DNA of 64,000 nt. Source: Chloroflexota bacterium (GTDB lineage Bacteria; Chloroflexota; Anaerolineae; Anaerolineales; Villigracilaceae). The stretch covers positions 186,001 through 250,000 of the forward strand of contig JACRBN010000026.1 of NCBI GenBank assembly GCA_016213105.1, in the 5' to 3' direction. This document shows positions 1-64,000 of the stretch, piece by piece. The notes beneath the pieces were generated by a model that was given only the letters and a program-made list of their open reading frames with translations, did not search any database and had not been told where the DNA came from. Each line of letters starts with the position of its first letter. Position 1 is the stretch's first letter. The translations under genes were made by a program, and so were the position numbers.

Positions 1-66
1 CCCCAGACGCCGGTCACCCGCGCGCAGATGGCGGTCTTCCTGGTGGCGGCCTTCAACCTGCCGTAG
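1..66 (+). CDS. C-terminal end of an SLH-domain surface protein (partial)
   Basis: Only the last 21 codons are in the window, ending in TAG. The peptide reads PVTRAQMAVFLVAAFNLP, which matches the last part of an S-layer homology repeat and is nearly the same as the end of the next gene (VTRAQMAVFLVATFSLP). The missing part lies upstream. It is probably a paralogue of the next gene, so two SLH surface proteins lie in tandem. The function of the rest cannot be judged. Confidence 0.75.
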   Translation, partial: PQTPVTRAQMAVFLVAAFNLP

Positions 67-84
67 ACCTTTTGTGGTGATAAA

Positions 85-119
85 ACAAGCGGCGTTCCTG
101 AAAAAGGAACGCCGCTTGT
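85..119 (+). terminator. Perfect 15-bp hairpin after the first SLH gene
   Basis: Arms at 85-99 and 105-119 are perfect inverted repeats around a GAAAA loop, 18 bases after the stop codon. There is no clear T tract after it, so it may work as a terminator with help from Rho, or protect the mRNA 3' end. Confidence 0.6.
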
Positions 120-286
120 CGTTGGCGTCTGTCCGAAAAAAACGCTCCAGCTGACGAGGCGGGATGTTCGGATGGTGTAGTACTTTTGGCCCCTCCACCT
201 AAAAAATCTGTAATGAGTGCCGCAAAGCGAAATCCTGTATAGTGGGGATGTCGATTTTGAAGAAATTTTCAGCCCGGGAGGGACCC

Positions 287-1738
287 ATGTTCAAAAGTAA
301 TCTGGTTTTCCGCACGCTTTCGATTCTGGTGATTGCTGCGCTGGCGTTGACCTGGATTGGGCCGGCGCAGGCCGCCTCTGAAACCCCAGCCGCGGTGGCC
401 TACGATACCGACCCGCCAGCCCACACCGTCAAGTTGATCTTCATCCATCATTCCACGGGCGAAAACTGGCTGACCGATGATTATGGCAACCTGGGTAAGG
501 TGCTCGGCCAGAACAATTATTTTGTCAGCGACACCAATTATGGTTGGGGGCCTGATGCCATCGGCGACCGCACCGACATCCCCAACTGGCCGGAATGGTT
601 CAGGTCGGCCAGCACTCCCACTTACATGAGCGCCCTGTACAACGAGAGCGGACAGCGTTCCACCTACACCCGCACCCTGGCCGACCCGGGCGGACAGAAC
701 CAGATCATCATGTTCAAATCCTGCTTTCCCAACTCGGCCCTGGAAGGCAGCCCGGACGATCCCCCCTCGGCGGAGGGCTGGCTGACCGTGGGTCACGCCA
801 AGTATGTGTACAACGAGATCCTCAAGTATTTCAAACAGCATCCTGAAAAGCTGTTCGTGGTCATCACCGCGCCGCCTCTCTCGGACGGCACGTATGCGGC
901 CAACGCGCGCGCCTTCAACGAATGGCTGATGAACGACTGGCTGGCCGAGAATGGCTTTACCGGCACGAACGTGGTGGTGTTCGATTTCTACAATGTCCTG
1001 ACCGGGCCGAACAACCATCATCGCTACTACGGCGGCACGGTCCAGCACGTCTTCACGCCCGGGATGAACACGCTCTACTACCCGTCCGGGGACGATCATC
1101 CCAGCGTGGCGGGCAGCCAGAAGGCGACCAACGAATTCGTGACCCTGCTCAATATTTACTACAATCGCTGGACCAGGCTCTTTTCGGACGTGACAGACGA
1201 TCACTGGGCTTTGTCGCAAATCCTGAGCCTGTACAATGCGGGCGTCACGGGCGGCTGTTCGTCCGCCCCGCTGGCCTACTGCCCGAACAGTTACGTCAAC
1301 CGCGCGCAGATGGCGGTCTTCCTGCTGCGCAGCAAGTATGGCAGTACATACACGCCTCCCACGGCGACCGGCGGGGTCTTCAACGATGTGGCAGCGGACA
1401 GCTTTGCGGCGGCCTACATCGAGGCGCTGTCGGCCGAAAACATCACGGGCGGATGCGATGGCGATGGGAACTATTGCCCGACCATGAACATCAATCGCGC
1501 CATGATGGCGGTCTTCCTGCTGCGCGCCAAACACGGGACGGGATACCTGCCCCCGGACGTCGGCGACAGCAGCGGCTTCAATGATGTTCCAGTTGACTTT
1601 TGGGCCGCAGCCTGGATCAAGCAACTGGCCGCCGAGGGCATCGCGGCCGGCTGCGGCGGCGGGAATTTCTGCCCCACCGGCTTGGTGACGCGCGCCCAGA
1701 TGGCCGTCTTCCTGGTGGCAACCTTCAGCCTGCCATAG
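287..1738 (+). CDS. Secreted SGNH-hydrolase-like protein with three C-terminal SLH repeats
   Basis: A 483-residue exported protein. The ATG at 287 is preferred over GTG 242 or ATG 248 because GGGAGGG lies just upstream and the protein then begins with a clean signal peptide (cleavage near AQA/ASETP). Residues about 35-295 form a soluble domain with HHSTG near the start and a DDHPS block near residue 270; these resemble the first and last blocks of SGNH/GDSL esterases, but the assignment is inferred from motifs only. Residues about 301-355, 364-415 and 430-483 are three SLH repeats of the form FxDV...GGC...YCP...RAQMAVFLLR, which should anchor the protein to the cell surface. Each repeat carries a Cys pair. 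A TATAGT box lies at 238-243. Substrate unknown. Confidence 0.7.
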   Translation: MFKSNLVFRTLSILVIAALALTWIGPAQAASETPAAVAYDTDPPAHTVKLIFIHHSTGENWLTDDYGNLGKVLGQNNYFVSDTNYGWGPDAIGDRTDIPNWPEWFRSASTPTYMSALYNESGQRSTYTRTLADPGGQNQIIMFKSCFPNSALEGSPDDPPSAEGWLTVGHAKYVYNEILKYFKQHPEKLFVVITAPPLSDGTYAANARAFNEWLMNDWLAENGFTGTNVVVFDFYNVLTGPNNHHRYYGGTVQHVFTPGMNTLYYPSGDDHPSVAGSQKATNEFVTLLNIYYNRWTRLFSDVTDDHWALSQILSLYNAGVTGGCSSAPLAYCPNSYVNRAQMAVFLLRSKYGSTYTPPTATGGVFNDVAADSFAAAYIEALSAENITGGCDGDGNYCPTMNINRAMMAVFLLRAKHGTGYLPPDVGDSSGFNDVPVDFWAAAWIKQLAAEGIAAGCGGGNFCPTGLVTRAQMAVFLVATFSLP

Positions 1739-1755
1739 TCTCTGCGCATCGAATG

Positions 1756-1790
1756 AAAAACTCCAAAGAGCTGCTCTTTGGAGTTTTTTT
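1756..1790. terminator. Bidirectional intrinsic terminator
   Basis: CTCCAAAGAG (1761-1770) pairs perfectly with CTCTTTGGAG (1774-1783) around a CTG loop, with an A run before and seven T after. It can end both the SLH gene on the plus strand and the ATP-grasp gene that converges on it from the minus strand. Confidence 0.9.
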
Positions 1791-1810
1791 ATTTGGGATG
1801 TCGATTCCGC

Positions 1811-2962
1811 TCAAACAGGCTGGAAGTCGTCCCCGTTCCATTCGATGTCGAAGGTGGAGGCTTGCAGCGGACTGATGCCCTGGCGGCGGGCCAGGCGCAG
1901 GTAATAAAAGATACTGCGGGTTTGCAGGAGGGCGGGCAGGGGATCGCTCCAGTCGAGGATCGTGTCACGGCTGGAGAGGAAGAGGTCGAGCCAGCGTCTG
2001 AATGTCCCCTTTTGGACGGCGTGGGGCAGGCCGTAAAGCAGCATGGCGCTCGCGAGCATCGAGCAGTTTTCGCCGATGGGCGTGATGCAGTTCAGGCTGG
2101 GGTCGAGGAAGGCCTGCGCGAATTGCGGATGCGAGGCCAGCAGATGCACACCGCTCGTTGCGCGCGGGTTGCATTCCAGCGCCGTGACCCGTCCCTGCGC
2201 GTCTTCGATGAAGTCGAAGGCGATCTGGCCCGTGTACTGTGCCGCCCCGACGAATGTTTTCACCCAGGCAAAGGCGGCGGGCTGTTCGACGTGTTGGAAG
2301 GCGATGGTCGCGCCCTGTCCCGCGGTGAACTCGGAGCGATAGGCGGCATGCGCCGTGATCTGTCCGCGGTGGACGGTGCTGTAGGTGCAGACCTGCATCC
2401 CCTCGATGAACTCCTGTGCCACCCACGGCGAGGCGGGATCGAACGTCAGCGTGGACAGGGCCTGGTTGACGGTGGGCAGGATCAGGGTGCGCGAGGCGAA
2501 ACGGGAGTAGGCGGGTTTGAGAACCAGTCCCCGCCACTGGGCGTAGGCGCTCAGCAGGTCATCCTGGTTCTCGACCAGGATCGTTTCAGGGACGGGCAGG
2601 TCGAGCGAGGCGGCGTGGAGGCTGAAGTCCCACTTGTTGTGCAGGGTGCGCAGGGTCTGGAGCGGTTCGACAAAGGCGGGCAGACGGCCGCGCCCGCGGG
2701 CGATGTAAAACACTTCCTCGTTGGCCGGGATGACCAGGTCGATGCGCCGTCGCTGGACGATCTCCACGAGCGCATCGAGGAAGGCGTCCGGCTGCTGGCG
2801 CGGCAGCGGGACGCGCAGGTTCTCCGCAATGGCGCGGCTGGGCTCGGAGAGGTGCCCGCGCAGGCTCTCGGCCATAAAGACCGTGTGACCCGCGCGATGA
2901 AAGACACGGGCCAGTTCGAGGGAGGCGGGCGAACGTCCGCCGGTGAGGAGGAGGTTGGACAT
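1811..2962 (-). CDS. ATP-grasp superfamily carboxylate-amine ligase-like protein
   Basis: 383 residues from the ATG at 2962 (a TTG at 2986 would add eight residues; neither has a strong Shine-Dalgarno). The N-terminus LLLTGGRSPASLELAR is a nucleotide-binding-like fold start, as in carbamoyl-phosphate-synthase-type ATP-grasp proteins. The middle carries the ATP-grasp core, with LVLKPAYSRFASR as the lysine strand, WVAQEFIEG as the hinge, and IAFDFIEDAQGRVTALECNP as the metal-binding D/E/N strand. Family members join a carboxylate to an amine or thiol using ATP through an acyl-phosphate. Which molecule is used here is unknown. It is the last gene of a minus-strand run after the aminotransferase and NUDIX genes, so the three may act on one small-molecule pathway (inference). 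Confidence 0.75.
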   Translation of the reverse strand: MSNLLLTGGRSPASLELARVFHRAGHTVFMAESLRGHLSEPSRAIAENLRVPLPRQQPDAFLDALVEIVQRRRIDLVIPANEEVFYIARGRGRLPAFVEPLQTLRTLHNKWDFSLHAASLDLPVPETILVENQDDLLSAYAQWRGLVLKPAYSRFASRTLILPTVNQALSTLTFDPASPWVAQEFIEGMQVCTYSTVHRGQITAHAAYRSEFTAGQGATIAFQHVEQPAAFAWVKTFVGAAQYTGQIAFDFIEDAQGRVTALECNPRATSGVHLLASHPQFAQAFLDPSLNCITPIGENCSMLASAMLLYGLPHAVQKGTFRRWLDLFLSSRDTILDWSDPLPALLQTRSIFYYLRLARRQGISPLQASTFDIEWNGDDFQPV

Positions 2963-3137
2963 TATTGGACTTCTACCAGGCGACAAACGCCTTCAAGCGC
3001 CGTCTGGGCTGGATTGTACCCGCAAAGAACGCCCCTGGGCCTGAAAAAAGCGTTCGATGGCCCGCTCACATCGTTCCGACACTTGTACCTGCACAAACCG
3101 CAGGTGCAGTGCAGGTGTGTCCTTCGGGAGGATGACA

Positions 3138-4541
3138 CTAGCCCAGCAGCCCTCTCGCAAACGCCAAAAACGACTGCACATCGTTGAAGTTGGTGACCAT
3201 GCCCACGGAGATGCGCACGGCGCCGCTGGCTTTGCCGTCGATGCAGACGCGGAAGTCGTCGATGGACAGGCGCTGGCGGTGGGTGGGCTGGGTGAAGCAG
3301 GCAGCCAGTTCCATTTGGGAGATTTCGAGGGCGATCTCGCCGGCGCCCGGGTTGCAGAAGCAACCGGTGCGCAGGGAGATATTGACCTTGTTGGCTTCCT
3401 GTTCGATGAAGCGATGGTCGATGGGCTGGCCGTCCCGGTTGAAGAAGTTGACCGTCACCGCGCCGCCGCGATCCTCGACCGAGGTCGGGCCGTAGATGTG
3501 TACGAGCGGTTCGCCCGTGGAGTGTTTCATCTGCGTCAGGTTGTCGAGCAGCCAGCCGGTCAGCGTGCGGACGCGTTCCTTGATGACGTCGTAGCCGATG
3601 GACTCGATGTGCTTGAGGCCGATCTCGATGGCGGGGATGTTGAGGTAATCGAGCGTGCCGTCTTCGAAGGCGGGGGCTCCGTCAGCCAGGTAGTATTTGT
3701 CGCCCTGCACCGAGGCGACCGTGATGGTCCCGCCCGCGAACCAGGGACGGTGCAGTTTGGCGAGCGCCTCCTTGCGGGCGATCAGCGCGCCGAGGCCGGT
3801 GGGATAGCCGAACATCTTGTAGAACGAGATCGGCACGAAGTCGGGGTGGACCTGCGACAGGTCCAGTTTGCTGGTGGGGACAAAGGCCGCCGCGTCGAGC
3901 AGCACGTCCCAGCCGTGGGCGTGAGCCTTCTCGATCCATTCGAGCGGATGCTGGACCGAGGAGAAGTTCGATTGGGCGGGGAAGGCGAAAAGGTTGTATC
4001 CGTTCGTCGAAGGCCGCGCCAGCTCCATGTCCAGGGTGGTCGCATCCAGGCGCATGTCGGGCAGCATGACCGGGATGTAGGTCACCTCCGCGCCGCGGGC
4101 GTGGGCGAATTCCCGAATCCCATTGACCGAGTTGTGGTTGTCGAAGGTCAGCAGGTAGCGCCCGTTGGGGAAGGGGTAGGACTCGCCGACCAGTTTGAGC
4201 GCGCCGCTGGCGTTGGGGGTGAAGATGGCCAGGTATTCTTCGGGGTCGGCGTGGAAGAATTTCAGGATGTATTCGCGCGCGCCCTCGACCAGTTTGGTGG
4301 CGGCCTGCGAGGTGGGATTGGTGGAGTGTGGGTTGCCGAAGGTGTTTTGACGCAACAGTTCGTAGTGTCGGCGGATCTGCGACTCGGCGTAGATGCCGCC
4401 GCCGGTGTAATCGAGGTAGATGTGCTCGGCGTCGTCGAGGCGGGAATATTCGGCGCGGCGCAGGCTGTCGATGGATTCGGTTTTGGCAAAGGTGGGATAG
4501 GCTTGCAGGAAGGTTTCGAACTCGGGGGAAGTTTGGGACAT
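3138..4541 (-). CDS. Class V PLP aminotransferase, molybdenum-cofactor-sulfurase-like
   Basis: 467 residues; the ATG at 4541 is chosen because CAGGAG precedes it. The PLP lysine is in the segment ISFYKMFGYPTGLGALI, the typical Schiff-base block of Mocos/NifS-like class V enzymes. The N-terminal block YLDYTGGGIYAES and the motif NPHSTNPTS fit the same family. Near the C-terminus LRTGCFCNPGAGE matches the conserved RTGCFCNPGA block of the eukaryotic Mocos N-terminal domain. Family members act as cysteine desulfurases or lyases. No MOSC domain is fused or encoded next door, so a role in Moco sulfuration is not proven. It starts 57 bases after the NUDIX gene and probably shares its transcript. 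Confidence 0.8.
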   Translation of the reverse strand: MSQTSPEFETFLQAYPTFAKTESIDSLRRAEYSRLDDAEHIYLDYTGGGIYAESQIRRHYELLRQNTFGNPHSTNPTSQAATKLVEGAREYILKFFHADPEEYLAIFTPNASGALKLVGESYPFPNGRYLLTFDNHNSVNGIREFAHARGAEVTYIPVMLPDMRLDATTLDMELARPSTNGYNLFAFPAQSNFSSVQHPLEWIEKAHAHGWDVLLDAAAFVPTSKLDLSQVHPDFVPISFYKMFGYPTGLGALIARKEALAKLHRPWFAGGTITVASVQGDKYYLADGAPAFEDGTLDYLNIPAIEIGLKHIESIGYDVIKERVRTLTGWLLDNLTQMKHSTGEPLVHIYGPTSVEDRGGAVTVNFFNRDGQPIDHRFIEQEANKVNISLRTGCFCNPGAGEIALEISQMELAACFTQPTHRQRLSIDDFRVCIDGKASGAVRISVGMVTNFNDVQSFLAFARGLLG

Positions 4542-4598
4542 GGCGGGACTCCTGGGGGGATTTAACCACAAAAGCAGCGCGGGTGTCAGTGTCAAGTG

Positions 4599-5111
4599 TC
4601 AGAGGTTGGCGCGTTGAAGGTATTCGAGCATGAAGATTTCCCTGCGCAGCCATTCGGGGGGCGAAGCGGATTCCAGCAGGGAGCGGTTGCTGCGCAGCGC
4701 TTCGTCGAGGAGCATCCAGACAGGTTCGAAGCCCAGGTCGCGCTCGTAGTCATCCAGACGTTGCGGGCCGAGGCCGTCCTGCACAGCGCACAGGTAATAA
4801 TGGGAAGTCATCATGAAGGTGTCGAAGCCCTCGTCGAAGGCAGGCTTGTACTCGACCACCGCGCCGATTTCGCGCCCGATATGAGCCAGGACGGCGCCGC
4901 ACTCCTCCTGGATTTCGCGCGCCAACGCCTGGGCGTGACTCTCACCCTCATTCACGCCCCCGCCCGGGAATTTGTAATCGCCGACCCTGGCGGAATGGAT
5001 CATCAGCAGGTCGCGCCCGCGCAGGATCACACCCCGCACTGCCGTGCGCGAGACCGTTTTGCCGTGGACGTCGATCCCGTCCGCGCGGTGGAGGGTGGCA
5101 AGGATGGGCAT
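4599..5111 (-). CDS. NUDIX hydrolase
   Basis: 170 residues. The NUDIX box is complete: GVNEGESHAQALAREIQEE followed by CGAV fits GX5EX7REUXEEXGU. Such enzymes hydrolyse a nucleoside diphosphate linked to another group; the substrate cannot be read from the sequence. The start codon lies one base after the stop codon of the upstream membrane-protein gene, so the two are co-translated or at least co-transcribed. The downstream partner is the class V aminotransferase. Confidence 0.88.
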   Translation of the reverse strand: MPILATLHRADGIDVHGKTVSRTAVRGVILRGRDLLMIHSARVGDYKFPGGGVNEGESHAQALAREIQEECGAVLAHIGREIGAVVEYKPAFDEGFDTFMMTSHYYLCAVQDGLGPQRLDDYERDLGFEPVWMLLDEALRSNRSLLESASPPEWLRREIFMLEYLQRANL

Positions 5112-5112
5112 G

Positions 5113-5799
5113 TCAGGGACGAGGGAAGTTCGCTTTGAGGTAATTGTTAACCAGATGGCTCATGTCCGAAGGGATTTTGAGCGTCGTTTCCTGTTTTGTG
5201 TCTTTTAGTCGAACTTTGAGTTTCATTTTGGTCCACGGGTTTTCCCACCTGGCATATCCAATATTGGAAAACAAAATAACCTTGCCGCGGTGAACAAATC
5301 CCTTTTCGCGATATTCGAATGTGTAATACGAATAAAGCGCTAAACCCATGATCACAATCCACCAGAAAACATTCCGTCTGTAAGATACGTACGCATTCAT
5401 ACGGTAGACCAAATCGATTGCAACTGTTACTTGACAGTACATAAACAGAAACATCACCGCTCCTTGTGCCAGTTGCGCGCTTTTCATTTGTTCCTTGAGG
5501 ATATAGTTACCTGCCGCTTTTAATCTACGACCAAGAGTAAGGGAAACCAATGCAAAAGCAAGACAACCGATCAATGAAGAAAGCACCCCAATGTAAACTT
5601 GGATTCTTTCAGGGATATACTGATACAAAATCGCCAGGCCGAACAATCCGATAATTGGAACGACAATGAATACTATTATCACGACAGATACGGCCAAGCC
5701 ATTCCAAATGCTTTTCATGCGAATGGAGAAGATCATAAACAAAATCAGAAGCAGCAAACCAATCGTACCAAAACCGATTGTCCAAAAATTGATGTCCAT
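5113..5799 (-). CDS. Membrane protein of unknown function (AT-rich)
   Basis: 228 residues from the ATG at 5799, which has GGAGG eight bases upstream (a TTG at 5805 gives a worse fit). There are two hydrophobic segments at the N-terminus, two to three more in the middle (GVLSSLIGCLAFALVSL; AVMFLFMYCQVTVAIDLV; FWWIVIMGLALYSYY), then a soluble tail beginning REKGFVHRGKVILFSNIGYA. That tail resembles the small PH-like C-terminal modules of DUF5673-type membrane proteins, but this is a weak match by eye. Base composition is much more AT-rich than its neighbours, which suggests transfer. It heads the NUDIX/aminotransferase transcript from its own promoter at 5829-5857. Confidence 0.65.
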   Translation of the reverse strand: MDINFWTIGFGTIGLLLLILFMIFSIRMKSIWNGLAVSVVIIVFIVVPIIGLFGLAILYQYIPERIQVYIGVLSSLIGCLAFALVSLTLGRRLKAAGNYILKEQMKSAQLAQGAVMFLFMYCQVTVAIDLVYRMNAYVSYRRNVFWWIVIMGLALYSYYTFEYREKGFVHRGKVILFSNIGYARWENPWTKMKLKVRLKDTKQETTLKIPSDMSHLVNNYLKANFPRP

Positions 5800-5828
5800 C
5801 AGCAATCCTCCGCTCGATATGATGTCGA

Positions 5829-5857
5829 GTTATACAATCAACCCGCAGAAGAGTCAA
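5829..5857 (-). promoter_or_regulatory. Sigma-70-like promoter for the 5799 gene
   Basis: On the minus strand TTGACT (5852-5857) is followed after exactly 17 bases by TATAAC (5829-5834), about 30 bases before the GGAGG-led ATG. It sits directly after the terminator of the upstream acyltransferase gene. Confidence 0.7.
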
Positions 5858-5858
5858 G

Positions 5859-5887
5859 AAAAAGCCCTCGCGCTATTGGCGAGGGCT
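5859..5887 (-). terminator. Intrinsic terminator of the acyltransferase gene
   Basis: AGCCCTCGC (5863-5871) pairs with GCGAGGGCT (5879-5887). On the minus strand the hairpin is followed by a short T run. It lies 13 bases after the acyltransferase stop codon. Confidence 0.8.
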
Positions 5888-5899
5888 TCTGGTTACGGT

Positions 5900-7066
5900 T
5901 TACGGTTCACTTCCCACTGCTTCCTGCCTGGCAGGTCGTTTGTACTCGAAATATTTCTTCAACCCCAGCATCGGCTTTTCCAGCAGGAACCAGGTGATCT
6001 GGGAGATGACGATGGTGATGGCGAAGACCAGGCCGACGTACAGGACGAACATGTACCAGCCGCGCAGGCCGGTGCCCCACAAGTAGTCGAGCAGGATCAG
6101 GCCGACGGGCAGGTGGAACAGATACATCGAGTAGCTGTGATTGCCGAAAAAGACCAGGGCCTTGTTGCGGAACAGGCGGCGGATGAAGGAGTTCTCGTCG
6201 CGGGTGATCAGGGCCACGATCAGCGCCGCCGCGAAGGTGGAGGCCATCGTGTACCCGACCAGGGTCAAGGGGACGTTGCCATAGGCGGGGTGCGGGATGC
6301 CCGGGTTGGTGACCACTTCGAAGATCAGCAGGGACACGTAGGTGACCAGGAAGACGGGCATGGCGATTTTGCTCAGTTTGCGAATCCACTCGGGGTCGGT
6401 GAAGGCAATCGCGAGCAGCACGCCGAAGGCAATCTCCTCCATGCGTGTGAAGGTGTTGTAGAAGAAGAAGACCGTCATCTGCTCGGGGTCGGGCCAGAAT
6501 AGGGCGCCCAGGATGCGCAGGAGGATCGAGAGTCCGATGATGCCGAAGCTGAACTTCGCCAGCGTCTCCTTGCGCATGGCGTTCACCACCAGCGGCCAGA
6601 CCAGGTAGAACTGCTCCTCCACGGCCAGCGACCAGGTCACCCCGAGGTAGATTGTGTTTTGGATATCGCCCACGAAGTAGATCAGGTTTTGCTGGTAGAA
6701 GAGCAGCAGCGGCAGCATGCGCGGCAGTTCGGGCAGGTATTCGGGTTCCACCACGGGCAGGATCGAGATGATGACGATCAGGGCAAAGTAGTAGAGCGGG
6801 AAGACCCTCAGGGAACGGCGCACGTAGAAGTTCCTGAAGAAATTCGGCTCGCCCTTCGTCCTGAGCAGGATGGAGGTAATGAGAAAGCCCGAAAGCACAA
6901 AGAAGGTATCGAGCGCGTACCAGTTGTACAGGCTCAGGTTGGTGATGAAATGCAAAACCGGGTTGGTCGTGAAGTATTCCCCCCGCTTGAAGATGTGATA
7001 CGAAATGACCATCAGCGAGGCCAGTCCGCGCATCCCATCCAGTTCGCTGAAACGTTCTACTTTCAT
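5900..7066 (-). CDS. Acyltransferase family 3 (OafA/YrhL type) membrane protein
   Basis: 388 residues from the ATG at 7066, which has an AGGA site upstream; a longer frame runs on but is not conserved-looking. The N-terminus RFSELDGMRGLASLMVISYH is the hallmark of the acyltransferase-3 family, with the catalytic-type His at the end of the first membrane helix. Later blocks include LDTFFVLSGFLIT, RRSLRVFPLYYFAL and VTWSLAVEEQFYLVWPL, all typical, and about ten membrane segments follow. These proteins move acetyl or other acyl groups onto sugars of lipopolysaccharide, peptidoglycan or secondary metabolites from the cytoplasmic side. The acceptor here is unknown. It is a single-gene unit with its own terminator. 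Confidence 0.9.
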   Translation of the reverse strand: MKVERFSELDGMRGLASLMVISYHIFKRGEYFTTNPVLHFITNLSLYNWYALDTFFVLSGFLITSILLRTKGEPNFFRNFYVRRSLRVFPLYYFALIVIISILPVVEPEYLPELPRMLPLLLFYQQNLIYFVGDIQNTIYLGVTWSLAVEEQFYLVWPLVVNAMRKETLAKFSFGIIGLSILLRILGALFWPDPEQMTVFFFYNTFTRMEEIAFGVLLAIAFTDPEWIRKLSKIAMPVFLVTYVSLLIFEVVTNPGIPHPAYGNVPLTLVGYTMASTFAAALIVALITRDENSFIRRLFRNKALVFFGNHSYSMYLFHLPVGLILLDYLWGTGLRGWYMFVLYVGLVFAITIVISQITWFLLEKPMLGLKKYFEYKRPARQEAVGSEP

Positions 7067-7223
7067 GCCGGCGTTCCTGTCGTTCCGAGTGATGTGAGCG
7101 CTAATTGTACCCGCAGATTTGATTTTACGGCTGCCTGCACCCCGTCGGCGTTCAGGCCGCTGCCCTCGACGCGCCTGCGTTCCTAAAATCGGGACGTGAA
7201 CGTCGAAAATGCGATACTCAGCG

Positions 7224-7267
7224 AACCGCCGATATTCAGCCGATAAACCGCCGATATTCCGCCGATA
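7224..7267. repeat. 22-bp tandem duplication at the 3' end of the fic gene
   Basis: 7224-7245 and 7246-7267 are two copies of a 22-base unit that differ at one position. The fic stop codon lies in the downstream copy as read on the minus strand, so the last residues of the Fic protein (AEYRRFIG) are repeat-encoded. Confidence 0.85.
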
Positions 7268-8306
7268 AATGGTAGCGGCGGGATTTTCGGGCGGGATCGT
7301 CGATCTCCAGCCAGCCGGCTTTGATCCATTCGGCCAGCAAATCCCGCGCCTGGCGCGAAGACAACCCCAGGGCGTTGGCGGCTTCGTTGGCCGTGATGGT
7401 TTCCTGTTTCGAGAACAGCCCCAGGACAATTCGCGCGCGGCGATCCAGTTTCCTGAGCAACTGGTCAGACTGATCGTCGGGCTTCACGGCGCGGGAACGG
7501 ACTTCCGCCGCCACCGCTTCGAAAACAACCGCCATGCCATGAATGAAATATTCGAGCCAGGAAGTCGTATCGGCAAGAGCGCGCCCCGCGTAATAATTAT
7601 GGTCGGGATGGACTTGCAGCGCATCGTAATAGCCATTCAAATCGCGGGCGTAGAACTCTTCGAGCGCGTAGAATTTTCCCAGGTCATGGCCGCCGCGATA
7701 CAGGATCCACGTTGCAAGGGCACGCGCAGTCCTGCCATTGCCGTCGTAGAACGGGTGAATGGTGACAAACTGGTAATGGGCAATACCGGCCAGGACGGGA
7801 ACAGGTTGTTGCTTTTCATTTTGTTGAATCCACTCGACCAGTTCTTGCATCAAGACGGGGACATCCTGCGCTTCGGGGGGAAGGTACACGATTCCGCCGC
7901 CGCTGTTGCGGATGACATTTTGTCCGTCGCGGTAGGGAGTTGCTTTGCGTTTCCCCGAAAAAATCAACGCGTGTAACTGGCGGATGCGTTCCTCGGTGAT
8001 GGGCTTGTTTTCATCCGCCCACATTTCCACCTGGGCAAGCGCCTGGAAATAATGCTTGACTTCCAGCGTGTCACGCTCGCGCCCGGGAAAGCGTTTTCCT
8101 TCGAGTGCAACCTGTCCAGCCTCTTTCAAGGTCAGACGATTGCCCTCGATGCGGGTGGAGAAATGCGTGGAGCGCACCCGCGCCTGCAAGCGCAAATTTT
8201 CCGCGACGGCTGGCGGCAGGACGATCAACCCCACCTCTGTCCGCGCCCGCTCGATGGTTTGCAGGTGTTGGACCATTCTGGCTGTGAAGGAAAACTTGTG
8301 CTCCAT
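7236..8306 (-). CDS. Fic/DOC family protein (AMPylase-like) with N-terminal inhibitory motif and wHTH tail
   Basis: 356 residues, the usual length for class II Fic proteins. The N-terminal motif STRIEGN (about residues 47-53) fits the (S/T)xxxE(G/N) autoinhibitory helix. The catalytic loop HPFYDGNGRTAR (about 183-194) fits HPFxxGNGRxxR exactly, so it should transfer AMP (or another phosphate-containing group) from a nucleotide to a protein hydroxyl. Residues about 290-350 look like a winged-helix domain (QETITANEAANALGLSSRQ), as in many bacterial Fic proteins. No Shine-Dalgarno is seen; a TATACT box ends seven bases before the ATG, which predicts a leaderless mRNA. Target protein unknown. Confidence 0.92.
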   Translation of the reverse strand: MEHKFSFTARMVQHLQTIERARTEVGLIVLPPAVAENLRLQARVRSTHFSTRIEGNRLTLKEAGQVALEGKRFPGRERDTLEVKHYFQALAQVEMWADENKPITEERIRQLHALIFSGKRKATPYRDGQNVIRNSGGGIVYLPPEAQDVPVLMQELVEWIQQNEKQQPVPVLAGIAHYQFVTIHPFYDGNGRTARALATWILYRGGHDLGKFYALEEFYARDLNGYYDALQVHPDHNYYAGRALADTTSWLEYFIHGMAVVFEAVAAEVRSRAVKPDDQSDQLLRKLDRRARIVLGLFSKQETITANEAANALGLSSRQARDLLAEWIKAGWLEIDDPARKSRRYHLSAEYRRFIG

Positions 8307-8313
8307 TGGGCCA

Positions 8314-8319
8314 AGTATA
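8314..8319 (-). promoter_or_regulatory. -10 box of a predicted leaderless promoter (fic)
   Basis: TATACT on the minus strand, then seven bases, then the fic ATG. There is no room for a ribosome binding site. No good -35 box is seen. Confidence 0.5.
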
Positions 8320-8321
8320 TC

Positions 8322-8353
8322 GTAAAAGCCCTCCCCATTTCTGGAGAGGGCTT
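8322..8353 (-). terminator. Intrinsic terminator of the ABC exporter operon
   Basis: AAGCCCTC (8326-8333) pairs with GAGGGCTT (8346-8353); on the minus strand the hairpin is followed by TTTTAC. It lies 40 bases after the stop codon of the second ABC gene. Confidence 0.75.
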
Positions 8354-8393
8354 CCGATTACTGATTACTGATTTCCTGATTACTGGTCTCCGC

Positions 8394-10430
8394 TCACTGC
8401 GCCCCGATCGCTTCCATCTCTTCCTGCTTCTTAAACTGGCTCATGTACAGGTCGTAGTAGAAACCCTGCTTCGCCAGCAACTCATCGTGTTTGCCGCGTT
8501 CGATGATCTGCCCGGCTTTGAGCACCAGGATCACATCGGCGTTGCGGATGGTGGATAAACGGTGGGCAATCACGAAGGAGGTGCGCCCCGTCAGCAGTTG
8601 GTCGAAGGCTTTTTGGATGAGACGCTCGGTGCGCGTGTCCACGCTGGAGGTGGCTTCATCCAAAATGAGGACGCGCGGGTCTGCGAGCGCCGCCCGCGCA
8701 ATCGAGAGCAACTGACGCTGTCCCTGCGAGAGGCCTGATCCGCGCTCGCCCAGGACGGTCTGATACTTCTCGGGCAGGCGTTCGATGAAGGTGTCTGCGT
8801 TGGCGAGTTTGGCGGCGGCCAGCACTTCTTCGTCGGTCGCATTCGGTTTGCCGAAACGGATATTTTCCATGACGGAGGCGCTGAACAGGAAGGTATCCTG
8901 CAAGACAATGCCGACCTGCCTGCGAACGGATTCAGCGGTGACGTCGCGCACATCGATGCCGTCGATCCTGACCGAGCCATGCGTCACATCGTAGAAACGC
9001 GGCAGCAGGTTGATGATGGTGGTCTTGCCTGCGCCCGTCGGCCCGACGATGGCGATGGTTTGTCCGGGCTCGGCGGCAAAGGAGACTTTGTTGAGCACGG
9101 GCACACCGTCTTCGTATTCGTGCGAGACTTCAGTGAACTCGACCCTGCCCTTGATCTCGGGCATGGGCTTGGCGTCTGCCTTGTCAGTAACAGCGGGTTT
9201 TTCATCGAGGATGGTGAAGATGCGTTCCGCGCCCGCGACCGCGTTCTGGATGTTCGTCCACAACACGGCGATCTGCTGGATGGGCTGGTTGAAGCGCTGG
9301 ACGTACATCAGGAAGGTCACAACCAGACCCAGCGTGACGGTGGTGCCGAAGAGCGTCGTGCCCTTGAGCAGGTACCAGCCGCCGACGCCCGTCACGATGG
9401 CGAGGCCGACGTAGGAGAGCGCTTCCAATGTCGGGGCGAGCGCGGAGGTGTAGGCCACGGCGCGCACGTTGGCGTCGCGGTTGGCGGCGTTGACTTCCTT
9501 GAACTGCTCGATGTTTTCATCCGCGCGATTGAAGGCTTGCACTTCGCGCACGGCAGCGATGGATTCCTGCAACTCGGCGTTGACGTTGCCGATCTCCTCG
9601 CGGCTCTTGCGGAAGGCTTTGCGCGCCTCGCCCGAGAAGTAGACCGTGGCGATGAACATCAACGGCGAGACCGCCAGCGAAAGCAAAGCGAACGGCAGGT
9701 TGTTGTTGACCATGTTGTAGGCGACCCACACCAGCAGGAGGATGCCGCTGAACACGTTGACCAGCGCGAACGAGAAAGCCTGTTCGATGGCGGAGGTGTC
9801 ATTCGTGATGCGGCTCATCAGATCGCCGGCTTCGTGCTCGGCGTAGTAACTGAGCGAGAGATCGTGCAGTTTGCCGAACACTTCCACGCGCAGGACGCGC
9901 AGCACGTGCTGGCCGGTCCACGCCATGACGAAGAAGGTCGCACCCGTCAGCACCGCGCCGATGACATACAAGACGATGACGATGCCGATCAGGCGGACAA
10001 GTCCCGCGATGCGCTCTTCGTTGGTTGACGTGGCGGGATCGGGCATTTCATAACCGCCCATGGTAAATGCCTGATATACGATCTGGCGCGAGGATGACAG
10101 CGTGGACGGGTCGGAGGTCGCCAGCCAACAGCTGGAAGTCTGCGCTTCCCCTTCGGGCGGCGACCCGCTTCCAGTCCCGAACGAACCGAAACTTCCAAAA
10201 GCGGATTGTCCAACGGGGACGAGGAAGCAGTCCGTGGCCTGGCCCGATAGTTCGGGGGAAGTCACCTGAGTCCAGGTGGAGATGACCACGAAGAGGACAG
10301 CCAGGACGATCATGTACCAGAAGCGGCCGAAGTAGGAGCCGAGGCGGGCGAGCGTTTCGCCCAGGTTGCGCGGCTTGAGCGTCTCCTGGTTGAGAGCGCC
10401 GCCAAAACGGTTGTGACCACCTCCCATCAT
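8394..10430 (-). CDS. ABC exporter half-transporter, second subunit (consensus Walker B, altered signature)
   Basis: 678 residues: a six-helix membrane domain, then an ATPase domain. Visible motifs are Walker A GPTGAGKTTI, Q-loop VLQDTFLF, signature LSQGQRQLLSIARA, Walker B VLILDEATSSVD with the catalytic Glu, and H-loop IAHRLST. The signature is LSQGQ instead of LSGGQ. The partner encoded upstream has the opposite pattern, so together they form a heterodimeric exporter with one degenerate and one active ATP site, as in BmrCD or TM287/288. An unusual insertion of about 60 residues rich in Gly/Ser between the first two helices probably faces outside. A strong GGGGAGGTGA site precedes the ATG, which overlaps the upstream gene by four bases. 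Confidence 0.92.
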   Translation of the reverse strand: MMGGGHNRFGGALNQETLKPRNLGETLARLGSYFGRFWYMIVLAVLFVVISTWTQVTSPELSGQATDCFLVPVGQSAFGSFGSFGTGSGSPPEGEAQTSSCWLATSDPSTLSSSRQIVYQAFTMGGYEMPDPATSTNEERIAGLVRLIGIVIVLYVIGAVLTGATFFVMAWTGQHVLRVLRVEVFGKLHDLSLSYYAEHEAGDLMSRITNDTSAIEQAFSFALVNVFSGILLLVWVAYNMVNNNLPFALLSLAVSPLMFIATVYFSGEARKAFRKSREEIGNVNAELQESIAAVREVQAFNRADENIEQFKEVNAANRDANVRAVAYTSALAPTLEALSYVGLAIVTGVGGWYLLKGTTLFGTTVTLGLVVTFLMYVQRFNQPIQQIAVLWTNIQNAVAGAERIFTILDEKPAVTDKADAKPMPEIKGRVEFTEVSHEYEDGVPVLNKVSFAAEPGQTIAIVGPTGAGKTTIINLLPRFYDVTHGSVRIDGIDVRDVTAESVRRQVGIVLQDTFLFSASVMENIRFGKPNATDEEVLAAAKLANADTFIERLPEKYQTVLGERGSGLSQGQRQLLSIARAALADPRVLILDEATSSVDTRTERLIQKAFDQLLTGRTSFVIAHRLSTIRNADVILVLKAGQIIERGKHDELLAKQGFYYDLYMSQFKKQEEMEAIGAQ

Positions 10431-12394
10431 AGTGTCACCTCCCCAACAACCTGCGAGGCTTGCGACTCGGGCAATAGTTGTGAATTGTAGATTTCTGCAT
10501 AGATCGGTTCGTTTTCCATTAAGTCGGCATGTTTGCCTTGCGCCACGACCTCGCCCTTTTCGAGCACGAGGATCTTGTCGGCGTTGATGACGGTGCTGAT
10601 GCGCTGGGCGATGACAAAGGAAGTGCGGCCCTTCATCAGCGTGTCGAGCGCGGCCTGGATCTGCGCCTCGGTGGTGAGATCGACCGAGGAGGTCGAGTCA
10701 TCCAGGATGAGGATGCGCGGATTGAGCAGGAGCGCGCGCGCGATGGCGACGCGCTGCTTCTGTCCGCCCGAGAGCGTGGTGCCGCGTTCGCCGACATGCG
10801 TGTCGTAGCCTTCGGGGAAGGATAGGATGAAATCGTGCGCGGCGGCGGCCTTCGCGGCGGCCTGGATCTCTTCGAGCGTGGCGTCGGGTTTGCCGAAGGC
10901 AATGTTGTCGCGGATCGAACCGCTGAAGAGGGTGGTCTCCTGCAGGACGATGCCGATCTGCGAGCGCAGAGAATCCAGCGTGATGTCGCGCAGGTCGTGA
11001 CCGTCAATGGTGATGCTTCCTTCGCTCGGATCGTAGAAGCGCGGCAGCATGTTGATGATGGTGGTCTTGCCCGAACCGGTCGCGCCGAGCAGGGCAATCG
11101 ACTCGCCTGGTTTGGCTTCGAAGGTCACGTTCTTGAGCACGGGGTCGCCGCCGCCAAAGTAGCGGAAGGTGACGTTGTCGAATTTCACGTCGCCGTTCAC
11201 CTGCGGCAGTTTGATGGCGTTGGGCTTGTCCACGATGTCGGACTTCGCATCCAAAATCTCAAAGATGCGGTCGGCGGATGCGGCGGCCTGTCCCATCTGT
11301 GTGACGATCATACCGAACATCATGATGGGGAAGAACAGGTACATCAGGTACATCGAGAATTCCTGCCACGCGCCCAGGGTCAACGTGCCCACGATGATCT
11401 GCTTTCCGCCTACATATAAAATGGCGGCCTGTCCGAGGTTGGCGATCATGAAGACCAGCGGGAACAGGAACGTGAACAAACGGTTGACCGCGATGGCCTG
11501 TTCCATGGTGGCATCCGCGGCGGTGCGGAACTTTGTCTGCTGTTCCTTCTCGCGCGTGAACGCCTTGATGACCTTGATGCCCGCCAGGTTCTCTTGCAGA
11601 ACAGTGTTCAATGCCGAAAGTTTTTGCTGGACTTTCGCGAACATCGGCTGGGCCAGGCTGGCAAACACGCCGAACAACACGATGGCAACCGGCAGGATCG
11701 GCATGGCTGTCCACGCCAGCGACGCATTGGACGAGAACAGGATGATGACCGTGCCCGACAGCAGGATCACCGCGCCGACCAGTTGCAGCAGTCCCTGCCC
11801 GATGAACAGGCGGACTTTCTCCACGTCGTCGGTGGCGCGGATCATCAACTGGCCTGTCTGGTTCTTGTCGTGATACGAAAACGATAAATTTTGAATCTTC
11901 GCGTACAGATCGTTGCGCAGGTCATACGCGACCGTCTGGGAATTCTTCTCGGCCCAGAAGGCTTGCAGGAAGGAGAATACTCCGCGCAGGGCGGCGAAGA
12001 CGATGATCGAGACGAGGGCAACCGTCAGCGCCTGGGGCGCGCCGTTCAAATCCGCCCCCAACTGGATCTTGAGCTGTTCCACCGTTAAAGTGGCGGGATA
12101 TTTCAACGCTTCGAGAATCTTCGGCAAGGCCGCGCCCAGGAATTGCGCAGGGATCTTGTCCAGCGCCTGCAACATCTGGTCGGCGATGTAACCGCTGGTC
12201 ACCGCGTCGAGCACGTTGCGGATCATGCGCGGCACGGCCAGTTGCGAGAGTGTGGCGATGACGAGGAAAATATACGGGAGTGCGGCCTGGCGTTTGTAAT
12301 TCGTCAGGTACTTGACGGCGCGGCCGATGCCCTTGAAATTGGAGCGTTGGCCGCGTCGTCCGCGGGCTTGAGGTTGGGTCATGGTGGCTTGCAT
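10427..12394 (-). CDS. ABC exporter half-transporter, first subunit (degenerate ATP site)
   Basis: 655 residues with the same build as its partner. Walker A is GATGSGKTTI, Q-loop VLQETTLF, and the signature LSGGQKQRVAIARA is normal. But Walker B reads ILILDDSTSSVD (Asp in place of the catalytic Glu) and the H-loop reads IAQRIST (Gln in place of His). This subunit therefore supplies the non-hydrolysing half-site, while its normal signature completes the partner's active site. The gene starts six bases after marR and overlaps the next ABC gene by ATGA, so the three genes form one operon. Expected role: drug, lipid or peptide export, probably under MarR control. Confidence 0.92.
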   Translation of the reverse strand: MQATMTQPQARGRRGQRSNFKGIGRAVKYLTNYKRQAALPYIFLVIATLSQLAVPRMIRNVLDAVTSGYIADQMLQALDKIPAQFLGAALPKILEALKYPATLTVEQLKIQLGADLNGAPQALTVALVSIIVFAALRGVFSFLQAFWAEKNSQTVAYDLRNDLYAKIQNLSFSYHDKNQTGQLMIRATDDVEKVRLFIGQGLLQLVGAVILLSGTVIILFSSNASLAWTAMPILPVAIVLFGVFASLAQPMFAKVQQKLSALNTVLQENLAGIKVIKAFTREKEQQTKFRTAADATMEQAIAVNRLFTFLFPLVFMIANLGQAAILYVGGKQIIVGTLTLGAWQEFSMYLMYLFFPIMMFGMIVTQMGQAAASADRIFEILDAKSDIVDKPNAIKLPQVNGDVKFDNVTFRYFGGGDPVLKNVTFEAKPGESIALLGATGSGKTTIINMLPRFYDPSEGSITIDGHDLRDITLDSLRSQIGIVLQETTLFSGSIRDNIAFGKPDATLEEIQAAAKAAAAHDFILSFPEGYDTHVGERGTTLSGGQKQRVAIARALLLNPRILILDDSTSSVDLTTEAQIQAALDTLMKGRTSFVIAQRISTVINADKILVLEKGEVVAQGKHADLMENEPIYAEIYNSQLLPESQASQVVGEVTL

Positions 12395-12400
12395 GGTTCT

Positions 12401-12850
12401 CTACTCTCTATTCTCTACTTTCTTTGCGGCTTCGGTCAAAATATCCAGCGCCTGGCTGACTTTTTTTTGCTCGTCCGCGCCCAGGTTGGCGGTGAGTTCA
12501 TCCACCCAGCGGAAGCGTTCGTTGATGCTCTTCTCGATCAATTCGCGGCCCTTCACGGAGAGGGTAATCTGCTTGGCGCGGCGGTCGGACGGGTCCTCGG
12601 CGCGCTCGAGCAGTCCGCTTTGCACGAGTTTCTCCACCGTCTGGCTGGCGGCCGCGCTGGTGATCTCCATGTGCTCGCTCAAATCGGAGATGCCGCATTG
12701 CTTCTTATAATAGACCTGCATCAGCAGGAAGAATTGCGGCATGGAGAATCCCAGCGACTTGACGTAACGTGACTGGTCGCGCATCGAACGATGGGTGGTC
12801 ACATCCACCCATTGGCGCAGGGCCTTCGAAATTTGGAGGGAATCGGTCAT
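12401..12850 (-). CDS. MarR-family transcriptional regulator
   Basis: 149 residues, the normal MarR size. The winged helix-turn-helix spans about residues 50-110: GISDLSEHMEITSAAASQ is the recognition region and DPSDRRAKQITLSVKGREL is the wing with the conserved DxRxxxxxLT pattern. It leads the operon with two ABC exporter genes and is preceded by a clear promoter with an overlapping palindrome, so it most likely represses its own operon until an exported compound binds it. AAGAAGGA serves as ribosome binding site. Confidence 0.92.
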   Translation of the reverse strand: MTDSLQISKALRQWVDVTTHRSMRDQSRYVKSLGFSMPQFFLLMQVYYKKQCGISDLSEHMEITSAAASQTVEKLVQSGLLERAEDPSDRRAKQITLSVKGRELIEKSINERFRWVDELTANLGADEQKKVSQALDILTEAAKKVENRE

Positions 12851-12869
12851 AGTTAATCCTTCTTTTTAG

Positions 12870-12910
12870 TTAAGCATCCTTAAATATATGCGAAAATTAA
12901 CCTTTGTCAA
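12870..12910 (-). promoter_or_regulatory. Promoter and putative MarR operator of the ABC exporter operon
   Basis: On the minus strand a perfect TTGACA (12905-12910) is followed after 16 bases by TATATT (12883-12888). Overlapping the -10 side, 12870-12883 reads TTAAGCATCCTTAA, an inverted repeat with TTAAG arms, placed where a bound repressor would block RNA polymerase. Confidence 0.7.
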
Positions 12911-13009
12911 GGCGGGAAGAATAAGAGGTGTGTTAGAGAATCGGCGTTTTTTCACCCTGCTTCTGCCGCAGAGCCGGGAACGAAAAGCGCGGCCCGGGTC
13001 GTCACGGGA

Positions 13010-14617
13010 TCATTCAGGCGCCAGTCCCATGGTTGGGATGGGCGGGATGTCCCCGCTGTACAGCCAGCCATCGAAGAACGCGCCGAGGTCCCGGCCGCTG
13101 ACCTGCCCGGCCACGGCGATGAAATCGTCGGTGGTGGCGTTGCCATTTTTGAAGCGCTCGAAATAGGTTTTCAGGATCTGGAAGAAAGCCTCTTCCCCCA
13201 CTTCCAGGCGCAGCGCGTGCAGGGTCAGCGCGCCCCAATCGTACACGCCGGCGTTGAACAGGTCGCTTGCGGGGGGTTCGCCGGGCGGCGAAAAGTAGCT
13301 CTGCAGATCCACCACGAATGTGTATTCCTCCCGCACCCATTCATCCAGCGCGGCGCGGCCTTCGTTGTGCTCCAGCCACAAGCCCTCGGCGTAGGTGGCG
13401 AAGCCCTCGTTCAACCAGATGTCGCGCCAGTCGGCCACGCTGACGCTGTCCCCAAACCACTGATGGGACATCTCATGCGCCACCACCGTCTCGGTGTAAG
13501 ACAGGTCGTCGAGCTGGATCATGTCCGACCCGTAGATGGACAGGGTCTGCGCTTCGAGCGCCGTGCCGATCTGTGTGTTCATCACCACCGAGCCGTAGAC
13601 GTCGAACGGGTACGGTCCGAAGATGTCGCTGAAGAAGGCAAGCATTTCGTCCTGCTGCGCAAAGGCCTGGCTGATCTCGGGCGGCAGTCCCACCGCATAG
13701 TAATTTCGGATTTGAACACCATTGGGGCCTTCCAGGGTTTCCACGTCGAAATCGGCGATGTTGATCGTGACCAGGTAGCTGGCCATCGGCTGGTTCACCT
13801 CGAACACGTGCAGGGTGTTCGTCCCGTTGTTGCTGGCCTCGGTCAGCACGCCATTGGCCGCCACCTCGAACGGATTGGGCACGGTCACGCGCAGAGTGTA
13901 GGTGGCCTTGTCGAGCGGATGATCGTTGGCGGGGAAGAAGGTCGCGGCGCCATCGGGTTCGCTCATGACGTAACTCTCGCCGTCACCGATGACCCAGCCG
14001 GTCATGACCGGCAGCGCCGCCGAGCGCAGGGCTTGCGGGCGGCCGACATACGTGACCACGGTGGTGAAATTTTCCCCTGCTTCGAGCGCCTGTGACGGGG
14101 TGATGGTCAGCTCCTGCCCATTGCGGGTAAAGGCTGCCGCGTTTCCATTGACCGTGATGCCCGCAATCTCGAAGCCGATGAAATCCAGGTTGAACGTATC
14201 CAGGTTTTGCATGGCCCGCGCCTCGATGGTCACGACCCCGTGCAGGTCGCCCGTGGACACGTGCCGCACGTTCAGGTCGAGGGTGTAATGCTGGACGTCG
14301 TACCCGCCGTTGCCGAAATTGGGATAGAGCGAATCGCCCAGTCCGGGTGCGCCGATTCTCCCAGGCGGGGTGGGGGTGGCAGGGACCTGGGTGGGCGCGG
14401 GAGAAGCCGTTCCGGTCAGGAGGCTGGACGCGGTGGGAATCGAAAGCGTGCCTGCCGTCGTGGGCCGCGCGGGCGCCATCGGCGTGAATGTGAGGCCTGG
14501 CACGGCGGTTGATTGATCGGTTGGTTTGTCGGTGGGGTTGGCGGTCGGTGTAGCCTGTGCGCACCCCGTGACCATCAGGAAAATCAGGAACAGTTGCAGG
14601 ACTGGACGGGTTCTCAT
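13010..14617 (-). CDS. M1-like zinc metallopeptidase lipoprotein
   Basis: 535 residues. The N-terminus has a signal segment ending in the lipobox VTGC, then a Thr/Pro-rich linker to about residue 90, so the protein should be anchored outside the membrane by a lipid. An aminopeptidase-N-like beta domain follows, then the catalytic block VVAHEMSHQWFGD with the third zinc ligand in NEGFATYAE 18 residues on. The exopeptidase GxMEN motif is not intact (SVVMNTQIG is nearest), so endo- or oligopeptidase activity is possible. GGAGG precedes the ATG; a TATACT box lies at 14668-14673. Two more M1-like lipoproteins are encoded at 60.5-63.6 kb. Confidence 0.88.
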   Translation of the reverse strand: MRTRPVLQLFLIFLMVTGCAQATPTANPTDKPTDQSTAVPGLTFTPMAPARPTTAGTLSIPTASSLLTGTASPAPTQVPATPTPPGRIGAPGLGDSLYPNFGNGGYDVQHYTLDLNVRHVSTGDLHGVVTIEARAMQNLDTFNLDFIGFEIAGITVNGNAAAFTRNGQELTITPSQALEAGENFTTVVTYVGRPQALRSAALPVMTGWVIGDGESYVMSEPDGAATFFPANDHPLDKATYTLRVTVPNPFEVAANGVLTEASNNGTNTLHVFEVNQPMASYLVTINIADFDVETLEGPNGVQIRNYYAVGLPPEISQAFAQQDEMLAFFSDIFGPYPFDVYGSVVMNTQIGTALEAQTLSIYGSDMIQLDDLSYTETVVAHEMSHQWFGDSVSVADWRDIWLNEGFATYAEGLWLEHNEGRAALDEWVREEYTFVVDLQSYFSPPGEPPASDLFNAGVYDWGALTLHALRLEVGEEAFFQILKTYFERFKNGNATTDDFIAVAGQVSGRDLGAFFDGWLYSGDIPPIPTMGLAPE

Positions 14618-14721
14618 GCTCGACCTCCGTGAAGAAGCGTGTGGCAGGCCCGATGTCTTTCAGCATCAGTATATCATTTTGGGGCCTGGGCAGGAACTGG
14701 GGGACTTTCGTGGAGGCTGGA

Positions 14722-14753
14722 TGCCTGTATAGGACCATTGTACTATACAGGCA
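14722..14753. promoter_or_regulatory. Perfect 11-bp inverted repeat between divergent genes
   Basis: TGCCTGTATAG (14722-14732) and CTATACAGGCA (14743-14753) are perfect inverted repeats 10 bases apart. The site lies between the M1-like peptidase gene and the LuxR-type gene, upstream of both. A dimeric regulator site is more likely than a terminator since no T tract follows. Confidence 0.55.
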
Positions 14754-14769
14754 GGTTCTCAAAAAACAT

Positions 14770-14788
14770 GGGGGGGGGGGGGTATAAT
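14770..14788 (+). promoter_or_regulatory. G13 homopolymer directly joined to a TATAAT box
   Basis: Thirteen consecutive G (14770-14782) run straight into TATAAT (14783-14788), 34 bases before the ATG of the LuxR-type gene. The G run fills most of the -35/-10 spacer, so a change in its length would change promoter spacing. No convincing -35 box is seen. Confidence 0.6.
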
Positions 14789-14822
14789 TTTTTTGTCAAT
14801 CAGTCTCAAGCATGGAGGATAT

Positions 14823-15050
14823 ATGAGCCAAAGCAAGAGTTCCATCCTGACAGAACAAGAAATACAAATTTTACACTGGGTTCGTTTGGGCAGAACCAAC
14901 CAACAAATTGCATTGAGTTTCGGAATTTCCACCAGGACGGTTGAATATCATTTGGGCAGGATATTCAAGAAACTGGAGGTCGCTAATCGCACAGCAGCCG
15001 TGGTGCTGGCAGAAAAAATGGGAATATTGAACGAAAACGCGAACGGCTAA
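14823..15050 (+). CDS. Stand-alone LuxR/GerE-type HTH DNA-binding protein
   Basis: 75 residues, almost only the LuxR C-terminal HTH: LTEQEIQILHWVRLGRTN opens it and ISTRTVEYHLGRIFKKL is the recognition region. There is no receiver or sensor domain, so it may be a constitutive activator or be controlled by its own amount. The ATG at 14823 has GGAGG five bases upstream. It leads an AT-rich group with a secreted protein and an SLH surface protein, which it may control (inference). Transcription from the TATAAT next to the G13 tract would make its expression sensitive to tract length. Confidence 0.88.
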   Translation: MSQSKSSILTEQEIQILHWVRLGRTNQQIALSFGISTRTVEYHLGRIFKKLEVANRTAAVVLAEKMGILNENANG

Positions 15051-15136
15051 TGGACTGTGGATTTCCACAGTGGGCATTTCCTTGCCTGTTCAGTATACTG
15101 GGAAAAACATCCACACTTGTAAAAGGAGAAAATAGG

Positions 15137-16057
15137 ATGAAGCGAAAAGCGATCTTGATGTTGGGGGGCTTTATCTTGGTTGTGGCATTTGTTCTGGGTG
15201 TTTGGCGAACACAGACCGCATCTGCAAAAAATACGACGCTCAAGGAAATCCTCTTTCCTAAAAATCCAGCGCCACAAGTAGTCCAGGCCACAGCAACAAT
15301 CAGCCCTGAGAAGCCCACTGCCACGCCAACGGTTTTCCCTGAAGGAATGCAGAACCCGCCGACGAGAGAAAGTCTTGTAGCAATGGTTGGGGTGGAACAG
15401 ATGAAAAAAAATGAAATCATAGTGGAGGACATCAAAAAACTGACTCAACAGGCAGAAAACATTTATCTATATGCGGGCTGGATTCATAGTACAACAAAGA
15501 CGGAAGGATTTCCATCCACAGCATCGACATTGCCAGATGGTTCTCCTGTTCCTACGGCGTGGACTACTGACATATGGTTGTTATTAGATAAGGATGGCTG
15601 TGTCGTACAAGGCATAAATATTCAAGATACCGGCTCTCCCATCACTTCTGAGGTTTCAAAATATGAAAATGGGGTTTGGACAAATCTGACTTTAGAAATA
15701 TCGTTTGACACAAAAAATAAATCATATTGTCCCATCGATGGTGTCTTGGAAAAGGCGATTAATGATAAAGATATAGTTGAGCTGACATTAGATGATGGCA
15801 TCTTTAGAGAAGAAAATGTAAAAATATTCACGGTGATTGAGAGAACTAACAAACCCTTAGAGATTGCTAAAACAGGTAACTTTGTAAATGGATCTGTTCT
15901 TAAATATTATATATCTATAAATACCGGTTTGGTGATAGGAATGGAACAATATGATATTTCTCCAGACGAGAAATACATTCTGGTTCAACGATCAATAACT
16001 ATTTTAGATGAAAAAATAGAACAACCACCAACGGAAGTATTAGATTATTTAAAATAA
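15137..16057 (+). CDS. Exported protein of unknown function
   Basis: 306 residues from the ATG at 15137, which has AAAAGGAG upstream. Residues 1-28 form a signal peptide or N-terminal anchor (LMLGGFILVVAFVLGVW) ending near ASA. A short Pro/Thr-rich linker (TPTVFPEGMQNPP) leads to a soluble domain of about 230 residues with alternating charged and hydrophobic strands. I recognise no family. The region is AT-rich. The SLH gene originally began 16 bases after this stop codon, so both were one transcript, which the IS element now interrupts. Confidence 0.75.
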   Translation: MKRKAILMLGGFILVVAFVLGVWRTQTASAKNTTLKEILFPKNPAPQVVQATATISPEKPTATPTVFPEGMQNPPTRESLVAMVGVEQMKKNEIIVEDIKKLTQQAENIYLYAGWIHSTTKTEGFPSTASTLPDGSPVPTAWTTDIWLLLDKDGCVVQGINIQDTGSPITSEVSKYENGVWTNLTLEISFDTKNKSYCPIDGVLEKAINDKDIVELTLDDGIFREENVKIFTVIERTNKPLEIAKTGNFVNGSVLKYYISINTGLVIGMEQYDISPDEKYILVQRSITILDEKIEQPPTEVLDYLK

Positions 16058-16062
16058 CTCAT

Positions 16063-16090
16063 GGAGGTAAAAAATGATCAGAAAATTTTC
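16063..16090 (+). pseudogene. Detached ribosome binding site and first codons of the SLH gene
   Basis: GGAGG (16063-16067) precedes ATG at 16074, which reads M-I-R-K-F-S before the IS element begins. The same R-K-F-S codons reappear on the far side of the IS (17283-17293) at the start of the SLH reading frame. This is the original 5' end of that gene, cut off by the insertion. Confidence 0.85.
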
Positions 16091-17282
16091 TAGCCACCAG
16101 ACAGTTTGAGTAGAAAGGAGGTTGATCGGCGGGCAAAATCGAGTAAATTTGTTTTTGCGACAAAACGAATTACTTGGAGATGCACATGCCGACCAACCGC
16201 CTGTATCATACTTGGATGCGACAAATTTGTGAACTGCGACCTGGCGAACGAATTACTCGTCTGCGGAACTTTGTCTGGCTGATGGTTGGGATCTACCAAA
16301 GCCGATCGGTGCATCTGAGCAAAGTAGCCGGGAAGATTCCTGGTTTGGCAAACTTGGTTAGCATAACTCGGCGCTTGAGCCGCTTTCTGGACAATCCAGT
16401 CATCCGTGTACGAGAATGGTACGAACCGATCGCCCGTCAATGGTTGCAAGCCCAGTGGCAGAGTTTGAAAGAAATCCGTTTGATCGTAGATGGTACCAAG
16501 GTTGGCTTTGGACATCAGTTGCTCATGGTCAGTTTGGCTTATCGGAGACGATCTATTCCGATCGCTTGGACATGGGTGCGACAGGTACGTGGCCATAGCA
16601 GTGCACGCAAGCAATTGGCCTTATTGAATTATGTTCGGCTGCTTTTACCTGTCGGAGTACCCGTTTTTCTGGTCGGTGATTGTGAATTTGGCTCGGTGGA
16701 AGCCTTGAAATGGCTGGATCAGTGGCATTGGTTCTATGTTCTGCGCCAGAAATCCGATAGTGGTGTCTGGTTGCAGCATTCCACCGAATGGAAACCCTTT
16801 GCCAGTTTCGTTCAAAAGGCTGGTCAAAGTCGTTGGTTAGGTCACGGCTACTTGACGGCCAGCCACATCTACCCAACCAACCTCTTGGTACATTGGCAAT
16901 CTGGCGAAAAAGAGCCTTGGTGTTTGGCAACCAACCTGCCTGACCGTGATCTGACTTTACGATATTATCGGCGTAGGATGTGGATCGAAGAGATGTTTGG
17001 TGATCTGAAAAAACATGGCTTCGATTTGGAAAGCAGCATGTTGCATACATTTCTGCACTTGTCGCGTTTGACCTTGGCGGTTGCTTTTCTTTATGTCTGG
17101 CTCATTTCCTTTGGTGCTCGTACTATCCATTGGGGCTGGCGTCCTCTCGTAGACCGTTCTGATCGCCGCGACTTGAGCATCTTTCAAATCGGCTTCCGTT
17201 TCATCCAAAGGAGTTTGACCAATGCTTTACCTTTCTCGGTTCCGTTATGCGTTTATCTTTGATGTCAAACTGTCTGGTGACT
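16091..17282 (+). mobile_element. IS4-type insertion sequence with 11-bp target duplication
   Basis: About 1192 bp. The ends are inverted repeats: CTAGCCACCAGACAGTTTGA at 16090-16109 matches the complement of 17265-17284 at 19 of 20 positions. The target duplication AGAAAATTTTC flanks it (16080-16090 and 17283-17293). Because CTAG is a palindrome shared with the ends, the border could also be read as 16090-17284 with an 8-bp AAAATTTT duplication. The duplications are identical, so the insertion looks recent. It carries one transposase gene and sits between codons of an SLH protein gene. Confidence 0.92.
16186..17262 (+). CDS. IS4-family DDE transposase
   Basis: 358 residues from ATG 16186, which has GGAG upstream (TTG 16174 and ATG 16180 are alternatives). 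The DDE residues are visible: IVDGTK (first Asp), VGDCEFGS (second Asp), and YRRRMWIEEMFGDLKKHGF, which fits the Y-R-E-K signature around the catalytic Glu of IS4 elements. The length is complete and no frame break is seen, so the element may still be active. Its stop codon TGA overlaps an ATG (TGATG, 17260-17264) that opens the downstream SLH frame. Confidence 0.93.
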   Translation: MPTNRLYHTWMRQICELRPGERITRLRNFVWLMVGIYQSRSVHLSKVAGKIPGLANLVSITRRLSRFLDNPVIRVREWYEPIARQWLQAQWQSLKEIRLIVDGTKVGFGHQLLMVSLAYRRRSIPIAWTWVRQVRGHSSARKQLALLNYVRLLLPVGVPVFLVGDCEFGSVEALKWLDQWHWFYVLRQKSDSGVWLQHSTEWKPFASFVQKAGQSRWLGHGYLTASHIYPTNLLVHWQSGEKEPWCLATNLPDRDLTLRYYRRRMWIEEMFGDLKKHGFDLESSMLHTFLHLSRLTLAVAFLYVWLISFGARTIHWGWRPLVDRSDRRDLSIFQIGFRFIQRSLTNALPFSVPLCVYL

Positions 17283-18308
17283 AGAAAATTTTCACTTTCT
17301 TTTTTTCTTTGTGTTGTCATGATTCTGGTATTTACTACATTTGCATATGCTAACGCAAGGACATATCATGGATTGACTACTGTAGGTTACGGAACAGCCA
17401 GTATACATGAGGGAGGAAGTTACTGGGACGCTACCCGAGTTGAATACACAACACAACCATTTTACTATATGGATCAAATTGGTGCTTCATTTTGGTCAAG
17501 CTGGAACACCTGTAACGGAGCCACTAACTGGAGTTCGTATCAAGGACACAGCTATTCTTGGTATATGTCATATAATGCAAGATCTAGCGGCGACAGTTTG
17601 GCTCTAGAAGATGTGGAATGTCCAGGCACAGGAAATTCGTTAGGAAGGGTAAGTTCTGTGAATCATTGGTGGCAATCAACGGGTTTTAGCGGTGATGGGG
17701 AAATCATTGCCAAACCATCGGCGATAAGTACAACATTTTACGATGTTCCAACAACTTATTGGGCTTATTCTTTTATCGAGTCAATGTATCAAATTGGCAT
17801 TTTGGACCCTGACGCGGTAAGCAATCACTGTTGGTCAGGTTTCTTTTGTCCAGGTGATTGGATAACGCGCGCCCAAATGGCATCATACCTTGAGCGCGGT
17901 ATGCATGGATCAAATTATGAGTTTCCTGCGCCCTCGGGGATATTTTCTGATGTTCCGCTTGATTATTGGAACATTTCTGCCATCGAAAAACTCTATGCGG
18001 ACCAGGTTACAGGCGGTTGTGGGCTAAATCCCCTGCGGTATTGTCCGGAGAAGCGGGTTACACGGGCAGAAATGGCTGTTTTCCTGCTGCGAGCCGAACA
18101 TGGAAATACATATTATCCGCCGCCAGTTGGAAGTAGTACTGGCTTTACTGATGTTTCAACTACTTATTGGGCGGCGGCCTGGATTAAACAACTCGCTGCT
18201 GAAGGTATTACAGGAGGATGCCTCTCGTCGCCTCCAAAGTTTTGCCCGGAAGCTCCAACTTCGCACGCACAAATGGCTGTTTTCTTGCAACGAACATTTG
18301 CCCCATAA
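17262..18308 (+). CDS. SLH-repeat surface protein, 5' end replaced by IS sequence
   Basis: 348 residues from ATG 17262; ATG 17247 inside the transposase gene is in the same frame. The original start (16074) was split off by the IS, and the frame is still open because the IS end supplies new codons (MSNCLVT) before RKFSLSFFLCVVM. The signal peptide core FLCVVMILVFTTFAYANA is intact. Residues about 30-150 are an unknown domain rich in Trp and Tyr; three Cys-containing SLH repeats follow (GG-C...C-P...RAQMA / RAEMAVFLLR / HAQMAVFLQR). Expression would need reinitiation at TGATG or an outward promoter in the IS. Whether it is still functional is open. Confidence 0.75.
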   Translation: MSNCLVTRKFSLSFFLCVVMILVFTTFAYANARTYHGLTTVGYGTASIHEGGSYWDATRVEYTTQPFYYMDQIGASFWSSWNTCNGATNWSSYQGHSYSWYMSYNARSSGDSLALEDVECPGTGNSLGRVSSVNHWWQSTGFSGDGEIIAKPSAISTTFYDVPTTYWAYSFIESMYQIGILDPDAVSNHCWSGFFCPGDWITRAQMASYLERGMHGSNYEFPAPSGIFSDVPLDYWNISAIEKLYADQVTGGCGLNPLRYCPEKRVTRAEMAVFLLRAEHGNTYYPPPVGSSTGFTDVSTTYWAAAWIKQLAAEGITGGCLSSPPKFCPEAPTSHAQMAVFLQRTFAP

Positions 18309-18336
18309 TATTGATTTCCAAGCTTTCCAGTTTTGA

Positions 18337-18374
18337 ACAATGACGGTCCTTACAAAAGGATCGTCATTGTTTAT
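18337..18374 (+). terminator. Intrinsic terminator of the SLH gene
   Basis: ACAATGACGGTCCT (18337-18350) pairs with AGGATCGTCATTGT (18357-18370) with one G-T pair, then TTATT follows. It lies 28 bases after the SLH stop codon. Confidence 0.8.
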
Positions 18375-18583
18375 TCCCCATCTATTCTGCCGGCTATTTG
18401 GATAACCACATGGCCGTGCAGCCCCGCACCGTGGGCGGATTCAAGTCCACGCTGTTCAGCGGCGAGGGCCTGGTGGTCGAGCTGACCGGCCCCGGCACGA
18501 TCTACATGCAGACCCGCTCCCCGCGCGCGTTGATCAACTGGATCATCCCGCAGCTGCCCAAGCCTGAGTCGAGGAGTTCGTAA
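18371..18583 (+). pseudogene. 3' remnant of an Aim24/TIGR00266-type gene
   Basis: About 70 codons are left. The fragment VGGFKSTLFSGEGLVVELTG followed by PGTIYMQTRSPRALINWI is the conserved C-terminus of the AIM24 (DUF124) family, whose intact members are roughly 220-260 residues. The upstream part is gone: directly before it comes the terminator of the AT-rich SLH gene. Base composition switches to GC-rich exactly here, so the AT-rich block probably replaced or cut the 5' part of this gene. Confidence 0.75.
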
Positions 18584-18607
18584 AATAAACTTCATCGTGA
18601 ATAAGAT

Positions 18608-18697
18608 ACCCTTGCGAAGGTTTGGAATCGAAGCCATGCGCTGAGCGTTAGCATATGGGCTAAAACAAAATTCCGTTTGTTCGAAACCTTCGCAAGG
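18608..18697. repeat. Dispersed inverted-repeat element, copy A
   Basis: CCTTGCGAAGGTTT (18610-18623) and AAACCTTCGCAAGG (18684-18697) are perfect 14-bp inverted repeats at the ends of a 90-base element. A second element with the same arms and a shared TTCCGTTTG core lies at 59500-59595. No coding sequence. Confidence 0.85.
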
Positions 18698-18706
18698 CTT
18701 TGACAA

Positions 18707-18736
18707 AAAACGGGAGCCATTCGCGGCTCCCGTTTT
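18707..18736 (-). terminator. Terminator of the cycloisomerase-like gene
   Basis: AAAACGGGAGCC (18707-18718) pairs with GGCTCCCGTTTT (18725-18736). It lies 38 bases after the minus-strand stop codon; the A/T ends suit termination in either direction. Confidence 0.8.
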
Positions 18737-18774
18737 GCATCCATCTCGTGGGGCGGGTTGGCAACTCGCCAAAC

Positions 18775-19599
18775 TTAGATTGGCCCGATGTACTTCGTCC
18801 ACAGGTCGAGCAGGAGGAAGGTCAACATGCTGGCCGAAAGGGCGGCGGCCGCGGTGCGGACCAGGCCCCAGGGTTCGTTCCGCTTTTCGTCCAGCCAGTA
18901 GAAGATCGGGAAGCTGGTGATGAAGAAGCACGAGTAGGTGATCGAACCGATGGACAGCATGCGGTTCAGATCCTTGTAATAGAAGACCTCGGCCAGCGCA
19001 GGGTTGGCCATCGCGAAGGTCTCCATCCAGGCCCAGAAATAGGCCGCGGCGAAGATCGCAATGGGGAAGACCCAGGCCGAGGACTGACCCAGGCGCGAGG
19101 TGCGCAGGCGGCGCAGCACGACCATGGCGGTGGTGTGATAGGTCATGAAGTAGGCGTGGGTCAGGATGTACATCATGACCGGGGTGTGCTGCACGCCCGT
19201 GCCCACCAGCGTCGCGTCGAAGGTCCAGTGCAGGTTGGGGTAACTGTACACCATGCCCAACACGTCGAAGAAATACTCGCTGCCGTAATAATTGCCAATC
19301 AGGGAGAAAATGGCGATGTATACATTCGCCTTGAACCAATAGGTCTGGTACCAGGGCTTGCCCGCCCGGGCTTCCTTGTAGACCAGAAACGGGACGACCA
19401 GGAACGGTCCCGCCACCAGCAGGGAATAAATGATCGAGACGAAATCGCCCATCGTCTTCCCGTAGCCCAGCACGGTTGCCAGAAAGGTTTGGAAGATCCA
19501 GATTGGCGTGTAAATCAGGAAGAATTTTTCGCCCCAGGCTTTATCGGGATTTTCTGAAAACCAGCGGGCTTGGACGGGTGCGGCGGGGTTGGATTTCAT
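18775..19599 (-). CDS. Cycloeucalenol cycloisomerase-like membrane protein
   Basis: 274 residues with about six to seven membrane segments. From memory of the plant enzyme CPI1 (EC 5.5.1.9, which opens the cyclopropane ring of cycloeucalenol in sterol synthesis), the match runs end to end: WFSENPDKAWGEKFFLIYTP, then YWFKANVYI, GNYYGSEYFFDVLG, THAYFMTYH, LRRLR, ITSFPIFYWLDEK and the last residues LLDLWTKYIGPI. The length is also the same (about 280). No other sterol or hopanoid gene is in the window, so the substrate is unknown. The ATG has no Shine-Dalgarno but a TATACT box ends six bases upstream, so a leaderless mRNA is predicted. Confidence 0.75.
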   Translation of the reverse strand: MKSNPAAPVQARWFSENPDKAWGEKFFLIYTPIWIFQTFLATVLGYGKTMGDFVSIIYSLLVAGPFLVVPFLVYKEARAGKPWYQTYWFKANVYIAIFSLIGNYYGSEYFFDVLGMVYSYPNLHWTFDATLVGTGVQHTPVMMYILTHAYFMTYHTTAMVVLRRLRTSRLGQSSAWVFPIAIFAAAYFWAWMETFAMANPALAEVFYYKDLNRMLSIGSITYSCFFITSFPIFYWLDEKRNEPWGLVRTAAAALSASMLTFLLLDLWTKYIGPI

Positions 19600-19605
19600 G
19601 CTTCA

Positions 19606-19611
19606 AGTATA
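19606..19611 (-). promoter_or_regulatory. -10 box of a predicted leaderless promoter (cycloisomerase-like)
   Basis: TATACT on the minus strand followed by six bases and the ATG. The gap is too short for a ribosome binding site. Confidence 0.5.
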
Positions 19612-19690
19612 GCATGAGGTCTTCTATTCCCCCATATTCACGATAAAATTGACGCGCAAGCCGACTCCATTCGCCAGGGAAGCGCTCCGC

Positions 19691-21163
19691 ATGTTCAAAA
19701 AAATCCTGATTGCCAATCGCGGCGAGATTGCCGTCCGCATTATCCGCGCCTGCCGCGAGCTGGGTGTGAAGAGTGTGGCCGTCTACTCCGAGGCCGATAA
19801 AAATGCCCTGCACGTGCAGATGGCGGATGAGGCCGTCCTGTTGGGCGGAGCCGCGCCGCGCGAATCCTATTTGAATGCGGATAAGCTGATCCAGGCCGCC
19901 CTCGACACCCAGGCGGATGCGGTCCACCCGGGCTACGGCTTCCTCTCGGAAAACCCAACCTTCGCCGCTGCGGTTGATTTCGCTAACCTGACCTTTATCG
20001 GTCCCTCAGCGGATTCCATCCGCGCGATGGGCGACAAGGCCGAGTCGAAGATCCGCATGAAGGCGGCGGGCGTGCCGACTGTCCCTGGCTTCGAGGGACT
20101 TGAGAGTGGTGATGATTTCAGAAAAGCCGCGCAGGAGATCGGCTACCCCGTGCTGGTCAAGGCGGCGGCGGGCGGCGGGGGAAAAGGGATGCGCGTGGTC
20201 GAAGGCGAATCCGATTTGACGGAATCCATCGAAGGGGCGCGGCGCGAAGCGCTCCATGCCTTCGGCGACGAACGTCTGCTGATCGAGAAATATCTTCCCA
20301 ACGCGCATCACATCGAATTCCAGGTCTTCGGCGACCAACACGGAAATCTTGTCCATCTCTTCGAGCGCGAGTGTTCCGTGCAGCGGCGGCACCAGAAGAT
20401 AATAGAAGAGACGCCCTCGCCATTGCTGACGCCTGAGTTGCGCGCACAAATGGGTGAGGCGGCGGTCGCGGCGGCCAAAGCCGTGAATTATTTCAATGCG
20501 GGCACTGTCGAATTCATCGCCGACCCCGACACGTTGAAATTCTATTTTCTTGAAATGAACACAAGGCTGCAAGTCGAGCATCCCGTGACCGAGCTTGTCG
20601 CTGGACTCGACCTCGTCCAGTGGCAGCTGCGTATCGCGGCGGGCGAGCCGTTCCCCTTCACGCAAAGCGACTTCCACCAGCGCGGACACGCCATCGAGTG
20701 CCGCGTCTACGCCGAAGACCCCGCGGGCGGATTCCTGCCCAGCACGGGGCGGCTGCTGCAATTCATCGAACCGCGCGGGCCAGGCATCCGCGTGGACGCG
20801 GGCTTCCGCGCGGGCGACGAGGTGACGCACTTCTACGACCCGATGCTGGCCAAGCTGATCGTCCATGCCGAGAACCGCGAGGCGGCCACTCAGCGCATGC
20901 AGGCCGCGCTGCGCGAGTTCATCGTCCACGGTGTGACCACCAACATCGACTTCATGGGGGCCCTGCTGGCGCACGAAGATTTCAAGAACGGCCAGGTCAC
21001 CACACGCTGGGTCGAGACGAAGTTTGGCTGGCAGGCGGAGGAGCCGACGGTGGAGGCGCTGATTGCTGCGGCGGTGGCGGAGATGGGTCAAAAGTCGCAG
21101 GTCGAAGGTCAGAGCGCAGAGGCGTATAGTCCGTGGAAAGTGGCGTGTGGATTCAGGAATTAA
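19691..21163 (+). CDS. accC: Biotin carboxylase subunit of an acyl-CoA carboxylase
   Basis: 490 residues from the ATG at 19691; the frame is open further upstream but FKKILIANRGEIAVRIIRAC is the standard N-terminus. Visible blocks: HPGYGFLSE, the ATP-grasp loop AAAGGGGKGMR, LFERECSVQRRHQKIIEE, and EMNTRLQVEHPVTE. The protein carboxylates the biotin of the carrier encoded at 21660. The last ~25 residues (GQKSQVEGQSAEAYSPWK) look unlike any AccC and may be repeat-derived. The carboxyltransferase gene is not in the window. Neighbours (BCCP, MaoC, CitE-like) suggest a catabolic acyl-CoA carboxylase such as the methylcrotonyl- or propionyl-CoA type rather than fatty-acid synthesis. Confidence 0.93.
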   Translation: MFKKILIANRGEIAVRIIRACRELGVKSVAVYSEADKNALHVQMADEAVLLGGAAPRESYLNADKLIQAALDTQADAVHPGYGFLSENPTFAAAVDFANLTFIGPSADSIRAMGDKAESKIRMKAAGVPTVPGFEGLESGDDFRKAAQEIGYPVLVKAAAGGGGKGMRVVEGESDLTESIEGARREALHAFGDERLLIEKYLPNAHHIEFQVFGDQHGNLVHLFERECSVQRRHQKIIEETPSPLLTPELRAQMGEAAVAAAKAVNYFNAGTVEFIADPDTLKFYFLEMNTRLQVEHPVTELVAGLDLVQWQLRIAAGEPFPFTQSDFHQRGHAIECRVYAEDPAGGFLPSTGRLLQFIEPRGPGIRVDAGFRAGDEVTHFYDPMLAKLIVHAENREAATQRMQAALREFIVHGVTTNIDFMGALLAHEDFKNGQVTTRWVETKFGWQAEEPTVEALIAAAVAEMGQKSQVEGQSAEAYSPWKVACGFRN

Positions 21164-21217
21164 ATCCGACAAAAAAGATACACAGGCTTGGAAAATAAAC
21201 TATCAAAGGATAAATCC

Positions 21218-21637
21218 ATGAAAAAAGAATTGCCCTATCCTGTTTTTGTCATTTTGTTTGTAACACTTCTTATAGGGTTCGTCATTGCCATATTTTTTAT
21301 AACGGAGATCCTGCGACTCCCGTTATGGGCTTTGTCATTTCCATTTATATTCTTTGGAGTTTACATTATCGGAGAATTGTTTCAATTTGGGCCAGAGAAG
21401 TTAAAAAGGGGTACCTTTCAAGAAAGGCTATCGGTTATATCGTCTCGTGATAGAAGGATTTTCTGGTTCATTACATTTGGAGTTTCATTTGTCTCTTTAC
21501 TGGAAGGTTATTTCTTCTCTTGGGTCAGTTTTTTTATGGGAATCCTGCTTTCTTGCTCTACTTATCTTTTGTGGTCCGCAACGATGTGGTTTAGTTCACC
21601 AACTTTAAGAAAATATTTTATTTACATGAAAAAGTAA
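21218..21637 (+). CDS. Small AT-rich membrane protein of unknown function
   Basis: 139 residues from the ATG at 21218 (AAAGGA upstream). Four hydrophobic segments: FVILFVTLLIGFVIAIFFI, LWALSFPFIFFGVYIIG, IFWFITFGVSFVSLL and FSWVSFFMGILLSCSTYLLW. No family recognised. It lies between the genes for biotin carboxylase and its carrier protein but is far more AT-rich, so it looks like an insertion into the operon that leaves the plus-strand order intact. Confidence 0.65.
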   Translation: MKKELPYPVFVILFVTLLIGFVIAIFFITEILRLPLWALSFPFIFFGVYIIGELFQFGPEKLKRGTFQERLSVISSRDRRIFWFITFGVSFVSLLEGYFFSWVSFFMGILLSCSTYLLWSATMWFSSPTLRKYFIYMKK

Positions 21638-21659
21638 AGAAACGTGATTCGGCAAAAAA

Positions 21660-22148
21660 ATGAAATCACAGTTAAACAGCACGGACATTGACCTTACTCC
21701 CAACGGCAAAGGTTATCTCGCCATCATCGGCGATAAAACTGTTTCGGTTGAAATCCTGCACTCCGAAAACGGACGCCTCGACCTGTCCCTCGACGGCCAG
21801 CGCGTAACGGCGTACGTCTCGTCCGATGGCGCGAAACGCTGGGTGACCGTCGGCGGACAGACCTTCGTGTTGACCAAATCCACGGCGGGAACGCGCCGCG
21901 CCCAGCACGGACATCACGCCCAGGACGAGTTGACCGCGCCCATGCCAGGCCAGGTCCGCGCGGTGAACGTGGCCGAAGGCGACTCTGTGACCAAGGGCCA
22001 GACCCTGCTCGTGCTCGAAGCCATGAAGATGGAGATCCGCGTCTCCGCGCCCAGGGACGGCCTGGTCGGGAAATTACTTGTTCAACAAGGCCAGACCGTG
22101 GAACGCGAACAGGTTTTGATCGAGATCGTTGACGCGTTGGAAGGTTGA
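21660..22148 (+). CDS. Biotin carboxyl carrier protein
   Basis: 162 residues. The C-terminal half is a biotinyl/lipoyl domain: ELTAPMPGQVRAVNVAEGD, then the biotinylation motif LEAMKM with Lys123, then GLVGKLLVQQGQ. The first 85 residues form a beta-rich domain, as in carriers of propionyl- or methylcrotonyl-type carboxylases. It should receive CO2 from the biotin carboxylase encoded at 19691 and pass it to an unidentified carboxyltransferase. Confidence 0.92.
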   Translation: MKSQLNSTDIDLTPNGKGYLAIIGDKTVSVEILHSENGRLDLSLDGQRVTAYVSSDGAKRWVTVGGQTFVLTKSTAGTRRAQHGHHAQDELTAPMPGQVRAVNVAEGDSVTKGQTLLVLEAMKMEIRVSAPRDGLVGKLLVQQGQTVEREQVLIEIVDALEG

Positions 22149-22193
22149 ACGTTCAACGTTCAATGTTTAACGTGATCTTGAAACGGAGCTCTT

Positions 22194-22643
22194 ATGACAG
22201 GCAAATATTTCGATGAACTCGAAGTCGGCATGAAGTTCAAACACGGCGGGCGCACCGTCACGGAGATGGACAACGTGCTATTCTCCGCGCTGACGATGAA
22301 CACCCAGCCCTTGCACGTCAACGAGGATTTCGCCTCGAAGACCGAGTTCGGCCAGCGGCTGGTCAACGGAGTGTTCACCTTCGGCCTGGTGGTCGGCCTG
22401 ACCGTGGCCGAGTTGACCGAGGGCACCATCGTCGCCAACCTCGGCTATGACCGGGTCCTGCATCCCAACCCCGTCTTCCACGGCGACACCCTCTACGCCG
22501 AAAGCGAGATCGTCGAGAAGCGCGAGTCCAGGTCACGGCCCAACGCGGGCATCGTCCGCATTAAATGCACAGGCCGCAAACCAGACGGTACAATTGTGGT
22601 CGAGTTCGAGCGGACTGCGCTGTTTTTGAAGAAACCCAATTAA
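22194..22643 (+). CDS. MaoC-like hot-dog fold dehydratase
   Basis: 149 residues, the normal size of a single hot-dog MaoC protein. Motifs: KYFDELEVGMKFKHGGRTVTE at the start (read to the usual length), and NTQPLHVNEDFA followed by FGQRLVNGVFTFGL, which fits the (R)-hydratase motif region with the catalytic Asn/Asp and His. It should hydrate an enoyl-CoA. Placed between the BCCP and CitE-like genes, it resembles the citE-MaoC-accD1-accA1 group of leucine breakdown in mycobacteria. GGAG precedes the ATG. Confidence 0.9.
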   Translation: MTGKYFDELEVGMKFKHGGRTVTEMDNVLFSALTMNTQPLHVNEDFASKTEFGQRLVNGVFTFGLVVGLTVAELTEGTIVANLGYDRVLHPNPVFHGDTLYAESEIVEKRESRSRPNAGIVRIKCTGRKPDGTIVVEFERTALFLKKPN

Positions 22644-22645
22644 CA

Positions 22646-22687
22646 TGTCACTGCGAGACGGCGCTCTCCCGTCGAAGCAGCCTCCCA
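22646..22687. repeat. Half copy of the GTCATTGCGAGG dispersed repeat
   Basis: GTCACTGCGAGACGG...CGAAGCAGCCTCC matches one arm of the elements at 37338-37426 and 50605-50693. Only one arm is present. It starts directly after the MaoC stop codon. Confidence 0.6.
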
Positions 22688-22703
22688 GAAACAGGAGACG
22701 AAG

Positions 22704-23177
22704 ATGAAGAAATGGGGCGTTCGTTTGATTGCAATATATTTTTTTCTGTGGGCAATTAGGGATTCAATTGCATTGGCAAACGGAACCTCCAACAGTTTTC
22801 TCCATTTTTACATAGGTGAGATCAGTTTAGATATTATGACGCCAATTCAGATTTGCCTACTGCTTATTGCAGGTTTTCAGTTGATGATATTTGATAAAAA
22901 TGGACGAATATGGGCGCTTGTTATACTATGCTGGAATCTGCTTCAGTTTGGCATGTCATTGTTTTTCTTATCGCTGACAAACTTTAAAATGCCGCTAAGA
23001 TTCCAATCGATATTCGGTGACTTGGATGCTTCCCACGGTATCCTCATTATCGTCGCATGGATGACCCTCATATTTTTAGTGCCTCTGTTTTATCTCCTCC
23101 GCAACGATGTCAAAGTTTTGTTCGAACCCCCAACGATTCCCGATATTCCCAAAACCGTCACAGACGTGAAGGTTTAA
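22704..23177 (+). CDS. AT-rich membrane protein of unknown function
   Basis: 157 residues; AGGAGACGAAG precedes the ATG. Four hydrophobic segments, including PIQICLLLIAGFQLMIFD, ALVILCWNLLQFGMSLFFLSL and GILIIVAWMTLIFLVPLFYL. The C-terminal tail is Pro/Val-rich and cytoplasmic or outside. No family recognised. Like the gene at 21218 it is an AT-rich insertion in an otherwise GC-rich catabolic gene group. Confidence 0.65.
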   Translation: MKKWGVRLIAIYFFLWAIRDSIALANGTSNSFLHFYIGEISLDIMTPIQICLLLIAGFQLMIFDKNGRIWALVILCWNLLQFGMSLFFLSLTNFKMPLRFQSIFGDLDASHGILIIVAWMTLIFLVPLFYLLRNDVKVLFEPPTIPDIPKTVTDVKV

Positions 23178-23216
23178 AAGTCAGCCAGTCACCTTCCAAC
23201 TTTCAAACGGAGACCT

Positions 23217-24086
23217 ATGCATTCCCGACGCGCTATTTTATACATGCCCGGCGATGACCGCCGCAAGATCGAAAAAGCCGCCACCCTCGGCGTGGACAGC
23301 ATTTGCATGGATCTGGAGGATGGCACCGCCATCAACAGGAAGGCCGAGGCGCGCGCCGTCATTGCGCAGGCCATGCGCGAACTGGACTTCGGCGATTCCG
23401 AGCGCTGCATCCGCATCAACAGCATCGGTTCGGGCTGGGAGGCGGACGATCTCGCCGCCGCGCTGGAGGCCCGCCCCGATTCCATTGCCGTGCCCAAGGT
23501 CGAGTCGCCCGAGCAGGTGACCTGGGTCAGCAGCCGCATCGAGTCGTATGAACTGTCCCACGGCCTGCCGCTGGGCGGCATCCGCATGATCATTCTGGTC
23601 GAGACGGCCAGGGGCATCTTGAACCTTAAAGAAATCGCGGGTTCCGACAAACGCCTGGACGCGATCATCTTCGGTGGCGAGGACTTCGCGGCCAGCGTCG
23701 GCGCGACGCGCACAAAAGATGCGCTCGAGTTGCTGTACGCGCGCGAGTCCGTGGTCACTGCCTGCGCGGCCTACGATTTGCAGGCCATCGACATCGTCAC
23801 CATCGACTTCAAGGATCTCGACGCCCTGCGCGCCGAGTCCGAGGCAGGCGCGCGGCTGGGCTTCACGGGCAAGCAGATCATCCACCCTGCGCAGGTTGGA
23901 CCCGTCCAGGCTGCATTCACGCCCAGCAACGAAGCTATCGCCTACGCCAGGCGCGTGGTCGAGACCTTCGAGGCCAACCAGAAGGAAGGCAAAGGCGCCT
24001 ACGCACTGGATGGAAAGATGATCGACATGCCGCTGCTCAAGAACGCGCAAAAGGTATTGGATCGCGCGCAGGCGGCGGGAAAGTAG
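23217..24086 (+). CDS. HpcH/HpaI aldolase/citrate-lyase family protein (CitE/CLYBL-like)
   Basis: 289 residues. The start RRAILYMPGDDRRKIEKAA and the block CMDLEDGTAINRK carry the conserved Arg and Asp of CitE-type TIM barrels; LVETARGILNLKEIA holds the metal-binding Glu and IIFGGEDFAAS the second acidic ligand. GKQIIHPAQV is the typical end block. The family cleaves or forms C-C bonds in malyl-, citramalyl- or HMG-type CoA thioesters. CitE lyase alpha and gamma subunits are absent, so a stand-alone CLYBL-like role is more likely than citrate lyase. Context: accC, BCCP and MaoC upstream. Confidence 0.9.
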   Translation: MHSRRAILYMPGDDRRKIEKAATLGVDSICMDLEDGTAINRKAEARAVIAQAMRELDFGDSERCIRINSIGSGWEADDLAAALEARPDSIAVPKVESPEQVTWVSSRIESYELSHGLPLGGIRMIILVETARGILNLKEIAGSDKRLDAIIFGGEDFAASVGATRTKDALELLYARESVVTACAAYDLQAIDIVTIDFKDLDALRAESEAGARLGFTGKQIIHPAQVGPVQAAFTPSNEAIAYARRVVETFEANQKEGKGAYALDGKMIDMPLLKNAQKVLDRAQAAGK

Positions 24087-24093
24087 GAAAATA

Positions 24094-24150
24094 GGACTGC
24101 GGACTTTAGTCCGCGTTTAGTTTCTACGGCAGACTGAAGTCCGCAGTCCG
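24094..24150. repeat. REP palindrome pair, left of the RAYT gene
   Basis: GGACTGCGGACTTTAGTCCGC at 24094-24114 (shown to the last paired base) and ACTGAAGTCCGCAGTCC further right are inverted copies of a REP-type palindrome. Single palindromes nest inside a larger inverted repeat, like a BIME. Confidence 0.85.
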
Positions 24151-24165
24151 GAAAAAACATAAATC

Positions 24166-24702
24166 ATGGAATGGTCCACCTCCCAACACCGCCCACCTCA
24201 TCTATATATGGGTGAAGCCTGGTATTTTGTCACCGCATCCACTGTGAACAAATCGCGCATTTTATCCTCTGATGCTCATCTTAAAATTTGGGCGGATGTT
24301 CTTCTTAGCCTGGTGGATGAATTCAGAATCAATTTGACCGCCTGGGTCGTGTTGTCAAACCACTATCACCTTCTCTTTCTTCCGCAAGCCGGAGTAGACT
24401 TGGGAAAGTTCATGAAACGTCTCCATGGACGCACATCCCATGATATGAATGATTTGGATCAGTCACGCGGCAGACAGGTTTGGTATAGCTACTGGGACAC
24501 CTGCATTCGTGGCGAAAAGGATTTTTGGACGCGCTTCAATTACATTCATTACAATCCTGTAAAGCACGGGTACGTTCAGAATACAGAAAGTTGGGCTTTT
24601 TCCAGTTATCCACATTACGTGAAGGATGATGGCAGTGAATGGCTGGATAATCGTCTTCAGGATTTTCCAGTGTACGATTTGTTTGATGATGATAAGTTTT
24701 AG
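24166..24702 (+). CDS. REP-associated tyrosine transposase (RAYT, Y1/IS200-like)
   Basis: 178 residues. The N-terminal RPPHLYMGEAWYFVTASTVN is typical of RAYTs; WVVLSNHYHLLF holds the HUH-type metal site (HYH) and FNYIHYNPVKHGYV the catalytic Tyr region. RAYTs are single-copy relatives of IS200/IS605 transposases thought to spread REP palindromes. Here the gene is bracketed by REP pairs at 24094-24150 and 24712-24768, and a third REP lies at 60485. It is more AT-rich than its neighbours. The frame is complete. Confidence 0.9.
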   Translation: MEWSTSQHRPPHLYMGEAWYFVTASTVNKSRILSSDAHLKIWADVLLSLVDEFRINLTAWVVLSNHYHLLFLPQAGVDLGKFMKRLHGRTSHDMNDLDQSRGRQVWYSYWDTCIRGEKDFWTRFNYIHYNPVKHGYVQNTESWAFSSYPHYVKDDGSEWLDNRLQDFPVYDLFDDDKF

Positions 24703-24711
24703 AACGAACAC

Positions 24712-24768
24712 GGAGTGCGGACTTCAGTCCGCATTTTTCAAACAACGCGGACTGAAGTCCGCGGTCCG
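24712..24768. repeat. REP palindrome pair, right of the RAYT gene
   Basis: GTGCGGACTTCAGTCCGCA (from 24715) and CGCGGACTGAAGTCCGCGG (from 24746) are two copies of the same REP as on the left side, separated by about a dozen bases. Confidence 0.85.
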
Positions 24769-24783
24769 AAAGGTTGAATAATT

Positions 24784-25626
24784 TTGCTTCCCATCATCTA
24801 CGGACTGCTCTCGGCCCTGACCTGGGGCGCGGGAGATTTTACAGGCGGGTTGGCCGCCCGCAGGACGGGCGCGCTGCGGGCTGTCTTCTATGGCGAGATC
24901 ATCGGGCTGGCGGCTGTCCTCGCGCTTTCATACCTGGACAACCAACCTGTCCCGCCTGCGATGGTCTGGGGGCTGACCACGCTGGCGGGCGCGCTCGGCA
25001 CCATCGGCCTGCTGCTGCTCTATCACTCCATGACCACGGGCTTGATGAGCATCGCCACACCCGTCTCGGCCCTGCTGGCGGCGGTCCTGCCCGTCATTGT
25101 CGGCGCGGCGACTGAGGGCTTCCCCTCGCTGTGGACCTTCGTCGGCTTCGGCTTCGCCCTCGCGGCGGTGTGGATGATCTCGCAGGGTCGGGATGGCGTC
25201 ACCGACATCCTCTCCCATATCGCGGACCTGAAACTGCCCCTGCTGGCGGGCATCGGCTTCGGCCTGTACTTCGTGCTGATGAACCTCGCCACGCAGGAAA
25301 CCTCCCTGTTCTGGCCGATGGTCGGCTCGCGCTCGGGGGGCATGCTGGTCCTGACCGTCTTCATGATCCTGCGCCGTGAACCGTTGACCGTGGCCAAAGG
25401 CTCGTGGTCGGTGATCTTCCTGAACGGCACCCTCGACATCCTTGGAAATGGGTTCTTTATCCTCGCGGGCCAGACGGGGCGCATGGATGTCTCAGCGGTG
25501 TTGGGCGCGCTCTATCCCGGCGGGACGGTGCTGCTGGCCTGGATCTTCCTGCACGAACGGCTCTCGCGCAACCAGTGGATCGGCATCGCCTTTTCCCTGG
25601 CCGCGATCCTCCTGATGACGATTTGA
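24784..25626 (+). CDS. EamA/DMT-family transporter
   Basis: 280 residues from a TTG codon at 24784. There are ten hydrophobic segments in two EamA halves: LLSALTWGAGDFTGGLAAR opens the first and GIGFGLYFVLMNLAT the second, and the last helix ends with IGIAFSLAAILLMT. DMT transporters export metabolites or amino acids or import small compounds; the substrate is unknown. It begins right after the REP cluster and ends seven bases before the GNAT-like gene, so both are likely co-transcribed. Confidence 0.85.
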   Translation: MLPIIYGLLSALTWGAGDFTGGLAARRTGALRAVFYGEIIGLAAVLALSYLDNQPVPPAMVWGLTTLAGALGTIGLLLLYHSMTTGLMSIATPVSALLAAVLPVIVGAATEGFPSLWTFVGFGFALAAVWMISQGRDGVTDILSHIADLKLPLLAGIGFGLYFVLMNLATQETSLFWPMVGSRSGGMLVLTVFMILRREPLTVAKGSWSVIFLNGTLDILGNGFFILAGQTGRMDVSAVLGALYPGGTVLLAWIFLHERLSRNQWIGIAFSLAAILLMTI

Positions 25627-25633
25627 GCTGCGC

Positions 25634-26770
25634 ATGTTGGAAGTCCTGCCCGTCCTCACCCCGCGCGAACGCCGCACCTTCCTGACCTTTCCCTGGCGGA
25701 TCTACAAGGGCGATCCGCTCTGGGTGCCGCCCATCCTCGCGGAGCGGGCGAAGACCATCGACCCGCGGCGCGGCGGCTTCTTCAAAAACGGCTACGCCGA
25801 CCTGTTCATCGCCTGGCGGGACGGACAGCCGCTTGGCACGATCTGCTGTGCCGAGGATCAGGCCGCCACAAAATTCAAAGGCCAAGGCGAGTGCATGATC
25901 GGCTTCTTCGAGTGCATCGAGGACTTTGCCGTGGCCGAAGCGCTCCTGGCGCGGGCCGAGTCCTGGGCGCGTGAGCACGATTTGACCGGTCTCTACGGCC
26001 CGTACAATCTCAATTACGATGACTCGCGCGGGCTGCTCATTGCAGGCCGCGACCGTCCGCCCGTGCTCTGGTGCGGGCACACCCCGCCCTATTATGCCGA
26101 GTACTTCGACCGCTTCGGCATGCAGCGGCGCGCCGACGACGGCCTGGCCTACGCAGTCGACCTCGACCTGGAGAATCCCAAGCTCCAGCGGCTGATGCGC
26201 CTGGCGGAGAAGATCCGCGCCCGCAGGCCGGACATCCTGGTGCGCGGCGCAAACCTCAAGGATGTGGATGGGGAGATCGACCGTGTCTGGGACCTGACCA
26301 ACCGCTCCCTGGCGCACCTGGACGGTTTCACGCCCTGGCCGCGCGAGATGGTCGAGGAGATGCTCAAGCCGATGGCGGACGTGGTCGACCCCGAGTTGAT
26401 CCTGTTCGCCGAGGTGGACGGCAGGCCCGCGGGCTTCTTCCCCGGCGTGGACAATATGAACGAGGTGCTGATCCACGTCAACGGGCTGTGCCACCCGTGG
26501 GATTATCTCAAGCTGGCCTGGCACATGCGCCGCAAGCCGAAATGCCTGGCGATCAAGAGCGTGCTGGTGCCGCCCGAATATTGGGATACGGGTGTGGGCG
26601 TGCTGCTCTTTGCCGAGATGGTGCGCCGCGCCGTGGCCCGCGGCTACACCTGGGCCGACCTGTCCATCACGGGCGAGGAAAACCCCGATACCCGTCCGCT
26701 GGCCCTGCACCTGGGCGCACTGGAATACAAGCGCTACCGCATCTATCAAAAGAAATTTACACAGGGATGA
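25634..26770 (+). CDS. GNAT-fold acyltransferase-like protein
   Basis: 378 residues. The front part PWRIYKGDPLWVPP and GFFKNGYADLFIAWRDGQPLG, then a GYGPYNLN-like block (GLYGPYNLNYDD), match a family of large hypothetical proteins that contain two GNAT-like folds. The C-terminal half has SVLVPPEYWDTGVGVLLFAE and a final ALHLGALEYKRYRIYQK, similar to the end of acetyltransferase domains. Acceptor and donor are unknown. It lies between the EamA transporter and a small membrane protein on the same strand. Confidence 0.65.
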   Translation: MLEVLPVLTPRERRTFLTFPWRIYKGDPLWVPPILAERAKTIDPRRGGFFKNGYADLFIAWRDGQPLGTICCAEDQAATKFKGQGECMIGFFECIEDFAVAEALLARAESWAREHDLTGLYGPYNLNYDDSRGLLIAGRDRPPVLWCGHTPPYYAEYFDRFGMQRRADDGLAYAVDLDLENPKLQRLMRLAEKIRARRPDILVRGANLKDVDGEIDRVWDLTNRSLAHLDGFTPWPREMVEEMLKPMADVVDPELILFAEVDGRPAGFFPGVDNMNEVLIHVNGLCHPWDYLKLAWHMRRKPKCLAIKSVLVPPEYWDTGVGVLLFAEMVRRAVARGYTWADLSITGEENPDTRPLALHLGALEYKRYRIYQKKFTQG

Positions 26771-26798
26771 TTTCCCTGAGCAAGAGAAAGGATTCGAA

Positions 26799-27257
26799 AT
26801 GTCCGATCAATCAGTCCCCGCCAGAGAAGCTGCGCCCAAACCGCTGCTCCTGTTCAGCCCGCGTACGATCGGCCTGGTGTCCATTGTGGGCGGATTCCCC
26901 GTCGGCTTTGCGTTGTCGCTGGCCAACCTCAAGCGGATCGGCGACGGGCGCGCCTATCGCAGGATGTTCTGGCTATGGGGCGCCGCCACCCTGGCGCTGA
27001 CGGCCGTCGGCCTGTACGTGCCCATTGCAGATTTGCTTTTGATCGCCCTCAACCTGGTTTCCGCGGCCTGCTTCCACCTCGTGGGCAGGAACCTGGACGG
27101 TCGCCTGCAGCGGGAGGGCAGACCCTATTCCCCCGACGATGGCCTGGCCGCGGTTGGCTTTGGCCTGGCGGCCTGGGTCGTCTGGTTCCTGGTGCTGAGC
27201 GCCTTGTTGGCCGGGATCCCCTATGGGCTGGACTTCCTCGGAATCCAGCTTCCCTGA
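26799..27257 (+). CDS. Membrane protein of unknown function
   Basis: 152 residues from ATG 26799, with GAGAAAGGA upstream; the reading frame is open further upstream inside the previous gene but without support. Segments LVSIVGGFPVGFALSLANL, MFWLWGAATLALTAVGLYV, LLLIALNLVSAACFHLV and AAWVVWFLVLSALLAGI look membrane-spanning. No family recognised. It ends 10 bases before the SDR gene. Confidence 0.7.
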   Translation: MSDQSVPAREAAPKPLLLFSPRTIGLVSIVGGFPVGFALSLANLKRIGDGRAYRRMFWLWGAATLALTAVGLYVPIADLLLIALNLVSAACFHLVGRNLDGRLQREGRPYSPDDGLAAVGFGLAAWVVWFLVLSALLAGIPYGLDFLGIQLP

Positions 27258-27267
27258 GGCTGCGGAT

Positions 27268-28047
27268 ATGACGAACAAACTGTCGGGCAAAGTCGCCCTG
27301 ATCACGGGCGCGACCTCGGGTATCGGGAAGGCCACCGCCCTGCTGTTCGCGGACGAGGGCGCGCACCTGGTTTTGACGGGACGCCGTTCGGAGTTGGGAA
27401 AAGCCGTCGAAGCGGAATGCAGGCAGAGGGGCGCGCGCTGTCTCTTCGTCGAAGCGGATCACGCCCGGGCGGAGGATTGTCTGCGGACGGTGGAATCCGC
27501 CCTGGCGGAGTTTGGCCGCATCGACATCCTGTTCAATAACGCGGGCATCGTCACGAAGGGTACGGCTGAAACGCTGGAAGAGGAGGTCTGGAATGCCACG
27601 CTGGCCCTGAACGTGACGGCGGTCTGGCGCATGAGCAAGCTGGTGCTGCCGCATATGAAACGTCAGGGCGGCGGCGTGATCGTCAACAACGGCTCGGACT
27701 GGTCGGTGGTGGCGGGCAGGGATGCGTTCCCATACATCGCCAGCAAGGGCGCGGTGGGACTGATGACCAAGTCGATGGCGCTGGATTTTGCGCGCGACAA
27801 CATCCGCGTCAACGCCGTCTGCCCGGGTGACACCTTCGTCGACCGTTGGATCGAGAAGGGCTATTTCGAAGGCTCGGACCCTGTTTCGGTCGAGGAGGCG
27901 ATCCGGGAAGCCAGCGCCTACCTTCCGATGGGACGCTTCGGCCAGCCCGGGGAGATCGCCCGCGTCGTGCTGTTCCTGGCCTCGGACGATTCATCCTTCG
28001 TGACGGGACACCTGCTCCTGGTGGACGGGGGCAACACGGCGCAGTGA
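27268..28047 (+). CDS. Short-chain dehydrogenase/reductase (SDR)
   Basis: 259 residues from ATG 27268. Classical SDR: TGATSGIGKA binds the nucleotide, LFNNAGIV follows, Ser in NNGSDWSVV and Y-x3-K in YIASKG form the active site, and NAVCPGDTFVDR is the usual later block. The C-terminus FVTGHLLLVDGGNTAQ is typical. Substrate unknown. LTGRRSE after beta-2 suggests NADP preference (inference). Confidence 0.92.
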   Translation: MTNKLSGKVALITGATSGIGKATALLFADEGAHLVLTGRRSELGKAVEAECRQRGARCLFVEADHARAEDCLRTVESALAEFGRIDILFNNAGIVTKGTAETLEEEVWNATLALNVTAVWRMSKLVLPHMKRQGGGVIVNNGSDWSVVAGRDAFPYIASKGAVGLMTKSMALDFARDNIRVNAVCPGDTFVDRWIEKGYFEGSDPVSVEEAIREASAYLPMGRFGQPGEIARVVLFLASDDSSFVTGHLLLVDGGNTAQ

Positions 28048-28129
28048 AGACGGGATGCGGGTTGGAAGACTCGCATTCCATTTCGGACACGACTATAATT
28101 TGATCATCAATGAAGAAGGAGAGGAAACC

Positions 28130-28663
28130 ATGAAAGACGCATTCAGATTTTTCCCCGCACTCGTATTGGCCATGTTCCTGACCGGCTGCACTTCCCCGTT
28201 GTTCGCGCCGCCCACCTCGACCCCAACCGCGACGTTCACCTTTACGCCCCTGCCGACGAGCACTTCCACGCCTGTGCCAACGTCCACATTCACGCCCACT
28301 CCTGCGCCAAGCGAGACGCCCGAGCCGACCGCGACGGTCGAGTTGCAAGGTCTGGGGACCTGTCCGATTTCGACCGATGAAACCTACGGCTTCACCATCG
28401 AGAATCCGATCAAGGTTGGCGGGGACTTCTTCTCGGGCGTCCAACGGGAACGGGCCTTCCTCGACAACCTGCTCGGCCCGAACGGGGAACCGCTCACGTA
28501 TGTGCGGGAAGGTTCGATGATGGGAAACGACACGATTTTGGACGCCTACAGGATCAGCGGGCTGGACAGCCCCGTTGTCCTGTACATCGACATGTATACA
28601 TTCGAGGAACTGCGCGCGCCGGTAGGCTTCGCCTGTGCGGGGCCATTTATCACGGCGCCATAA
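28130..28663 (+). CDS. Small lipoprotein of unknown function
   Basis: 177 residues from ATG 28130, with AAGGAGAGG upstream. The signal segment ends in the lipobox LTGC, then a Thr/Pro/Ser linker (FTPLPTSTSTPVPTST) spans to about residue 70, a style common in Anaerolineae lipoproteins. The following 100 residues start CPISTDETYGFTIENPIKVGG and form a small unknown domain. A TATAAT box lies at 28094-28099. Confidence 0.75.
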   Translation: MKDAFRFFPALVLAMFLTGCTSPLFAPPTSTPTATFTFTPLPTSTSTPVPTSTFTPTPAPSETPEPTATVELQGLGTCPISTDETYGFTIENPIKVGGDFFSGVQRERAFLDNLLGPNGEPLTYVREGSMMGNDTILDAYRISGLDSPVVLYIDMYTFEELRAPVGFACAGPFITAP

Positions 28664-28720
28664 CCAGCGCGCGTGACAGGCGGCGCTTGTGCGAACCCAT
28701 TGTCACGTTGGAGGAATGCC

Positions 28721-29362
28721 ATGGATGAATTCCTGATTGACAGAAGTGTCGTGGATGCCATCGGACGGACGGTTGTTCTTGCATACGCCGCCGTGCTGGC
28801 CCTGGAACTGCTGGCCTGTTTGTTTTTTGTGCGTCGTAATACGAAGATCCTCCTGCGCACGGCAATCGTGGTCCTTGGCCTGGCGCTGCTGGGCGTTTAT
28901 TTGCAAACACCGGATCTGTGCGGCCTCTGGTTCGGCCTGGCCCTCACCGTGACGGGCGTTTTTGCCAATACGAAAATCGGTTTCGCATCGAAAAGTTTGA
29001 GACTGCGTTCCCGCCTCAAAATCGACCCGGTCCTGCAAAATTTATTGGTATGGCTGGTTTTATTTGGGCTGAGCTACACGCTCTGGGTTGGTTCCAGCGT
29101 CGCCCTGGCTGTGACCCGTGACCCCCGGACGATACACAGTCAGGTTTGGAATATATCGAAGGGCCAAAGTGGGAATATCACGCTTTTCTTCCAGGAGAGT
29201 GGCTGGTCTTTCGATACGCAGGTGCCGGAAGAATATGAGGCTTTATTCTCGGAAGGCGATTGCCTGGCATTGACGTATTACGAATTCCCCCCTGCAGGCA
29301 TCCGATCCCTTTGGCATGTTTCGAAAATATGTGACCCAAATTCGCCCGGGGGATGCGTGTGA
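28721..29362 (+). CDS. Membrane protein of unknown function
   Basis: 213 residues from ATG 28721, with GGAGGAA upstream. Four membrane segments in the first 140 residues (VVLAYAAVLALELLACLFF, AIVVLGLALLGVYL, GLWFGLALTVTGVFA, LVWLVLFGLSYTLWVG), then an external domain of about 75 residues with GNITLFFQESGWSFD. No family recognised. Confidence 0.7.
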   Translation: MDEFLIDRSVVDAIGRTVVLAYAAVLALELLACLFFVRRNTKILLRTAIVVLGLALLGVYLQTPDLCGLWFGLALTVTGVFANTKIGFASKSLRLRSRLKIDPVLQNLLVWLVLFGLSYTLWVGSSVALAVTRDPRTIHSQVWNISKGQSGNITLFFQESGWSFDTQVPEEYEALFSEGDCLALTYYEFPPAGIRSLWHVSKICDPNSPGGCV

Positions 29363-29443
29363 TTGACGGGTGCCTGCCCCTGTTGGGCGACAAGATTTAA
29401 TCCCGCTGACGGATACCGCGCGGGAGATCTTCACTGGCTGTGA

Positions 29444-29473
29444 TTGATATTCGCTTTCGATTCAGCATATAAT
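29444..29473 (+). promoter_or_regulatory. Sigma-70-like promoter
   Basis: TTGATA (29444-29449), 18 bases, TATAAT (29468-29473), about 50 bases upstream of the lipoprotein ATG at 29524, which has GGAGG as its ribosome binding site. Confidence 0.65.
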
Positions 29474-29523
29474 TATTTCAGCAAGGACGCGCATCGAATC
29501 GGGATCGACGGATTGGAGGCAGT

Positions 29524-30495
29524 ATGTCATCACGTTTGCATCTTCGAAGAATGGCCGTGGTTGCGGCGATGGTTCTCCTGTTTGTGCTGGCCTGCTCGAT
29601 TTCGGTCAGCCCGCCCGTGAGCAACAACGCCCCGCCCGCCTATGATGCGACCAAGGCCGTGCTGGAATTGCAAGCCACGGCCATGGCGCTGCAATTGACC
29701 CAGGCCTCGCTCAACAACCAGCCCGCGCCCACGCTCCCGCCGCCGCCCGCCCCGACGCAGGCTCCGCCCACGGCGGCCCTTCCACAGACCGAGCCGCTGC
29801 CGACCGCCACCCAGGATATTATGGCGCGCATGAAGACGGCCAAAATCCTGGTGTACGAGAACACGGATGAACGCAATATCGGCCTGTGGATCCGCGACGC
29901 GCTGGACAACCTGGGGCTGAAGTACACGTGGACCGGCTCGTACAGCGGGCACTTCATGGAATACTTGAACTCCGGGGTCGTCTATGATCTGATCATCGTG
30001 GGCGCGGAGGACAAGGACAAGATCTCCGGTGAGTTTTGGGATGTAATCAACACCCGCCTGATCCGCGACAAAGCCGCATTGATCGTGGAGGTCTGGTACC
30101 TCGACCGCGAAGCCAATGGCCCAATCAACAAGATCATGAGCAGGTGCGGCATCGCCTATCGCAAGGATTACGACCTGGCGGATTCGATCTACTGGTGGGA
30201 GCCAACCCACCCGGTCTTCAACGAACCGAACGTCGTCCTGCCGCTGCTGCACTACAACCGTTTCTGGGCTAACCAGACAGGCGACCAGATTCGCCTCGGC
30301 GGAAGCGGAGATGCGACCATGCTGGCGGGGCTGACCGCCAAATCGGGCCAGGAAGGGGTGTTGGCCACCTGTGATGAGGGACGGATCATCTTCCAGACCT
30401 TCTCGGACCACGATTATCACGAAGCGGACATCGTCCCGTTGTGGGAGAACTACATCTACTACACGTTGAAAAATCACTTTGCCGTCGCGCCATAA
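29524..30495 (+). CDS. Lipoprotein with a C-terminal ThuA/DUF4350-like fold (tentative)
   Basis: 323 residues. Lipobox LACS follows a signal segment; residues about 55-95 are a Pro/Thr/Ala linker. The soluble domain from about residue 100 reads KILVYENTDERNIGLWIRDAL, then VYDLIIVGAEDKDKI and ends with GRIIFQTFSDHDYH, a pattern like glutamine-amidotransferase-like ThuA folds where a buried His ends a beta strand. This assignment is by eye and weak. It has its own promoter at 29444-29473 and ends 56 bases before the M3 peptidase gene. Confidence 0.6.
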   Translation: MSSRLHLRRMAVVAAMVLLFVLACSISVSPPVSNNAPPAYDATKAVLELQATAMALQLTQASLNNQPAPTLPPPPAPTQAPPTAALPQTEPLPTATQDIMARMKTAKILVYENTDERNIGLWIRDALDNLGLKYTWTGSYSGHFMEYLNSGVVYDLIIVGAEDKDKISGEFWDVINTRLIRDKAALIVEVWYLDREANGPINKIMSRCGIAYRKDYDLADSIYWWEPTHPVFNEPNVVLPLLHYNRFWANQTGDQIRLGGSGDATMLAGLTAKSGQEGVLATCDEGRIIFQTFSDHDYHEADIVPLWENYIYYTLKNHFAVAP

Positions 30496-30551
30496 TTCCA
30501 AAGGCCGGAGTAAAATTAGGCTCCGTCCGATTACCCTAATAGGAGAGTTCA

Positions 30552-32312
30552 ATGTCCTACCCCTTAACCCGCTGGAGCCTGAAGGATTTATATTCAGGCT
30601 ACGACAGCCCCGACCTTGAATCAGCCTTTGACCAGATCGAAGAGCAGGTGACCTCGTTCGAGGGAGTGCGCGGCAAGCTGCGCCCCGAGGTGCCCGTCGA
30701 CGAGTTCCTGCACGTCGTGAAATCGCTGGAAGACACCACCCGCATCATCCACAAACTGGATGCGTTCGCCGGGCTGGCCTTCTCCGCCGACACGCAGGAC
30801 CAGTCCGCGCAGACCTTGCAGAACCGCGTCCAGCAGTTCGAAGCCGACATCCAGAACCGCGTGCTGTTCTTCAGTCTGTGGTGGAAGGAACTGGACGACG
30901 CCAACGCCCAGCGCCTGATGGATGCCTCGGGCGATTACCGCTATTTCCTCGAAGAGATGCGCCACTTCAAGCCGCACACGCTGACCGAGCCTGAGGAGAA
31001 GGTGGTCAACATCAAGGATGTGACGGGCGCCAGCGCACTCATCAACCTGTACGACTCGATCACCAACCGTTACGTCTTCAAATTCAAGGTGGACGGCAAA
31101 ACCCAGGATTTGACCCGCGCCCAGTTGTCGGGCTTCTTCTACAGCACCGACCCGAAGGTGCGCGCCAAGGCCTACCAGGAGCAGTTCCGCGTGTATGCGG
31201 CGGACGGCCCGATCCTCGGGCAGATGTACCAGACCCGCGTGCGCGACTGGTACAACGAGAACATCAGCCTGCGCAAGTTCAAGACGCCCATCTCGGCCCG
31301 CAACCTGGGAAACGACATCCCCGACGAGGCTGTGGACGCACTGTTGGACGTGGCGCGCAAGAACGCGGACGTCTTCCAGCGTTTCTTCAAATTGAAAGCC
31401 AAACAACTGGGTGTGAAGAAGATCAAGCGTTATGACATCTACGCCCCCGTGGCGGGCTCGGACAAGCAATATTCTTTCGAACAGGCCGCGGACATGGTGC
31501 TTGACTCGTTCAACGCCTTCCATCCTGAATTCGGGAAGCTGGCCCAGCGCGTCTTCGACGAGAACCACCTCGACAGCGAGATCCGCAAGGGCAAACGCGG
31601 CGGCGCGTTCTGCGCCTCGGTGCTGCCCGAGACCACGCCCTACGTGCTGGTCAACTTCCAGGGCAGCGCGCGCGAAGTGGCCACCCTGGCCCACGAACTG
31701 GGACACGCCATCCACGCCATGCTGGCTTCGCATCACAGCACCTTCACCTTCCACTCGTCCCTGCCGCTGGCGGAGACCGCCTCCACCTTCGGCGAGATGA
31801 TGCTGGTCGAAAAGATGCTGGCCACCGAAACCGACGAGGACGTGCGCCGCGACATCCTCTTCCGCCAGGTGGACGACTCGTATGCCACCATCGGACGCCA
31901 GGCCTTCTTCGCCATGTTCGAGCGCAAGGCTCACGATATGATCCTGAAGAACGCCAGCGTGGACGAGGTCTCGGCCATGTACCTGGAGAATCTCAGAGAG
32001 CAGTTCGGCGACTCGCTCGAGTTGAGCGAGGATTACAAATGGGAATGGGTTGCCATCCCGCACTTCTATCACACCCCGTTCTACGTGTATGCTTATGCGT
32101 TTGGCAAGCTGCTGGTGCTCTCGCTCTACAAGCAGTTCAAGGCCGAGGGTGACTCCTTCAAGCCGAAATACCGCAAGATCCTGGCCGCGGGCGGATCGGA
32201 AGTGCCCGCGCAGATCCTGGCCGAGGCGGGCATCGACATCCGCTCGGTGGCCTTCTGGCAGGGCGGCTTCGACGTGATCAGGGAGCAGGTCGAGGAACTG
32301 GAACGGTTGTAG
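30552..32312 (+). CDS. pepF: M3-family oligoendopeptidase F
   Basis: 586 residues, the usual length. The zinc motif LAHELGHAIHAML gives HELGH, and the third ligand lies in PLAETASTFGEMMLVEKML (E of TFGE). N-terminal helices (WSLKDLYSGYDSPDLE) match bacterial PepF. It is a cytoplasmic enzyme that cuts peptides of about 7-20 residues; AGGAGAG precedes the ATG. Confidence 0.93.
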   Translation: MSYPLTRWSLKDLYSGYDSPDLESAFDQIEEQVTSFEGVRGKLRPEVPVDEFLHVVKSLEDTTRIIHKLDAFAGLAFSADTQDQSAQTLQNRVQQFEADIQNRVLFFSLWWKELDDANAQRLMDASGDYRYFLEEMRHFKPHTLTEPEEKVVNIKDVTGASALINLYDSITNRYVFKFKVDGKTQDLTRAQLSGFFYSTDPKVRAKAYQEQFRVYAADGPILGQMYQTRVRDWYNENISLRKFKTPISARNLGNDIPDEAVDALLDVARKNADVFQRFFKLKAKQLGVKKIKRYDIYAPVAGSDKQYSFEQAADMVLDSFNAFHPEFGKLAQRVFDENHLDSEIRKGKRGGAFCASVLPETTPYVLVNFQGSAREVATLAHELGHAIHAMLASHHSTFTFHSSLPLAETASTFGEMMLVEKMLATETDEDVRRDILFRQVDDSYATIGRQAFFAMFERKAHDMILKNASVDEVSAMYLENLREQFGDSLELSEDYKWEWVAIPHFYHTPFYVYAYAFGKLLVLSLYKQFKAEGDSFKPKYRKILAAGGSEVPAQILAEAGIDIRSVAFWQGGFDVIREQVEELERL

Positions 32313-32334
32313 GAAGAAAGAGGAAAGATGAAAG

Positions 32335-32366
32335 AAGGCGCAGTCACACTCGTGGCTGCGCCTTTT
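32335..32366 (+). terminator. Terminator of the M3 peptidase gene
   Basis: AAGGCGCAGTCAC (32335-32347) pairs with GTGGCTGCGCCTT (32352-32364) with one wobble pair, then TT. It lies 22 bases after the stop codon. Confidence 0.75.
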
Positions 32367-32377
32367 GAATTAAACTT

Positions 32378-32475
32378 AAGACCTGACAGGTCTCATCCGC
32401 GCCATGATGGACCGCAGCGATTGCGGGGATTGGGAGCCTGACCGGCCACGATCCCGAGGAGACCTGTCAGGTCTT
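32378..32475. repeat. 98-bp element with perfect 17-bp inverted ends
   Basis: AAGACCTGACAGGTCTC (32378-32394) and GAGACCTGTCAGGTCTT (32459-32475) are exact inverted repeats, and each end is itself a palindrome (AGACCTG-N-CAGGTCT). TTTT follows on the right, next to the stop codon of the convergent cation-efflux gene. It looks like a small non-coding mobile or REP-like element. Confidence 0.8.
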
Positions 32476-32477
32476 TT

Positions 32478-33449
32478 TTAATTATCGTAATACTGCGTGT
32501 CGTCGCCCCACAGGTGACGGCGGCCTTCGGCCAGGATCTGCTCGATGGTCATATCGTGATGGGCCTTGTCGGCAGGGTGGTAGTGGACGTGCACCCGCCG
32601 CAGGTTGGGGACCGAGTGGTAGAGCAGGGCCTCCACCTTCGTGGCGATGGCATCCCCCGCGTGGACGGTCAGCCGTCCGTCGATGCCGATGGTCAGGTTG
32701 ACCACGATGTGCGGGCCGAAGCGGTGCGCCTGCATCTCCTCCAGCTGCTCGACGCCGGGCAGGGTCTTGAGCAGTTTCGAGATCTGTTCGGCCAGGTCCC
32801 GGCTCGGCACCGCATCCATCAACTCGACCGAGGATTCGCGCAGGATGTAGATGCCCGTGCGCAGGATCAGCAGGGCCACCAGCGCGCCCGCCAGCGGATC
32901 CACCCAGGGGAGTCCGCGCTGGCCGAGGAAGATGCCCACGGAGGCGGCCGAGGCGGAGAAAATGTCGTTGCGGTGGTCGTAGGCCAGGGCGTCGACCACG
33001 GGGTTGCGGGTTTCGCGTCCCAGCCTGCGGACGTAGATAAACAGCCCGATCTTGATCACCACCGTGGCGAGCGCCACCCACAGCGCAAGCGGATGTGATC
33101 CCAGCGTGGACAGATTCCCGTCGGACAGGTCCCAGATCTTGTCCACCGCATCCCAAAAGACGGCCACCGCTGTGGAGACCACGAAGGCGCCCACCACCAG
33201 CGAGGCGATGCTCTCCAATTGGCGGTGTCCGTAGGGATGCTCGTTGTCGGCGGGTTTGTTGGCCAGGCGCATGAAGATGCTGGCTACGATGTAATAGGCC
33301 ACGTCCGAGGTGGAGTTGATGCCCTCGGCCAGCAGCGCGGGGCTGTGACCAATCACGCCAAATGTGGTTTTGACAGCGGCTAGAGCGATATTGATCCCCA
33401 ATCCCAAATTTACGGCCCAAAGGCTCTTGCGGTCACGTTCATGCGTCAT
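32478..33449 (-). CDS. Cation diffusion facilitator (CDF) metal efflux protein
   Basis: 323 residues from ATG 33449. Six membrane helices, starting NLGLGINIALAAVKTTFGVI; SPALLAEGINSTSDVAYY is helix II and NPVVDALAYDHRNDIFSA helix V with the H-x3-D metal residues. The C-terminal ~90 residues (LPGVEQLEEMQAHRFGPH) form the usual cytoplasmic dimer domain. In helix II the typical HxxxD is changed to a Glu/Asn/Ser/Asp pattern, so metal choice may differ from Zn. Transcription is from a leaderless-type promoter with good -35 and -10 boxes. Confidence 0.9.
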   Translation of the reverse strand: MTHERDRKSLWAVNLGLGINIALAAVKTTFGVIGHSPALLAEGINSTSDVAYYIVASIFMRLANKPADNEHPYGHRQLESIASLVVGAFVVSTAVAVFWDAVDKIWDLSDGNLSTLGSHPLALWVALATVVIKIGLFIYVRRLGRETRNPVVDALAYDHRNDIFSASAASVGIFLGQRGLPWVDPLAGALVALLILRTGIYILRESSVELMDAVPSRDLAEQISKLLKTLPGVEQLEEMQAHRFGPHIVVNLTIGIDGRLTVHAGDAIATKVEALLYHSVPNLRRVHVHYHPADKAHHDMTIEQILAEGRRHLWGDDTQYYDN

Positions 33450-33456
33450 CAGGGTG

Positions 33457-33485
33457 ATTGTATTGGTTTGCGCCCGCCTTTGCAA
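33457..33485 (-). promoter_or_regulatory. Predicted leaderless promoter of the cation-efflux gene
   Basis: On the minus strand TTGCAA (33480-33485), 17 bases, TACAAT (33457-33462), then seven bases to the ATG. Transcription should start at or next to the start codon. Confidence 0.65.
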
Positions 33486-33633
33486 TGGACAATCATCCTC
33501 TTTTGGGCATGAGTGAGAAGAATCGGTGATGGCGGCTTTGGGGTTCGATGCTAGAATTATGCAGGCAACCGCGGCGATCCCCTTTCGCCAGCCTTCCCGT
33601 ATCGCAATCATGAGCGCATCCCAGGAGATAACC

Positions 33634-34254
33634 ATGGCAAAAGACTACATCCAGAGCATGTTGGGCGAGAGTGAGCGCATCCTGTTGAGCACGCGCCAGC
33701 ACGGATTCGTGCTCTTCAGCGCGATCGTGGCCGAGATCACCATCACCCTGCTGTTGATCGCCATCTTCAGCGTGGCGAGCGCGTATTTCCCGTTGGCGGC
33801 CATCGGCTTCGTGCTGGTGCTGCTGCCGCTGGGCAGCATGACACGCGATATCCTGGTCTGGAGCAACCACCAGTACCTGGTCACCAACCGCCGCGTGATC
33901 CAGATCTCGGGCATCTTCAACAAGAATGTGGTGGACTCCTCGCTGGAGAAGGTCAACGACGTCAAGATGACGCAGTCCTTCTTCGGGCGGATGTTCGACT
34001 ACGGCGACATCGAGATCCTGACCGCCAGCGAAATCGGCGTCAACCTGTTCAAGCGCATCGGCGACCCGGTCAAATTCAAGACGGCCATGCTCAACTCCAA
34101 GGAGAAACTCGGCTTCGAGGGCATGGCGGTCCAGGCCCAGCCTGGCAAGAGCATCCCCGCCCTGATCGCCGACCTGGACGAACTGCGCAAGAAGGGCATC
34201 GTCACCGAAGAGGAATTCAAGCAGAAGAAGACCGAACTGCTGGCAAAGATGTAA
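33634..34254 (+). CDS. Membrane protein with bacterial PH domain and SHOCT motif
   Basis: 206 residues from ATG 33634, with CAGGAG upstream (ATG 33610 would add eight residues). Two membrane helices (LFSAIVAEITITLLLIAIF; AAIGFVLVLLPLG) lead into a bPH2-type domain with YLVTNRRVIQISGIFNKN and DIEILTASEIG. The last 30 residues, IADLDELRKKGIVTEEEFKQ, are a classic SHOCT motif. Role unknown; family members are small membrane proteins of uncertain function. Confidence 0.85.
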   Translation: MAKDYIQSMLGESERILLSTRQHGFVLFSAIVAEITITLLLIAIFSVASAYFPLAAIGFVLVLLPLGSMTRDILVWSNHQYLVTNRRVIQISGIFNKNVVDSSLEKVNDVKMTQSFFGRMFDYGDIEILTASEIGVNLFKRIGDPVKFKTAMLNSKEKLGFEGMAVQAQPGKSIPALIADLDELRKKGIVTEEEFKQKKTELLAKM

Positions 34255-34445
34255 GAGCGGGAAGGGATGCATGCTGCTATCATTGGGAGCGGATGGATGC
34301 GCAGAAGTGCTGGGAACGTTAAACGTTTAACGTTGGACGTCGAGCGTTGAAATCTCGGGTATACTTCGCATCGCTCTTAAGGGCCGCAGCGAACATTACT
34401 CACCTTGAAATAGAATTTTCCAGAGAGATGAAACCTTCCTGAACG

Positions 34446-36245
34446 ATGACAGACCATATCCGTAATTTCTGCATTATCGCGCACGTCGACCACGGCAAGT
34501 CCACGCTGGCCGACCGTTTGCTGCAACTGACCGGCACCATCTCCGAGCGGGATATGTCCGCGCAAATTCTCGACACGATGGATCTCGAACGCGAGAAGGG
34601 CGTCACCATCAAGGCCTCGGCCGTGCGCATGTACTACACCGCCAACGACGCGAACAAATACGAGATCAACCTGATCGACACGCCCGGGCACGTCGACTTC
34701 GGCTACGAGGTCAGCCGCGCGCTCAAGGCCTGCGAAGGCGCCGTCCTCGTGGTGGATGCGACCCAGGGCATCGAGGCCCAGACGCTGGCCAACCTGTATC
34801 AGGCCCTCGAAGCCGACCTGACCATCATCCCCGTCATCAACAAGATCGACCTTCCTTCGGCCCGTCCCGACGAGGTGGCCGAGGACATCTCCAGCCTGAT
34901 CGGCACCCCCGCCGACGAGGTGATCCGCATCTCGGCCAAGGACGGTCTGAACGTGGAGCAGGTGCTCGAAGCCATCGTCCAGCGCGTGCCGCCGCCCCGC
35001 GACGCCGACAGCGTCCCCCTGCGCGCGCTGATCTTCGACTCGCATTACGACTCCTACAAGGGCGTTATCGCCTACATCCGCGTGATCGAAGGCTCGCTCA
35101 AGTCCACCGACGTGCTGCGCATGTTCGCCACCAAGGTGGATATGCGTCCCGTTGAGATCGGCATCTTCGCGCCCGGCATGAAACCCGTCCAGGCGCTGGG
35201 ATCGGGTGAAGTCGGTTATATCGCCACGGGATTTAAAACCGTGCACGAGTGCCGTGTGGGCGACACAATCACCCGCGCCGCCGAGCCTGCTTCCGAACCC
35301 CTGCCTGGCTACCGCACCCCCAAGCCGATGGTCTTCGCGGGCATCTACCCCGTCGAAGCGGACGATTACACCGACCTGCGCGAGTCGCTCGACAAGCTGC
35401 AGCTCAACGATGCCTCGTTGACCTTCGCGCCCGAGACCTCACAGGCGCTGGGCTTCGGCTTCCGCGCTGGCTTCCTGGGTCTCTTCCACATGGAGATCAT
35501 CCAGGAGCGCATTGAGCGCGAGTACCTGCTGGACGTGCTCTTCACCGCGCCCTCGGTGGAATACGAGGTGGCCACGCTGACTGGCGAGGTCGTCACCGTC
35601 GACTCGCCCGCCGAGCTGCCCGACCCGGGCACCATCGCCGAGATCCGCGAACCGTGGATGAACATCGAGATCATCACGCCCACCGACTACTACGGCCCGA
35701 TCATGGACCTGGTCACCAAGCGGCGCGGCATCTTTAAACAGCAGGAATACCCCGCCCCGCACCGCGTGCAACTCGACTTCGAGATTCCGCTGTCCGAGAT
35801 CATCATCGACTTCTTCGACCTGTTGAAGTCGCGCACCAAGGGCTATGCCTCGCTCGACTACCAGTTCCTCGAATACCGCGCGGACACTCTCCAGAAGCTG
35901 GAGATCCTGGTCAACGGCGACCCGGTCGACGCGCTGGCCGCCATCGTCCACGAGAAGGACGCCTACCACAAGGGCCAGCGCCTCATCACCAAGCTGAAAG
36001 AGTTGATTCCGCGCCAGTTGTACGATGTCGCCATCCAGGCCGCCTCGGGTGGACGCATCATCAGCCGCGCCAACGTCAAGGCCACGCGCAAGGACGTGCT
36101 TGCCAAGTGTTACGGCGGCGACATCAGCCGCAAGAAGAAACTGCTCGAAAAACAGAAGCGCGGCAAGAAGCGCCTCAAGATGGTCGGCAACGTGGAAATT
36201 CCCCAGGACGCCTTCATGGCCGTCCTTAAGTTGGATGAAGAGTAA
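34446..36245 (+). CDS. lepA: Elongation factor 4 (LepA), ribosomal back-translocase GTPase
   Basis: 599 residues, the standard LepA length. G1 AHVDHGKST, the TI region [22 protein letters not shown]3 [11 protein letters not shown] and G4 NKIDLP are all intact. The LepA-specific C-terminus ends with [20 protein letters not shown] and [17 protein letters not shown]. It acts on the ribosome to help translation and ribosome assembly under stress. A TATACT box lies at 34360-34365. Confidence 0.97.
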
Positions 36246-36330
36246 TTCTTAAACACAAAGGACACAAAGGGCACGAAGGATTCTGAAACCTGTTCTTCCC
36301 TTTGTGTTCCTTTGTGGCCTTTGTGGTTGA
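36246..36330. repeat. ACACAAAGG-type imperfect inverted repeat
   Basis: AACACAAAGGACACAAAGGG on the left and CCTTTGTGTTCCTTTGTGG on the right form an imperfect inverted repeat of short AAAGG words, spanning the gap between lepA and the next gene. Non-coding. Confidence 0.6.
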
Positions 36331-36334
36331 AAAA

Positions 36335-37336
36335 ATGTCCCAATTTCTCAAAGACTCAAAACGCTGGCTGCCTGGCGCCCTAGTCGGCATTGCGCTGATC
36401 GCGGCGCTCTTCTACTTCATCGACTTCCGCACCCTGGGCGAGGCGATCCGCAACGCGAACTATGCCATCCTGGGCGTCTCCGCCATTCTGTCCTTCGTGT
36501 GGCTGGCGATCCGCGCCAAGGTCTGGCAGACCCTGCTGCGCGACAAGCCCCGTTACACGGACGTGCTCCTTTCGGCGGGTGAAGGCTACCTGCTGAACAA
36601 CTTCCTGCCCTTCCGCCTGGGTGAGATCGGGCGGGCTTTCCTGCTCAGCCGCAAGTCGGGGATACAGGTCGGTGAGATCCTGCCCACCATCGTCATCGAA
36701 CGCACCGTCGACCTGGCCTTTTCGGCTGGATTTCTGCTGGCCTCCCTGCCCTTCGTGGTCGGCTCGGAAGGCTCCGAGCGCATCGGCTACATCGTCGGCG
36801 GCCTGGTGCTCTTTGGCCTGGTCATGATGTATGTGCTGGCGCGCAACAACCAGTGGGCGCTCGACCTGTTCCACAAGTGGAGTCATCGCTGGCCCGCCCT
36901 GCAAAAGTTCGGCGGAAATTTCCTCGAATCCTTTTTTGCGGGTCTGGGCGTGCTGACCGACGGCTGGCTGTTCCTGCGCTTTCTGTTCTGGATGACGCTC
37001 AACTGGGCCGTGGCGCTGGTGTCCTATTACCTGATCACGCTTTCGTTCTTCCCGCAGGCCCAGCCCGTGTGGACGCTTTTCATTCTCGGCGCGGCGGCCT
37101 TCGGCGGAGCGATCCCCGCCCTGCCCGGTGGAGTCGGCACCTTCGAGGGCGCCATCAGCGCCGCCCTGACCCTGCTCACGGGCGACCAGTCCACGTCGCT
37201 GGCGGTGGCGTTGACGGCGCGCGTCTACAACTACCTTAACAGCATCGTTGTCGGCGGCCTCGGCCTGATCCGCGAAGGACAGAGCCTGCCCGACATCTAT
37301 CACGAACTGCTGGCGTTGAGGAATAAAAAAGAGTAA
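36335..37336 (+). CDS. Flippase-like membrane protein (UPF0104/LPG-synthase TM family)
   Basis: 333 residues with about eight membrane helices. The blocks EGYLLNNFLPFRLGEIGRAFLL and VIERTVDLAFSAGFLL, and later ALPGGVGTFEGAI, are the hallmarks of this family (as in the membrane part of MprF and in AglD-like proteins). These proteins move or help synthesise lipid-linked sugars or aminoacyl lipids. The neighbouring SDR epimerase and sulfatase-fold genes fit a cell-envelope role (inference). The start ATG at 36335 has no Shine-Dalgarno; it follows an AAAGG-type repeat. Confidence 0.85.
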   Translation: MSQFLKDSKRWLPGALVGIALIAALFYFIDFRTLGEAIRNANYAILGVSAILSFVWLAIRAKVWQTLLRDKPRYTDVLLSAGEGYLLNNFLPFRLGEIGRAFLLSRKSGIQVGEILPTIVIERTVDLAFSAGFLLASLPFVVGSEGSERIGYIVGGLVLFGLVMMYVLARNNQWALDLFHKWSHRWPALQKFGGNFLESFFAGLGVLTDGWLFLRFLFWMTLNWAVALVSYYLITLSFFPQAQPVWTLFILGAAAFGGAIPALPGGVGTFEGAISAALTLLTGDQSTSLAVALTARVYNYLNSIVVGGLGLIREGQSLPDIYHELLALRNKKE

Positions 37337-37337
37337 T

Positions 37338-37426
37338 GTCGTTGCGAGGAGGAGCGCAGCGACGACGAAGCAATCTTCTAATCATTCTGAGATTGCTTCG
37401 TCGCAAAGAACGCTCCTCGCAATGAC
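37338..37426. repeat. GTCATTGCGAGG dispersed repeat, full copy
   Basis: The left arm GTCGTTGCGAGGAGG...CGAAGCAATCTT and the right arm GAGATTGCTTCGTCG...CTCCTCGCAATGAC pair to form a long hairpin. It fills most of the gap between the flippase-like and epimerase genes. A second full copy is at 50605-50693. Confidence 0.85.
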
Positions 37427-37449
37427 GTGGAATAGAATGGAGTTGATAC

Positions 37450-38475
37450 ATGACAAAAAATTATCTGGTTACCGGTGGCGCTGGCTTTATTGGTTCCAAC
37501 TACGTGAATCGACTGGTGGCGCGCGGAGAGAAGGTCACGGTCTTTGACAACCTCAGCCGCGGCGGCGCTCCGCGCAACCTCGATTGGCTGAGGAAGACCC
37601 ACGGCGCGGACGCCTTCACCATGCTCACCGCCGACGTGCGCGATTCGGCCGCCATCACGGAAGCCGCCAAAGGGGCGGACGTGATCGTCCACCTTGCGGG
37701 GCAGGTGGCCGTCACCACCTCGGTGGTCGAGCCGCGCGAGGACTTCGAGATCAACGCCCTCGGCACGTTCAATGTCCTCGAAGCGGCGCGTGCCTCGGGG
37801 CGCAATCCCACCTTCATTTATGCCTCCACCAACAAGGTCTACGGCGGCATGGACGAGGTCGAGATTGTCGAGGACGCCACGCGCTGGCACTACAAGGATC
37901 TGACCTACGGCGCCGCCGAAGACCAGCCGCTGGACTTCCACTCGCCCTACGGCTGTTCGAAGGGCACGGGCGACCAGTACGTGCGCGACTACTTCCGCAT
38001 CTACGGCCTGCCGACGGTGGTCTTCCGCCAGAGCTGCATCTACGGTCCGCGCCAGTTCGGCGTGGAGGATCAGGGCTGGCTGGCGTGGATGATCATCGCC
38101 GCCGTGACGGGGCACCAGATCACCATCTACGGCGACGGCAAACAGGTGCGCGACGTGCTGCACGTGGACGATCTACTGGACGCCTACGACGCGGCCATCG
38201 CCAATATCGACATGGCAAAGGGGCGGGTCTACAACATGGGCGGCGGCGTGGAAAACGTCCTGGCCGTGTGGAGCGAGTTCGGCCCGATGATCGAGCGCAT
38301 GCTCGGCAAAACCATCTACGTGGCGCGCGGCGACTGGCGCCCCGGCGATCAGCGCGTCTTCTACGCTGATTACCGCAAGGCCCAGCGCGAACTGGGCTGG
38401 AAGCCGAAGATCAGCCTGGAGGAAGGCATCGAGCGCCTCTTCAACTGGGTCAAGGAAAATAAGGAAATGTTCTAA
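37450..38475 (+). CDS. NAD-dependent sugar epimerase, CDP-paratose 2-epimerase-like
   Basis: 341 residues. Extended SDR: TGGAGFIGSNYV binds NAD, VFDNLSRGGAPRNLDWL is the segment typical of CDP-paratose 2-epimerases (RfbE/Tyv), and STNKVYGG plus SPYGCSKGTGDQY give the S-Y-K active site. The later DQGWLAWMIIAAVTG also fits. CDP-tyvelose itself is not implied; related enzymes make other deoxysugar nucleotides. It lies in a run of envelope-type genes and is followed by a terminator at 38480. Confidence 0.85.
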   Translation: MTKNYLVTGGAGFIGSNYVNRLVARGEKVTVFDNLSRGGAPRNLDWLRKTHGADAFTMLTADVRDSAAITEAAKGADVIVHLAGQVAVTTSVVEPREDFEINALGTFNVLEAARASGRNPTFIYASTNKVYGGMDEVEIVEDATRWHYKDLTYGAAEDQPLDFHSPYGCSKGTGDQYVRDYFRIYGLPTVVFRQSCIYGPRQFGVEDQGWLAWMIIAAVTGHQITIYGDGKQVRDVLHVDDLLDAYDAAIANIDMAKGRVYNMGGGVENVLAVWSEFGPMIERMLGKTIYVARGDWRPGDQRVFYADYRKAQRELGWKPKISLEEGIERLFNWVKENKEMF

Positions 38476-38479
38476 CCGC

Positions 38480-38517
38480 AACTGGGGTGGGCCTGCAAAG
38501 TCCACTCCAGTTCTTTT
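38480..38517 (+). terminator. Terminator of the epimerase gene
   Basis: AACTGGGGTGG (38480-38490) pairs with CCACTCCAGTT (38502-38512) with one wobble pair, then CTTTTT follows. Confidence 0.8.
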
Positions 38518-38518
38518 T

Positions 38519-38577
38519 AAACCGCGAAGAGCGCAAAGGCTTATTTTTTTCTTCGCGGTCTTCATTGCTTTGCGGTT
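38519..38577. repeat. ACCGCGAAG/CTTTGCGGT inverted repeat
   Basis: AACCGCGAAGAGCGCAAAG on the left and CTTCGCGGTCTTCATTGCTT with TGCGGTT on the right form a split inverted repeat of short words, similar in style to the AAAGG repeat at 36246. Non-coding. Confidence 0.6.
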
Positions 38578-38669
38578 CGATGGCGGGTTCTTCACCGTAT
38601 GCCCATCATCCACCCCACTTCCTTTTCAAGTACAATCGGGGCCATATTTCCAAAATCGTAAACCACACC

Positions 38670-40205
38670 ATGAAATCTTCCTTCACCCGCCGCGACTTTC
38701 TCAAACTGGCCAGCGCCCTGCCGCTGGGATATATTTCCGCGCGCATGGCCAGGTCGCTGAACGGCGAAAAGCAGAACGTGCTGGTGATCGTCTTCGACGC
38801 CTGGTCGGCGCGGCACATCTCCCTGTACGGCTATGGGCGCGGGACCACGCCCAACCTGGCGCGCCTGGCGGAGCGGGCCATCGTCTATCACAACCATCAC
38901 GCGGGCGGAAACTTCACCACGCCGGGCACCGCCTCCCTGCTGACGGGCGCACTGCCCTGGTCGCACCGCGCCTTCGATCTGAATGCCGTCGCCGACGCCT
39001 CCTTTACGCAGAAGAACCTCTTCCACGCCTTCCCCGATCATCAGCGCATCGCCTACACCCACAACAGCGTGGCTGACTTCCTGCTCGAACAATTCCGCGC
39101 CGACCTCGACGAGTGGATTCCGCGCCCCGAATATTTCCTGACCAACGACGCCTACGTCGGGGCTTTGTTCGGCGGCGACCAGGACATTGCCGCCGTCAGT
39201 TGGGTGCGTATCATTAAGAAGGCCGACCAGGGCTACGCCTATTCCCTATTCCTCTCGCGCCTGTACGAACTGCTCCATGGCCGCAGCCTGGACGAGGTGA
39301 AGGAACTTTTTCCGCGCGGCCTGCCGGCGGTCAACGGCGACAATTACTTCATCCTCGAACAGGCCATCGACGCGCTGGAGGGACGGGTCGAGCAGGCCGC
39401 CCGCCCGTTCCTGGGTTACTTCCACTTTCTGCCGCCGCATTATCCGTACCGAACGCGGCGCGAGTTCAACAACTTCTTCAAGGGCGATGGCTTCCAGGTT
39501 CCCGCGAAACCCACTGACCTGTTCAGCGGCGCGGCCTCCTCCGATACGCCGATGGCCGCGAGCGACTCCCTGCTGGACGACCGCCGCCACTACGATGAGT
39601 TCGTCCTGTACGTTGACCAGGAGTTCGGCCGCCTCTTCGATCTGCTCGAAACCTCGGGCATCCTCGACGACACCTGGCTGGTGCTGACCTCTGACCACGG
39701 CGAGATGTTCGAGCGCGGCATCGGCGGCCACGCCACGCCCGTGCTGTACGAACCCGTCATCCACGTGCCGCTGATGATCTTCGAGCCTGGGCGCAGGGAG
39801 CGGATGGACATCCACACCCCGACCAGCGCCGTCGACCTGCTGCCCACCCTGCTGCACGTCACGGGCCAGCCGCCCGCCGCCTGGAGCGAGGGCCTGATCC
39901 TGCCTCCGTTCAGTTCCCCGCCCCCCGAGCGGAGCATCTACACCATCGAGGCGCGCAATACCCCTTTGCACGGTCCGCTCACCGAGGCCACCGTCGCGCA
40001 CATAAGGGACCATTACAAATTGATGTACTTCTTCGGTTATCCTGAACTCAAGGGAACCGAGCGCATCGAACTCTACGACCTCGCCTCCGACCCCGAGGAA
40101 CTGCACGACCTCTCCACCTCCCAGTCCGAGTTGACCCGTCAACTGTTGGACGAGTTGAAAGCCAAGCTGGCCGAAGTCAACCTGTATGAGACTACTTCGC
40201 CCTGA
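38670..40205 (+). CDS. Tat-exported sulfatase-fold protein with Thr at the nucleophile position
   Basis: 511 residues. RRDFLKLASALPLGY at the N-terminus is a Tat signal. The alkaline-phosphatase/sulfatase fold is clear: VFDAWSARHISLYGY (Asp43 metal ligand), NFTTPGTASLLTG, LTSDHGEMFERGIGGHA and PTSAVDLLPTLLHVTG. In arylsulfatases the motif reads CxPxRASLLTG; here Cys is Thr83 and Arg is Thr, so formylglycine chemistry is impossible. Thr is the nucleophile in LtaS and phosphoethanolamine transferases, so a phosphotransferase or phosphodiesterase role is plausible (inference). A paralogue of equal length follows at 40887 after a membrane protein gene. The stop codon lies inside a dispersed repeat. 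Confidence 0.82.
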   Translation: MKSSFTRRDFLKLASALPLGYISARMARSLNGEKQNVLVIVFDAWSARHISLYGYGRGTTPNLARLAERAIVYHNHHAGGNFTTPGTASLLTGALPWSHRAFDLNAVADASFTQKNLFHAFPDHQRIAYTHNSVADFLLEQFRADLDEWIPRPEYFLTNDAYVGALFGGDQDIAAVSWVRIIKKADQGYAYSLFLSRLYELLHGRSLDEVKELFPRGLPAVNGDNYFILEQAIDALEGRVEQAARPFLGYFHFLPPHYPYRTRREFNNFFKGDGFQVPAKPTDLFSGAASSDTPMAASDSLLDDRRHYDEFVLYVDQEFGRLFDLLETSGILDDTWLVLTSDHGEMFERGIGGHATPVLYEPVIHVPLMIFEPGRRERMDIHTPTSAVDLLPTLLHVTGQPPAAWSEGLILPPFSSPPPERSIYTIEARNTPLHGPLTEATVAHIRDHYKLMYFFGYPELKGTERIELYDLASDPEELHDLSTSQSELTRQLLDELKAKLAEVNLYETTSP

Positions 40206-40241
40206 GCGGAGCCGCGTTCTTTGCGGCGCAGTCGAAGGACA
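40197..40241. repeat. CGCCCTGAGCGGAG...CGAAGGAC dispersed repeat
   Basis: The element begins in the last codons of the sulfatase-fold gene and supplies its TGA stop codon. Its words (GAGCGGAG, GCGCAGTCGAAGG) also occur inside the APH-like gene at 47862-47921. Confidence 0.6.
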
Positions 40242-40297
40242 TTTGAACAAAATATCGGTTGTATAATCGCCCCAACCCAACCAAAGGACCGAACGAC

Positions 40298-40879
40298 TTG
40301 ACTCATTTTCTTGCCCAACGCTACTCCAAACAGGGACTGTGGTCCCTGTTTCTGATGTGCGCCTTTCCCCTGCACGCCTGGACGCTGATCCTCGTCTTCC
40401 GTGACCTGTCCTGGATGGCGGAACGCACCAACTTCGGGGATGCCCTCGGTGTGGCCGCCTATGCCATGCTCTTCGCCTTCATCGAAAGCCTGATTCTCTT
40501 TATCGTGATGGCCCTGCTCGGCTTTCTAGTCTCGACCGTTTGGGACAAGGACAGGCGCGTGGCCCTGCTGACGGTCCTCTTCCTGATCGCCTCGCTCTGG
40601 TCGATGCTCAGCCAGCTTTACTTCCTGGCGAACCTCCAGGCGCCAGATTGGTTCCTCTCCCTCCTGGCACAGAACGGACATCCCGTGCGCGTTCTGTATG
40701 CGCTGGCCTTCGTTGTGATCGCGCCGACGCTGGCGCTCCCTGCCTGGTTCATCCTGCGCTCGGAAAAGGCCGTGAAGTCCATCCAGGCCCTGATCGAGCG
40801 GTTATCCCTGTTGAGCGCCTTCTACCTGTTCTTCGACGTGCTCGGGCTGGTCTTCGTGATCGTCCGCAACGTGTGGTAG
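40298..40879 (+). CDS. Membrane protein of unknown function
   Basis: 193 residues from TTG 40298, which has AAAGGA upstream; TTG 40259 would add 13 residues. Five membrane segments (LFLMCAFPLHAWTLILVF; YAMLFAFIESLILFIVMALL; ALLTVLFLIASLWSML; ALAFVVIAPTLALPAWFIL; SAFYLFFDVLGLVFVIV). It lies between the two sulfatase-fold paralogues, seven bases before the second, so the three genes probably act together at the envelope. No family recognised. Confidence 0.7.
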   Translation: MTHFLAQRYSKQGLWSLFLMCAFPLHAWTLILVFRDLSWMAERTNFGDALGVAAYAMLFAFIESLILFIVMALLGFLVSTVWDKDRRVALLTVLFLIASLWSMLSQLYFLANLQAPDWFLSLLAQNGHPVRVLYALAFVVIAPTLALPAWFILRSEKAVKSIQALIERLSLLSAFYLFFDVLGLVFVIVRNVW

Positions 40880-40886
40880 GCTGAAC

Positions 40887-42422
40887 ATGAATCCCCGACT
40901 CAATCGCCGTGATTTTCTCAAACTGGCGGGCGCCCTGCCTCTGGGATATGCCACTTCGCAGGCCGCGCGCTCCCTCGGCCTGCCGAACCTGATGCAGCAG
41001 GATGGGCGCAAGAACGTGCTCGTGCTCGTCTTCGACGCATGGTCGGCCTACAACATATCGCTCCATGGCTACCAGCGCGAGACCATGCCCAACCTCGCGC
41101 GTCTGGCGGAGCGGGCCGTCGTCTATCACAATCATTTCTCGGGCAGCAATTTCACCTCCTCGGGCACCGCCTCCCTGCTGACGGGCACCCTGCCGTGGAC
41201 GCATCGCGCGCTGCGGGGCGGGGATGACGTGGCGCAGGATTTCGTCTCGCGCAGCATCTTCAGCGCCTTCAAGGATTACTATCGCATTACTTATACCCAT
41301 AACGGCTGGGCCAACACCCTGCTCGAACAATTCCAGGCGGACATCGACGAGCTGGTGCCGTGGAAGAGTCTCTTCCTGCGTTCCTACGACGGCTTCATCC
41401 ATTCGCTCTTCAAGAACGATGACGATTCCGCCTCTGTGGCCTGGACGCGTAACATGAACGTCAAGCAGGACGGGTATTCCTACTCCCTGTTCCTCTCGCA
41501 CCTGTACGGCGAGCTTCAGAAGAATCGTTATGCCGACCTCAAGCAGACCTTCCCGCGCGGCATTCCCTCCACGGGCGACGTGGGCAGCGAGTTCCTGCTC
41601 GAGTCTGCCATCGACTGGACTGGCAGCCGCCTGCCGCGCATCCCGCAGCCGTTCGTGGGGTACTTCCACTTCCTTCCGCCGCATGGGCCGTACAACGCGC
41701 CCATGGACTACATCGGCCATTTCGAAAACGACAACCTCAGGCCGCTGGATAAACCCCAGGACCTGTTCACGGCGCGCGTCCCCTACAGTGCCCTGCTCAA
41801 ACGCCGCGCGGAATACGACGAGTTCATCCTGTACGTGGATCGGGAGTTTGGCCGCCTGTTCGACCAGTTGGAATCTGCGGGCCTGCTGCAGAACACCGTC
41901 ATTGCGCTGACCACCGATCACGGCGAGATGAACGAGCGCGGCATCAGCGGACACAGCACCAACGCGCTCTACCAGCCCGTCATCCGTGTGCCGCTGTTGA
42001 TCTTCGACCCTGATCAGCCGACCCGCGTGGATGTCCACACCCCGACCAGCGCCGTCGACCTGCTGCCGACTTTGCTGCATCTCACGGGCCAGCCCATCCC
42101 TGACTGGACTGAGGGCGTGATCCTACCCCCTTATGCGGAGCCAACCCCCGGGCGGAGCGTCTACGCGGTCAAGGCCTCCAAGAACGGACAGTTCGATCCG
42201 CTCGCGCATGCGTCGGTGGCGCTCGTCAAGGACAATCACAAGTTGATCTACTACTTCGGCTACCAGGAGCGCGGCGTGGATGAACTCGTCCAGTTGTATG
42301 ACATCCAGGCCGACCCCGAGGAGATGACCGACCTGTCCACTTCGCAGAAGAATGTCTCAACACAAATGCTCGATGAGTTGAAGACGAAACTGGAAGAAGT
42401 GAACAAGCCGTATATCAAGTAA
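40887..42422 (+). CDS. Tat-exported sulfatase-fold protein, second paralogue
   Basis: 511 residues, the same length as the gene at 38670. NRRDFLKLAGALPLGY is a Tat signal. LVFDAWSAYNISLHGY (Asp50), NFTSSGTASLLTG (Thr90 where sulfatases have Cys), ALTTDHGEMNERGISGHS and PTSAVDLLPTLLHLTG repeat the pattern of the first paralogue. The Thr is kept in both copies while the Pro of the motif is lost here, which supports Thr as the working nucleophile. Substrate unknown. Confidence 0.82.
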   Translation: MNPRLNRRDFLKLAGALPLGYATSQAARSLGLPNLMQQDGRKNVLVLVFDAWSAYNISLHGYQRETMPNLARLAERAVVYHNHFSGSNFTSSGTASLLTGTLPWTHRALRGGDDVAQDFVSRSIFSAFKDYYRITYTHNGWANTLLEQFQADIDELVPWKSLFLRSYDGFIHSLFKNDDDSASVAWTRNMNVKQDGYSYSLFLSHLYGELQKNRYADLKQTFPRGIPSTGDVGSEFLLESAIDWTGSRLPRIPQPFVGYFHFLPPHGPYNAPMDYIGHFENDNLRPLDKPQDLFTARVPYSALLKRRAEYDEFILYVDREFGRLFDQLESAGLLQNTVIALTTDHGEMNERGISGHSTNALYQPVIRVPLLIFDPDQPTRVDVHTPTSAVDLLPTLLHLTGQPIPDWTEGVILPPYAEPTPGRSVYAVKASKNGQFDPLAHASVALVKDNHKLIYYFGYQERGVDELVQLYDIQADPEEMTDLSTSQKNVSTQMLDELKTKLEEVNKPYIK

Positions 42423-42431
42423 AATCAACGC

Positions 42432-43169
42432 ATGTCCAATGAATTCATCTACTCCCGCAATGCCGTCTATGAAACACTGCGAACCAACCGCAGGCAGATC
42501 TTTACCCTGCTGCTGGCCGAAGGGGCGCAGGACAAGGGCCGCTTCACTGAGATCGTGACCCTGGCGAACCAGCGCAAAGTGAAGGTGGAAAAAGTCCCGC
42601 GCGCGCGGCTGGATAAGATTCACCAGAATCACCAGGGCATGGCGCTGGAGGTTGGCGGTTATCCGTACAGCGACGTGCTCGACATCCTCGAACTGGCGCG
42701 GCAGAAAAACGAATTGCCCTTCGTGCTGATTCTCGATTCGCTCAATGACCCGCAGAATTTCGGCACCCTGCTGCGCACCGCGGAGGCGGTCGGCGTACAT
42801 GGCATCGTCCTGCCGCTGGCCCACACCGTGGAGGTCACGCCTGCCGTGGTCAACGCCTCGTCGGGGGCAAGTGAGCATTTGCTCATCACGCGCTCCAACC
42901 TCTCGCAGGTGATCGACATCCTCAAGGATTCGGAATTGTGGATCGTCGGCCTGGATCAGAACGGTGAGACCATCAGCGATAAGACGGGAAAACACTTGCG
43001 CGGCGCGCTCGGGCTGGTGGTCGGTTCGGAGGGCGAGGGCATCCGTCAGCTTGTGCGCTCGAAATGCGACATCATTCTGAAACTCCCCATGCAGGGAAAA
43101 GTCGAATCGCTCAACGCCGCCGTGGCAGGTTCGGTGGCGCTTTATCTGGCGTATTTGAATCGCATGTAG
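42432..43169 (+). CDS. rlmB: 23S rRNA (guanosine-2'-O)-methyltransferase, RlmB/TrmH group 3
   Basis: 245 residues, normal for RlmB. An N-terminal substrate-binding domain (FIYSRNAVYETLR) is followed by the SPOUT knot: ILDSLNDPQNFGTLLRTAEA, LVVGSEGEGIRQLV and LKLPMQGKVESLNAAVAGSV, which are motifs 1-3 of SpoU enzymes. It methylates G2251 (E. coli numbering) of 23S rRNA or a related ribose. No Shine-Dalgarno; TAAAAT ends six bases before the ATG, overlapping the upstream stop codon, which suggests a leaderless mRNA. The TAG stop is part of a repeat. Confidence 0.92.
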   Translation: MSNEFIYSRNAVYETLRTNRRQIFTLLLAEGAQDKGRFTEIVTLANQRKVKVEKVPRARLDKIHQNHQGMALEVGGYPYSDVLDILELARQKNELPFVLILDSLNDPQNFGTLLRTAEAVGVHGIVLPLAHTVEVTPAVVNASSGASEHLLITRSNLSQVIDILKDSELWIVGLDQNGETISDKTGKHLRGALGLVVGSEGEGIRQLVRSKCDIILKLPMQGKVESLNAAVAGSVALYLAYLNRM

Positions 43170-43190
43170 GGGCGGGGTCATCCCGCCCGA
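43166..43190. repeat. GTAGGGGC-type palindrome, copy 1
   Basis: GTAGGGGCGGGGTCATCCCG then CCC: GGGCGGG pairs with CCCGCCC around GTCAT. The TAG at 43167-43169 is the rlmB stop codon. Confidence 0.75.
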
Positions 43191-43205
43191 ACAACGGAGA
43201 ATTTC

Positions 43206-44531
43206 ATGCCTCAAGCAACCTATCATTTTCCACGCGGATTTTTGTGGGGAGCCGCGACCGCAGCGCACCAGGTGGAAGGCAATAACACCAACAACCAGTG
43301 GTGGAAGTGGGAACAGGAGGGCCACACCAATGGCACCTCGGGCCTGGCCTGCGACTGGTGGGGCGGGCGCTGGCGCGAGGACTTTGACCGCGCCGCCGAA
43401 ACGGGCCAGAACGCCCATCGCTTCTCGGTCGAGTGGAGCCGCATCCAGCCCACGCCCGATCAGTGGGACGAGGAAGCCATCGAGAAATACCGAGCCATGT
43501 TGCGCGGACTGCGCGAACGCAACATAACCGCGCTGGTCAGCCTGCATCACTTCAGCGACCCGATCTGGCTGGCCGAAAAAGGGGCTTGGGAGAATCCCGA
43601 GGTCGTGCCGCTGTTCGAGAAATTCGTGCGCAAGACCGTGGACGCGCTCAAGGAGTACGTCACGTTGTGGTGTACGATCAACGAGCCGAACGTCTACGCC
43701 CTGAGCGGATATGCCAACGGCGCCTTCCCGCCAGGTGTGACCGACCTCAAGCGCGCCGTCCAGGTGGAAGCCAACATGCTGCGCGCCCATGCCGCCGCGT
43801 ATCGCGCCATCCACCAACTCCAGCCCGAGGCGCGGGTGGGTTATGCTCTGCATTACCGCCCGATGGTTCCTCGAACGGGCTGGTCGCCCCTGGATCGCCT
43901 GATGCGCAACCTGCGCTATGAAGGCATCAACATGGCTTTCCCGTCGGGCATCAGCACGGGTGTGTTGAGATCGCCCGTCGGAAACGTATCCATCCCCGAG
44001 GCGCGCGGCACGCAGGATTATCTCGGCCTCAACTATTACTCGGTGGATACCATCTCCTTCCACGCTGGCAAGCCGAAGGAACTGTTCACGCATTCGGGTT
44101 ACCCGGCTGACTCAGATTTCAGCGCCACCAAGTTCATTGCCAACCTCCCCGAGGGACTGTACGACTCGCTCAAGTGGGCCGTGCAATCCTATCCCAACCT
44201 GCCGATTATCGTCACCGAGAACGGCGTGGAAGATCCTGAGGATCGCATGAGGCCGCGCTATATTGCGCAGCACATCCACCAACTGTGGCGCGCGGTCAAC
44301 TTCAACTGGCCGATCAAGGGCTACTTCCACTGGTCGCTGGTGGACAACTTCGAATGGGAGCGCGGCTGGACTCAGCGCTTCGGCTTGTGGGGGCTCGACG
44401 TCGAAACCCAGAAACGCATCCGCCGTCCCAGCGTCGACCTGTACGCCGAAATCTGCAAGGAGAATGGCCTCTCCAGCGAAATGGTGCAGAAGTATTGCCC
44501 CGAAGTCTTCGATAAGATATTTCCGAGCTAG
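43206..44531 (+). CDS. Glycoside hydrolase family 1 (beta-glucosidase type)
   Basis: 441 residues, normal for GH1. FPRGFLWGAATAAHQVEG is the family's start signature; the acid/base Glu is in TINEP and the nucleophile Glu in IVTENG. HRFSVEWSRIQP and GYFHWSLVDNFEWERGW are further family blocks. No signal peptide, so it is cytoplasmic and would act on imported disaccharides or glycosides. GGAG precedes the ATG. Confidence 0.95.
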   Translation: MPQATYHFPRGFLWGAATAAHQVEGNNTNNQWWKWEQEGHTNGTSGLACDWWGGRWREDFDRAAETGQNAHRFSVEWSRIQPTPDQWDEEAIEKYRAMLRGLRERNITALVSLHHFSDPIWLAEKGAWENPEVVPLFEKFVRKTVDALKEYVTLWCTINEPNVYALSGYANGAFPPGVTDLKRAVQVEANMLRAHAAAYRAIHQLQPEARVGYALHYRPMVPRTGWSPLDRLMRNLRYEGINMAFPSGISTGVLRSPVGNVSIPEARGTQDYLGLNYYSVDTISFHAGKPKELFTHSGYPADSDFSATKFIANLPEGLYDSLKWAVQSYPNLPIIVTENGVEDPEDRMRPRYIAQHIHQLWRAVNFNWPIKGYFHWSLVDNFEWERGWTQRFGLWGLDVETQKRIRRPSVDLYAEICKENGLSSEMVQKYCPEVFDKIFPS

Positions 44532-44574
44532 ACGACAGGTTGCATGTTGCCGTGAAAAACGGTAAGATAATTTC

Positions 44575-44907
44575 ATGAAGCGCAAAACACCCGCAAACGT
44601 GACCCTGGCAATCAGGGAATTGAAGGATGGCCTTGCCCGCCTGTATGGGGACAGGTTGGATGCGGTCTATTTGTACGGCTCCTATGCGCGCGGGGATTAC
44701 CGTTCAGGCTCGGACGTGGACGTCATGATCCTGTTGAAGAGTTACAGGGATTACTGGGAGGAACTCAAACGGACGAGCCAGTTGATCCAGGATGTGTCGC
44801 TTGCCCACGGGTTGACCATCAGCCGCATCTTCATGACCGTGGAGAAATGGCGGCAGTCGGATACGCCCCTGCTCCGCAACATCCGCCAGGACGGATTGCC
44901 TGCATGA
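44575..44907 (+). CDS. MNT-type nucleotidyltransferase (first MNT/HEPN pair)
   Basis: 110 residues. YLYGSYARGDYRSGSDVDVM is the GSxxxG...SDxDx active site of minimal nucleotidyltransferases. Such proteins pair with HEPN proteins as type VII-like toxin-antitoxin modules, the MNT inactivating the HEPN RNase by adding AMP. The HEPN partner overlaps it by four bases. TTGCAT, 17 bases, TAAGAT and six bases precede the ATG, so a leaderless mRNA is predicted. Confidence 0.88.
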   Translation: MKRKTPANVTLAIRELKDGLARLYGDRLDAVYLYGSYARGDYRSGSDVDVMILLKSYRDYWEELKRTSQLIQDVSLAHGLTISRIFMTVEKWRQSDTPLLRNIRQDGLPA

Positions 44908-45281
44908 AGGAATACAGCCGAAAACTATTGTCGAAGTCCCTGGACGCCATCGAAGCAGCCGAAGGGCTGTTGAATATGGGCAAATCAGAAATTGCGGCAG
45001 GGCGCGCATATTACGCGATGTTTTACGTTGCAGAAGCGCTGTTGGCGGAAAAGGAACTGCAGTTCAGCCAGCATGGACAGGTGATCGGCGCGTATGGCTT
45101 GCATTTTGCCAAGACCAGGGAACTCGATCCCAAAGTCCATCGTTGGCTGGCGGATGCTTTCGACACCCGCATCGTCGGCGATTACGATGTGGATACGGAC
45201 ATAACTGTGGGCATCGTTGTTGAACTCATCAACCAGGCACGGGAATTTTTGTCGGCGGCGCAAACGTACCTGGACAAATAG
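44904..45281 (+). CDS. HEPN-domain protein (first MNT/HEPN pair)
   Basis: 125 residues from ATG 44904, overlapping the MNT stop codon (ATGA). AGRAYYAMFYVAEALL is the core HEPN helix and TRIVGDYDVDTDI the conserved end of the family. The Rx4-6H RNase motif is not clear (R-x-Y-Y-A-M-F lacks His), so it may bind nucleic acid or be a weak nuclease. Forms a module with the preceding MNT gene. Confidence 0.85.
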   Translation: MKEYSRKLLSKSLDAIEAAEGLLNMGKSEIAAGRAYYAMFYVAEALLAEKELQFSQHGQVIGAYGLHFAKTRELDPKVHRWLADAFDTRIVGDYDVDTDITVGIVVELINQAREFLSAAQTYLDK

Positions 45282-45310
45282 ACACTTTTGCAAGCCTGTT
45301 TTGCAGGTTG

Positions 45311-45356
45311 AATACCAAACCGTCGGAATATGTATAAATTCCGACGGTTTGGTATT
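45311..45356. repeat. Perfect 19-bp inverted repeat after the HEPN gene
   Basis: 45311-45329 and 45338-45356 are exact inverted copies (AATACCAAACCGTCGGAAT) around an eight-base loop. It may end transcription of the MNT/HEPN pair but has no T tract. Confidence 0.75.
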
Positions 45357-45476
45357 ACGAATTTAGGCTTTTTGTTACGAAGCCTTCGCCTGTCATTGCG
45401 CCGCGGGCGAAATCGTTAAAACTCCGTGTTCTCTATGCTCTCCGTGGTGAATTCCAGCCATGATAAAATTCCCTCC

Positions 45477-47657
45477 ATGACTCACGCTGAACAGATCGCA
45501 TCCCAACTGCATGTCAAGCCGTCGCAGGTCGAGGCCGTCATCAACCTGCTGGACGAAGGCAATACCGTCCCGTTCATCGCCCGTTATCGCAAGGAAATGA
45601 CAGGCTCGCTCGACGACGAGCAGATTCGCATCATCGCGGATGAACTCGTCCACCTGCGCGCGCTGGACGAACGCCGCACCTCCATCCTGGCCTCCATCGA
45701 GGAGCAGGGCAAGCTGACCGACGAACTGCGCGACTCGATCAACGCCGCCGTCACCATGACTGCGCTCGAAGACCTGTACGCGCCGTACAAGAAGAAACGC
45801 CGCACGCGCGCCATGATCGCCCGCGAAAAGGGACTCGAACCGCTGGCCGAATTCATCCTCAAACAAGACTCTGGCTCACCCGAAGAGTTGGCGAAGAAAT
45901 TCCTCAACGACCAGGTGCCTAACATCGAAGAGGCCTTGCAGGGCGCGCGCGATATTGTGGCCGAAGCCATCAGCGATAACGCCAACGTGCGCGCCGCCAC
46001 ACGCGAAAAGGCGCTTAAGTTCTCCACCGTCCGCGCGGAAAAGATCGCCGACGCCGTGGACGAGAAGCGCGTCTACGAAAACTATTACGATTTCTCCATC
46101 CGCGTGGATCGGCTCCAGCCGCACCAAATCCTCGCCATCACCCGTGGCGAGAAGGAAGGCGTCCTGCGCGTGCATGTGGATGTGCCCGAGCGCGACTGGC
46201 TGGACTCGATCCAGGCTGAATACGAAGAGGACATCCTCAGCCCCTTCGCCGAACAGTTGGAGCTGGCCATCCGCGATTCTGCCGAACGACTGCTGCTGCC
46301 TGCCATCGAGCGCGACGTGCGCCGCGAAAAAGGCGAGAGCGCCGACAACCACGCCATCCAGGTCTTCGCCACCAACCTGCGCGCCCTGCTCGGCCAGCCG
46401 CCGCTTGCCAATCAGGTTGTGCTCGGCCTCGACCCAGGTTTCCGCACGGGCTGCAAGGTGGCTGTTGTGGACGCCACGGGCAAACTGCTCGATACAGGCA
46501 CGATCTATCCGCACGAGCCCAAGAACGATTGGAAGGGCTCGATCAACACCCTGCAGGACATGATCAATCGTCATCATGTCACGCTCATCACCATCGGCAA
46601 TGGCACTGCTTCGCGCGAAACTGAAAAGCTGGCAGCAGAACTTATTAACGGCATTGGTAAACAGGTAAACACGGAAACAGGTAAAATCAAAACCTCCAAA
46701 CCTTCAAGCCTGCAACCTGCAACCAAGTACCTGATCGTCAACGAAGCGGGCGCGTCGGTCTATTCCGCCTCGGTCCTCGCCCGTCAGGAATTCCCCGATT
46801 TGGATGTGACCATCCGCGGCGCGGTGTCCATTGCGCGCCGCGCGCAGGATCCGCTGGCCGAGCTGGTCAAGATCGATCCCAAGTCCATCGGCGTCGGCAT
46901 GTACCAGCACGACGTGAATCAGACCGCCCTGACGCACGCCCTCGACGGCGTGGTCGAAAGCGTGGTCAACCGCGTCGGCGTGGACGTCAACACGGCCAGC
47001 CCCGCGCTGCTCACGCACGTGGCAGGCATCGGCCCCAAACTGGCGACCAACATCGTCGCGCACCGCGATGAGAATGGCCCATTCAAATCCCGCGCCGCGC
47101 TGAAGAAGGTTACGGGCCTCGGCCCGAAGGCCTTCGAGCAGGCCGCAGGCTTCATGCGGATTCGGGATGGGGCCAACCCGCTGGACGCTTCGGCCATTCA
47201 CCCCGAATCCTACGAGATTGCCGAAGCCATCCTCGAACGCGCTGGACTTTCGGCGAAGTCGCCGCTCACCGAGCGGATTCCCGCCCTCGAAGGTTTATCC
47301 GCCAAAGCCTCACCCGAGACGCTTGCCGCGGAATTGGGCTGCGGCGTGCCCACGCTCAAGGACATCCTCGAACAACTCGTCCGCCCTGGACGTGATCCGC
47401 GTTTCGACACGCCCGCGCCCATCCTGCGCTCGGACGTGCTCAAGGCCGAAGACCTGCTGACGGGCATGCAGCTCAAAGGCACCGTCCGCAACGTGGTCGA
47501 TTTCGGCGCCTTTGTCGACATCGGCGTCAAGCAGGACGGCTTGCTGCACAAGAGTCAAATCCCCTTCGGCACCGTGCTCAAAGTCGGCGACATCATCGAC
47601 GTGGAGATTCAAAAGATCGAAGCCGAGCGCGGGCGCATTGGGTTGGGCTGGGTGTAG
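45477..47657 (+). CDS. tex: RNA-binding transcription accessory protein Tex
   Basis: 726 residues from ATG 45477; TAAAAT ends seven bases upstream and there is no Shine-Dalgarno. Typical Tex blocks: VINLLDEGNTVPFIARYRKE at the start, LGLDPGFRTGCKVAVVD (YqgF-like), IVNEAGASVYSAS, MYQHDVNQ, helix-hairpin-helix around LLTHVAGIGPKLATNIV, and a C-terminal S1 domain LKGTVRNVVDFGAFVDIGV. About 20 residues (KQVNTETGKIKTSKPSSLQP) before IVNEAGASVYSAS are extra compared with the usual family sequence and are encoded by locally AT-rich, repetitive DNA. The TAG stop is part of a GTAGGGGC repeat. Confidence 0.95.
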   Translation: MTHAEQIASQLHVKPSQVEAVINLLDEGNTVPFIARYRKEMTGSLDDEQIRIIADELVHLRALDERRTSILASIEEQGKLTDELRDSINAAVTMTALEDLYAPYKKKRRTRAMIAREKGLEPLAEFILKQDSGSPEELAKKFLNDQVPNIEEALQGARDIVAEAISDNANVRAATREKALKFSTVRAEKIADAVDEKRVYENYYDFSIRVDRLQPHQILAITRGEKEGVLRVHVDVPERDWLDSIQAEYEEDILSPFAEQLELAIRDSAERLLLPAIERDVRREKGESADNHAIQVFATNLRALLGQPPLANQVVLGLDPGFRTGCKVAVVDATGKLLDTGTIYPHEPKNDWKGSINTLQDMINRHHVTLITIGNGTASRETEKLAAELINGIGKQVNTETGKIKTSKPSSLQPATKYLIVNEAGASVYSASVLARQEFPDLDVTIRGAVSIARRAQDPLAELVKIDPKSIGVGMYQHDVNQTALTHALDGVVESVVNRVGVDVNTASPALLTHVAGIGPKLATNIVAHRDENGPFKSRAALKKVTGLGPKAFEQAAGFMRIRDGANPLDASAIHPESYEIAEAILERAGLSAKSPLTERIPALEGLSAKASPETLAAELGCGVPTLKDILEQLVRPGRDPRFDTPAPILRSDVLKAEDLLTGMQLKGTVRNVVDFGAFVDIGVKQDGLLHKSQIPFGTVLKVGDIIDVEIQKIEAERGRIGLGWV

Positions 47658-47681
47658 GGGCAAATTGCCAATTTGCCCTAC
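47654..47681. repeat. GTAGGGGC-type palindrome, copy 2
   Basis: GGGCAAATTG-C-CAATTTGCCC within GTAGGGGC...GCCCTAC, a near-perfect palindrome. TAG at 47655-47657 is the tex stop codon. Confidence 0.85.
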
Positions 47682-47687
47682 CGTGAC

Positions 47688-48635
47688 ATGAACTTACCCG
47701 ACCCCTTTCTCACCAACATCCGTAATTCCTTCCAGCAGGACGGCGAGGCCTACCTCGCCGTCCTGCCTGATTTGATCGAAGAAGCCCGCCAGCGCTGGGG
47801 CCTGACCGACATCACGCCCGTGGAAAATCTGTCGTTCAACTATGTGGCGTATGCCAACCGCCCTGCGAAGTCCCCGAAGGGGGAGCGGAGCGACCAACAG
47901 GGAGCGCAGTCGAAGGGCGAGGTGGTGCTCAAGATCGGCGTGCCCCACCGCGAACTATTCAGCGAGATGGCCGCACTGCGACTCTTCAATGGCGAGGGCT
48001 GTGTGCGCATGCTCGAAGCGGACGAGTCGCGCGGCATGTTCCTGCTGGAGCGCGTGCGCCCAGGCGGAATGCTGGCCACGCTGGAAGATGACGACCAGCG
48101 CACGCACATCGCCGTGGACGTGATGACCAAACTCTGGCGGGAGGCTCCCGAAGGATTGCCCTTCATCCCGTTGACCACGTGGTTCGATGCGTTGAAAAAT
48201 CTGCGGCCCGCGTTCGGCGGCGGGACGGGGCCGTTCCCTGAGAAGATCGTCGCGCGCGTGGAGCAGACTTTGCCGCGCCTGTACGCCGAATCGAGTCCAC
48301 CTTGTTTGATTCACGGCGACTTCCATCATTTCAATGTGCTCTCGTCGGGGGACGGTTGGATCGCCATCGATCCGAAGGGCGTGGTCGGCCATCCCGAGTA
48401 TGAGATTGGGCCGCTGCTCATCAACCCGTGGTTCAGCCTCGTAAACGGGAGCAGCCCAAAGCGTCAGACCGAGCGGCGGCTGGACATCCTCTCGGAGCGG
48501 TTGGGCTTCCCGCGTCCACGTCTGCTTGATTGGGCCGTGTGCTTTGCCGTCCTCTCCGCCTGGTGGGATATCCAGCCCGACGGCACAGGCGGGGAATATT
48601 CCCTGGGCTGCGCGCAGTTGTTCGACAGCCTTTAA
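47688..48635 (+). CDS. APH(6)/hydroxyurea-phosphotransferase-like kinase with in-frame repeat insertion
   Basis: 315 residues from ATG 47688. The kinase signature LIHGDFHHFNVL and AIDPKGVVGHPEYEIGPLL match the APH_6_hur family (streptomycin 6-phosphotransferases and relatives). GEVVLKIGVPHREL is the ATP-binding lysine strand. Residues about 59-77 (PAKSPKGERSDQQGAQSKG) interrupt the strand just before it; the DNA (47862-47921) resembles the dispersed repeat at 40197, so a repeat appears to have entered in frame. The insertion lies in a loop and the protein may still work. True substrate unknown; resistance is not implied. Confidence 0.85.
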   Translation: MNLPDPFLTNIRNSFQQDGEAYLAVLPDLIEEARQRWGLTDITPVENLSFNYVAYANRPAKSPKGERSDQQGAQSKGEVVLKIGVPHRELFSEMAALRLFNGEGCVRMLEADESRGMFLLERVRPGGMLATLEDDDQRTHIAVDVMTKLWREAPEGLPFIPLTTWFDALKNLRPAFGGGTGPFPEKIVARVEQTLPRLYAESSPPCLIHGDFHHFNVLSSGDGWIAIDPKGVVGHPEYEIGPLLINPWFSLVNGSSPKRQTERRLDILSERLGFPRPRLLDWAVCFAVLSAWWDIQPDGTGGEYSLGCAQLFDSL

Positions 48636-48707
48636 GTAACCCAAGCTGACACTTTGAAACAAAAACTTACGTGTCGCCCTCCCGAAGGGTCTGTGTTTGC
48701 CGTGGTA

Positions 48708-48744
48708 GAGATGCTTCGGGGCAAAGAACGCCCCTCAGCACGAC
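48708..48744. repeat. Half copy of the GTCATTGCGAGG dispersed repeat (variant)
   Basis: GAGATGCTTCGGGGCAAAGA and CGCCCCTCAGCACGAC follow the same order as the right arm of the full copies at 37338 and 50605. No coding sequence in this 200-base gap. Confidence 0.55.
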
Positions 48745-48796
48745 ACAATAAAAGCATGGTAGCAACCTGAGTTTAATTTGACATATTTTGTCCTGT

Positions 48797-48826
48797 TTGC
48801 AGGTTGCGCGGGGTCGGGGGTACAAT
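48797..48826 (+). promoter_or_regulatory. Predicted leaderless promoter of the second ABC exporter
   Basis: TTGCAG (48797-48802), 18 bases, TACAAT (48821-48826), seven bases, ATG 48834. No ribosome binding site fits between the expected start of transcription and the ATG. A TTGACA at 48778 has no partner at the right distance. Confidence 0.6.
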
Positions 48827-48833
48827 CGTCCCC

Positions 48834-50597
<1,764 letters not shown>

Positions 50598-50604
50598 AAA
50601 TTGC

Positions 50605-50693
50605 GTCATTGCGAGGAGGCCGAAGGCCGACGAAGCAATCTCATGTTTTAGGAATTTTGAGATTGCTTCGCCCCTGTCGGGGCTCGCAATGAC
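50605..50693. repeat. GTCATTGCGAGG dispersed repeat, full copy
   Basis: GTCATTGCGAGGAGGC...CGAAGCAATCTC and GAGATTGCTTCGCCCC...GGCTCGCAATGAC are inverted arms. It fills the whole gap between the two subunits of the exporter and ends 14 bases before the second ATG. Confidence 0.88.
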
Positions 50694-50706
50694 GAGGAAA
50701 GAGAAT

Positions 50707-52518
50707 ATGGGCTTTTTTTCTGGACTTAACGAAGAAAAATACGACCGTCAATACACCGACCGCCAGCTCGTGCGGCGCATTTTCGATTACTTCAAACCCC
50801 AGGCCGCGCGGCTGGGATGGGTCAGCCTGCTGATGCTGGCGATTGCAGGCATCGGCGCGGCCCTGCCCGTGCTGGTCGCGCGCATCGTGGATCTGCTCAA
50901 GCTCGAACCATCCATGAACGCGATCATGCTCGTCGGGTTGGGACTGGTCATCATCGGCGCGGGCAGTTGGGGGCTGAACTGGGCGCGGCGCAGTCTGGTC
51001 GTCCGCGCGGTGGGAGATGTCGTGCTCGACCTGCGGGCCAAATCCTTCCGCGCCGCCGCCGAGCATGACCTGTCGTTCTACGACCAGTTCTCGTCGGGGC
51101 GCATCGTCTCGCGCATCACCTCCGACACAAACGACTTTGGGCAGCTGGTGGTCATCGTCACCGACATCGTCTCGCAGATGGTGCAGGCCATCCTCCTGGG
51201 CGTGATCCTCTTCCGCACCGAGTGGCGCATGGCGCTGCTGTTGTTGGCTTTCACTCCGTTCATCTTTGGCGTGGCCTCGGGCTTCCGCGCCATGGCCAGG
51301 CGTGTCACCAAGCAGGGCATGCGCGCCATGGCCGACGTCAACGCGGCCATCAAGGAAACCGTCAGCGGCATTTCGATTGCCAAGAATTTCCGTCAGGAGG
51401 GCAGCATCTTCCAGACCTTCGACGTCTCGAACCAGGCCTCGTACCAGGTCAACGTGCGGCGCGGGTTCGTGCTCTCGCTGGTCTTCCCCACCCTCAACGC
51501 CCTGAGCGGAATCTTCGTTGGCATCCTCATCTACGCGGGCGGATTCAACGCCGCGCAGGGGCTGGTTACCATTGGCGCGTGGTATCTCTTCATCATGAGC
51601 CTCGACCAGTTCTTCTTCCCGATCCTCAACCTCTCGGCCTTTTGGGCACAGATCCAGTCGGGACTCTCCGCCGCCGAGCGCGCCTTCGCGTTGATCGATG
51701 CCGATCCCAACGTGGTGCAGACGGATCGCCGCGACGTGCCCCGTTTAAAGGGCGAAGTCCACTTCGAGGAAATGGGATTCCGCTACAAGGACAACGAGCC
51801 GATCCTGCGGGATTTCAGCCTGCTCATCCACCCTGGAGAGACTCTGGCGCTGGTGGGACATACGGGCGCGGGCAAGTCGTCCATTGCGAAATTGATCGCG
51901 CGCTTCTACGAATATCAATCAGGCTCCCTGAAGATCGACGGACACGACATCCGCACCTTTGAGCTGGGACAGTACCGCCGTCAGTTGGGCATCGTCTCGC
52001 AGGTGCCGTTCCTGTTCTCAGGCACCGTCGCGGACAACATCCGCTATGCCGCGCCCGAGGTTGGCGACGAAGAGATGCTCGACATGGCACGCAAGATCGG
52101 TGAAGGCGAATGGCTGGAGACCCTGCCCGACGGCCTGTACACCGAGGTCGGTGAGCGCGGGAACCGCCTCTCGATGGGACAGCGCCAGCTTGTGGCGTTG
52201 ATGCGCGTGCTGATGCAAAAGCCCGCCATCTTCATCCTCGACGAAGCCACCGCCAGCATCGACCCGTTTACCGAATGGCAGATCCAGCAGGCCCTCAACC
52301 TGATCCTGTCCGAGTCGACCAGCATCCTGATCGCCCACCGCCTGTCCACGGTCAAGGCCGCGGATCGCATCGTGGTCATGGATCACGGCGCGATCATCGA
52401 GGAAGGCAGCCATGAAGGGTTGCTCAGTCAAGGCGGACATTACGCCACGTTGTACAACACCTATTTCCGTCATCAAAGCCTGGCTTATGTGGAGCAGGCC
52501 AGGGATATGGTGAAGTAA
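50707..52518 (+). CDS. ABC exporter half-transporter, second subunit of second exporter
   Basis: 603 residues from ATG 50707 (GAGGAAAGAG upstream; an in-frame ATG at 50689 lies in the repeat). Walker A GHTGAGKSSI, Q-loop IVSQVPFLF, altered signature LSMGQRQLVALMR, Walker B IFILDEATASID with catalytic Glu, and H-loop IAHRLST. Complements the degenerate subunit encoded upstream. The last 33 bases of the gene are repeated at 53363-53394. Confidence 0.92.
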   Translation: MGFFSGLNEEKYDRQYTDRQLVRRIFDYFKPQAARLGWVSLLMLAIAGIGAALPVLVARIVDLLKLEPSMNAIMLVGLGLVIIGAGSWGLNWARRSLVVRAVGDVVLDLRAKSFRAAAEHDLSFYDQFSSGRIVSRITSDTNDFGQLVVIVTDIVSQMVQAILLGVILFRTEWRMALLLLAFTPFIFGVASGFRAMARRVTKQGMRAMADVNAAIKETVSGISIAKNFRQEGSIFQTFDVSNQASYQVNVRRGFVLSLVFPTLNALSGIFVGILIYAGGFNAAQGLVTIGAWYLFIMSLDQFFFPILNLSAFWAQIQSGLSAAERAFALIDADPNVVQTDRRDVPRLKGEVHFEEMGFRYKDNEPILRDFSLLIHPGETLALVGHTGAGKSSIAKLIARFYEYQSGSLKIDGHDIRTFELGQYRRQLGIVSQVPFLFSGTVADNIRYAAPEVGDEEMLDMARKIGEGEWLETLPDGLYTEVGERGNRLSMGQRQLVALMRVLMQKPAIFILDEATASIDPFTEWQIQQALNLILSESTSILIAHRLSTVKAADRIVVMDHGAIIEEGSHEGLLSQGGHYATLYNTYFRHQSLAYVEQARDMVK

Positions 52519-52519
52519 A
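52487..52519. repeat. 33-bp direct repeat, copy 1 (end of the ABC gene)
   Basis: From ATGTGGAGCAGGCC through GGTGAAGTAAA, including the ABC stop codon. A 32-base copy with a two-base difference lies at 53363-53394, on the far side of the MNT/HEPN pair. Confidence 0.85.
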
Positions 52520-52520
52520 T

Positions 52521-52555
52521 AAAATCGGCCAGCAATTCAACTGCTGGCCGATTTT
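52521..52555. terminator. Bidirectional terminator between ABC and HEPN genes
   Basis: AAAATCGGCCAGCA (52521-52534) pairs with TGCTGGCCGATTTT (52542-52555). It serves the ABC gene ending at 52518 on the plus strand and the HEPN gene ending at 52560 on the minus strand. Confidence 0.85.
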
Positions 52556-52559
52556 CTAT

Positions 52560-52943
52560 TTATTTCTGTCCAAGCTTTTGTCGTATAAGACCCCGAACTG
52601 TCTGTACCGCCTGCAAGGATGATTTCGCATCCTCCTTATCTGCGCTCATGCCTGGATAACGAATATGCACTGAAAATCTTTCCAATGTCATCAGGTCTGT
52701 CAAAATGATCTCAAGGCTTGGTTCGATTTCCTTGCAAAGCTTTAACAACTCAAATAGCTTGTGGACTTTTGGAATCTCAAGGCCATGCTCCTGCAAAAAA
52801 GCCTTCATGTATTTTTCGGCGCATTGCTGTGCATGGAAACAAACGGCGTCGTAAACAGGCCTCTTTCGCGCCCGGTACATTTTCTGCGCGACAACGAAAT
52901 CATCCTCCGCCTTTTCGATCCACTCAGATACCAGCGGCTTCAT
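52560..52943 (-). CDS. HEPN-domain protein (second MNT/HEPN pair)
   Basis: 127 residues from ATG 52943, which overlaps the MNT gene by 20 bases. FHAQQCAEKYMKAFLQEH is the HEPN core helix and LERFSVHIRYPGMS the conserved C-terminal block with R-Y-P. Size and order (MNT then HEPN) fit a toxin-antitoxin-like module. Sequence is clearly different from the HEPN at 44904, so the two pairs are not recent duplicates. Confidence 0.88.
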   Translation of the reverse strand: MKPLVSEWIEKAEDDFVVAQKMYRARKRPVYDAVCFHAQQCAEKYMKAFLQEHGLEIPKVHKLFELLKLCKEIEPSLEIILTDLMTLERFSVHIRYPGMSADKEDAKSSLQAVQTVRGLIRQKLGQK

Positions 52944-53286
52944 AAACGACTTTGCCCTCGCGCAATATCTCGCGCAGAAAATAATCGCCCAGTTCAAGCC
53001 GCTTTGCCAGTGTCGTGGGGGTGATGACGATCAAATCCAACCCAAACAGGTCACGCTCCAAGCTCTGCTCCACCAAAAGCGCCTGACGGCTTTCCTTGAT
53101 CTTCGTGTCCATGACCACCAAAAGATCGACATCGCTTTCGGGTTTGGGGTTCCCGCGCGCATACGACCCAAACAGGATGATCTTCTGCGGGTGGAAGTTT
53201 TCCGCGATTTGCCGTACGACATCACGGATCGCCTTTTGTGGAATCCGCTTCCGTTTGGTAACTGGGGGAACAAACACGATAGCCAT
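52924..53286 (-). CDS. MNT-type nucleotidyltransferase (second MNT/HEPN pair)
   Basis: 120 residues from ATG 53286. IILFGSYARGNPKPESDVDLLVVMD is the nucleotidyltransferase core (GSxxxG...SDVDLL). An N-terminal Arg/Lys-rich segment (PPVTKRKRIPQKA) is unusual. TATAAT ends six bases before the ATG, so a leaderless mRNA is predicted. The HEPN gene follows with an overlap. Confidence 0.88.
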   Translation of the reverse strand: MAIVFVPPVTKRKRIPQKAIRDVVRQIAENFHPQKIILFGSYARGNPKPESDVDLLVVMDTKIKESRQALLVEQSLERDLFGLDLIVITPTTLAKRLELGDYFLREILREGKVVYEAAGI

Positions 53287-53292
53287 GTGAAA

Positions 53293-53298
53293 ATTATA
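53293..53298 (-). promoter_or_regulatory. -10 box of a predicted leaderless promoter (second MNT/HEPN pair)
   Basis: Perfect TATAAT on the minus strand, then TTTCAC, then the MNT ATG. No ribosome binding site. Confidence 0.6.
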
Positions 53299-53362
53299 GC
53301 ATGACAGAACCATTGCTCCTCATTTTGTTTTTTCCTATATTTATCCCATCCTGGCCTGCCCC

Positions 53363-53394
53363 ATGTGGAGCAGGCCAGGGGATGGTGAAGTAAA
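53363..53394. repeat. Direct repeat copy 2 (duplicated end of the ABC gene)
   Basis: Repeats 52487-52519 almost exactly, including the TAA. It is followed by a different hairpin terminator (53398-53425). CCTGGCCTGC just before and GCAGGCCAGG within it also form a hairpin. Confidence 0.85.
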
Positions 53395-53397
53395 CGA

Positions 53398-53425
53398 AAA
53401 ACGTCCAGCGCATGCTGGACGTTTT
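53398..53425. terminator. Terminator of the GH25-like gene
   Basis: AAAACGTCCAGC (53398-53409) pairs with GCTGGACGTTTT (53414-53425). It lies 13 bases after the minus-strand stop codon. Confidence 0.85.
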
Positions 53426-53438
53426 ATTCCAACTCGAA

Positions 53439-54179
53439 TTATTCCTCAGGTGGCAGCCCACAGAACGCGAGCAACTCCTCGCGGGTTCCGCGCCAGTAGT
53501 TCAACTCGCAGGAGCGTTCTCCCGTGACGGGCACGCCGTATTTGATGCCTTCGCCGATCTCGGTCCATTGCAGGAAGTCGTAGCCCATCCAGGGATTGAG
53601 GGGATCAGCCAGGCCCTGCCGATATTGCGCCAGCCAAAGCGGGAAGCTGGCCCATAGGGCGTTGGTCGAGCCGCGTTCGTTCCAATAGCCTGGGGCGGTG
53701 TATATGCCCGGCTGCTTCCCGTAGGCTTCCGAGAATGGGACGACACAGCCCCACAGATCATCGATGGTGGGATTGTAGCGCTTGCCGTCCTTGCTCCACT
53801 CGTAATCCACGAAGGGCGGCAGGTCGACGGGATAGTCCAGCAGGAATTTGGCATAGGCGCGCGCCTGCGTGCCCGGGCTGGACAGGGCCGAATGTTGCAG
53901 CCACAGGTACGCGCCCACCAGGATGCCGGCGTCTTTTGCGCCGCGGTAGTTCTCCTTGAAGTACGCCACCGATTTCAAGCCATGCCTGGCCTTCATGATC
54001 GCGAACTGGATGCCGTTGGCTTTGGCGACCTGCCAATCCACCACGCCCGTCCAATGACTGGTGGACAGGCCCAGCACGCGGGCCAGGTCGGGCTGGTCGA
54101 ATACGATTTCGGGGGCGAATGGGACGGTTTTCTTCTTCCGGTTCTTCTCTTTTTCTTCCTTATCCTTCTTGGGTGACAT
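53439..54179 (-). CDS. GH25 muramidase-like protein, first catalytic Asp position changed
   Basis: 246 residues from ATG 54179 (CAGGAGG upstream). The GH25 barrel is visible: LGLSTSHWTGVVDWQVAKAN, FAIMKARHGLKS, AGILVGAYLWLQH, PPFVDYEWSKDG with the DxE acidic pair, and PGIYTAPGYWNE. In GH25 lysozymes the first block reads GIDVSH; here the Asp is Ser (GLSTSH), so activity may be altered. There is no signal peptide; the N-terminus is a Lys/Glu-rich tail of about 30 residues. Its target may be non-standard, or export may use another route. Confidence 0.78.
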   Translation of the reverse strand: MSPKKDKEEKEKNRKKKTVPFAPEIVFDQPDLARVLGLSTSHWTGVVDWQVAKANGIQFAIMKARHGLKSVAYFKENYRGAKDAGILVGAYLWLQHSALSSPGTQARAYAKFLLDYPVDLPPFVDYEWSKDGKRYNPTIDDLWGCVVPFSEAYGKQPGIYTAPGYWNERGSTNALWASFPLWLAQYRQGLADPLNPWMGYDFLQWTEIGEGIKYGVPVTGERSCELNYWRGTREELLAFCGLPPEE

Positions 54180-54350
54180 GACGCTTTCCTCCTGCGCAGA
54201 ATTGAAGATTGACACTTACATCATAGAACAAATCCGGGCCGTATACAATCACCAATTGGGGGAAACGCCTGGGACTCTCAAGCCATTGCATCCCATCCCG
54301 TTTTCCCCTATACTCATTTTGTCATCTGATTTATCGACAAGGAGCCGTTC

Positions 54351-55331
54351 ATGCCCACTCAATATCGTATCGTTTTCTGGAATCTTGAAAATTTATTCGA
54401 CATCGAAAACTCGCCGCGCCGCGAGGAGAAGGTGGCGCGCGCCATTGGCAGGGACATCCAGGGCTGGACGCAGGCCCTGCTTGACCGCAAGATCGGTCAA
54501 CTGGCTTCGATCATCTCGCAAATGGGATTGGGCGCAGGCCCCGACCTGCTGGGCGTGTGCGAGGTGGAAAATCAATTCGTGCTGGAGTTGCTCGTCCAGG
54601 CGCTGGCCCCGCTGGGACGGAATTACCAGATCGTCCATCACGAAACGCAGGATCGGCGCGGGATCGATGTCGCGTTCATTTATGACGGGAACAAACTGAC
54701 GGTCCCGAGCGGCCCGGGCGTGGAATCCGTCTTCAGCCACTTCGTCCTGCGTCGCAACGCCACGCGCGACATCGTGCAGGTCAACTTCATGACGCCGAGA
54801 AATCGCATGTTGGTGCTGATGGGCAACCACTGGCCCTCGCGCACGGGCGGGGAGTCCGAATCGGCGGCGTACCGCGCCATGGCGGGCGAGACGCTGGCCT
54901 ACTTCCACGAGCGCGTGCTGGACATCTACGGTCCTACCACACCCGTGCTGGCCCTGGGCGACTTCAACGATGAACCCTTCGACACCTCCCTGGTGGACTA
55001 TGCCCTGGCCCAGCGCTCGCGCGACAAGGTCGTGCGCGGACGCAATCCCTATTTCCTCAACCTGATGTGGCCGCTGATGGGCAACGGCCTTGGCTCGCAT
55101 TACTTCGACGGGCAGAACGTGCTCGACAACATCCTGGTCAACAAGAACCTGCTCAATCCTGCCTCGCCGATCCAGGCCTTGCTTAGTTCGGCCAATATCC
55201 TGCGCTATCCCATCATGACCGAGAAATCGACCAGCGGGCCGCGCCGCTTCGGCGGTATGGGCAAGGAGGTTGACCTCGACGGTTACAGCGACCACTACCC
55301 CGTGGAAGTGGTGCTGGTCGAGAACGATTAG
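54351..55331 (+). CDS. Endonuclease/exonuclease/phosphatase (EEP) family protein
   Basis: 326 residues. FWNLENLFD at the start and VCEVEN hold the first metal ligands (Asn and Glu); RRGIDVAFIYD, MGNHWPSR, ALGDFNDEPFD and SDHYPVEVVL give the rest of the EEP active site. Cytoplasmic by sequence (no signal peptide). Substrate may be DNA, RNA or a phosphoester. AAGGAG precedes the ATG. The 3' end overlaps the convergent phosphatase gene by four bases. Confidence 0.88.
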   Translation: MPTQYRIVFWNLENLFDIENSPRREEKVARAIGRDIQGWTQALLDRKIGQLASIISQMGLGAGPDLLGVCEVENQFVLELLVQALAPLGRNYQIVHHETQDRRGIDVAFIYDGNKLTVPSGPGVESVFSHFVLRRNATRDIVQVNFMTPRNRMLVLMGNHWPSRTGGESESAAYRAMAGETLAYFHERVLDIYGPTTPVLALGDFNDEPFDTSLVDYALAQRSRDKVVRGRNPYFLNLMWPLMGNGLGSHYFDGQNVLDNILVNKNLLNPASPIQALLSSANILRYPIMTEKSTSGPRRFGGMGKEVDLDGYSDHYPVEVVLVEND

Positions 55332-55939
55332 CTCCCTGCATCCTCCCAGGTCGTACAGACCAGGCGCCCCTCCTGCAACTCGGCCGTGAGGATGTTGGTA
55401 TGATGGATGCCGCGGCGGTCGATCTCTGCCATGCTGATATTCGACAGGACCAGCGGCAGCCCGAAGGTGTACACCCCGCCGTGAGCGATGCACAGGAACT
55501 CGGCCTGGGTCCCGCCAAACTGGCGGATCAGTCCCTCGACAAAAGACACGAACCTGCGCTGGATGTCGTAATATGTCTCCCCGCCTGGCGGACATTGATC
55601 GCGCTTCAGGCCTTGCAGCCAGTTTTGCCAGTAGTGGGAGTGGATCTCCCAGGCCTCGTCATCGCCGCGGCCTTCGAGTTCACCCAGATCGTATTCGCGC
55701 AGGCCGTCCACGATCTCGAACGGGACGCCGAGAGTCTCCGAGTGGATCTGCGCCGTTTCGACCGCGCGCAGCACGGGACTGGTGTAGATGCGTTGGATGG
55801 GCCTGCCCTTCAACGCGGCCGAGACCCGCATGACCTGGGCGCGGCCCTTCCCGGTCAATTTGTGGTCGAGGTCATGGTTGGAAATGATGTGCAGGGTGTT
55901 GGCCAGACTCTCCCCGTGGCGGACAAAATGGATTTTCAT
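55328..55939 (-). CDS. Histidine phosphatase superfamily protein (phosphoglycerate-mutase-like)
   Basis: 203 residues. The catalytic RHG motif is in IHFVRHGESLANT and the second His in CIAHGGVYTFG; VYTSP-like IYTSPVLRAVETA and the acid EYDLGELEG also fit. It removes a phosphate from an unknown small molecule or protein. The ATG overlaps the stop of the NUDIX gene upstream, so the two are co-transcribed. Confidence 0.9.
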   Translation of the reverse strand: MKIHFVRHGESLANTLHIISNHDLDHKLTGKGRAQVMRVSAALKGRPIQRIYTSPVLRAVETAQIHSETLGVPFEIVDGLREYDLGELEGRGDDEAWEIHSHYWQNWLQGLKRDQCPPGGETYYDIQRRFVSFVEGLIRQFGGTQAEFLCIAHGGVYTFGLPLVLSNISMAEIDRRGIHHTNILTAELQEGRLVCTTWEDAGS

Positions 55940-56352
55940 CGGCGCATCTCCAGGTATTTCTCGATGGCGTAACGCGTGTAGGAATCGGGCGGCAGGTCCA
56001 GCGTCTCGTCCAGTTTGACCCAGCGATAACTCTCGGCTTCATCGTTCAATTGCACGTCGATTGTATCCGTTTTGGCGGCGTAATCGAAGAAGATGAAATG
56101 GCGCGGCTTCCAAAAGGCGGGATCGTAGATGCACTCCTGAAAGCAGATGAATTCCAGGTCGTACACGTCCAGGCCCGTCTCCTCCTTCGCCTCGCGCAGG
56201 ACGGTCTGCTCGAGGGTCTCGCCCAACTCCACGTGCCCGCCGGGGACGACCGAGCGGCCGGGCCACTTGTGGCTTTGCAGCAACAACAATTCACCGTTTG
56301 AGTTGAAGATGAACACACCCACGGTCGGTGCTGGGAAAATTTGATCGGTCAT
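55936..56352 (-). CDS. NUDIX hydrolase
   Basis: 138 residues from ATG 56352, with AGGAGG five bases upstream. NUDIX box GGHVELGETLEQTVLREAKE followed by ETGLDV is complete. Followed with overlap by a histidine phosphatase, a pair that could remove first a nucleotide group and then a phosphate (inference). Substrate unknown. Confidence 0.9.
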   Translation of the reverse strand: MTDQIFPAPTVGVFIFNSNGELLLLQSHKWPGRSVVPGGHVELGETLEQTVLREAKEETGLDVYDLEFICFQECIYDPAFWKPRHFIFFDYAAKTDTIDVQLNDEAESYRWVKLDETLDLPPDSYTRYAIEKYLEMRR

Positions 56353-56397
56353 CCTGCCTCCTGTCACTCCAACGTCAGGGGACGTTGGACTCCAATC

Positions 56398-57252
56398 CTA
56401 TCCAAACTTTGCGATCACCAAAATTCCTGCAAAAATGATTCCCGCGCCGATGATGCGCAGCGGCCCCAGCTTTTCGCCCAATAATTTCCAGCCGGCGAAG
56501 GCCCCGATCACCACGCTGACTTCGCGAATCGCGCCCGAGTAATTGAGCGGCGCCATCGAATAGGCGGCCAGCGCGAGGAAATAGGCCAGGACGCCCAGCA
56601 GGCCTGCGAAGGCCAGCCTGAGCCTTTGTTCGTTCCAGCGCATGACGAGGTGCGGCCAGCCATATTGCCGCAGAACGAATGGCGTGAGCGGAACAGGCAG
56701 CAGCGTGAAGACCAGCAGCGCATAGGACATCAGCGGCCCCTGTTTGACGGCTGAACCATCGATGGCCGTGTAGGTGGAGATCATCACCGCCACCATGAGC
56801 GCCAGTGCCATGCCCCGCATATGAACCTTCCCGCCGCCCTTTTGCAGGAAGCTGCTGGCCCCGATGACGATCAACCCGCCGATAACCAATCCCAGCCCCA
56901 GCCAGCCGCCGGGCGTGGGCGTCTCAGCCAGGAACAGGAAGGCCCACAAAGCCAGGAAGGCGGGCGCCGCTCCGCGCGCAATGGGGTAGATCAGCGAGAA
57001 GTCGTTGTCCTGGTAGGCATGGGAAAGGATGAGAAAGTAGATTGTTTCGGCGATCAGGCTGAAAAAAACAAATCCCCACAGCGAACGGGGCGGCAGACCC
57101 GTGAAGCACAGGCCGATGGCGGAGGCGATCCCGCCGACCAGCACCACCCACCAGGTGGTGACGAATTTTTCGCTGGAACCTTTGATGACCAGGTTCCACG
57201 TGGTGTGGAGGCCCGCACCGATGAGCAGCAGCAGGATGGCAGGAAGGGGCAT
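56398..57252 (-). CDS. EamA/DMT-family transporter
   Basis: 284 residues with about ten membrane helices in two EamA repeats. AILLLLIGAGLHTTWNLVIKG is helix 1; the second half ends with LKWLGEKL-like LGEKLGPLRIIGAGIIFAGIL, the typical last block. Substrate unknown. It precedes the NUDIX and phosphatase genes on the same strand (45-base gap). Confidence 0.85.
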   Translation of the reverse strand: MPLPAILLLLIGAGLHTTWNLVIKGSSEKFVTTWWVVLVGGIASAIGLCFTGLPPRSLWGFVFFSLIAETIYFLILSHAYQDNDFSLIYPIARGAAPAFLALWAFLFLAETPTPGGWLGLGLVIGGLIVIGASSFLQKGGGKVHMRGMALALMVAVMISTYTAIDGSAVKQGPLMSYALLVFTLLPVPLTPFVLRQYGWPHLVMRWNEQRLRLAFAGLLGVLAYFLALAAYSMAPLNYSGAIREVSVVIGAFAGWKLLGEKLGPLRIIGAGIIFAGILVIAKFG

Positions 57253-57278
57253 GGGATGAAATTCTACCCCATAAACAC

Positions 57279-57307
57279 TTTCGCCCGCAGTTCAACTGCG
57301 GGCGAAA
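57279..57307. terminator. 14-bp palindrome, likely terminator of the SDR gene
   Basis: TTTCGCCCGCAGTT (57279-57292) and AACTGCGGGCGAAA (57294-57307) are exact inverted copies around one base. It lies 12 bases after the SDR stop codon on the minus strand. Confidence 0.6.
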
Positions 57308-57318
57308 CAAGGGTCAGG

Positions 57319-58008
57319 CTAATAACGGGATTTTTGCTTTTTATACAACGGCAGTCTCGTCCCGTTGGTCTTTTCCGCCTCGTCCGAGCACAGCCGCAGC
57401 ATGGCGGCGGTGATCTCCTCGGGCGTGGCGCCCGCGCCGACGCGCATCACGTCGATCGCGTTGACCACGATCACATTGGAGGTGACGCCCGTCCCCTTGA
57501 GTTCTTCGGCCAGGGTGAGGAAGAGTGCCTCCTGTGCGGCCTTGGCGGTGCCATACGCACCGCGTTTGGCGGCGGGCTTGGAGGCGACGGGCGCGGAGAC
57601 GGTCAGCACGCGGCCCCAGCCTTCCTCGACCAGATGCGGCACGAAGGCCTGGAACAGGTTGAAGGTCGTGTGGACGTGCTGGTCGAGCATGGCGTTGAAA
57701 TCGTCGGGCGCGGTGTCGACGAGGGTTTTGCCGCCCGTCCAGCCGCCGACCAGATGGAGCAGGATGTGGATCCCGCCGAATTTAACGGAGGCAGCCTCGG
57801 CGGCGGAGCGCAGCGCGGACGCATCGGTCAGGTCCACGGCCTGGGTGAGAATCCGCTCGGGGGGCAGGGCCAGGTCACGGGCCAGGACATCCAAATGCTC
57901 CTGGCTGCGGCTGATGAGCACGAGTGAGTCGCCGCGCGCGGCAAAGGCCCGGGCGGCCGTTTTTCCTGTGGCGCCTGTCGCGCCAGTGATGATCACAACT
58001 TTATTCAT
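57319..58008 (-). CDS. Short-chain dehydrogenase/reductase family protein
   Basis: 229 residues. TGATGATGKTAAR is the nucleotide-binding loop, although it reads TGxTGxTG instead of TGxxxGIG; SAPVASKPAAKRGAYGTAKAA carries Ser, Tyr and Lys of the active site, and LHLVGGWTGG replaces the usual NNAG block. It overlaps the 3' end of ribA by eight bases and so is co-transcribed with it; a role in flavin or pterin metabolism is possible but not shown. Confidence 0.82.
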   Translation of the reverse strand: MNKVVIITGATGATGKTAARAFAARGDSLVLISRSQEHLDVLARDLALPPERILTQAVDLTDASALRSAAEAASVKFGGIHILLHLVGGWTGGKTLVDTAPDDFNAMLDQHVHTTFNLFQAFVPHLVEEGWGRVLTVSAPVASKPAAKRGAYGTAKAAQEALFLTLAEELKGTGVTSNVIVVNAIDVMRVGAGATPEEITAAMLRLCSDEAEKTNGTRLPLYKKQKSRY

Positions 58009-58759
58009 ACAGCGCCCGAATCTGGTCTTCGGTCATGCCCTCGACGATGGGACGGTCGGCCTGTTCCGCCAGATGTTCCTTGCCGTGGAAGTCGATCATG
58101 TGCCCCGACTTGGCGGCCTTGGTTTCTAGATAGAAAATATTGTGCTCGTTGGGCGGCAGGATGTGCGGCAGGCGTTCGGTGACTTTGACGCCATATTGTT
58201 CGAGTTGGGCGATCTTCTTCGGGTTGTTGGTCATCAGGCGCACGGATTGAACCTGCAGCGTGTGGAGCATGTGCGCGGCCACGGCGTAATCGCGTTCATC
58301 GTCGCGGAAGCCGAGAGCGAGGTTGGCCTCGACCGTGTCCATGCCCTTGTCCTGCAAACTATAGGCGCGGATCTTGTTGGTCAGCCCGATGCCGCGTCCC
58401 TCCTGGCGCAGGTAGAGCACGATGCCCTTGTCCATCTCGCCGATCTTCTTCAACGCGGCTTCGAGCTGGTCGCGGCAGTCGCAGCGCAGCGAGCCGATCA
58501 CGTCGCCCGTCAGACACTCGGAGTGCAGGCGCACGGGCACATCCTCCGCGCCGAACACCTCGCCTTTGATAATGGCGACGTGCTCCTTTCCATCCTGGTT
58601 GTTCGAAAACGCAACGATATGAAAATCGCCAAAGCGCGAAGGCAGTTCGGCAATCGCTTCGATGTGTACGCAGACGAAATTCCTTTGGATGCCTTCGCAG
58701 CCCTGGCAGGAGTTTTCTTCCAGCATCAGTTTGATTTGTTCGTGCGTGACTGTAGTCAT
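58001..58759 (-). CDS. ribA: GTP cyclohydrolase II
   Basis: 252 residues; single-domain RibA without the RibB part. Zinc site C-x10-C-x-C in SECLTGDVIGSLRCDC; RQEGRGIGL and DTVEANLALGF are substrate-binding blocks; MTNNPKK is the conserved late block. It opens GTP in the first step of riboflavin synthesis. AGGAG precedes the ATG. An N-terminal stretch of ~35 residues (EENSCQGCEGIQRNF) has an extra Cys pair. The gene for a RibD-type reductase lies just upstream. Confidence 0.94.
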   Translation of the reverse strand: MTTVTHEQIKLMLEENSCQGCEGIQRNFVCVHIEAIAELPSRFGDFHIVAFSNNQDGKEHVAIIKGEVFGAEDVPVRLHSECLTGDVIGSLRCDCRDQLEAALKKIGEMDKGIVLYLRQEGRGIGLTNKIRAYSLQDKGMDTVEANLALGFRDDERDYAVAAHMLHTLQVQSVRLMTNNPKKIAQLEQYGVKVTERLPHILPPNEHNIFYLETKAAKSGHMIDFHGKEHLAEQADRPIVEGMTEDQIRALYE

Positions 58760-58769
58760 ATTCTCTCCT

Positions 58770-58796
58770 GTAGCGCGAGATATTATCTCGCCCTAC
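58770..58796. repeat. GTAGGGGC-type palindrome, copy 3
   Basis: GTAGCGCGAGATA and TATCTCGCCCTAC are inverted arms. On the minus strand its TAG (58793-58795) is the stop codon of the RibD-type reductase gene. Confidence 0.75.
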
Positions 58797-59470
58797 AATT
58801 TGTAATGGATCAAAACCCCGCCATCTTCATGGACTTCGACATCCACCAGTTTCAATGGGATGGCTGCGCCGCGCACCAGGCCCGGGCCTGCCACCGCGGT
58901 GGGGGCGGAGTCTCCCCCGAAGAGCATTGGAGCCACGTACATCGTCAGTTCATCCACCAGTCCGAGACGGAGCAGTTCGAAGTTGAGTGTACCACCGCCC
59001 TCCACCATCAACCGTTGAACTCCGAGAGAATGAAGCGTTTCCAGCGCCTGTGTCAGGTCGACTCTGGCGGCGTCGTGGACAAAGACTTGCGCGCCACGCG
59101 CCTGCAGGGTTTTGAGTTGTGAATTTGACGTCTGGGCTGTGGTAAATATTACCACCTGGGCCGGGCCCGCATTGAGAAAATCGCCGTCGGGATTCAGATC
59201 CGCGCGGGTGACGATGCCAACCTTCATCGGGTTGGGGGACTGGCTGCGGGCGACGCGTTCGACGCGCAGCTCCTCGCGTTTGACCGTCAGCTTGGGGTCT
59301 TCGCTGAGCAGGGTCCTGCCGCCAACCATGACCGCGTCCGCGTCGGCGCGCAGGCGCAGCACACGCTGCTTGTCGCGGTCGGAGGAAATGGCCGAGCCTT
59401 TGCGCTCGAAGGTGTCCATCTTGCCATCGGCTGTGACGGCGACGTTGATGAAAACGTGGGGGCGGTTCAT
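58793..59470 (-). CDS. RibD C-terminal-type reductase (riboflavin pathway)
   Basis: 225 residues from ATG 59470, with AAGGA upstream; the frame runs on upstream without support. VFINVAVTADGKMDTFERKG, ADAVMVGGRTLLSEDP and MVEGGGTLNFELLRLGLVDE are the blocks of the RibD reductase domain, which uses NADPH on the ribosylamino-pyrimidine. The deaminase domain is absent, so it is either an archaeal/fungal-type stand-alone reductase or a related dihydrofolate-reductase-like enzyme. Next to ribA, a riboflavin role is likely. The segment TAQTSNSQLKTLQARGAQ is AT-rich and may be repeat-derived. Confidence 0.88.
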   Translation of the reverse strand: MNRPHVFINVAVTADGKMDTFERKGSAISSDRDKQRVLRLRADADAVMVGGRTLLSEDPKLTVKREELRVERVARSQSPNPMKVGIVTRADLNPDGDFLNAGPAQVVIFTTAQTSNSQLKTLQARGAQVFVHDAARVDLTQALETLHSLGVQRLMVEGGGTLNFELLRLGLVDELTMYVAPMLFGGDSAPTAVAGPGLVRGAAIPLKLVDVEVHEDGGVLIHYKL

Positions 59471-59499
59471 GAGATGTCCTTCATGGAGTCCAGTCAGCC

Positions 59500-59595
59500 A
59501 CCCTTGCGAAGGTTTGCTCACGTACGGATGTTTCCTTCGAAAGAAAAACATGCTTTCAACTGGAGTTCCGTTTGAAAAATAACCTTTGCAAGGGT
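59500..59595. repeat. Dispersed inverted-repeat element, copy B
   Basis: ACCCTTGCGAAGGTT (59500-59514) and AACCTTTGCAAGGGT (59581-59595) pair with one mismatch. The arms and the TTCCGTTTG word match copy A at 18608-18697, while the middle differs. It separates the alpha/beta hydrolase gene from the reductase gene. Confidence 0.85.
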
Positions 59596-59600
59596 ATGCA

Positions 59601-60455
59601 CTATTTGAAGAACTCGACCAGCAGCGCGCTGACGTCCGCCGCGCGGTCGTGCTGCACCCAGTGGGTGGCATCCTCGAAGAAGACCAGTTTGCCGTCATCG
59701 CAATAGTCGATACTGGGGCGGGCCATCCAGCGCGCCAGGGCCACATCCTGCGCGCCCCACATCATCAACGTGGGAATCCTCACGCGCGGATCGTCGGGCA
59801 TGTCGGGTTGGTGGCGCAGGATGGCGCGGTACCAGTTGATCATGCCGGTCAATGTGCCGGGCTGGCTCCAGGCCTTGTGATATTCGGTGAAATCCGCGGC
59901 GCTGAAGGTGTTGACGTGTCCGCTGTTGCGCAAGAGGCGTTCCATGCCCGCGGCGCTGCTGCCTCCCAGGGCGGCTTCGGGAATCCACGGAAACTGGAAG
60001 AAGCCGATGTACCAGGACTTCAGCATCTGGCGCGGGTCGCGCCGCACCGTGTCTGACATCACCCGGGGATGCGGCACGTTCAGGATCGCCAGTTTGTGGA
60101 AGCGTTCGGGGCGGACGACGGCCAGCGTCCAGGCCACGGCGGCGCCCCAGTCATGGCCCGCAAGATAAGCCTTGTCGTGGCCGAGCGCGTCCAGCAGGCC
60201 CGTGATGTCGGCGGTCAGTTCCGCCAGCGAATAGGACTCCACGCCCTTCGGCTTGTCGCTCAGGTTGTATCCGCGCTGGTCGGGGACGATCACGCGGAAC
60301 CCCGCCTCCGCCAGGGCGCTCATCTGTTTGTTCCACCCGTACCAAAATTCGGGGAAGCCGTGCAAAAGAACGACGGGCTTCCCATCCGACGGCCCAGCCT
60401 GCATCACGTGCAGGCGAATGCCGTTGGTCTTCACGAATGATTCTTCGATGTTCAT
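59601..60455 (-). CDS. Alpha/beta hydrolase, epoxide-hydrolase-like
   Basis: 284 residues from ATG 60455, with AAAGGA upstream (ATG 60476 has none). LLHGFPEFWYGW holds the HGxP oxyanion motif, GHDWGAAVAWT the nucleophile Asp, and EDATHWVQHD the catalytic His; MMWGAQDVAL is the usual acid region. An Asp nucleophile fits epoxide hydrolases and haloalkane dehalogenases; the HGFPE form favours epoxide hydrolase. Substrate unknown. Confidence 0.9.
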   Translation of the reverse strand: MNIEESFVKTNGIRLHVMQAGPSDGKPVVLLHGFPEFWYGWNKQMSALAEAGFRVIVPDQRGYNLSDKPKGVESYSLAELTADITGLLDALGHDKAYLAGHDWGAAVAWTLAVVRPERFHKLAILNVPHPRVMSDTVRRDPRQMLKSWYIGFFQFPWIPEAALGGSSAAGMERLLRNSGHVNTFSAADFTEYHKAWSQPGTLTGMINWYRAILRHQPDMPDDPRVRIPTLMMWGAQDVALARWMARPSIDYCDDGKLVFFEDATHWVQHDRAADVSALLVEFFK

Positions 60456-60484
60456 GGCTTCCTTTGTGTCATTCATTCGCGGAA

Positions 60485-60502
60485 TGCGGACTTAAGTCCG
60501 CA
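60485..60502. repeat. REP palindrome, third locus
   Basis: TGCGGACTTAAGTCCGCA is a perfect 18-base palindrome, the same REP as the pairs around the RAYT gene at 24.1-24.8 kb. Confidence 0.85.
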
Positions 60503-60512
60503 CTCCCATAGG

Positions 60513-62123
60513 TCAATACGATCCCTGGAAGTAGGCGTCGATCAAATCTTCCACGTTGGCATCCGTGTTCTCGCGCAGGACTGCAAAGAAATCATAGGCC
60601 GTGGCGCGTCCGTGCGAGTAGCGGGCGGTGTAATCGCGCAGGAAACGATAGAAATCATCGTCACCCATGCGGATGTTGAGGTCATAGAGGAAATTCGCGC
60701 CGTTGAGATAGGTGGCGTTGACATACGAACGGAAGGTGGCGTGATCGTACACCGTCGAGTCCACCCAGCCGCCCGGGCCGAAATAGTTCACGCGAAAATT
60801 CCACCACCAGTCATTGTAACTCGGAAAATTATAGGAATAGAAAACGTGCTCGCTGTAGGTGGCCAGCGACTCGTCCAGCCAGGGTTCGAGCGCGTGGTCA
60901 TTGCCCACCAGCCCGAACCACCAGTTGTGCGCGATCTCATGCACGCCGATGCTGACCAGGTTGCTTTTGGCCGAGCCGCCATATTCAGCGTAGAACTTAC
61001 TTGCCAGAAAGACCAGCCCGTCGAATTCCTGCCCGTCGGGGACTTCGGTCTGCACCACGCTCAGACTGTCATACGGATACGGGCCGAACTTGACGTTGAA
61101 CAGTCCCACCGCCTGGACGGCCGCCTGCAACATGCCTTCGCCCGCGCCCTCGAAGCCCTCGAAATAATACGTGCGGATCTTGACCGCCCCGACGGCTGAT
61201 TCAGATACGAGATAGCGGTCACTGGCTGAGAACACAATCGTGCGCGCGCCGTAGATGCGATAGCGCGTCCACTCGCCGTCCACCTCGCCCGGGGCGCTGG
61301 CCGCGATGACGATGGACGGGTCGCTGACCTTGAGGTTGACCTCGAAGTCGGACGCATCATACACGAGATGCTCGCCGAAGGCCGCCGCATCGTGCAGCAG
61401 CCATCCGCCGCTGTACGGCACGATGAAGGGATACCAGTCCGTCAGGTTGACCTGGTAGCCGAGATAGCCAAACGTTCCCTCGTAGGTCTTGGGCGGGATG
61501 TTCAATGTGAAGTTGAGTTTCAGGGTGGTGGCGCCCCCCACGTTCAAGGCCTGGGGCAGAATGATATTCATCCGTTCGCCGCTCAGGCTGAAATCGGTCA
61601 CGGCCGCGCCGTCCTGTTCGATAGCGCCCAACACGAAGGCCCCCGTCCACAAATTGGGCGGGACAGCCATGACGATCTCGCTCAGGGTCGTGCCCGTGTT
61701 GTTATAGTAGCGGATGGTCTCGTCGACGTTGAGGGTGCGCGCGGCATAGTCGAAGTTGACGTGGAACAGGTATTGTGTGCGGTTCCCCGCGGGCTGCGGC
61801 TCGGAGGGCGCATCGGTGGGCCGCGTGACGACCTCGGGCGTGTTCGTGACCGTCGGCGGGATGGGCGTGAGTGTCTCGGTGGCGGTCGGGCTGGGCGGCG
61901 GCGTGAACGTATAGGTCGGGACGGGCGTGCTGGCGGCGGGCTGGAACGGCGTCGCAGTGGCGGTGGCGTTCGGGTCCACGGTCACCAGGTTGAAGGTCGG
62001 GGGGATGGGGGGCGGCATCCCAGCCGTGGGCAGGCAGGCGGAGAGCAGGGTCAACAGCAACAGGCAGAGCGTGATCTGCACTGCCTGATTCGTACCGCGG
62101 AATGTGGGGGGCCGTAACGGCAT
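60513..62123 (-). CDS. M1-like zinc metallopeptidase lipoprotein
   Basis: 536 residues. Lipobox LSAC ends the signal segment; a Thr/Pro linker follows to about residue 110. The catalytic block IGVHEIAHNWWFG gives HEIAH, and DESLATYSEHVFY supplies the third zinc ligand. The upstream GxMEN motif is replaced (VQTEVPDGQEFDGLVFL), as in other M1-like peptidases that are not simple aminopeptidases. The start codon follows the stop codon of the next gene by one base, so the two are an operon of paralogues. Confidence 0.88.
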   Translation of the reverse strand: MPLRPPTFRGTNQAVQITLCLLLLTLLSACLPTAGMPPPIPPTFNLVTVDPNATATATPFQPAASTPVPTYTFTPPPSPTATETLTPIPPTVTNTPEVVTRPTDAPSEPQPAGNRTQYLFHVNFDYAARTLNVDETIRYYNNTGTTLSEIVMAVPPNLWTGAFVLGAIEQDGAAVTDFSLSGERMNIILPQALNVGGATTLKLNFTLNIPPKTYEGTFGYLGYQVNLTDWYPFIVPYSGGWLLHDAAAFGEHLVYDASDFEVNLKVSDPSIVIAASAPGEVDGEWTRYRIYGARTIVFSASDRYLVSESAVGAVKIRTYYFEGFEGAGEGMLQAAVQAVGLFNVKFGPYPYDSLSVVQTEVPDGQEFDGLVFLASKFYAEYGGSAKSNLVSIGVHEIAHNWWFGLVGNDHALEPWLDESLATYSEHVFYSYNFPSYNDWWWNFRVNYFGPGGWVDSTVYDHATFRSYVNATYLNGANFLYDLNIRMGDDDFYRFLRDYTARYSHGRATAYDFFAVLRENTDANVEDLIDAYFQGSY

Positions 62124-62124
62124 G

Positions 62125-63606
62125 TCAGTAGACGTTTTGGAAGTATTGACGGATCAGGTCGGAAATATCCGTGCTGGTGTGCGCGCGCAGGATGCGGAAG
62201 AAATCCTCGGGGGTGGAGAACCTGCCCTGCTCCTGCTGGTAGTAATCCTGCAAAAAGGCAAAGAAGACCTCATCGCCCACACGCGCGCGCAAGTCCTCGA
62301 GGAAGTGCGCCCCGCGGAAGTAGACCGCGTTGGTATACGGGCGGAATCCCTGGCCCTCATAGACGGGGATGTCCACGAAGCCCTGCGGGTTGTAGAAATC
62401 GATGCGGTAGGACCACCACCACGGCACGATGTCGGGTGAGATGCCCTCATAGTACAGCCGCTCGGAGTAGGTGGCCAGGGCCTCGTCCAGCCAGGGCTGC
62501 AGGGCCTGGTCGTTGGCGACCTGTTCGAACCACCACTGATGGGCGGTTTCGTGCGCGGCCACGAAGACGAGGTAATTTTGAAGCGTGTTGTCGTACAGGT
62601 TGTAAAAGTCGCGGCTGAGATAGTACAGGGCCGAATATTCCATGCCGTCGTTGAAGTCGCCCATCACCACCGAGAGAGACTTGTGCGGATACGGCCCGAA
62701 GCGCTGGGCGTAGATCTGCATGGATTGGACCGTGGTGAGCAGCGAGGCCTGCCCGCCGCCGTCATAGGATGGGAAGAAATAACTGGAGACCAGCACATCC
62801 CCGACCTGTTGGGTGGCGACCTTGAACTCGCGGCTCATCGAGAAGACGAAGGCGCGGCCAGCCATGAGGGTGTAGCGGGTCGCGTCGCCGTTGGGCTGGG
62901 CCGCTCCGCTGGAGGCCACGACGGGCGCGTTGATGTTCGTGAATTTGAGGTTGACCTCGTAGTCCACCGCATCGTAGACGAGATGTTCGCCGTAATACCA
63001 CGGGTCGTGCAGCACCCAATTCCCGTTGATGAAGGGGACGACGAACGGGTACCAGTTCGTCAGGTTGGACTGGGCCCGGGTGTACCCGAAGATGCGCGGA
63101 CGCGAGACGCTGGGGTCTTCCTGCTCCGCGAACGGCAGGGCCAGTGTGTACTGGATCGAGATGCCCGCCATTTTCTCGGGGTCGAGCGGCGCGGGCAGGG
63201 TCAACTCCAGGCGCTGGCCGATGAGGGTGTAGCTGGTGACGGGAGTCCCATCCACGCTTAGGGAGGTCAGCGTGAAACAGCCCGCCCACAGGTTGGGGAC
63301 GACCGCCAGCACGAGGCCTGTCAACGGTCCGCCCGTGTGATTGGGATAGACGATGCCCTGGTCCACGCTGAGGGTGTGGGCGTCATAATCCATGAGCACG
63401 TTGAGGCTGTACGCCGCCCGCGAAATGGCGGGCACCCGCGTGGCCGTCGCCGTCGGCGCGGGCACGGAAGTATATGTTGGCAGGGGCGTCAGGGTCGGCG
63501 GGGGAGTTGGGGTGGGTGTGGGCGGTTCTGCCAGCGTGGAGCAGGAGGCCAGGAATGAAAGAAGAAATAGGGAAAGGAGGGCAAGGGCGGAGAGGCGTTT
63601 GGACAT
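62125..63606 (-). CDS. M1-like zinc metallopeptidase lipoprotein
   Basis: 493 residues. Lipobox LASC, then a linker with PTPTPTPPPT. VAAHETAHQWWFEQVA gives the HETAH zinc site, with the third ligand in DEALATYSERLYY. As in the next gene the GxMEN position is changed (MGDFNDGMEYSALYYL). No Shine-Dalgarno; TAAAAT ends six bases before the ATG, so a leaderless mRNA is predicted. Confidence 0.88.
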   Translation of the reverse strand: MSKRLSALALLSLFLLSFLASCSTLAEPPTPTPTPPPTLTPLPTYTSVPAPTATATRVPAISRAAYSLNVLMDYDAHTLSVDQGIVYPNHTGGPLTGLVLAVVPNLWAGCFTLTSLSVDGTPVTSYTLIGQRLELTLPAPLDPEKMAGISIQYTLALPFAEQEDPSVSRPRIFGYTRAQSNLTNWYPFVVPFINGNWVLHDPWYYGEHLVYDAVDYEVNLKFTNINAPVVASSGAAQPNGDATRYTLMAGRAFVFSMSREFKVATQQVGDVLVSSYFFPSYDGGGQASLLTTVQSMQIYAQRFGPYPHKSLSVVMGDFNDGMEYSALYYLSRDFYNLYDNTLQNYLVFVAAHETAHQWWFEQVANDQALQPWLDEALATYSERLYYEGISPDIVPWWWSYRIDFYNPQGFVDIPVYEGQGFRPYTNAVYFRGAHFLEDLRARVGDEVFFAFLQDYYQQEQGRFSTPEDFFRILRAHTSTDISDLIRQYFQNVY

Positions 63607-63612
63607 GGGACA

Positions 63613-63618
63613 ATTTTA
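63613..63618 (-). promoter_or_regulatory. -10 box of a predicted leaderless promoter (M1-like pair)
   Basis: TAAAAT on the minus strand, six bases, ATG 63606. Confidence 0.5.
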
Positions 63619-63669
63619 TCGTATTAAACAACACCCGCGCCGGGCACGGCGCGGGGAGTATACGGCTTC

Positions 63670-63839
63670 TCGACGATTTTCAATCGTCGACCTGACCGGG
63701 GCGGTTGGTTCTGCCGTCCGCTGGCTTACAAATCCAGCGGGAGCATGTGCCCCATTACGCTCGTCGACGATTTGCAATCGTCGACCTGACAGGGCGGCTG
63801 GTTCTGCTGATCCGCTGGATTACAAATCCAGCGGGAGCA
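63670..63839. repeat. Two tandem copies of a ~76-bp palindromic element
   Basis: 63670-63745 and 63764-63839 are about 85% alike. Each contains TCGACGATTTTCAATCGTCGA-type and CCGCTGG...CCAGCGG palindromes, then GGAGCA. Non-coding; it fills most of the 238-base gap between the M1-like peptidase and the last gene. Confidence 0.85.
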
Positions 63840-63844
63840 GGGGC

Positions 63845-64000
63845 TTATCCCTCGATGGCCTTCTTCATTGTAGCCAGGGTGGCTTCGAAGGCGGTGGACA
63901 TTTGCTTCTTCATCATGTCCTCAATGCCGGGCATCTTGGGCATTCCAGGCGGGGTCAGCACGGCATCCACCTGCATGGTGAGTTTCGTGCCATCGCCGTT
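63845..64000 (-). CDS. C-terminal end of an SRPBCC-like protein (partial)
   Basis: The last 51 codons, with the stop at 63845; the rest lies beyond the window. It reads NGDGTKLTMQVDAVL, then GIEDMMKKQMSTAFEATLAT, and ends MKKAIEG. A beta strand followed by a long C-terminal helix is the ending of START/SRPBCC (polyketide cyclase-like) lipid-binding folds. Only a tentative family call is possible. Confidence 0.6.
   Translation of the reverse strand, partial: NGDGTKLTMQVDAVLTPPGMPKMPGIEDMMKKQMSTAFEATLATMKKAIEG

Follow-up and report, generated by a model that had tools for sequence, protein, structure and literature searches.

A bacterial homologue of the plant cyclopropylsterol isomerase CPI1 in Chloroflexota, with relatives among sterol-degradation genes

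In the 64,000-nucleotide stretch of Chloroflexota DNA analysed here (the window), an ORF on the minus strand at 18775..19599 encodes a predicted membrane isomerase of the CPI1 family, 274 aa long. CPI1 is the cycloeucalenol cycloisomerase, or cyclopropylsterol isomerase (EC 5.5.1.9), of plants. The available text of PMC8172173 places a cyclopropylsterol isomerase CPI1 in Dictyostelium as well. The assignment draws on the ORF, homology, an AlphaFold model and a dN/dS comparison with the copy at locus L002, in a second genome of the same genus. The protein falls, by sequence comparison, in a bacterial group whose other members often lie in neighbourhoods of CYP51, 8,14-sterol-reductase and steroid-ring-cleavage genes. 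Sterol chemistry is likely, and we infer a cyclopropane substrate. That the protein is a bacterial CPI1-family isomerase of a sterol-catabolic lineage, opening the 9,19-cyclopropane of imported sterols, is a proposal to which we give an even chance. The wider picture is held a little more tentatively: bacteria would have a cyclopropylsterol isomerase family of their own in sterol breakdown, in which isomerase, CYP51 and 8,14-reductase would between them unblock C-9 in plant and algal cyclosterols, giving it a hydrogen and opening it to the 9,10-seco pathway; the plant CPI1 branch may derive from this family, and an orphan copy would have spread into a Chloroflexota genus.

The ORF listing and translation give a frame from 19599 to 18775, from ATG to stop, of 274 codons; a plus-strand reading of the same interval was rejected, there being a stop close to its end. 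Our query for Arabidopsis CPI1 was a provisional sequence of 281 aa and not a database copy, and BLASTP of the window protein against it found 107 identities in 270 positions (40%, E 1e-54), the alignment covering window residues 10-274, from RWFSENPDKAWGE to LLDLWTKYIGPI. A sequence-only reading of the window had taken the protein for a full-length bacterial homologue of CPI1, with the same length and the same last residues, and had named no strand. Homology over nearly the whole protein is borne out, and the alignment does end at a shared GPI, but the provisional CPI1 extends 19 residues beyond that point, and the two lengths are close and unequal. Does the homology depend on a provisional sequence? 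It is independent of it, because L074, a real eukaryotic relative, matches both proteins: the provisional CPI1 at 40% identity (E 1e-62), and the window protein at 34% over 223 aa (E 5e-25). L074 (G703:C121) is a CPI1 homologue on a eukaryotic contig within a Myxococcota assembly; next to it is a 1544-aa ORF in which IQ and CH domains exceed the Pfam cut-offs and an ASH match stays below threshold, and from our reading of those domains the contig is a eukaryotic contaminant. On these alignments, chance is excluded as the source of the similarity between the window protein and CPI1. The BLAST and HMM comparisons that had been proposed as a check found no better match to another family: up to E 1 the window protein has no match in Pfam or NCBIfam, and up to E 10 none among PDB sequences, by single or profile search.

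In both the window and L002 the CPI-like gene stands alone, divergent from a gene for an AccC-like biotin carboxylase (19649..21163, plus strand, assigned by Pfam, with the ORF taken from its first possible start). The spacer between the divergent genes (19600..19691) ends at the likely ATG of the carboxylase gene, and is partly recognisable in L002, where the shared stretch is CCATATTCACGATAAAATTGAC. The AccC-like neighbour is conserved context and not a sterol gene. The L002 copy is 86% identical to the window protein. Among the five genes compared between window and L002, dN/dS is 0.05-0.08 for the CPI-like gene and 0.05-0.11 for its neighbours AccC, MaoC and CitE; the MarR-like pair, at 0.24 and 50% identity, may be non-orthologous. 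The window CPI-like gene is under purifying selection. The CPI-like and MarR/ABC genes are close together in L002, and the window has extra DNA there; a transposase-like ORF, recognised by reading, lies between them at window positions 16174-17262.

What other sterol genes does the host have? As the sequence-only reading had remarked, none for sterols or hopanoids is seen across the 64 kb, judged by reading of the ORF lists and profile scans of two neighbours. In the whole window genome (5.4 Mb, 28 contigs), neither KshA nor CYP51 of the sterol-catabolism gene set was found, with no KshA_C match and a best P450 match of 27% identity, and a PF13243 search found no OSC/SHC. A genome-wide look for squalene and oxidosqualene cyclases, which had also been suggested, turned up a single PF13243 match, a 496-aa protein (L033, also L117:7610-9100, contig C2). 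It was rejected as a hopanoid or sterol cyclase: it has SPSAYDIAW, which we take to be a class-II diterpene cyclase motif, and reads as class-II diterpene-cyclase-like. Its gene sits between a histidine-kinase-like gene and an unnamed gene. At L114:6123-8190 (contig C1) a P450 gene, by our reading, comes after a photolyase-like gene and directly before one for a lycopene-cyclase-like membrane protein, a pair that probably belongs to carotenoid metabolism. The sister genome, G001, likewise has no KshA_C, CYP51 or OSC/SHC match, nor any PF13243 match.

One might suppose from such a genome, in which the OSC/SHC, KshA_C and CYP51 searches found no sterol gene, that the enzyme was repurposed after transfer, and that its substrate is a non-sterol cyclic isoprenoid of the Chloroflexota host, a carotenoid or a diterpenoid. 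The diterpene-cyclase-like gene and the P450 beside the lycopene-cyclase-like gene would suit such a role, as would the strong purifying selection within the genus. However, the P450 and the cyclase are on other contigs than the CPI-like gene, G001 has the gene without a PF13243 match, and the window copy falls inside a group linked to sterol genes and has that group's invariant residues. We consider this explanation improbable. The broader idea of a different cyclic lipid, raised when nothing but the sequence had been seen, is likewise not favoured: the neighbours and genomes of the relatives point to sterols, with CYP51, an apparent 8,14-sterol reductase, and HsaC-, HsaD- and KshA-like proteins.

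The gene is present in 2/2 genomes of the host genus, those of the window and of L002. An even sample of Chloroflexota has it in 1 of 400 genomes, which is the window genome, the sister genome being outside the sample. A scan of 84,980 species, one genome per species, with short peptide patterns that find close relatives only, gave at least 31 loci, a minimum figure. Loci at 53-60% identity are from Myxococcota, deltaproteobacterial and some unplaced assemblies, and the copies of Solimonas, Haliea and other Gammaproteobacteria are 35-41% identical to the window protein. Viral contigs yielded no confirmed relative with either the window protein or the provisional CPI1 as query, and plasmids none at E 1e-5. 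A CPI-like fragment in a Bathyarchaeota assembly (L031:4407-4577), 88% identical to a myxobacterial copy, is probably contamination.

Myxococcota loci, of which L010 is the most fully annotated, surround the gene with a TetR regulator, a P450, a KshA_C-type Rieske oxygenase, a BphC/HsaC-like extradiol dioxygenase, an HsaD-like hydrolase and oxidoreductases, by mechanical gene calls. Scores of the extradiol enzyme are 220 bits against HsaC and 299 against biphenyl-diol dioxygenase, both below the curated cut-offs, and that of the hydrolase is 194 bits against HsaD, again below the cut-off; for the Rieske protein there is in addition a weak match to SdmA, at 59 bits where the cut-off is 600. The P450s beside the gene at L010 and at L025, a Cellvibrionales locus, have CYP51 entries as their best PDB relatives (459 and 443 bits). 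For a further neighbour of about 200 aa, Pfam yields SnoaL matches below threshold and nothing else. A matching protein occurs at 10 loci; 7 of these were aligned (L004, L010 and L011, whose copies are shorter or broken, were left out), and all 7 have Y37, Y43, Y78, Y80, D133 and D136 in L018 numbering. These positions correspond to published pocket residues of 8,14-Bsr, in the available text of PMC13277303, and by these residues the neighbour is an apparent 8,14-sterol reductase. Among the 31 loci, several of them short, CYP51 is found in 14, the 8,14-reductase homologue in 9, an HsaC-like gene in 11 and a KshA-like gene in 9. In 23/31 loci one or more of these four genes lie near the CPI-like gene; none of them is seen at L002, L019, L020, L021, L027, L028, L031 and L032. 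A KshA-like gene is present at the Solimonas loci L022, L023, L024 and L026; DUF1302 proteins are near the gene at L019 and L022, and a P450 at L024.

The sterol-catabolism gene set of the relatives is also apparent in genome-wide counts. KshA_C, a domain to which other Rieske oxygenases match as well, occurs in 24 of the 28 searchable genomes with the gene (L018's genome is not in this count, and L017 and L008 are from the same genome), the misses being G001, G022, G024 and G025. With a minimum score of 280 bits, CYP51 occurs in 18/29 gene-bearing genomes, the window genome counted; it is missing from the window genome, G001, all six Solimonas genomes, G024, G025 and G028. The six Solimonas genomes thus have the gene and KshA_C without CYP51. 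An even sample of 329 Myxococcota genomes gave 27 matches, from which G475 (E 4e-4, internal stop) and G703 (the eukaryotic contig) were dropped, leaving 25 of 327. CYP51 is found in 24/25 of those with the gene versus 56/302 of those without it (p 2e-15), and an OSC of at least 500 bits in 15/25 versus 28/302 (p 7e-9); for KshA_C, common in Myxococcota anyway (128/329), the figures are 22/25 versus 106/302 (p 2e-7), and all three Fisher p values are too small, as shared ancestry is ignored, while many assemblies may be incomplete.

Do the carriers make cyclosterols of their own? A CPI used by bacteria in biosynthesis would be expected to accompany cycloartenol synthase. A TIGR03463 score of at least 500 bits was taken to mark an OSC, a level reached in 43 genomes, two of them above the curated cut-off of 851 bits. 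The motif at OSC residue 453 could be read in 40 of the 42 sequences fetched (that of G642 was not fetched, and those of G474 and G662 were not readable). V453 marks lanosterol producers and I453 cycloartenol producers, according to the available text of Wei and co-workers (PMC4919349). Where a Myxococcota genome of the sample combines the gene with an OSC, the residue is the lanosterol-type V453 in 15/15 cases, none of the eight Myxococcota with a cycloartenol-type I453 OSC has a CPI-like gene, and a further 17 V453-type genomes are without the gene. Because V453 is found in all 15 OSC-bearing carriers and the gene in none of the eight I453 genomes, the gene serves no home-made cycloartenol. 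The host cycloartenol-type cyclase of a plant-type cyclosterol biosynthesis was thus not found with the gene, and endogenous cyclosterol synthesis was rejected, the window genome having no OSC at all. Also rejected was the idea that in OSC-bearing Myxococcota the gene lies within a cluster for sterols, the sampled neighbours being mostly unrelated; in G641 an OSC is about 12 kb from the CPI-like gene.

Two readings survive: the enzyme acts on imported cyclosterols, in catabolism, or the sterol that it isomerises is some other 14-methyl compound of the CYP51 segment. The latter would have a CPI1-fold sterol double-bond isomerase act on lanosterol-type 14alpha-methyl/delta-8 sterols, for example by moving delta-8, with no cyclopropane opening, plants having recruited the same acid-base chemistry. 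The company of the gene in Myxococcota, with CYP51 (24/25) and lanosterol-type cyclases (15/15), would be expected of such an enzyme, as would its absence from the eight genomes with cycloartenol-type cyclases and a conserved site 108 unlike that of CPI1. Yet other enzymes for C-8 isomerisation are on record: an EBP homologue in the sterol producer Nannocystis, in the available text of PMC10152446, and, in that of PMC10202945, a Calothrix homologue for C-8 isomerisation. Mycobacteriales are also instructive. The available text of PMC13277303 gives them CYP51 and an active 8,14-Bsr, and has a Mycobacterium sp. reported to convert lanosterol to an 8(14)-unsaturated C19 steroid. Since none of the 31 loci of our close-relative scan is from Mycobacteriales, lanosterol breakdown seems not to need the gene. 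We regard double-bond isomerisation of lanosterol-type sterols as unlikely, though as the most serious of the alternatives, and favour the opening of imported cyclosterols.

How would the ring be opened, and to what end? In the chemistry of CPI1, the cyclopropane CH2 is protonated and H-8 is lost. If the bacterial enzyme acts in a CPI1-like manner, an acid would protonate C-19 of a 9beta,19-cyclopropane sterol, and the C-9 cation would then lose H-8 to give a delta-8 sterol whose C-19 methyl is normal. In the relatives, this delta-8 product would feed CYP51, whose 14alpha-demethylation gives delta-8,14; next would come the 8,14-reductase, leaving delta-8(14). Protonation at C-9, leaving delta-8(14), is what the discoverers of 8,14-Bsr propose in the available text of PMC13277303. 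A hydrogen would thereby return to C-9, where KshA requires one for 9alpha-hydroxylation and for the 9,10-seco pathway. While the cyclopropane is intact, C-9 is not hydroxylatable because it is quaternary, and a ring opener would have its place in a degradation operon because KshA needs the C-9 hydrogen. In the window genome the protein would be an orphan enzyme that opens the ring of cyclosterols taken up from plant or algal debris; cycloartenol, cycloeucalenol and 24-methylenecycloartanol are candidate substrates. Lee and colleagues, cited in PMC13277303, are said to have described microbial transformation of cycloartenol in 1991. The plant-type CYP51 is an obtusifoliol 14alpha-demethylase, and acts after CPI in plants. 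Obtusifoliol is what plant CPI makes, in the available text of PMC12667688.

Where does the window protein fall within the family? The tree has 50 sequences; of the 51 prepared, L009, near-identical to L008, was left out. L031 and L032 (both partial), L043 (G594) and fragments from G475, G554 and G729 were not among the prepared sequences, while L041, L042, L044 and L045 repeat rows already in the tree. Group I has 15 Myxococcota rows, 12 of them from OSC-bearing genomes. Group II (support 100/99) has 33 rows, mostly from KshA_C genomes, and takes in the window protein and L002, L018, the Myxococcota operons, the Gammaproteobacteria and four further Myxococcota. Group III (100/99) consists of the provisional CPI1 and L074. 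The plant CPI1 branch may have come from bacterial diversity, on a tree whose root is arbitrary and several of whose branches are long. The earlier thought of a possibly ancestral isomerase family is supported in part, in so far as the family is broad in bacteria, with CPI1 and L074 forming one branch among bacterial ones. Horizontal gain by the Chloroflexota genus, probably from a myxobacterium-like or proteobacterial sterol degrader, is favoured by the gene's rarity in the phylum together with the position of the window copy within group II.

Fifteen sites, all polar, Gly or Pro, are common to the window protein, the provisional CPI1, L074, at least 80% of group I and at least 85% of group II: P18, E24, P70, Y104, Y118, P140, Y154, R163, E193, T194, G218, Y222, P231, D237 and E238. 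Mutagenesis of CPI1 was reportedly published by Rahier and Karst in 2014. E108 is invariant in group II and is His in both eukaryotic rows, which are two sequences, one of them provisional; a group II segment at about 128-137 is absent from the provisional CPI1 and L074. These differences suggest that the substrate preference of group II may differ from that of CPI1.

The AlphaFold model of the window protein (mean pLDDT 85.2) is mostly helical. Its best structural alignment is to MvINS, a relative of Insig from bacteria (4xu6; Z 6.2, rmsd 3.8, 141 aligned), followed by the Scap/Insig complex 6m49 (Z 4.1, rmsd 5.2, 150 aligned), the others among the rows shown being below 4. Could the protein then be an Insig-like membrane protein that binds or senses sterols and has no isomerase activity? 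Both leading alignments are of that kind, but a Z near 6 may, by the tool's own note, reflect a common helical arrangement, Foldseek found no match to the model at E 0.001 or better, and the sequence homology is to an enzyme. The likeness to Insig and MvINS is a weak fold resemblance of a predicted model, with no sequence similarity detected, and we give a sensor of this sort very little credence. EBP/EXPERA folds are absent among the structural matches listed, which excludes nothing.

The isomerase that we propose shares with plant CPI1 its homology over nearly the whole length, a similar length and the residues E24, R163, E193-T194, Y222 and D237-E238, and some bacterial relatives adjoin CYP51, which in plants takes the CPI product. 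It differs in its bacterial host, in E108 (group II) in place of His, in the 128-137 segment, in a shorter C-terminus, and in the lack of any sign of cyclosterol synthesis in the carriers. It also resembles the bacterial CYP51 and 8,14-Bsr module for sterol 14-demethylation (PMC13277303), since some close relatives adjoin both genes; a difference is that no CYP51 was found in the window genome, and the available text of PMC13277303 mentions no CPI-type gene. No bacterial CPI family is described in the titles and opening abstract lines of the open-access literature searched, or named in the available parts of PMC10202945, PMC12004948, PMC10152446, PMC8172173, PMC5790920, PMC12667688 and PMC10714780. 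If our proposal is true, it names a step that could let bacteria degrade the cycloartenol-type sterols made by plants and many algae, in which the cyclopropane occupies the very position that the known degradation pathway has to attack. It would also add a module to bacterial sterol chemistry, offer enzymes for phytosterol bioconversion, and bear on the origin of the plant isomerase.

Two further observations concern the Myxococcota and other carriers. G557 has two CPI-like copies (L073 and L075), both near contig ends, one adjoining CYP51 and the other near an 8,14-reductase homologue. When the OSC loci were compared (L034, L049-L055, L057-L059, L079-L103 and L105-L109), R or P was found to replace the Gly before WPVSDC in 11 of the 15 OSCs of gene-bearing Myxococcota, and a non-Gly residue (R, Q or H) stands there in 3 of the 25 readable OSCs from genomes without the gene; the product of these non-Gly cyclases may be unusual.
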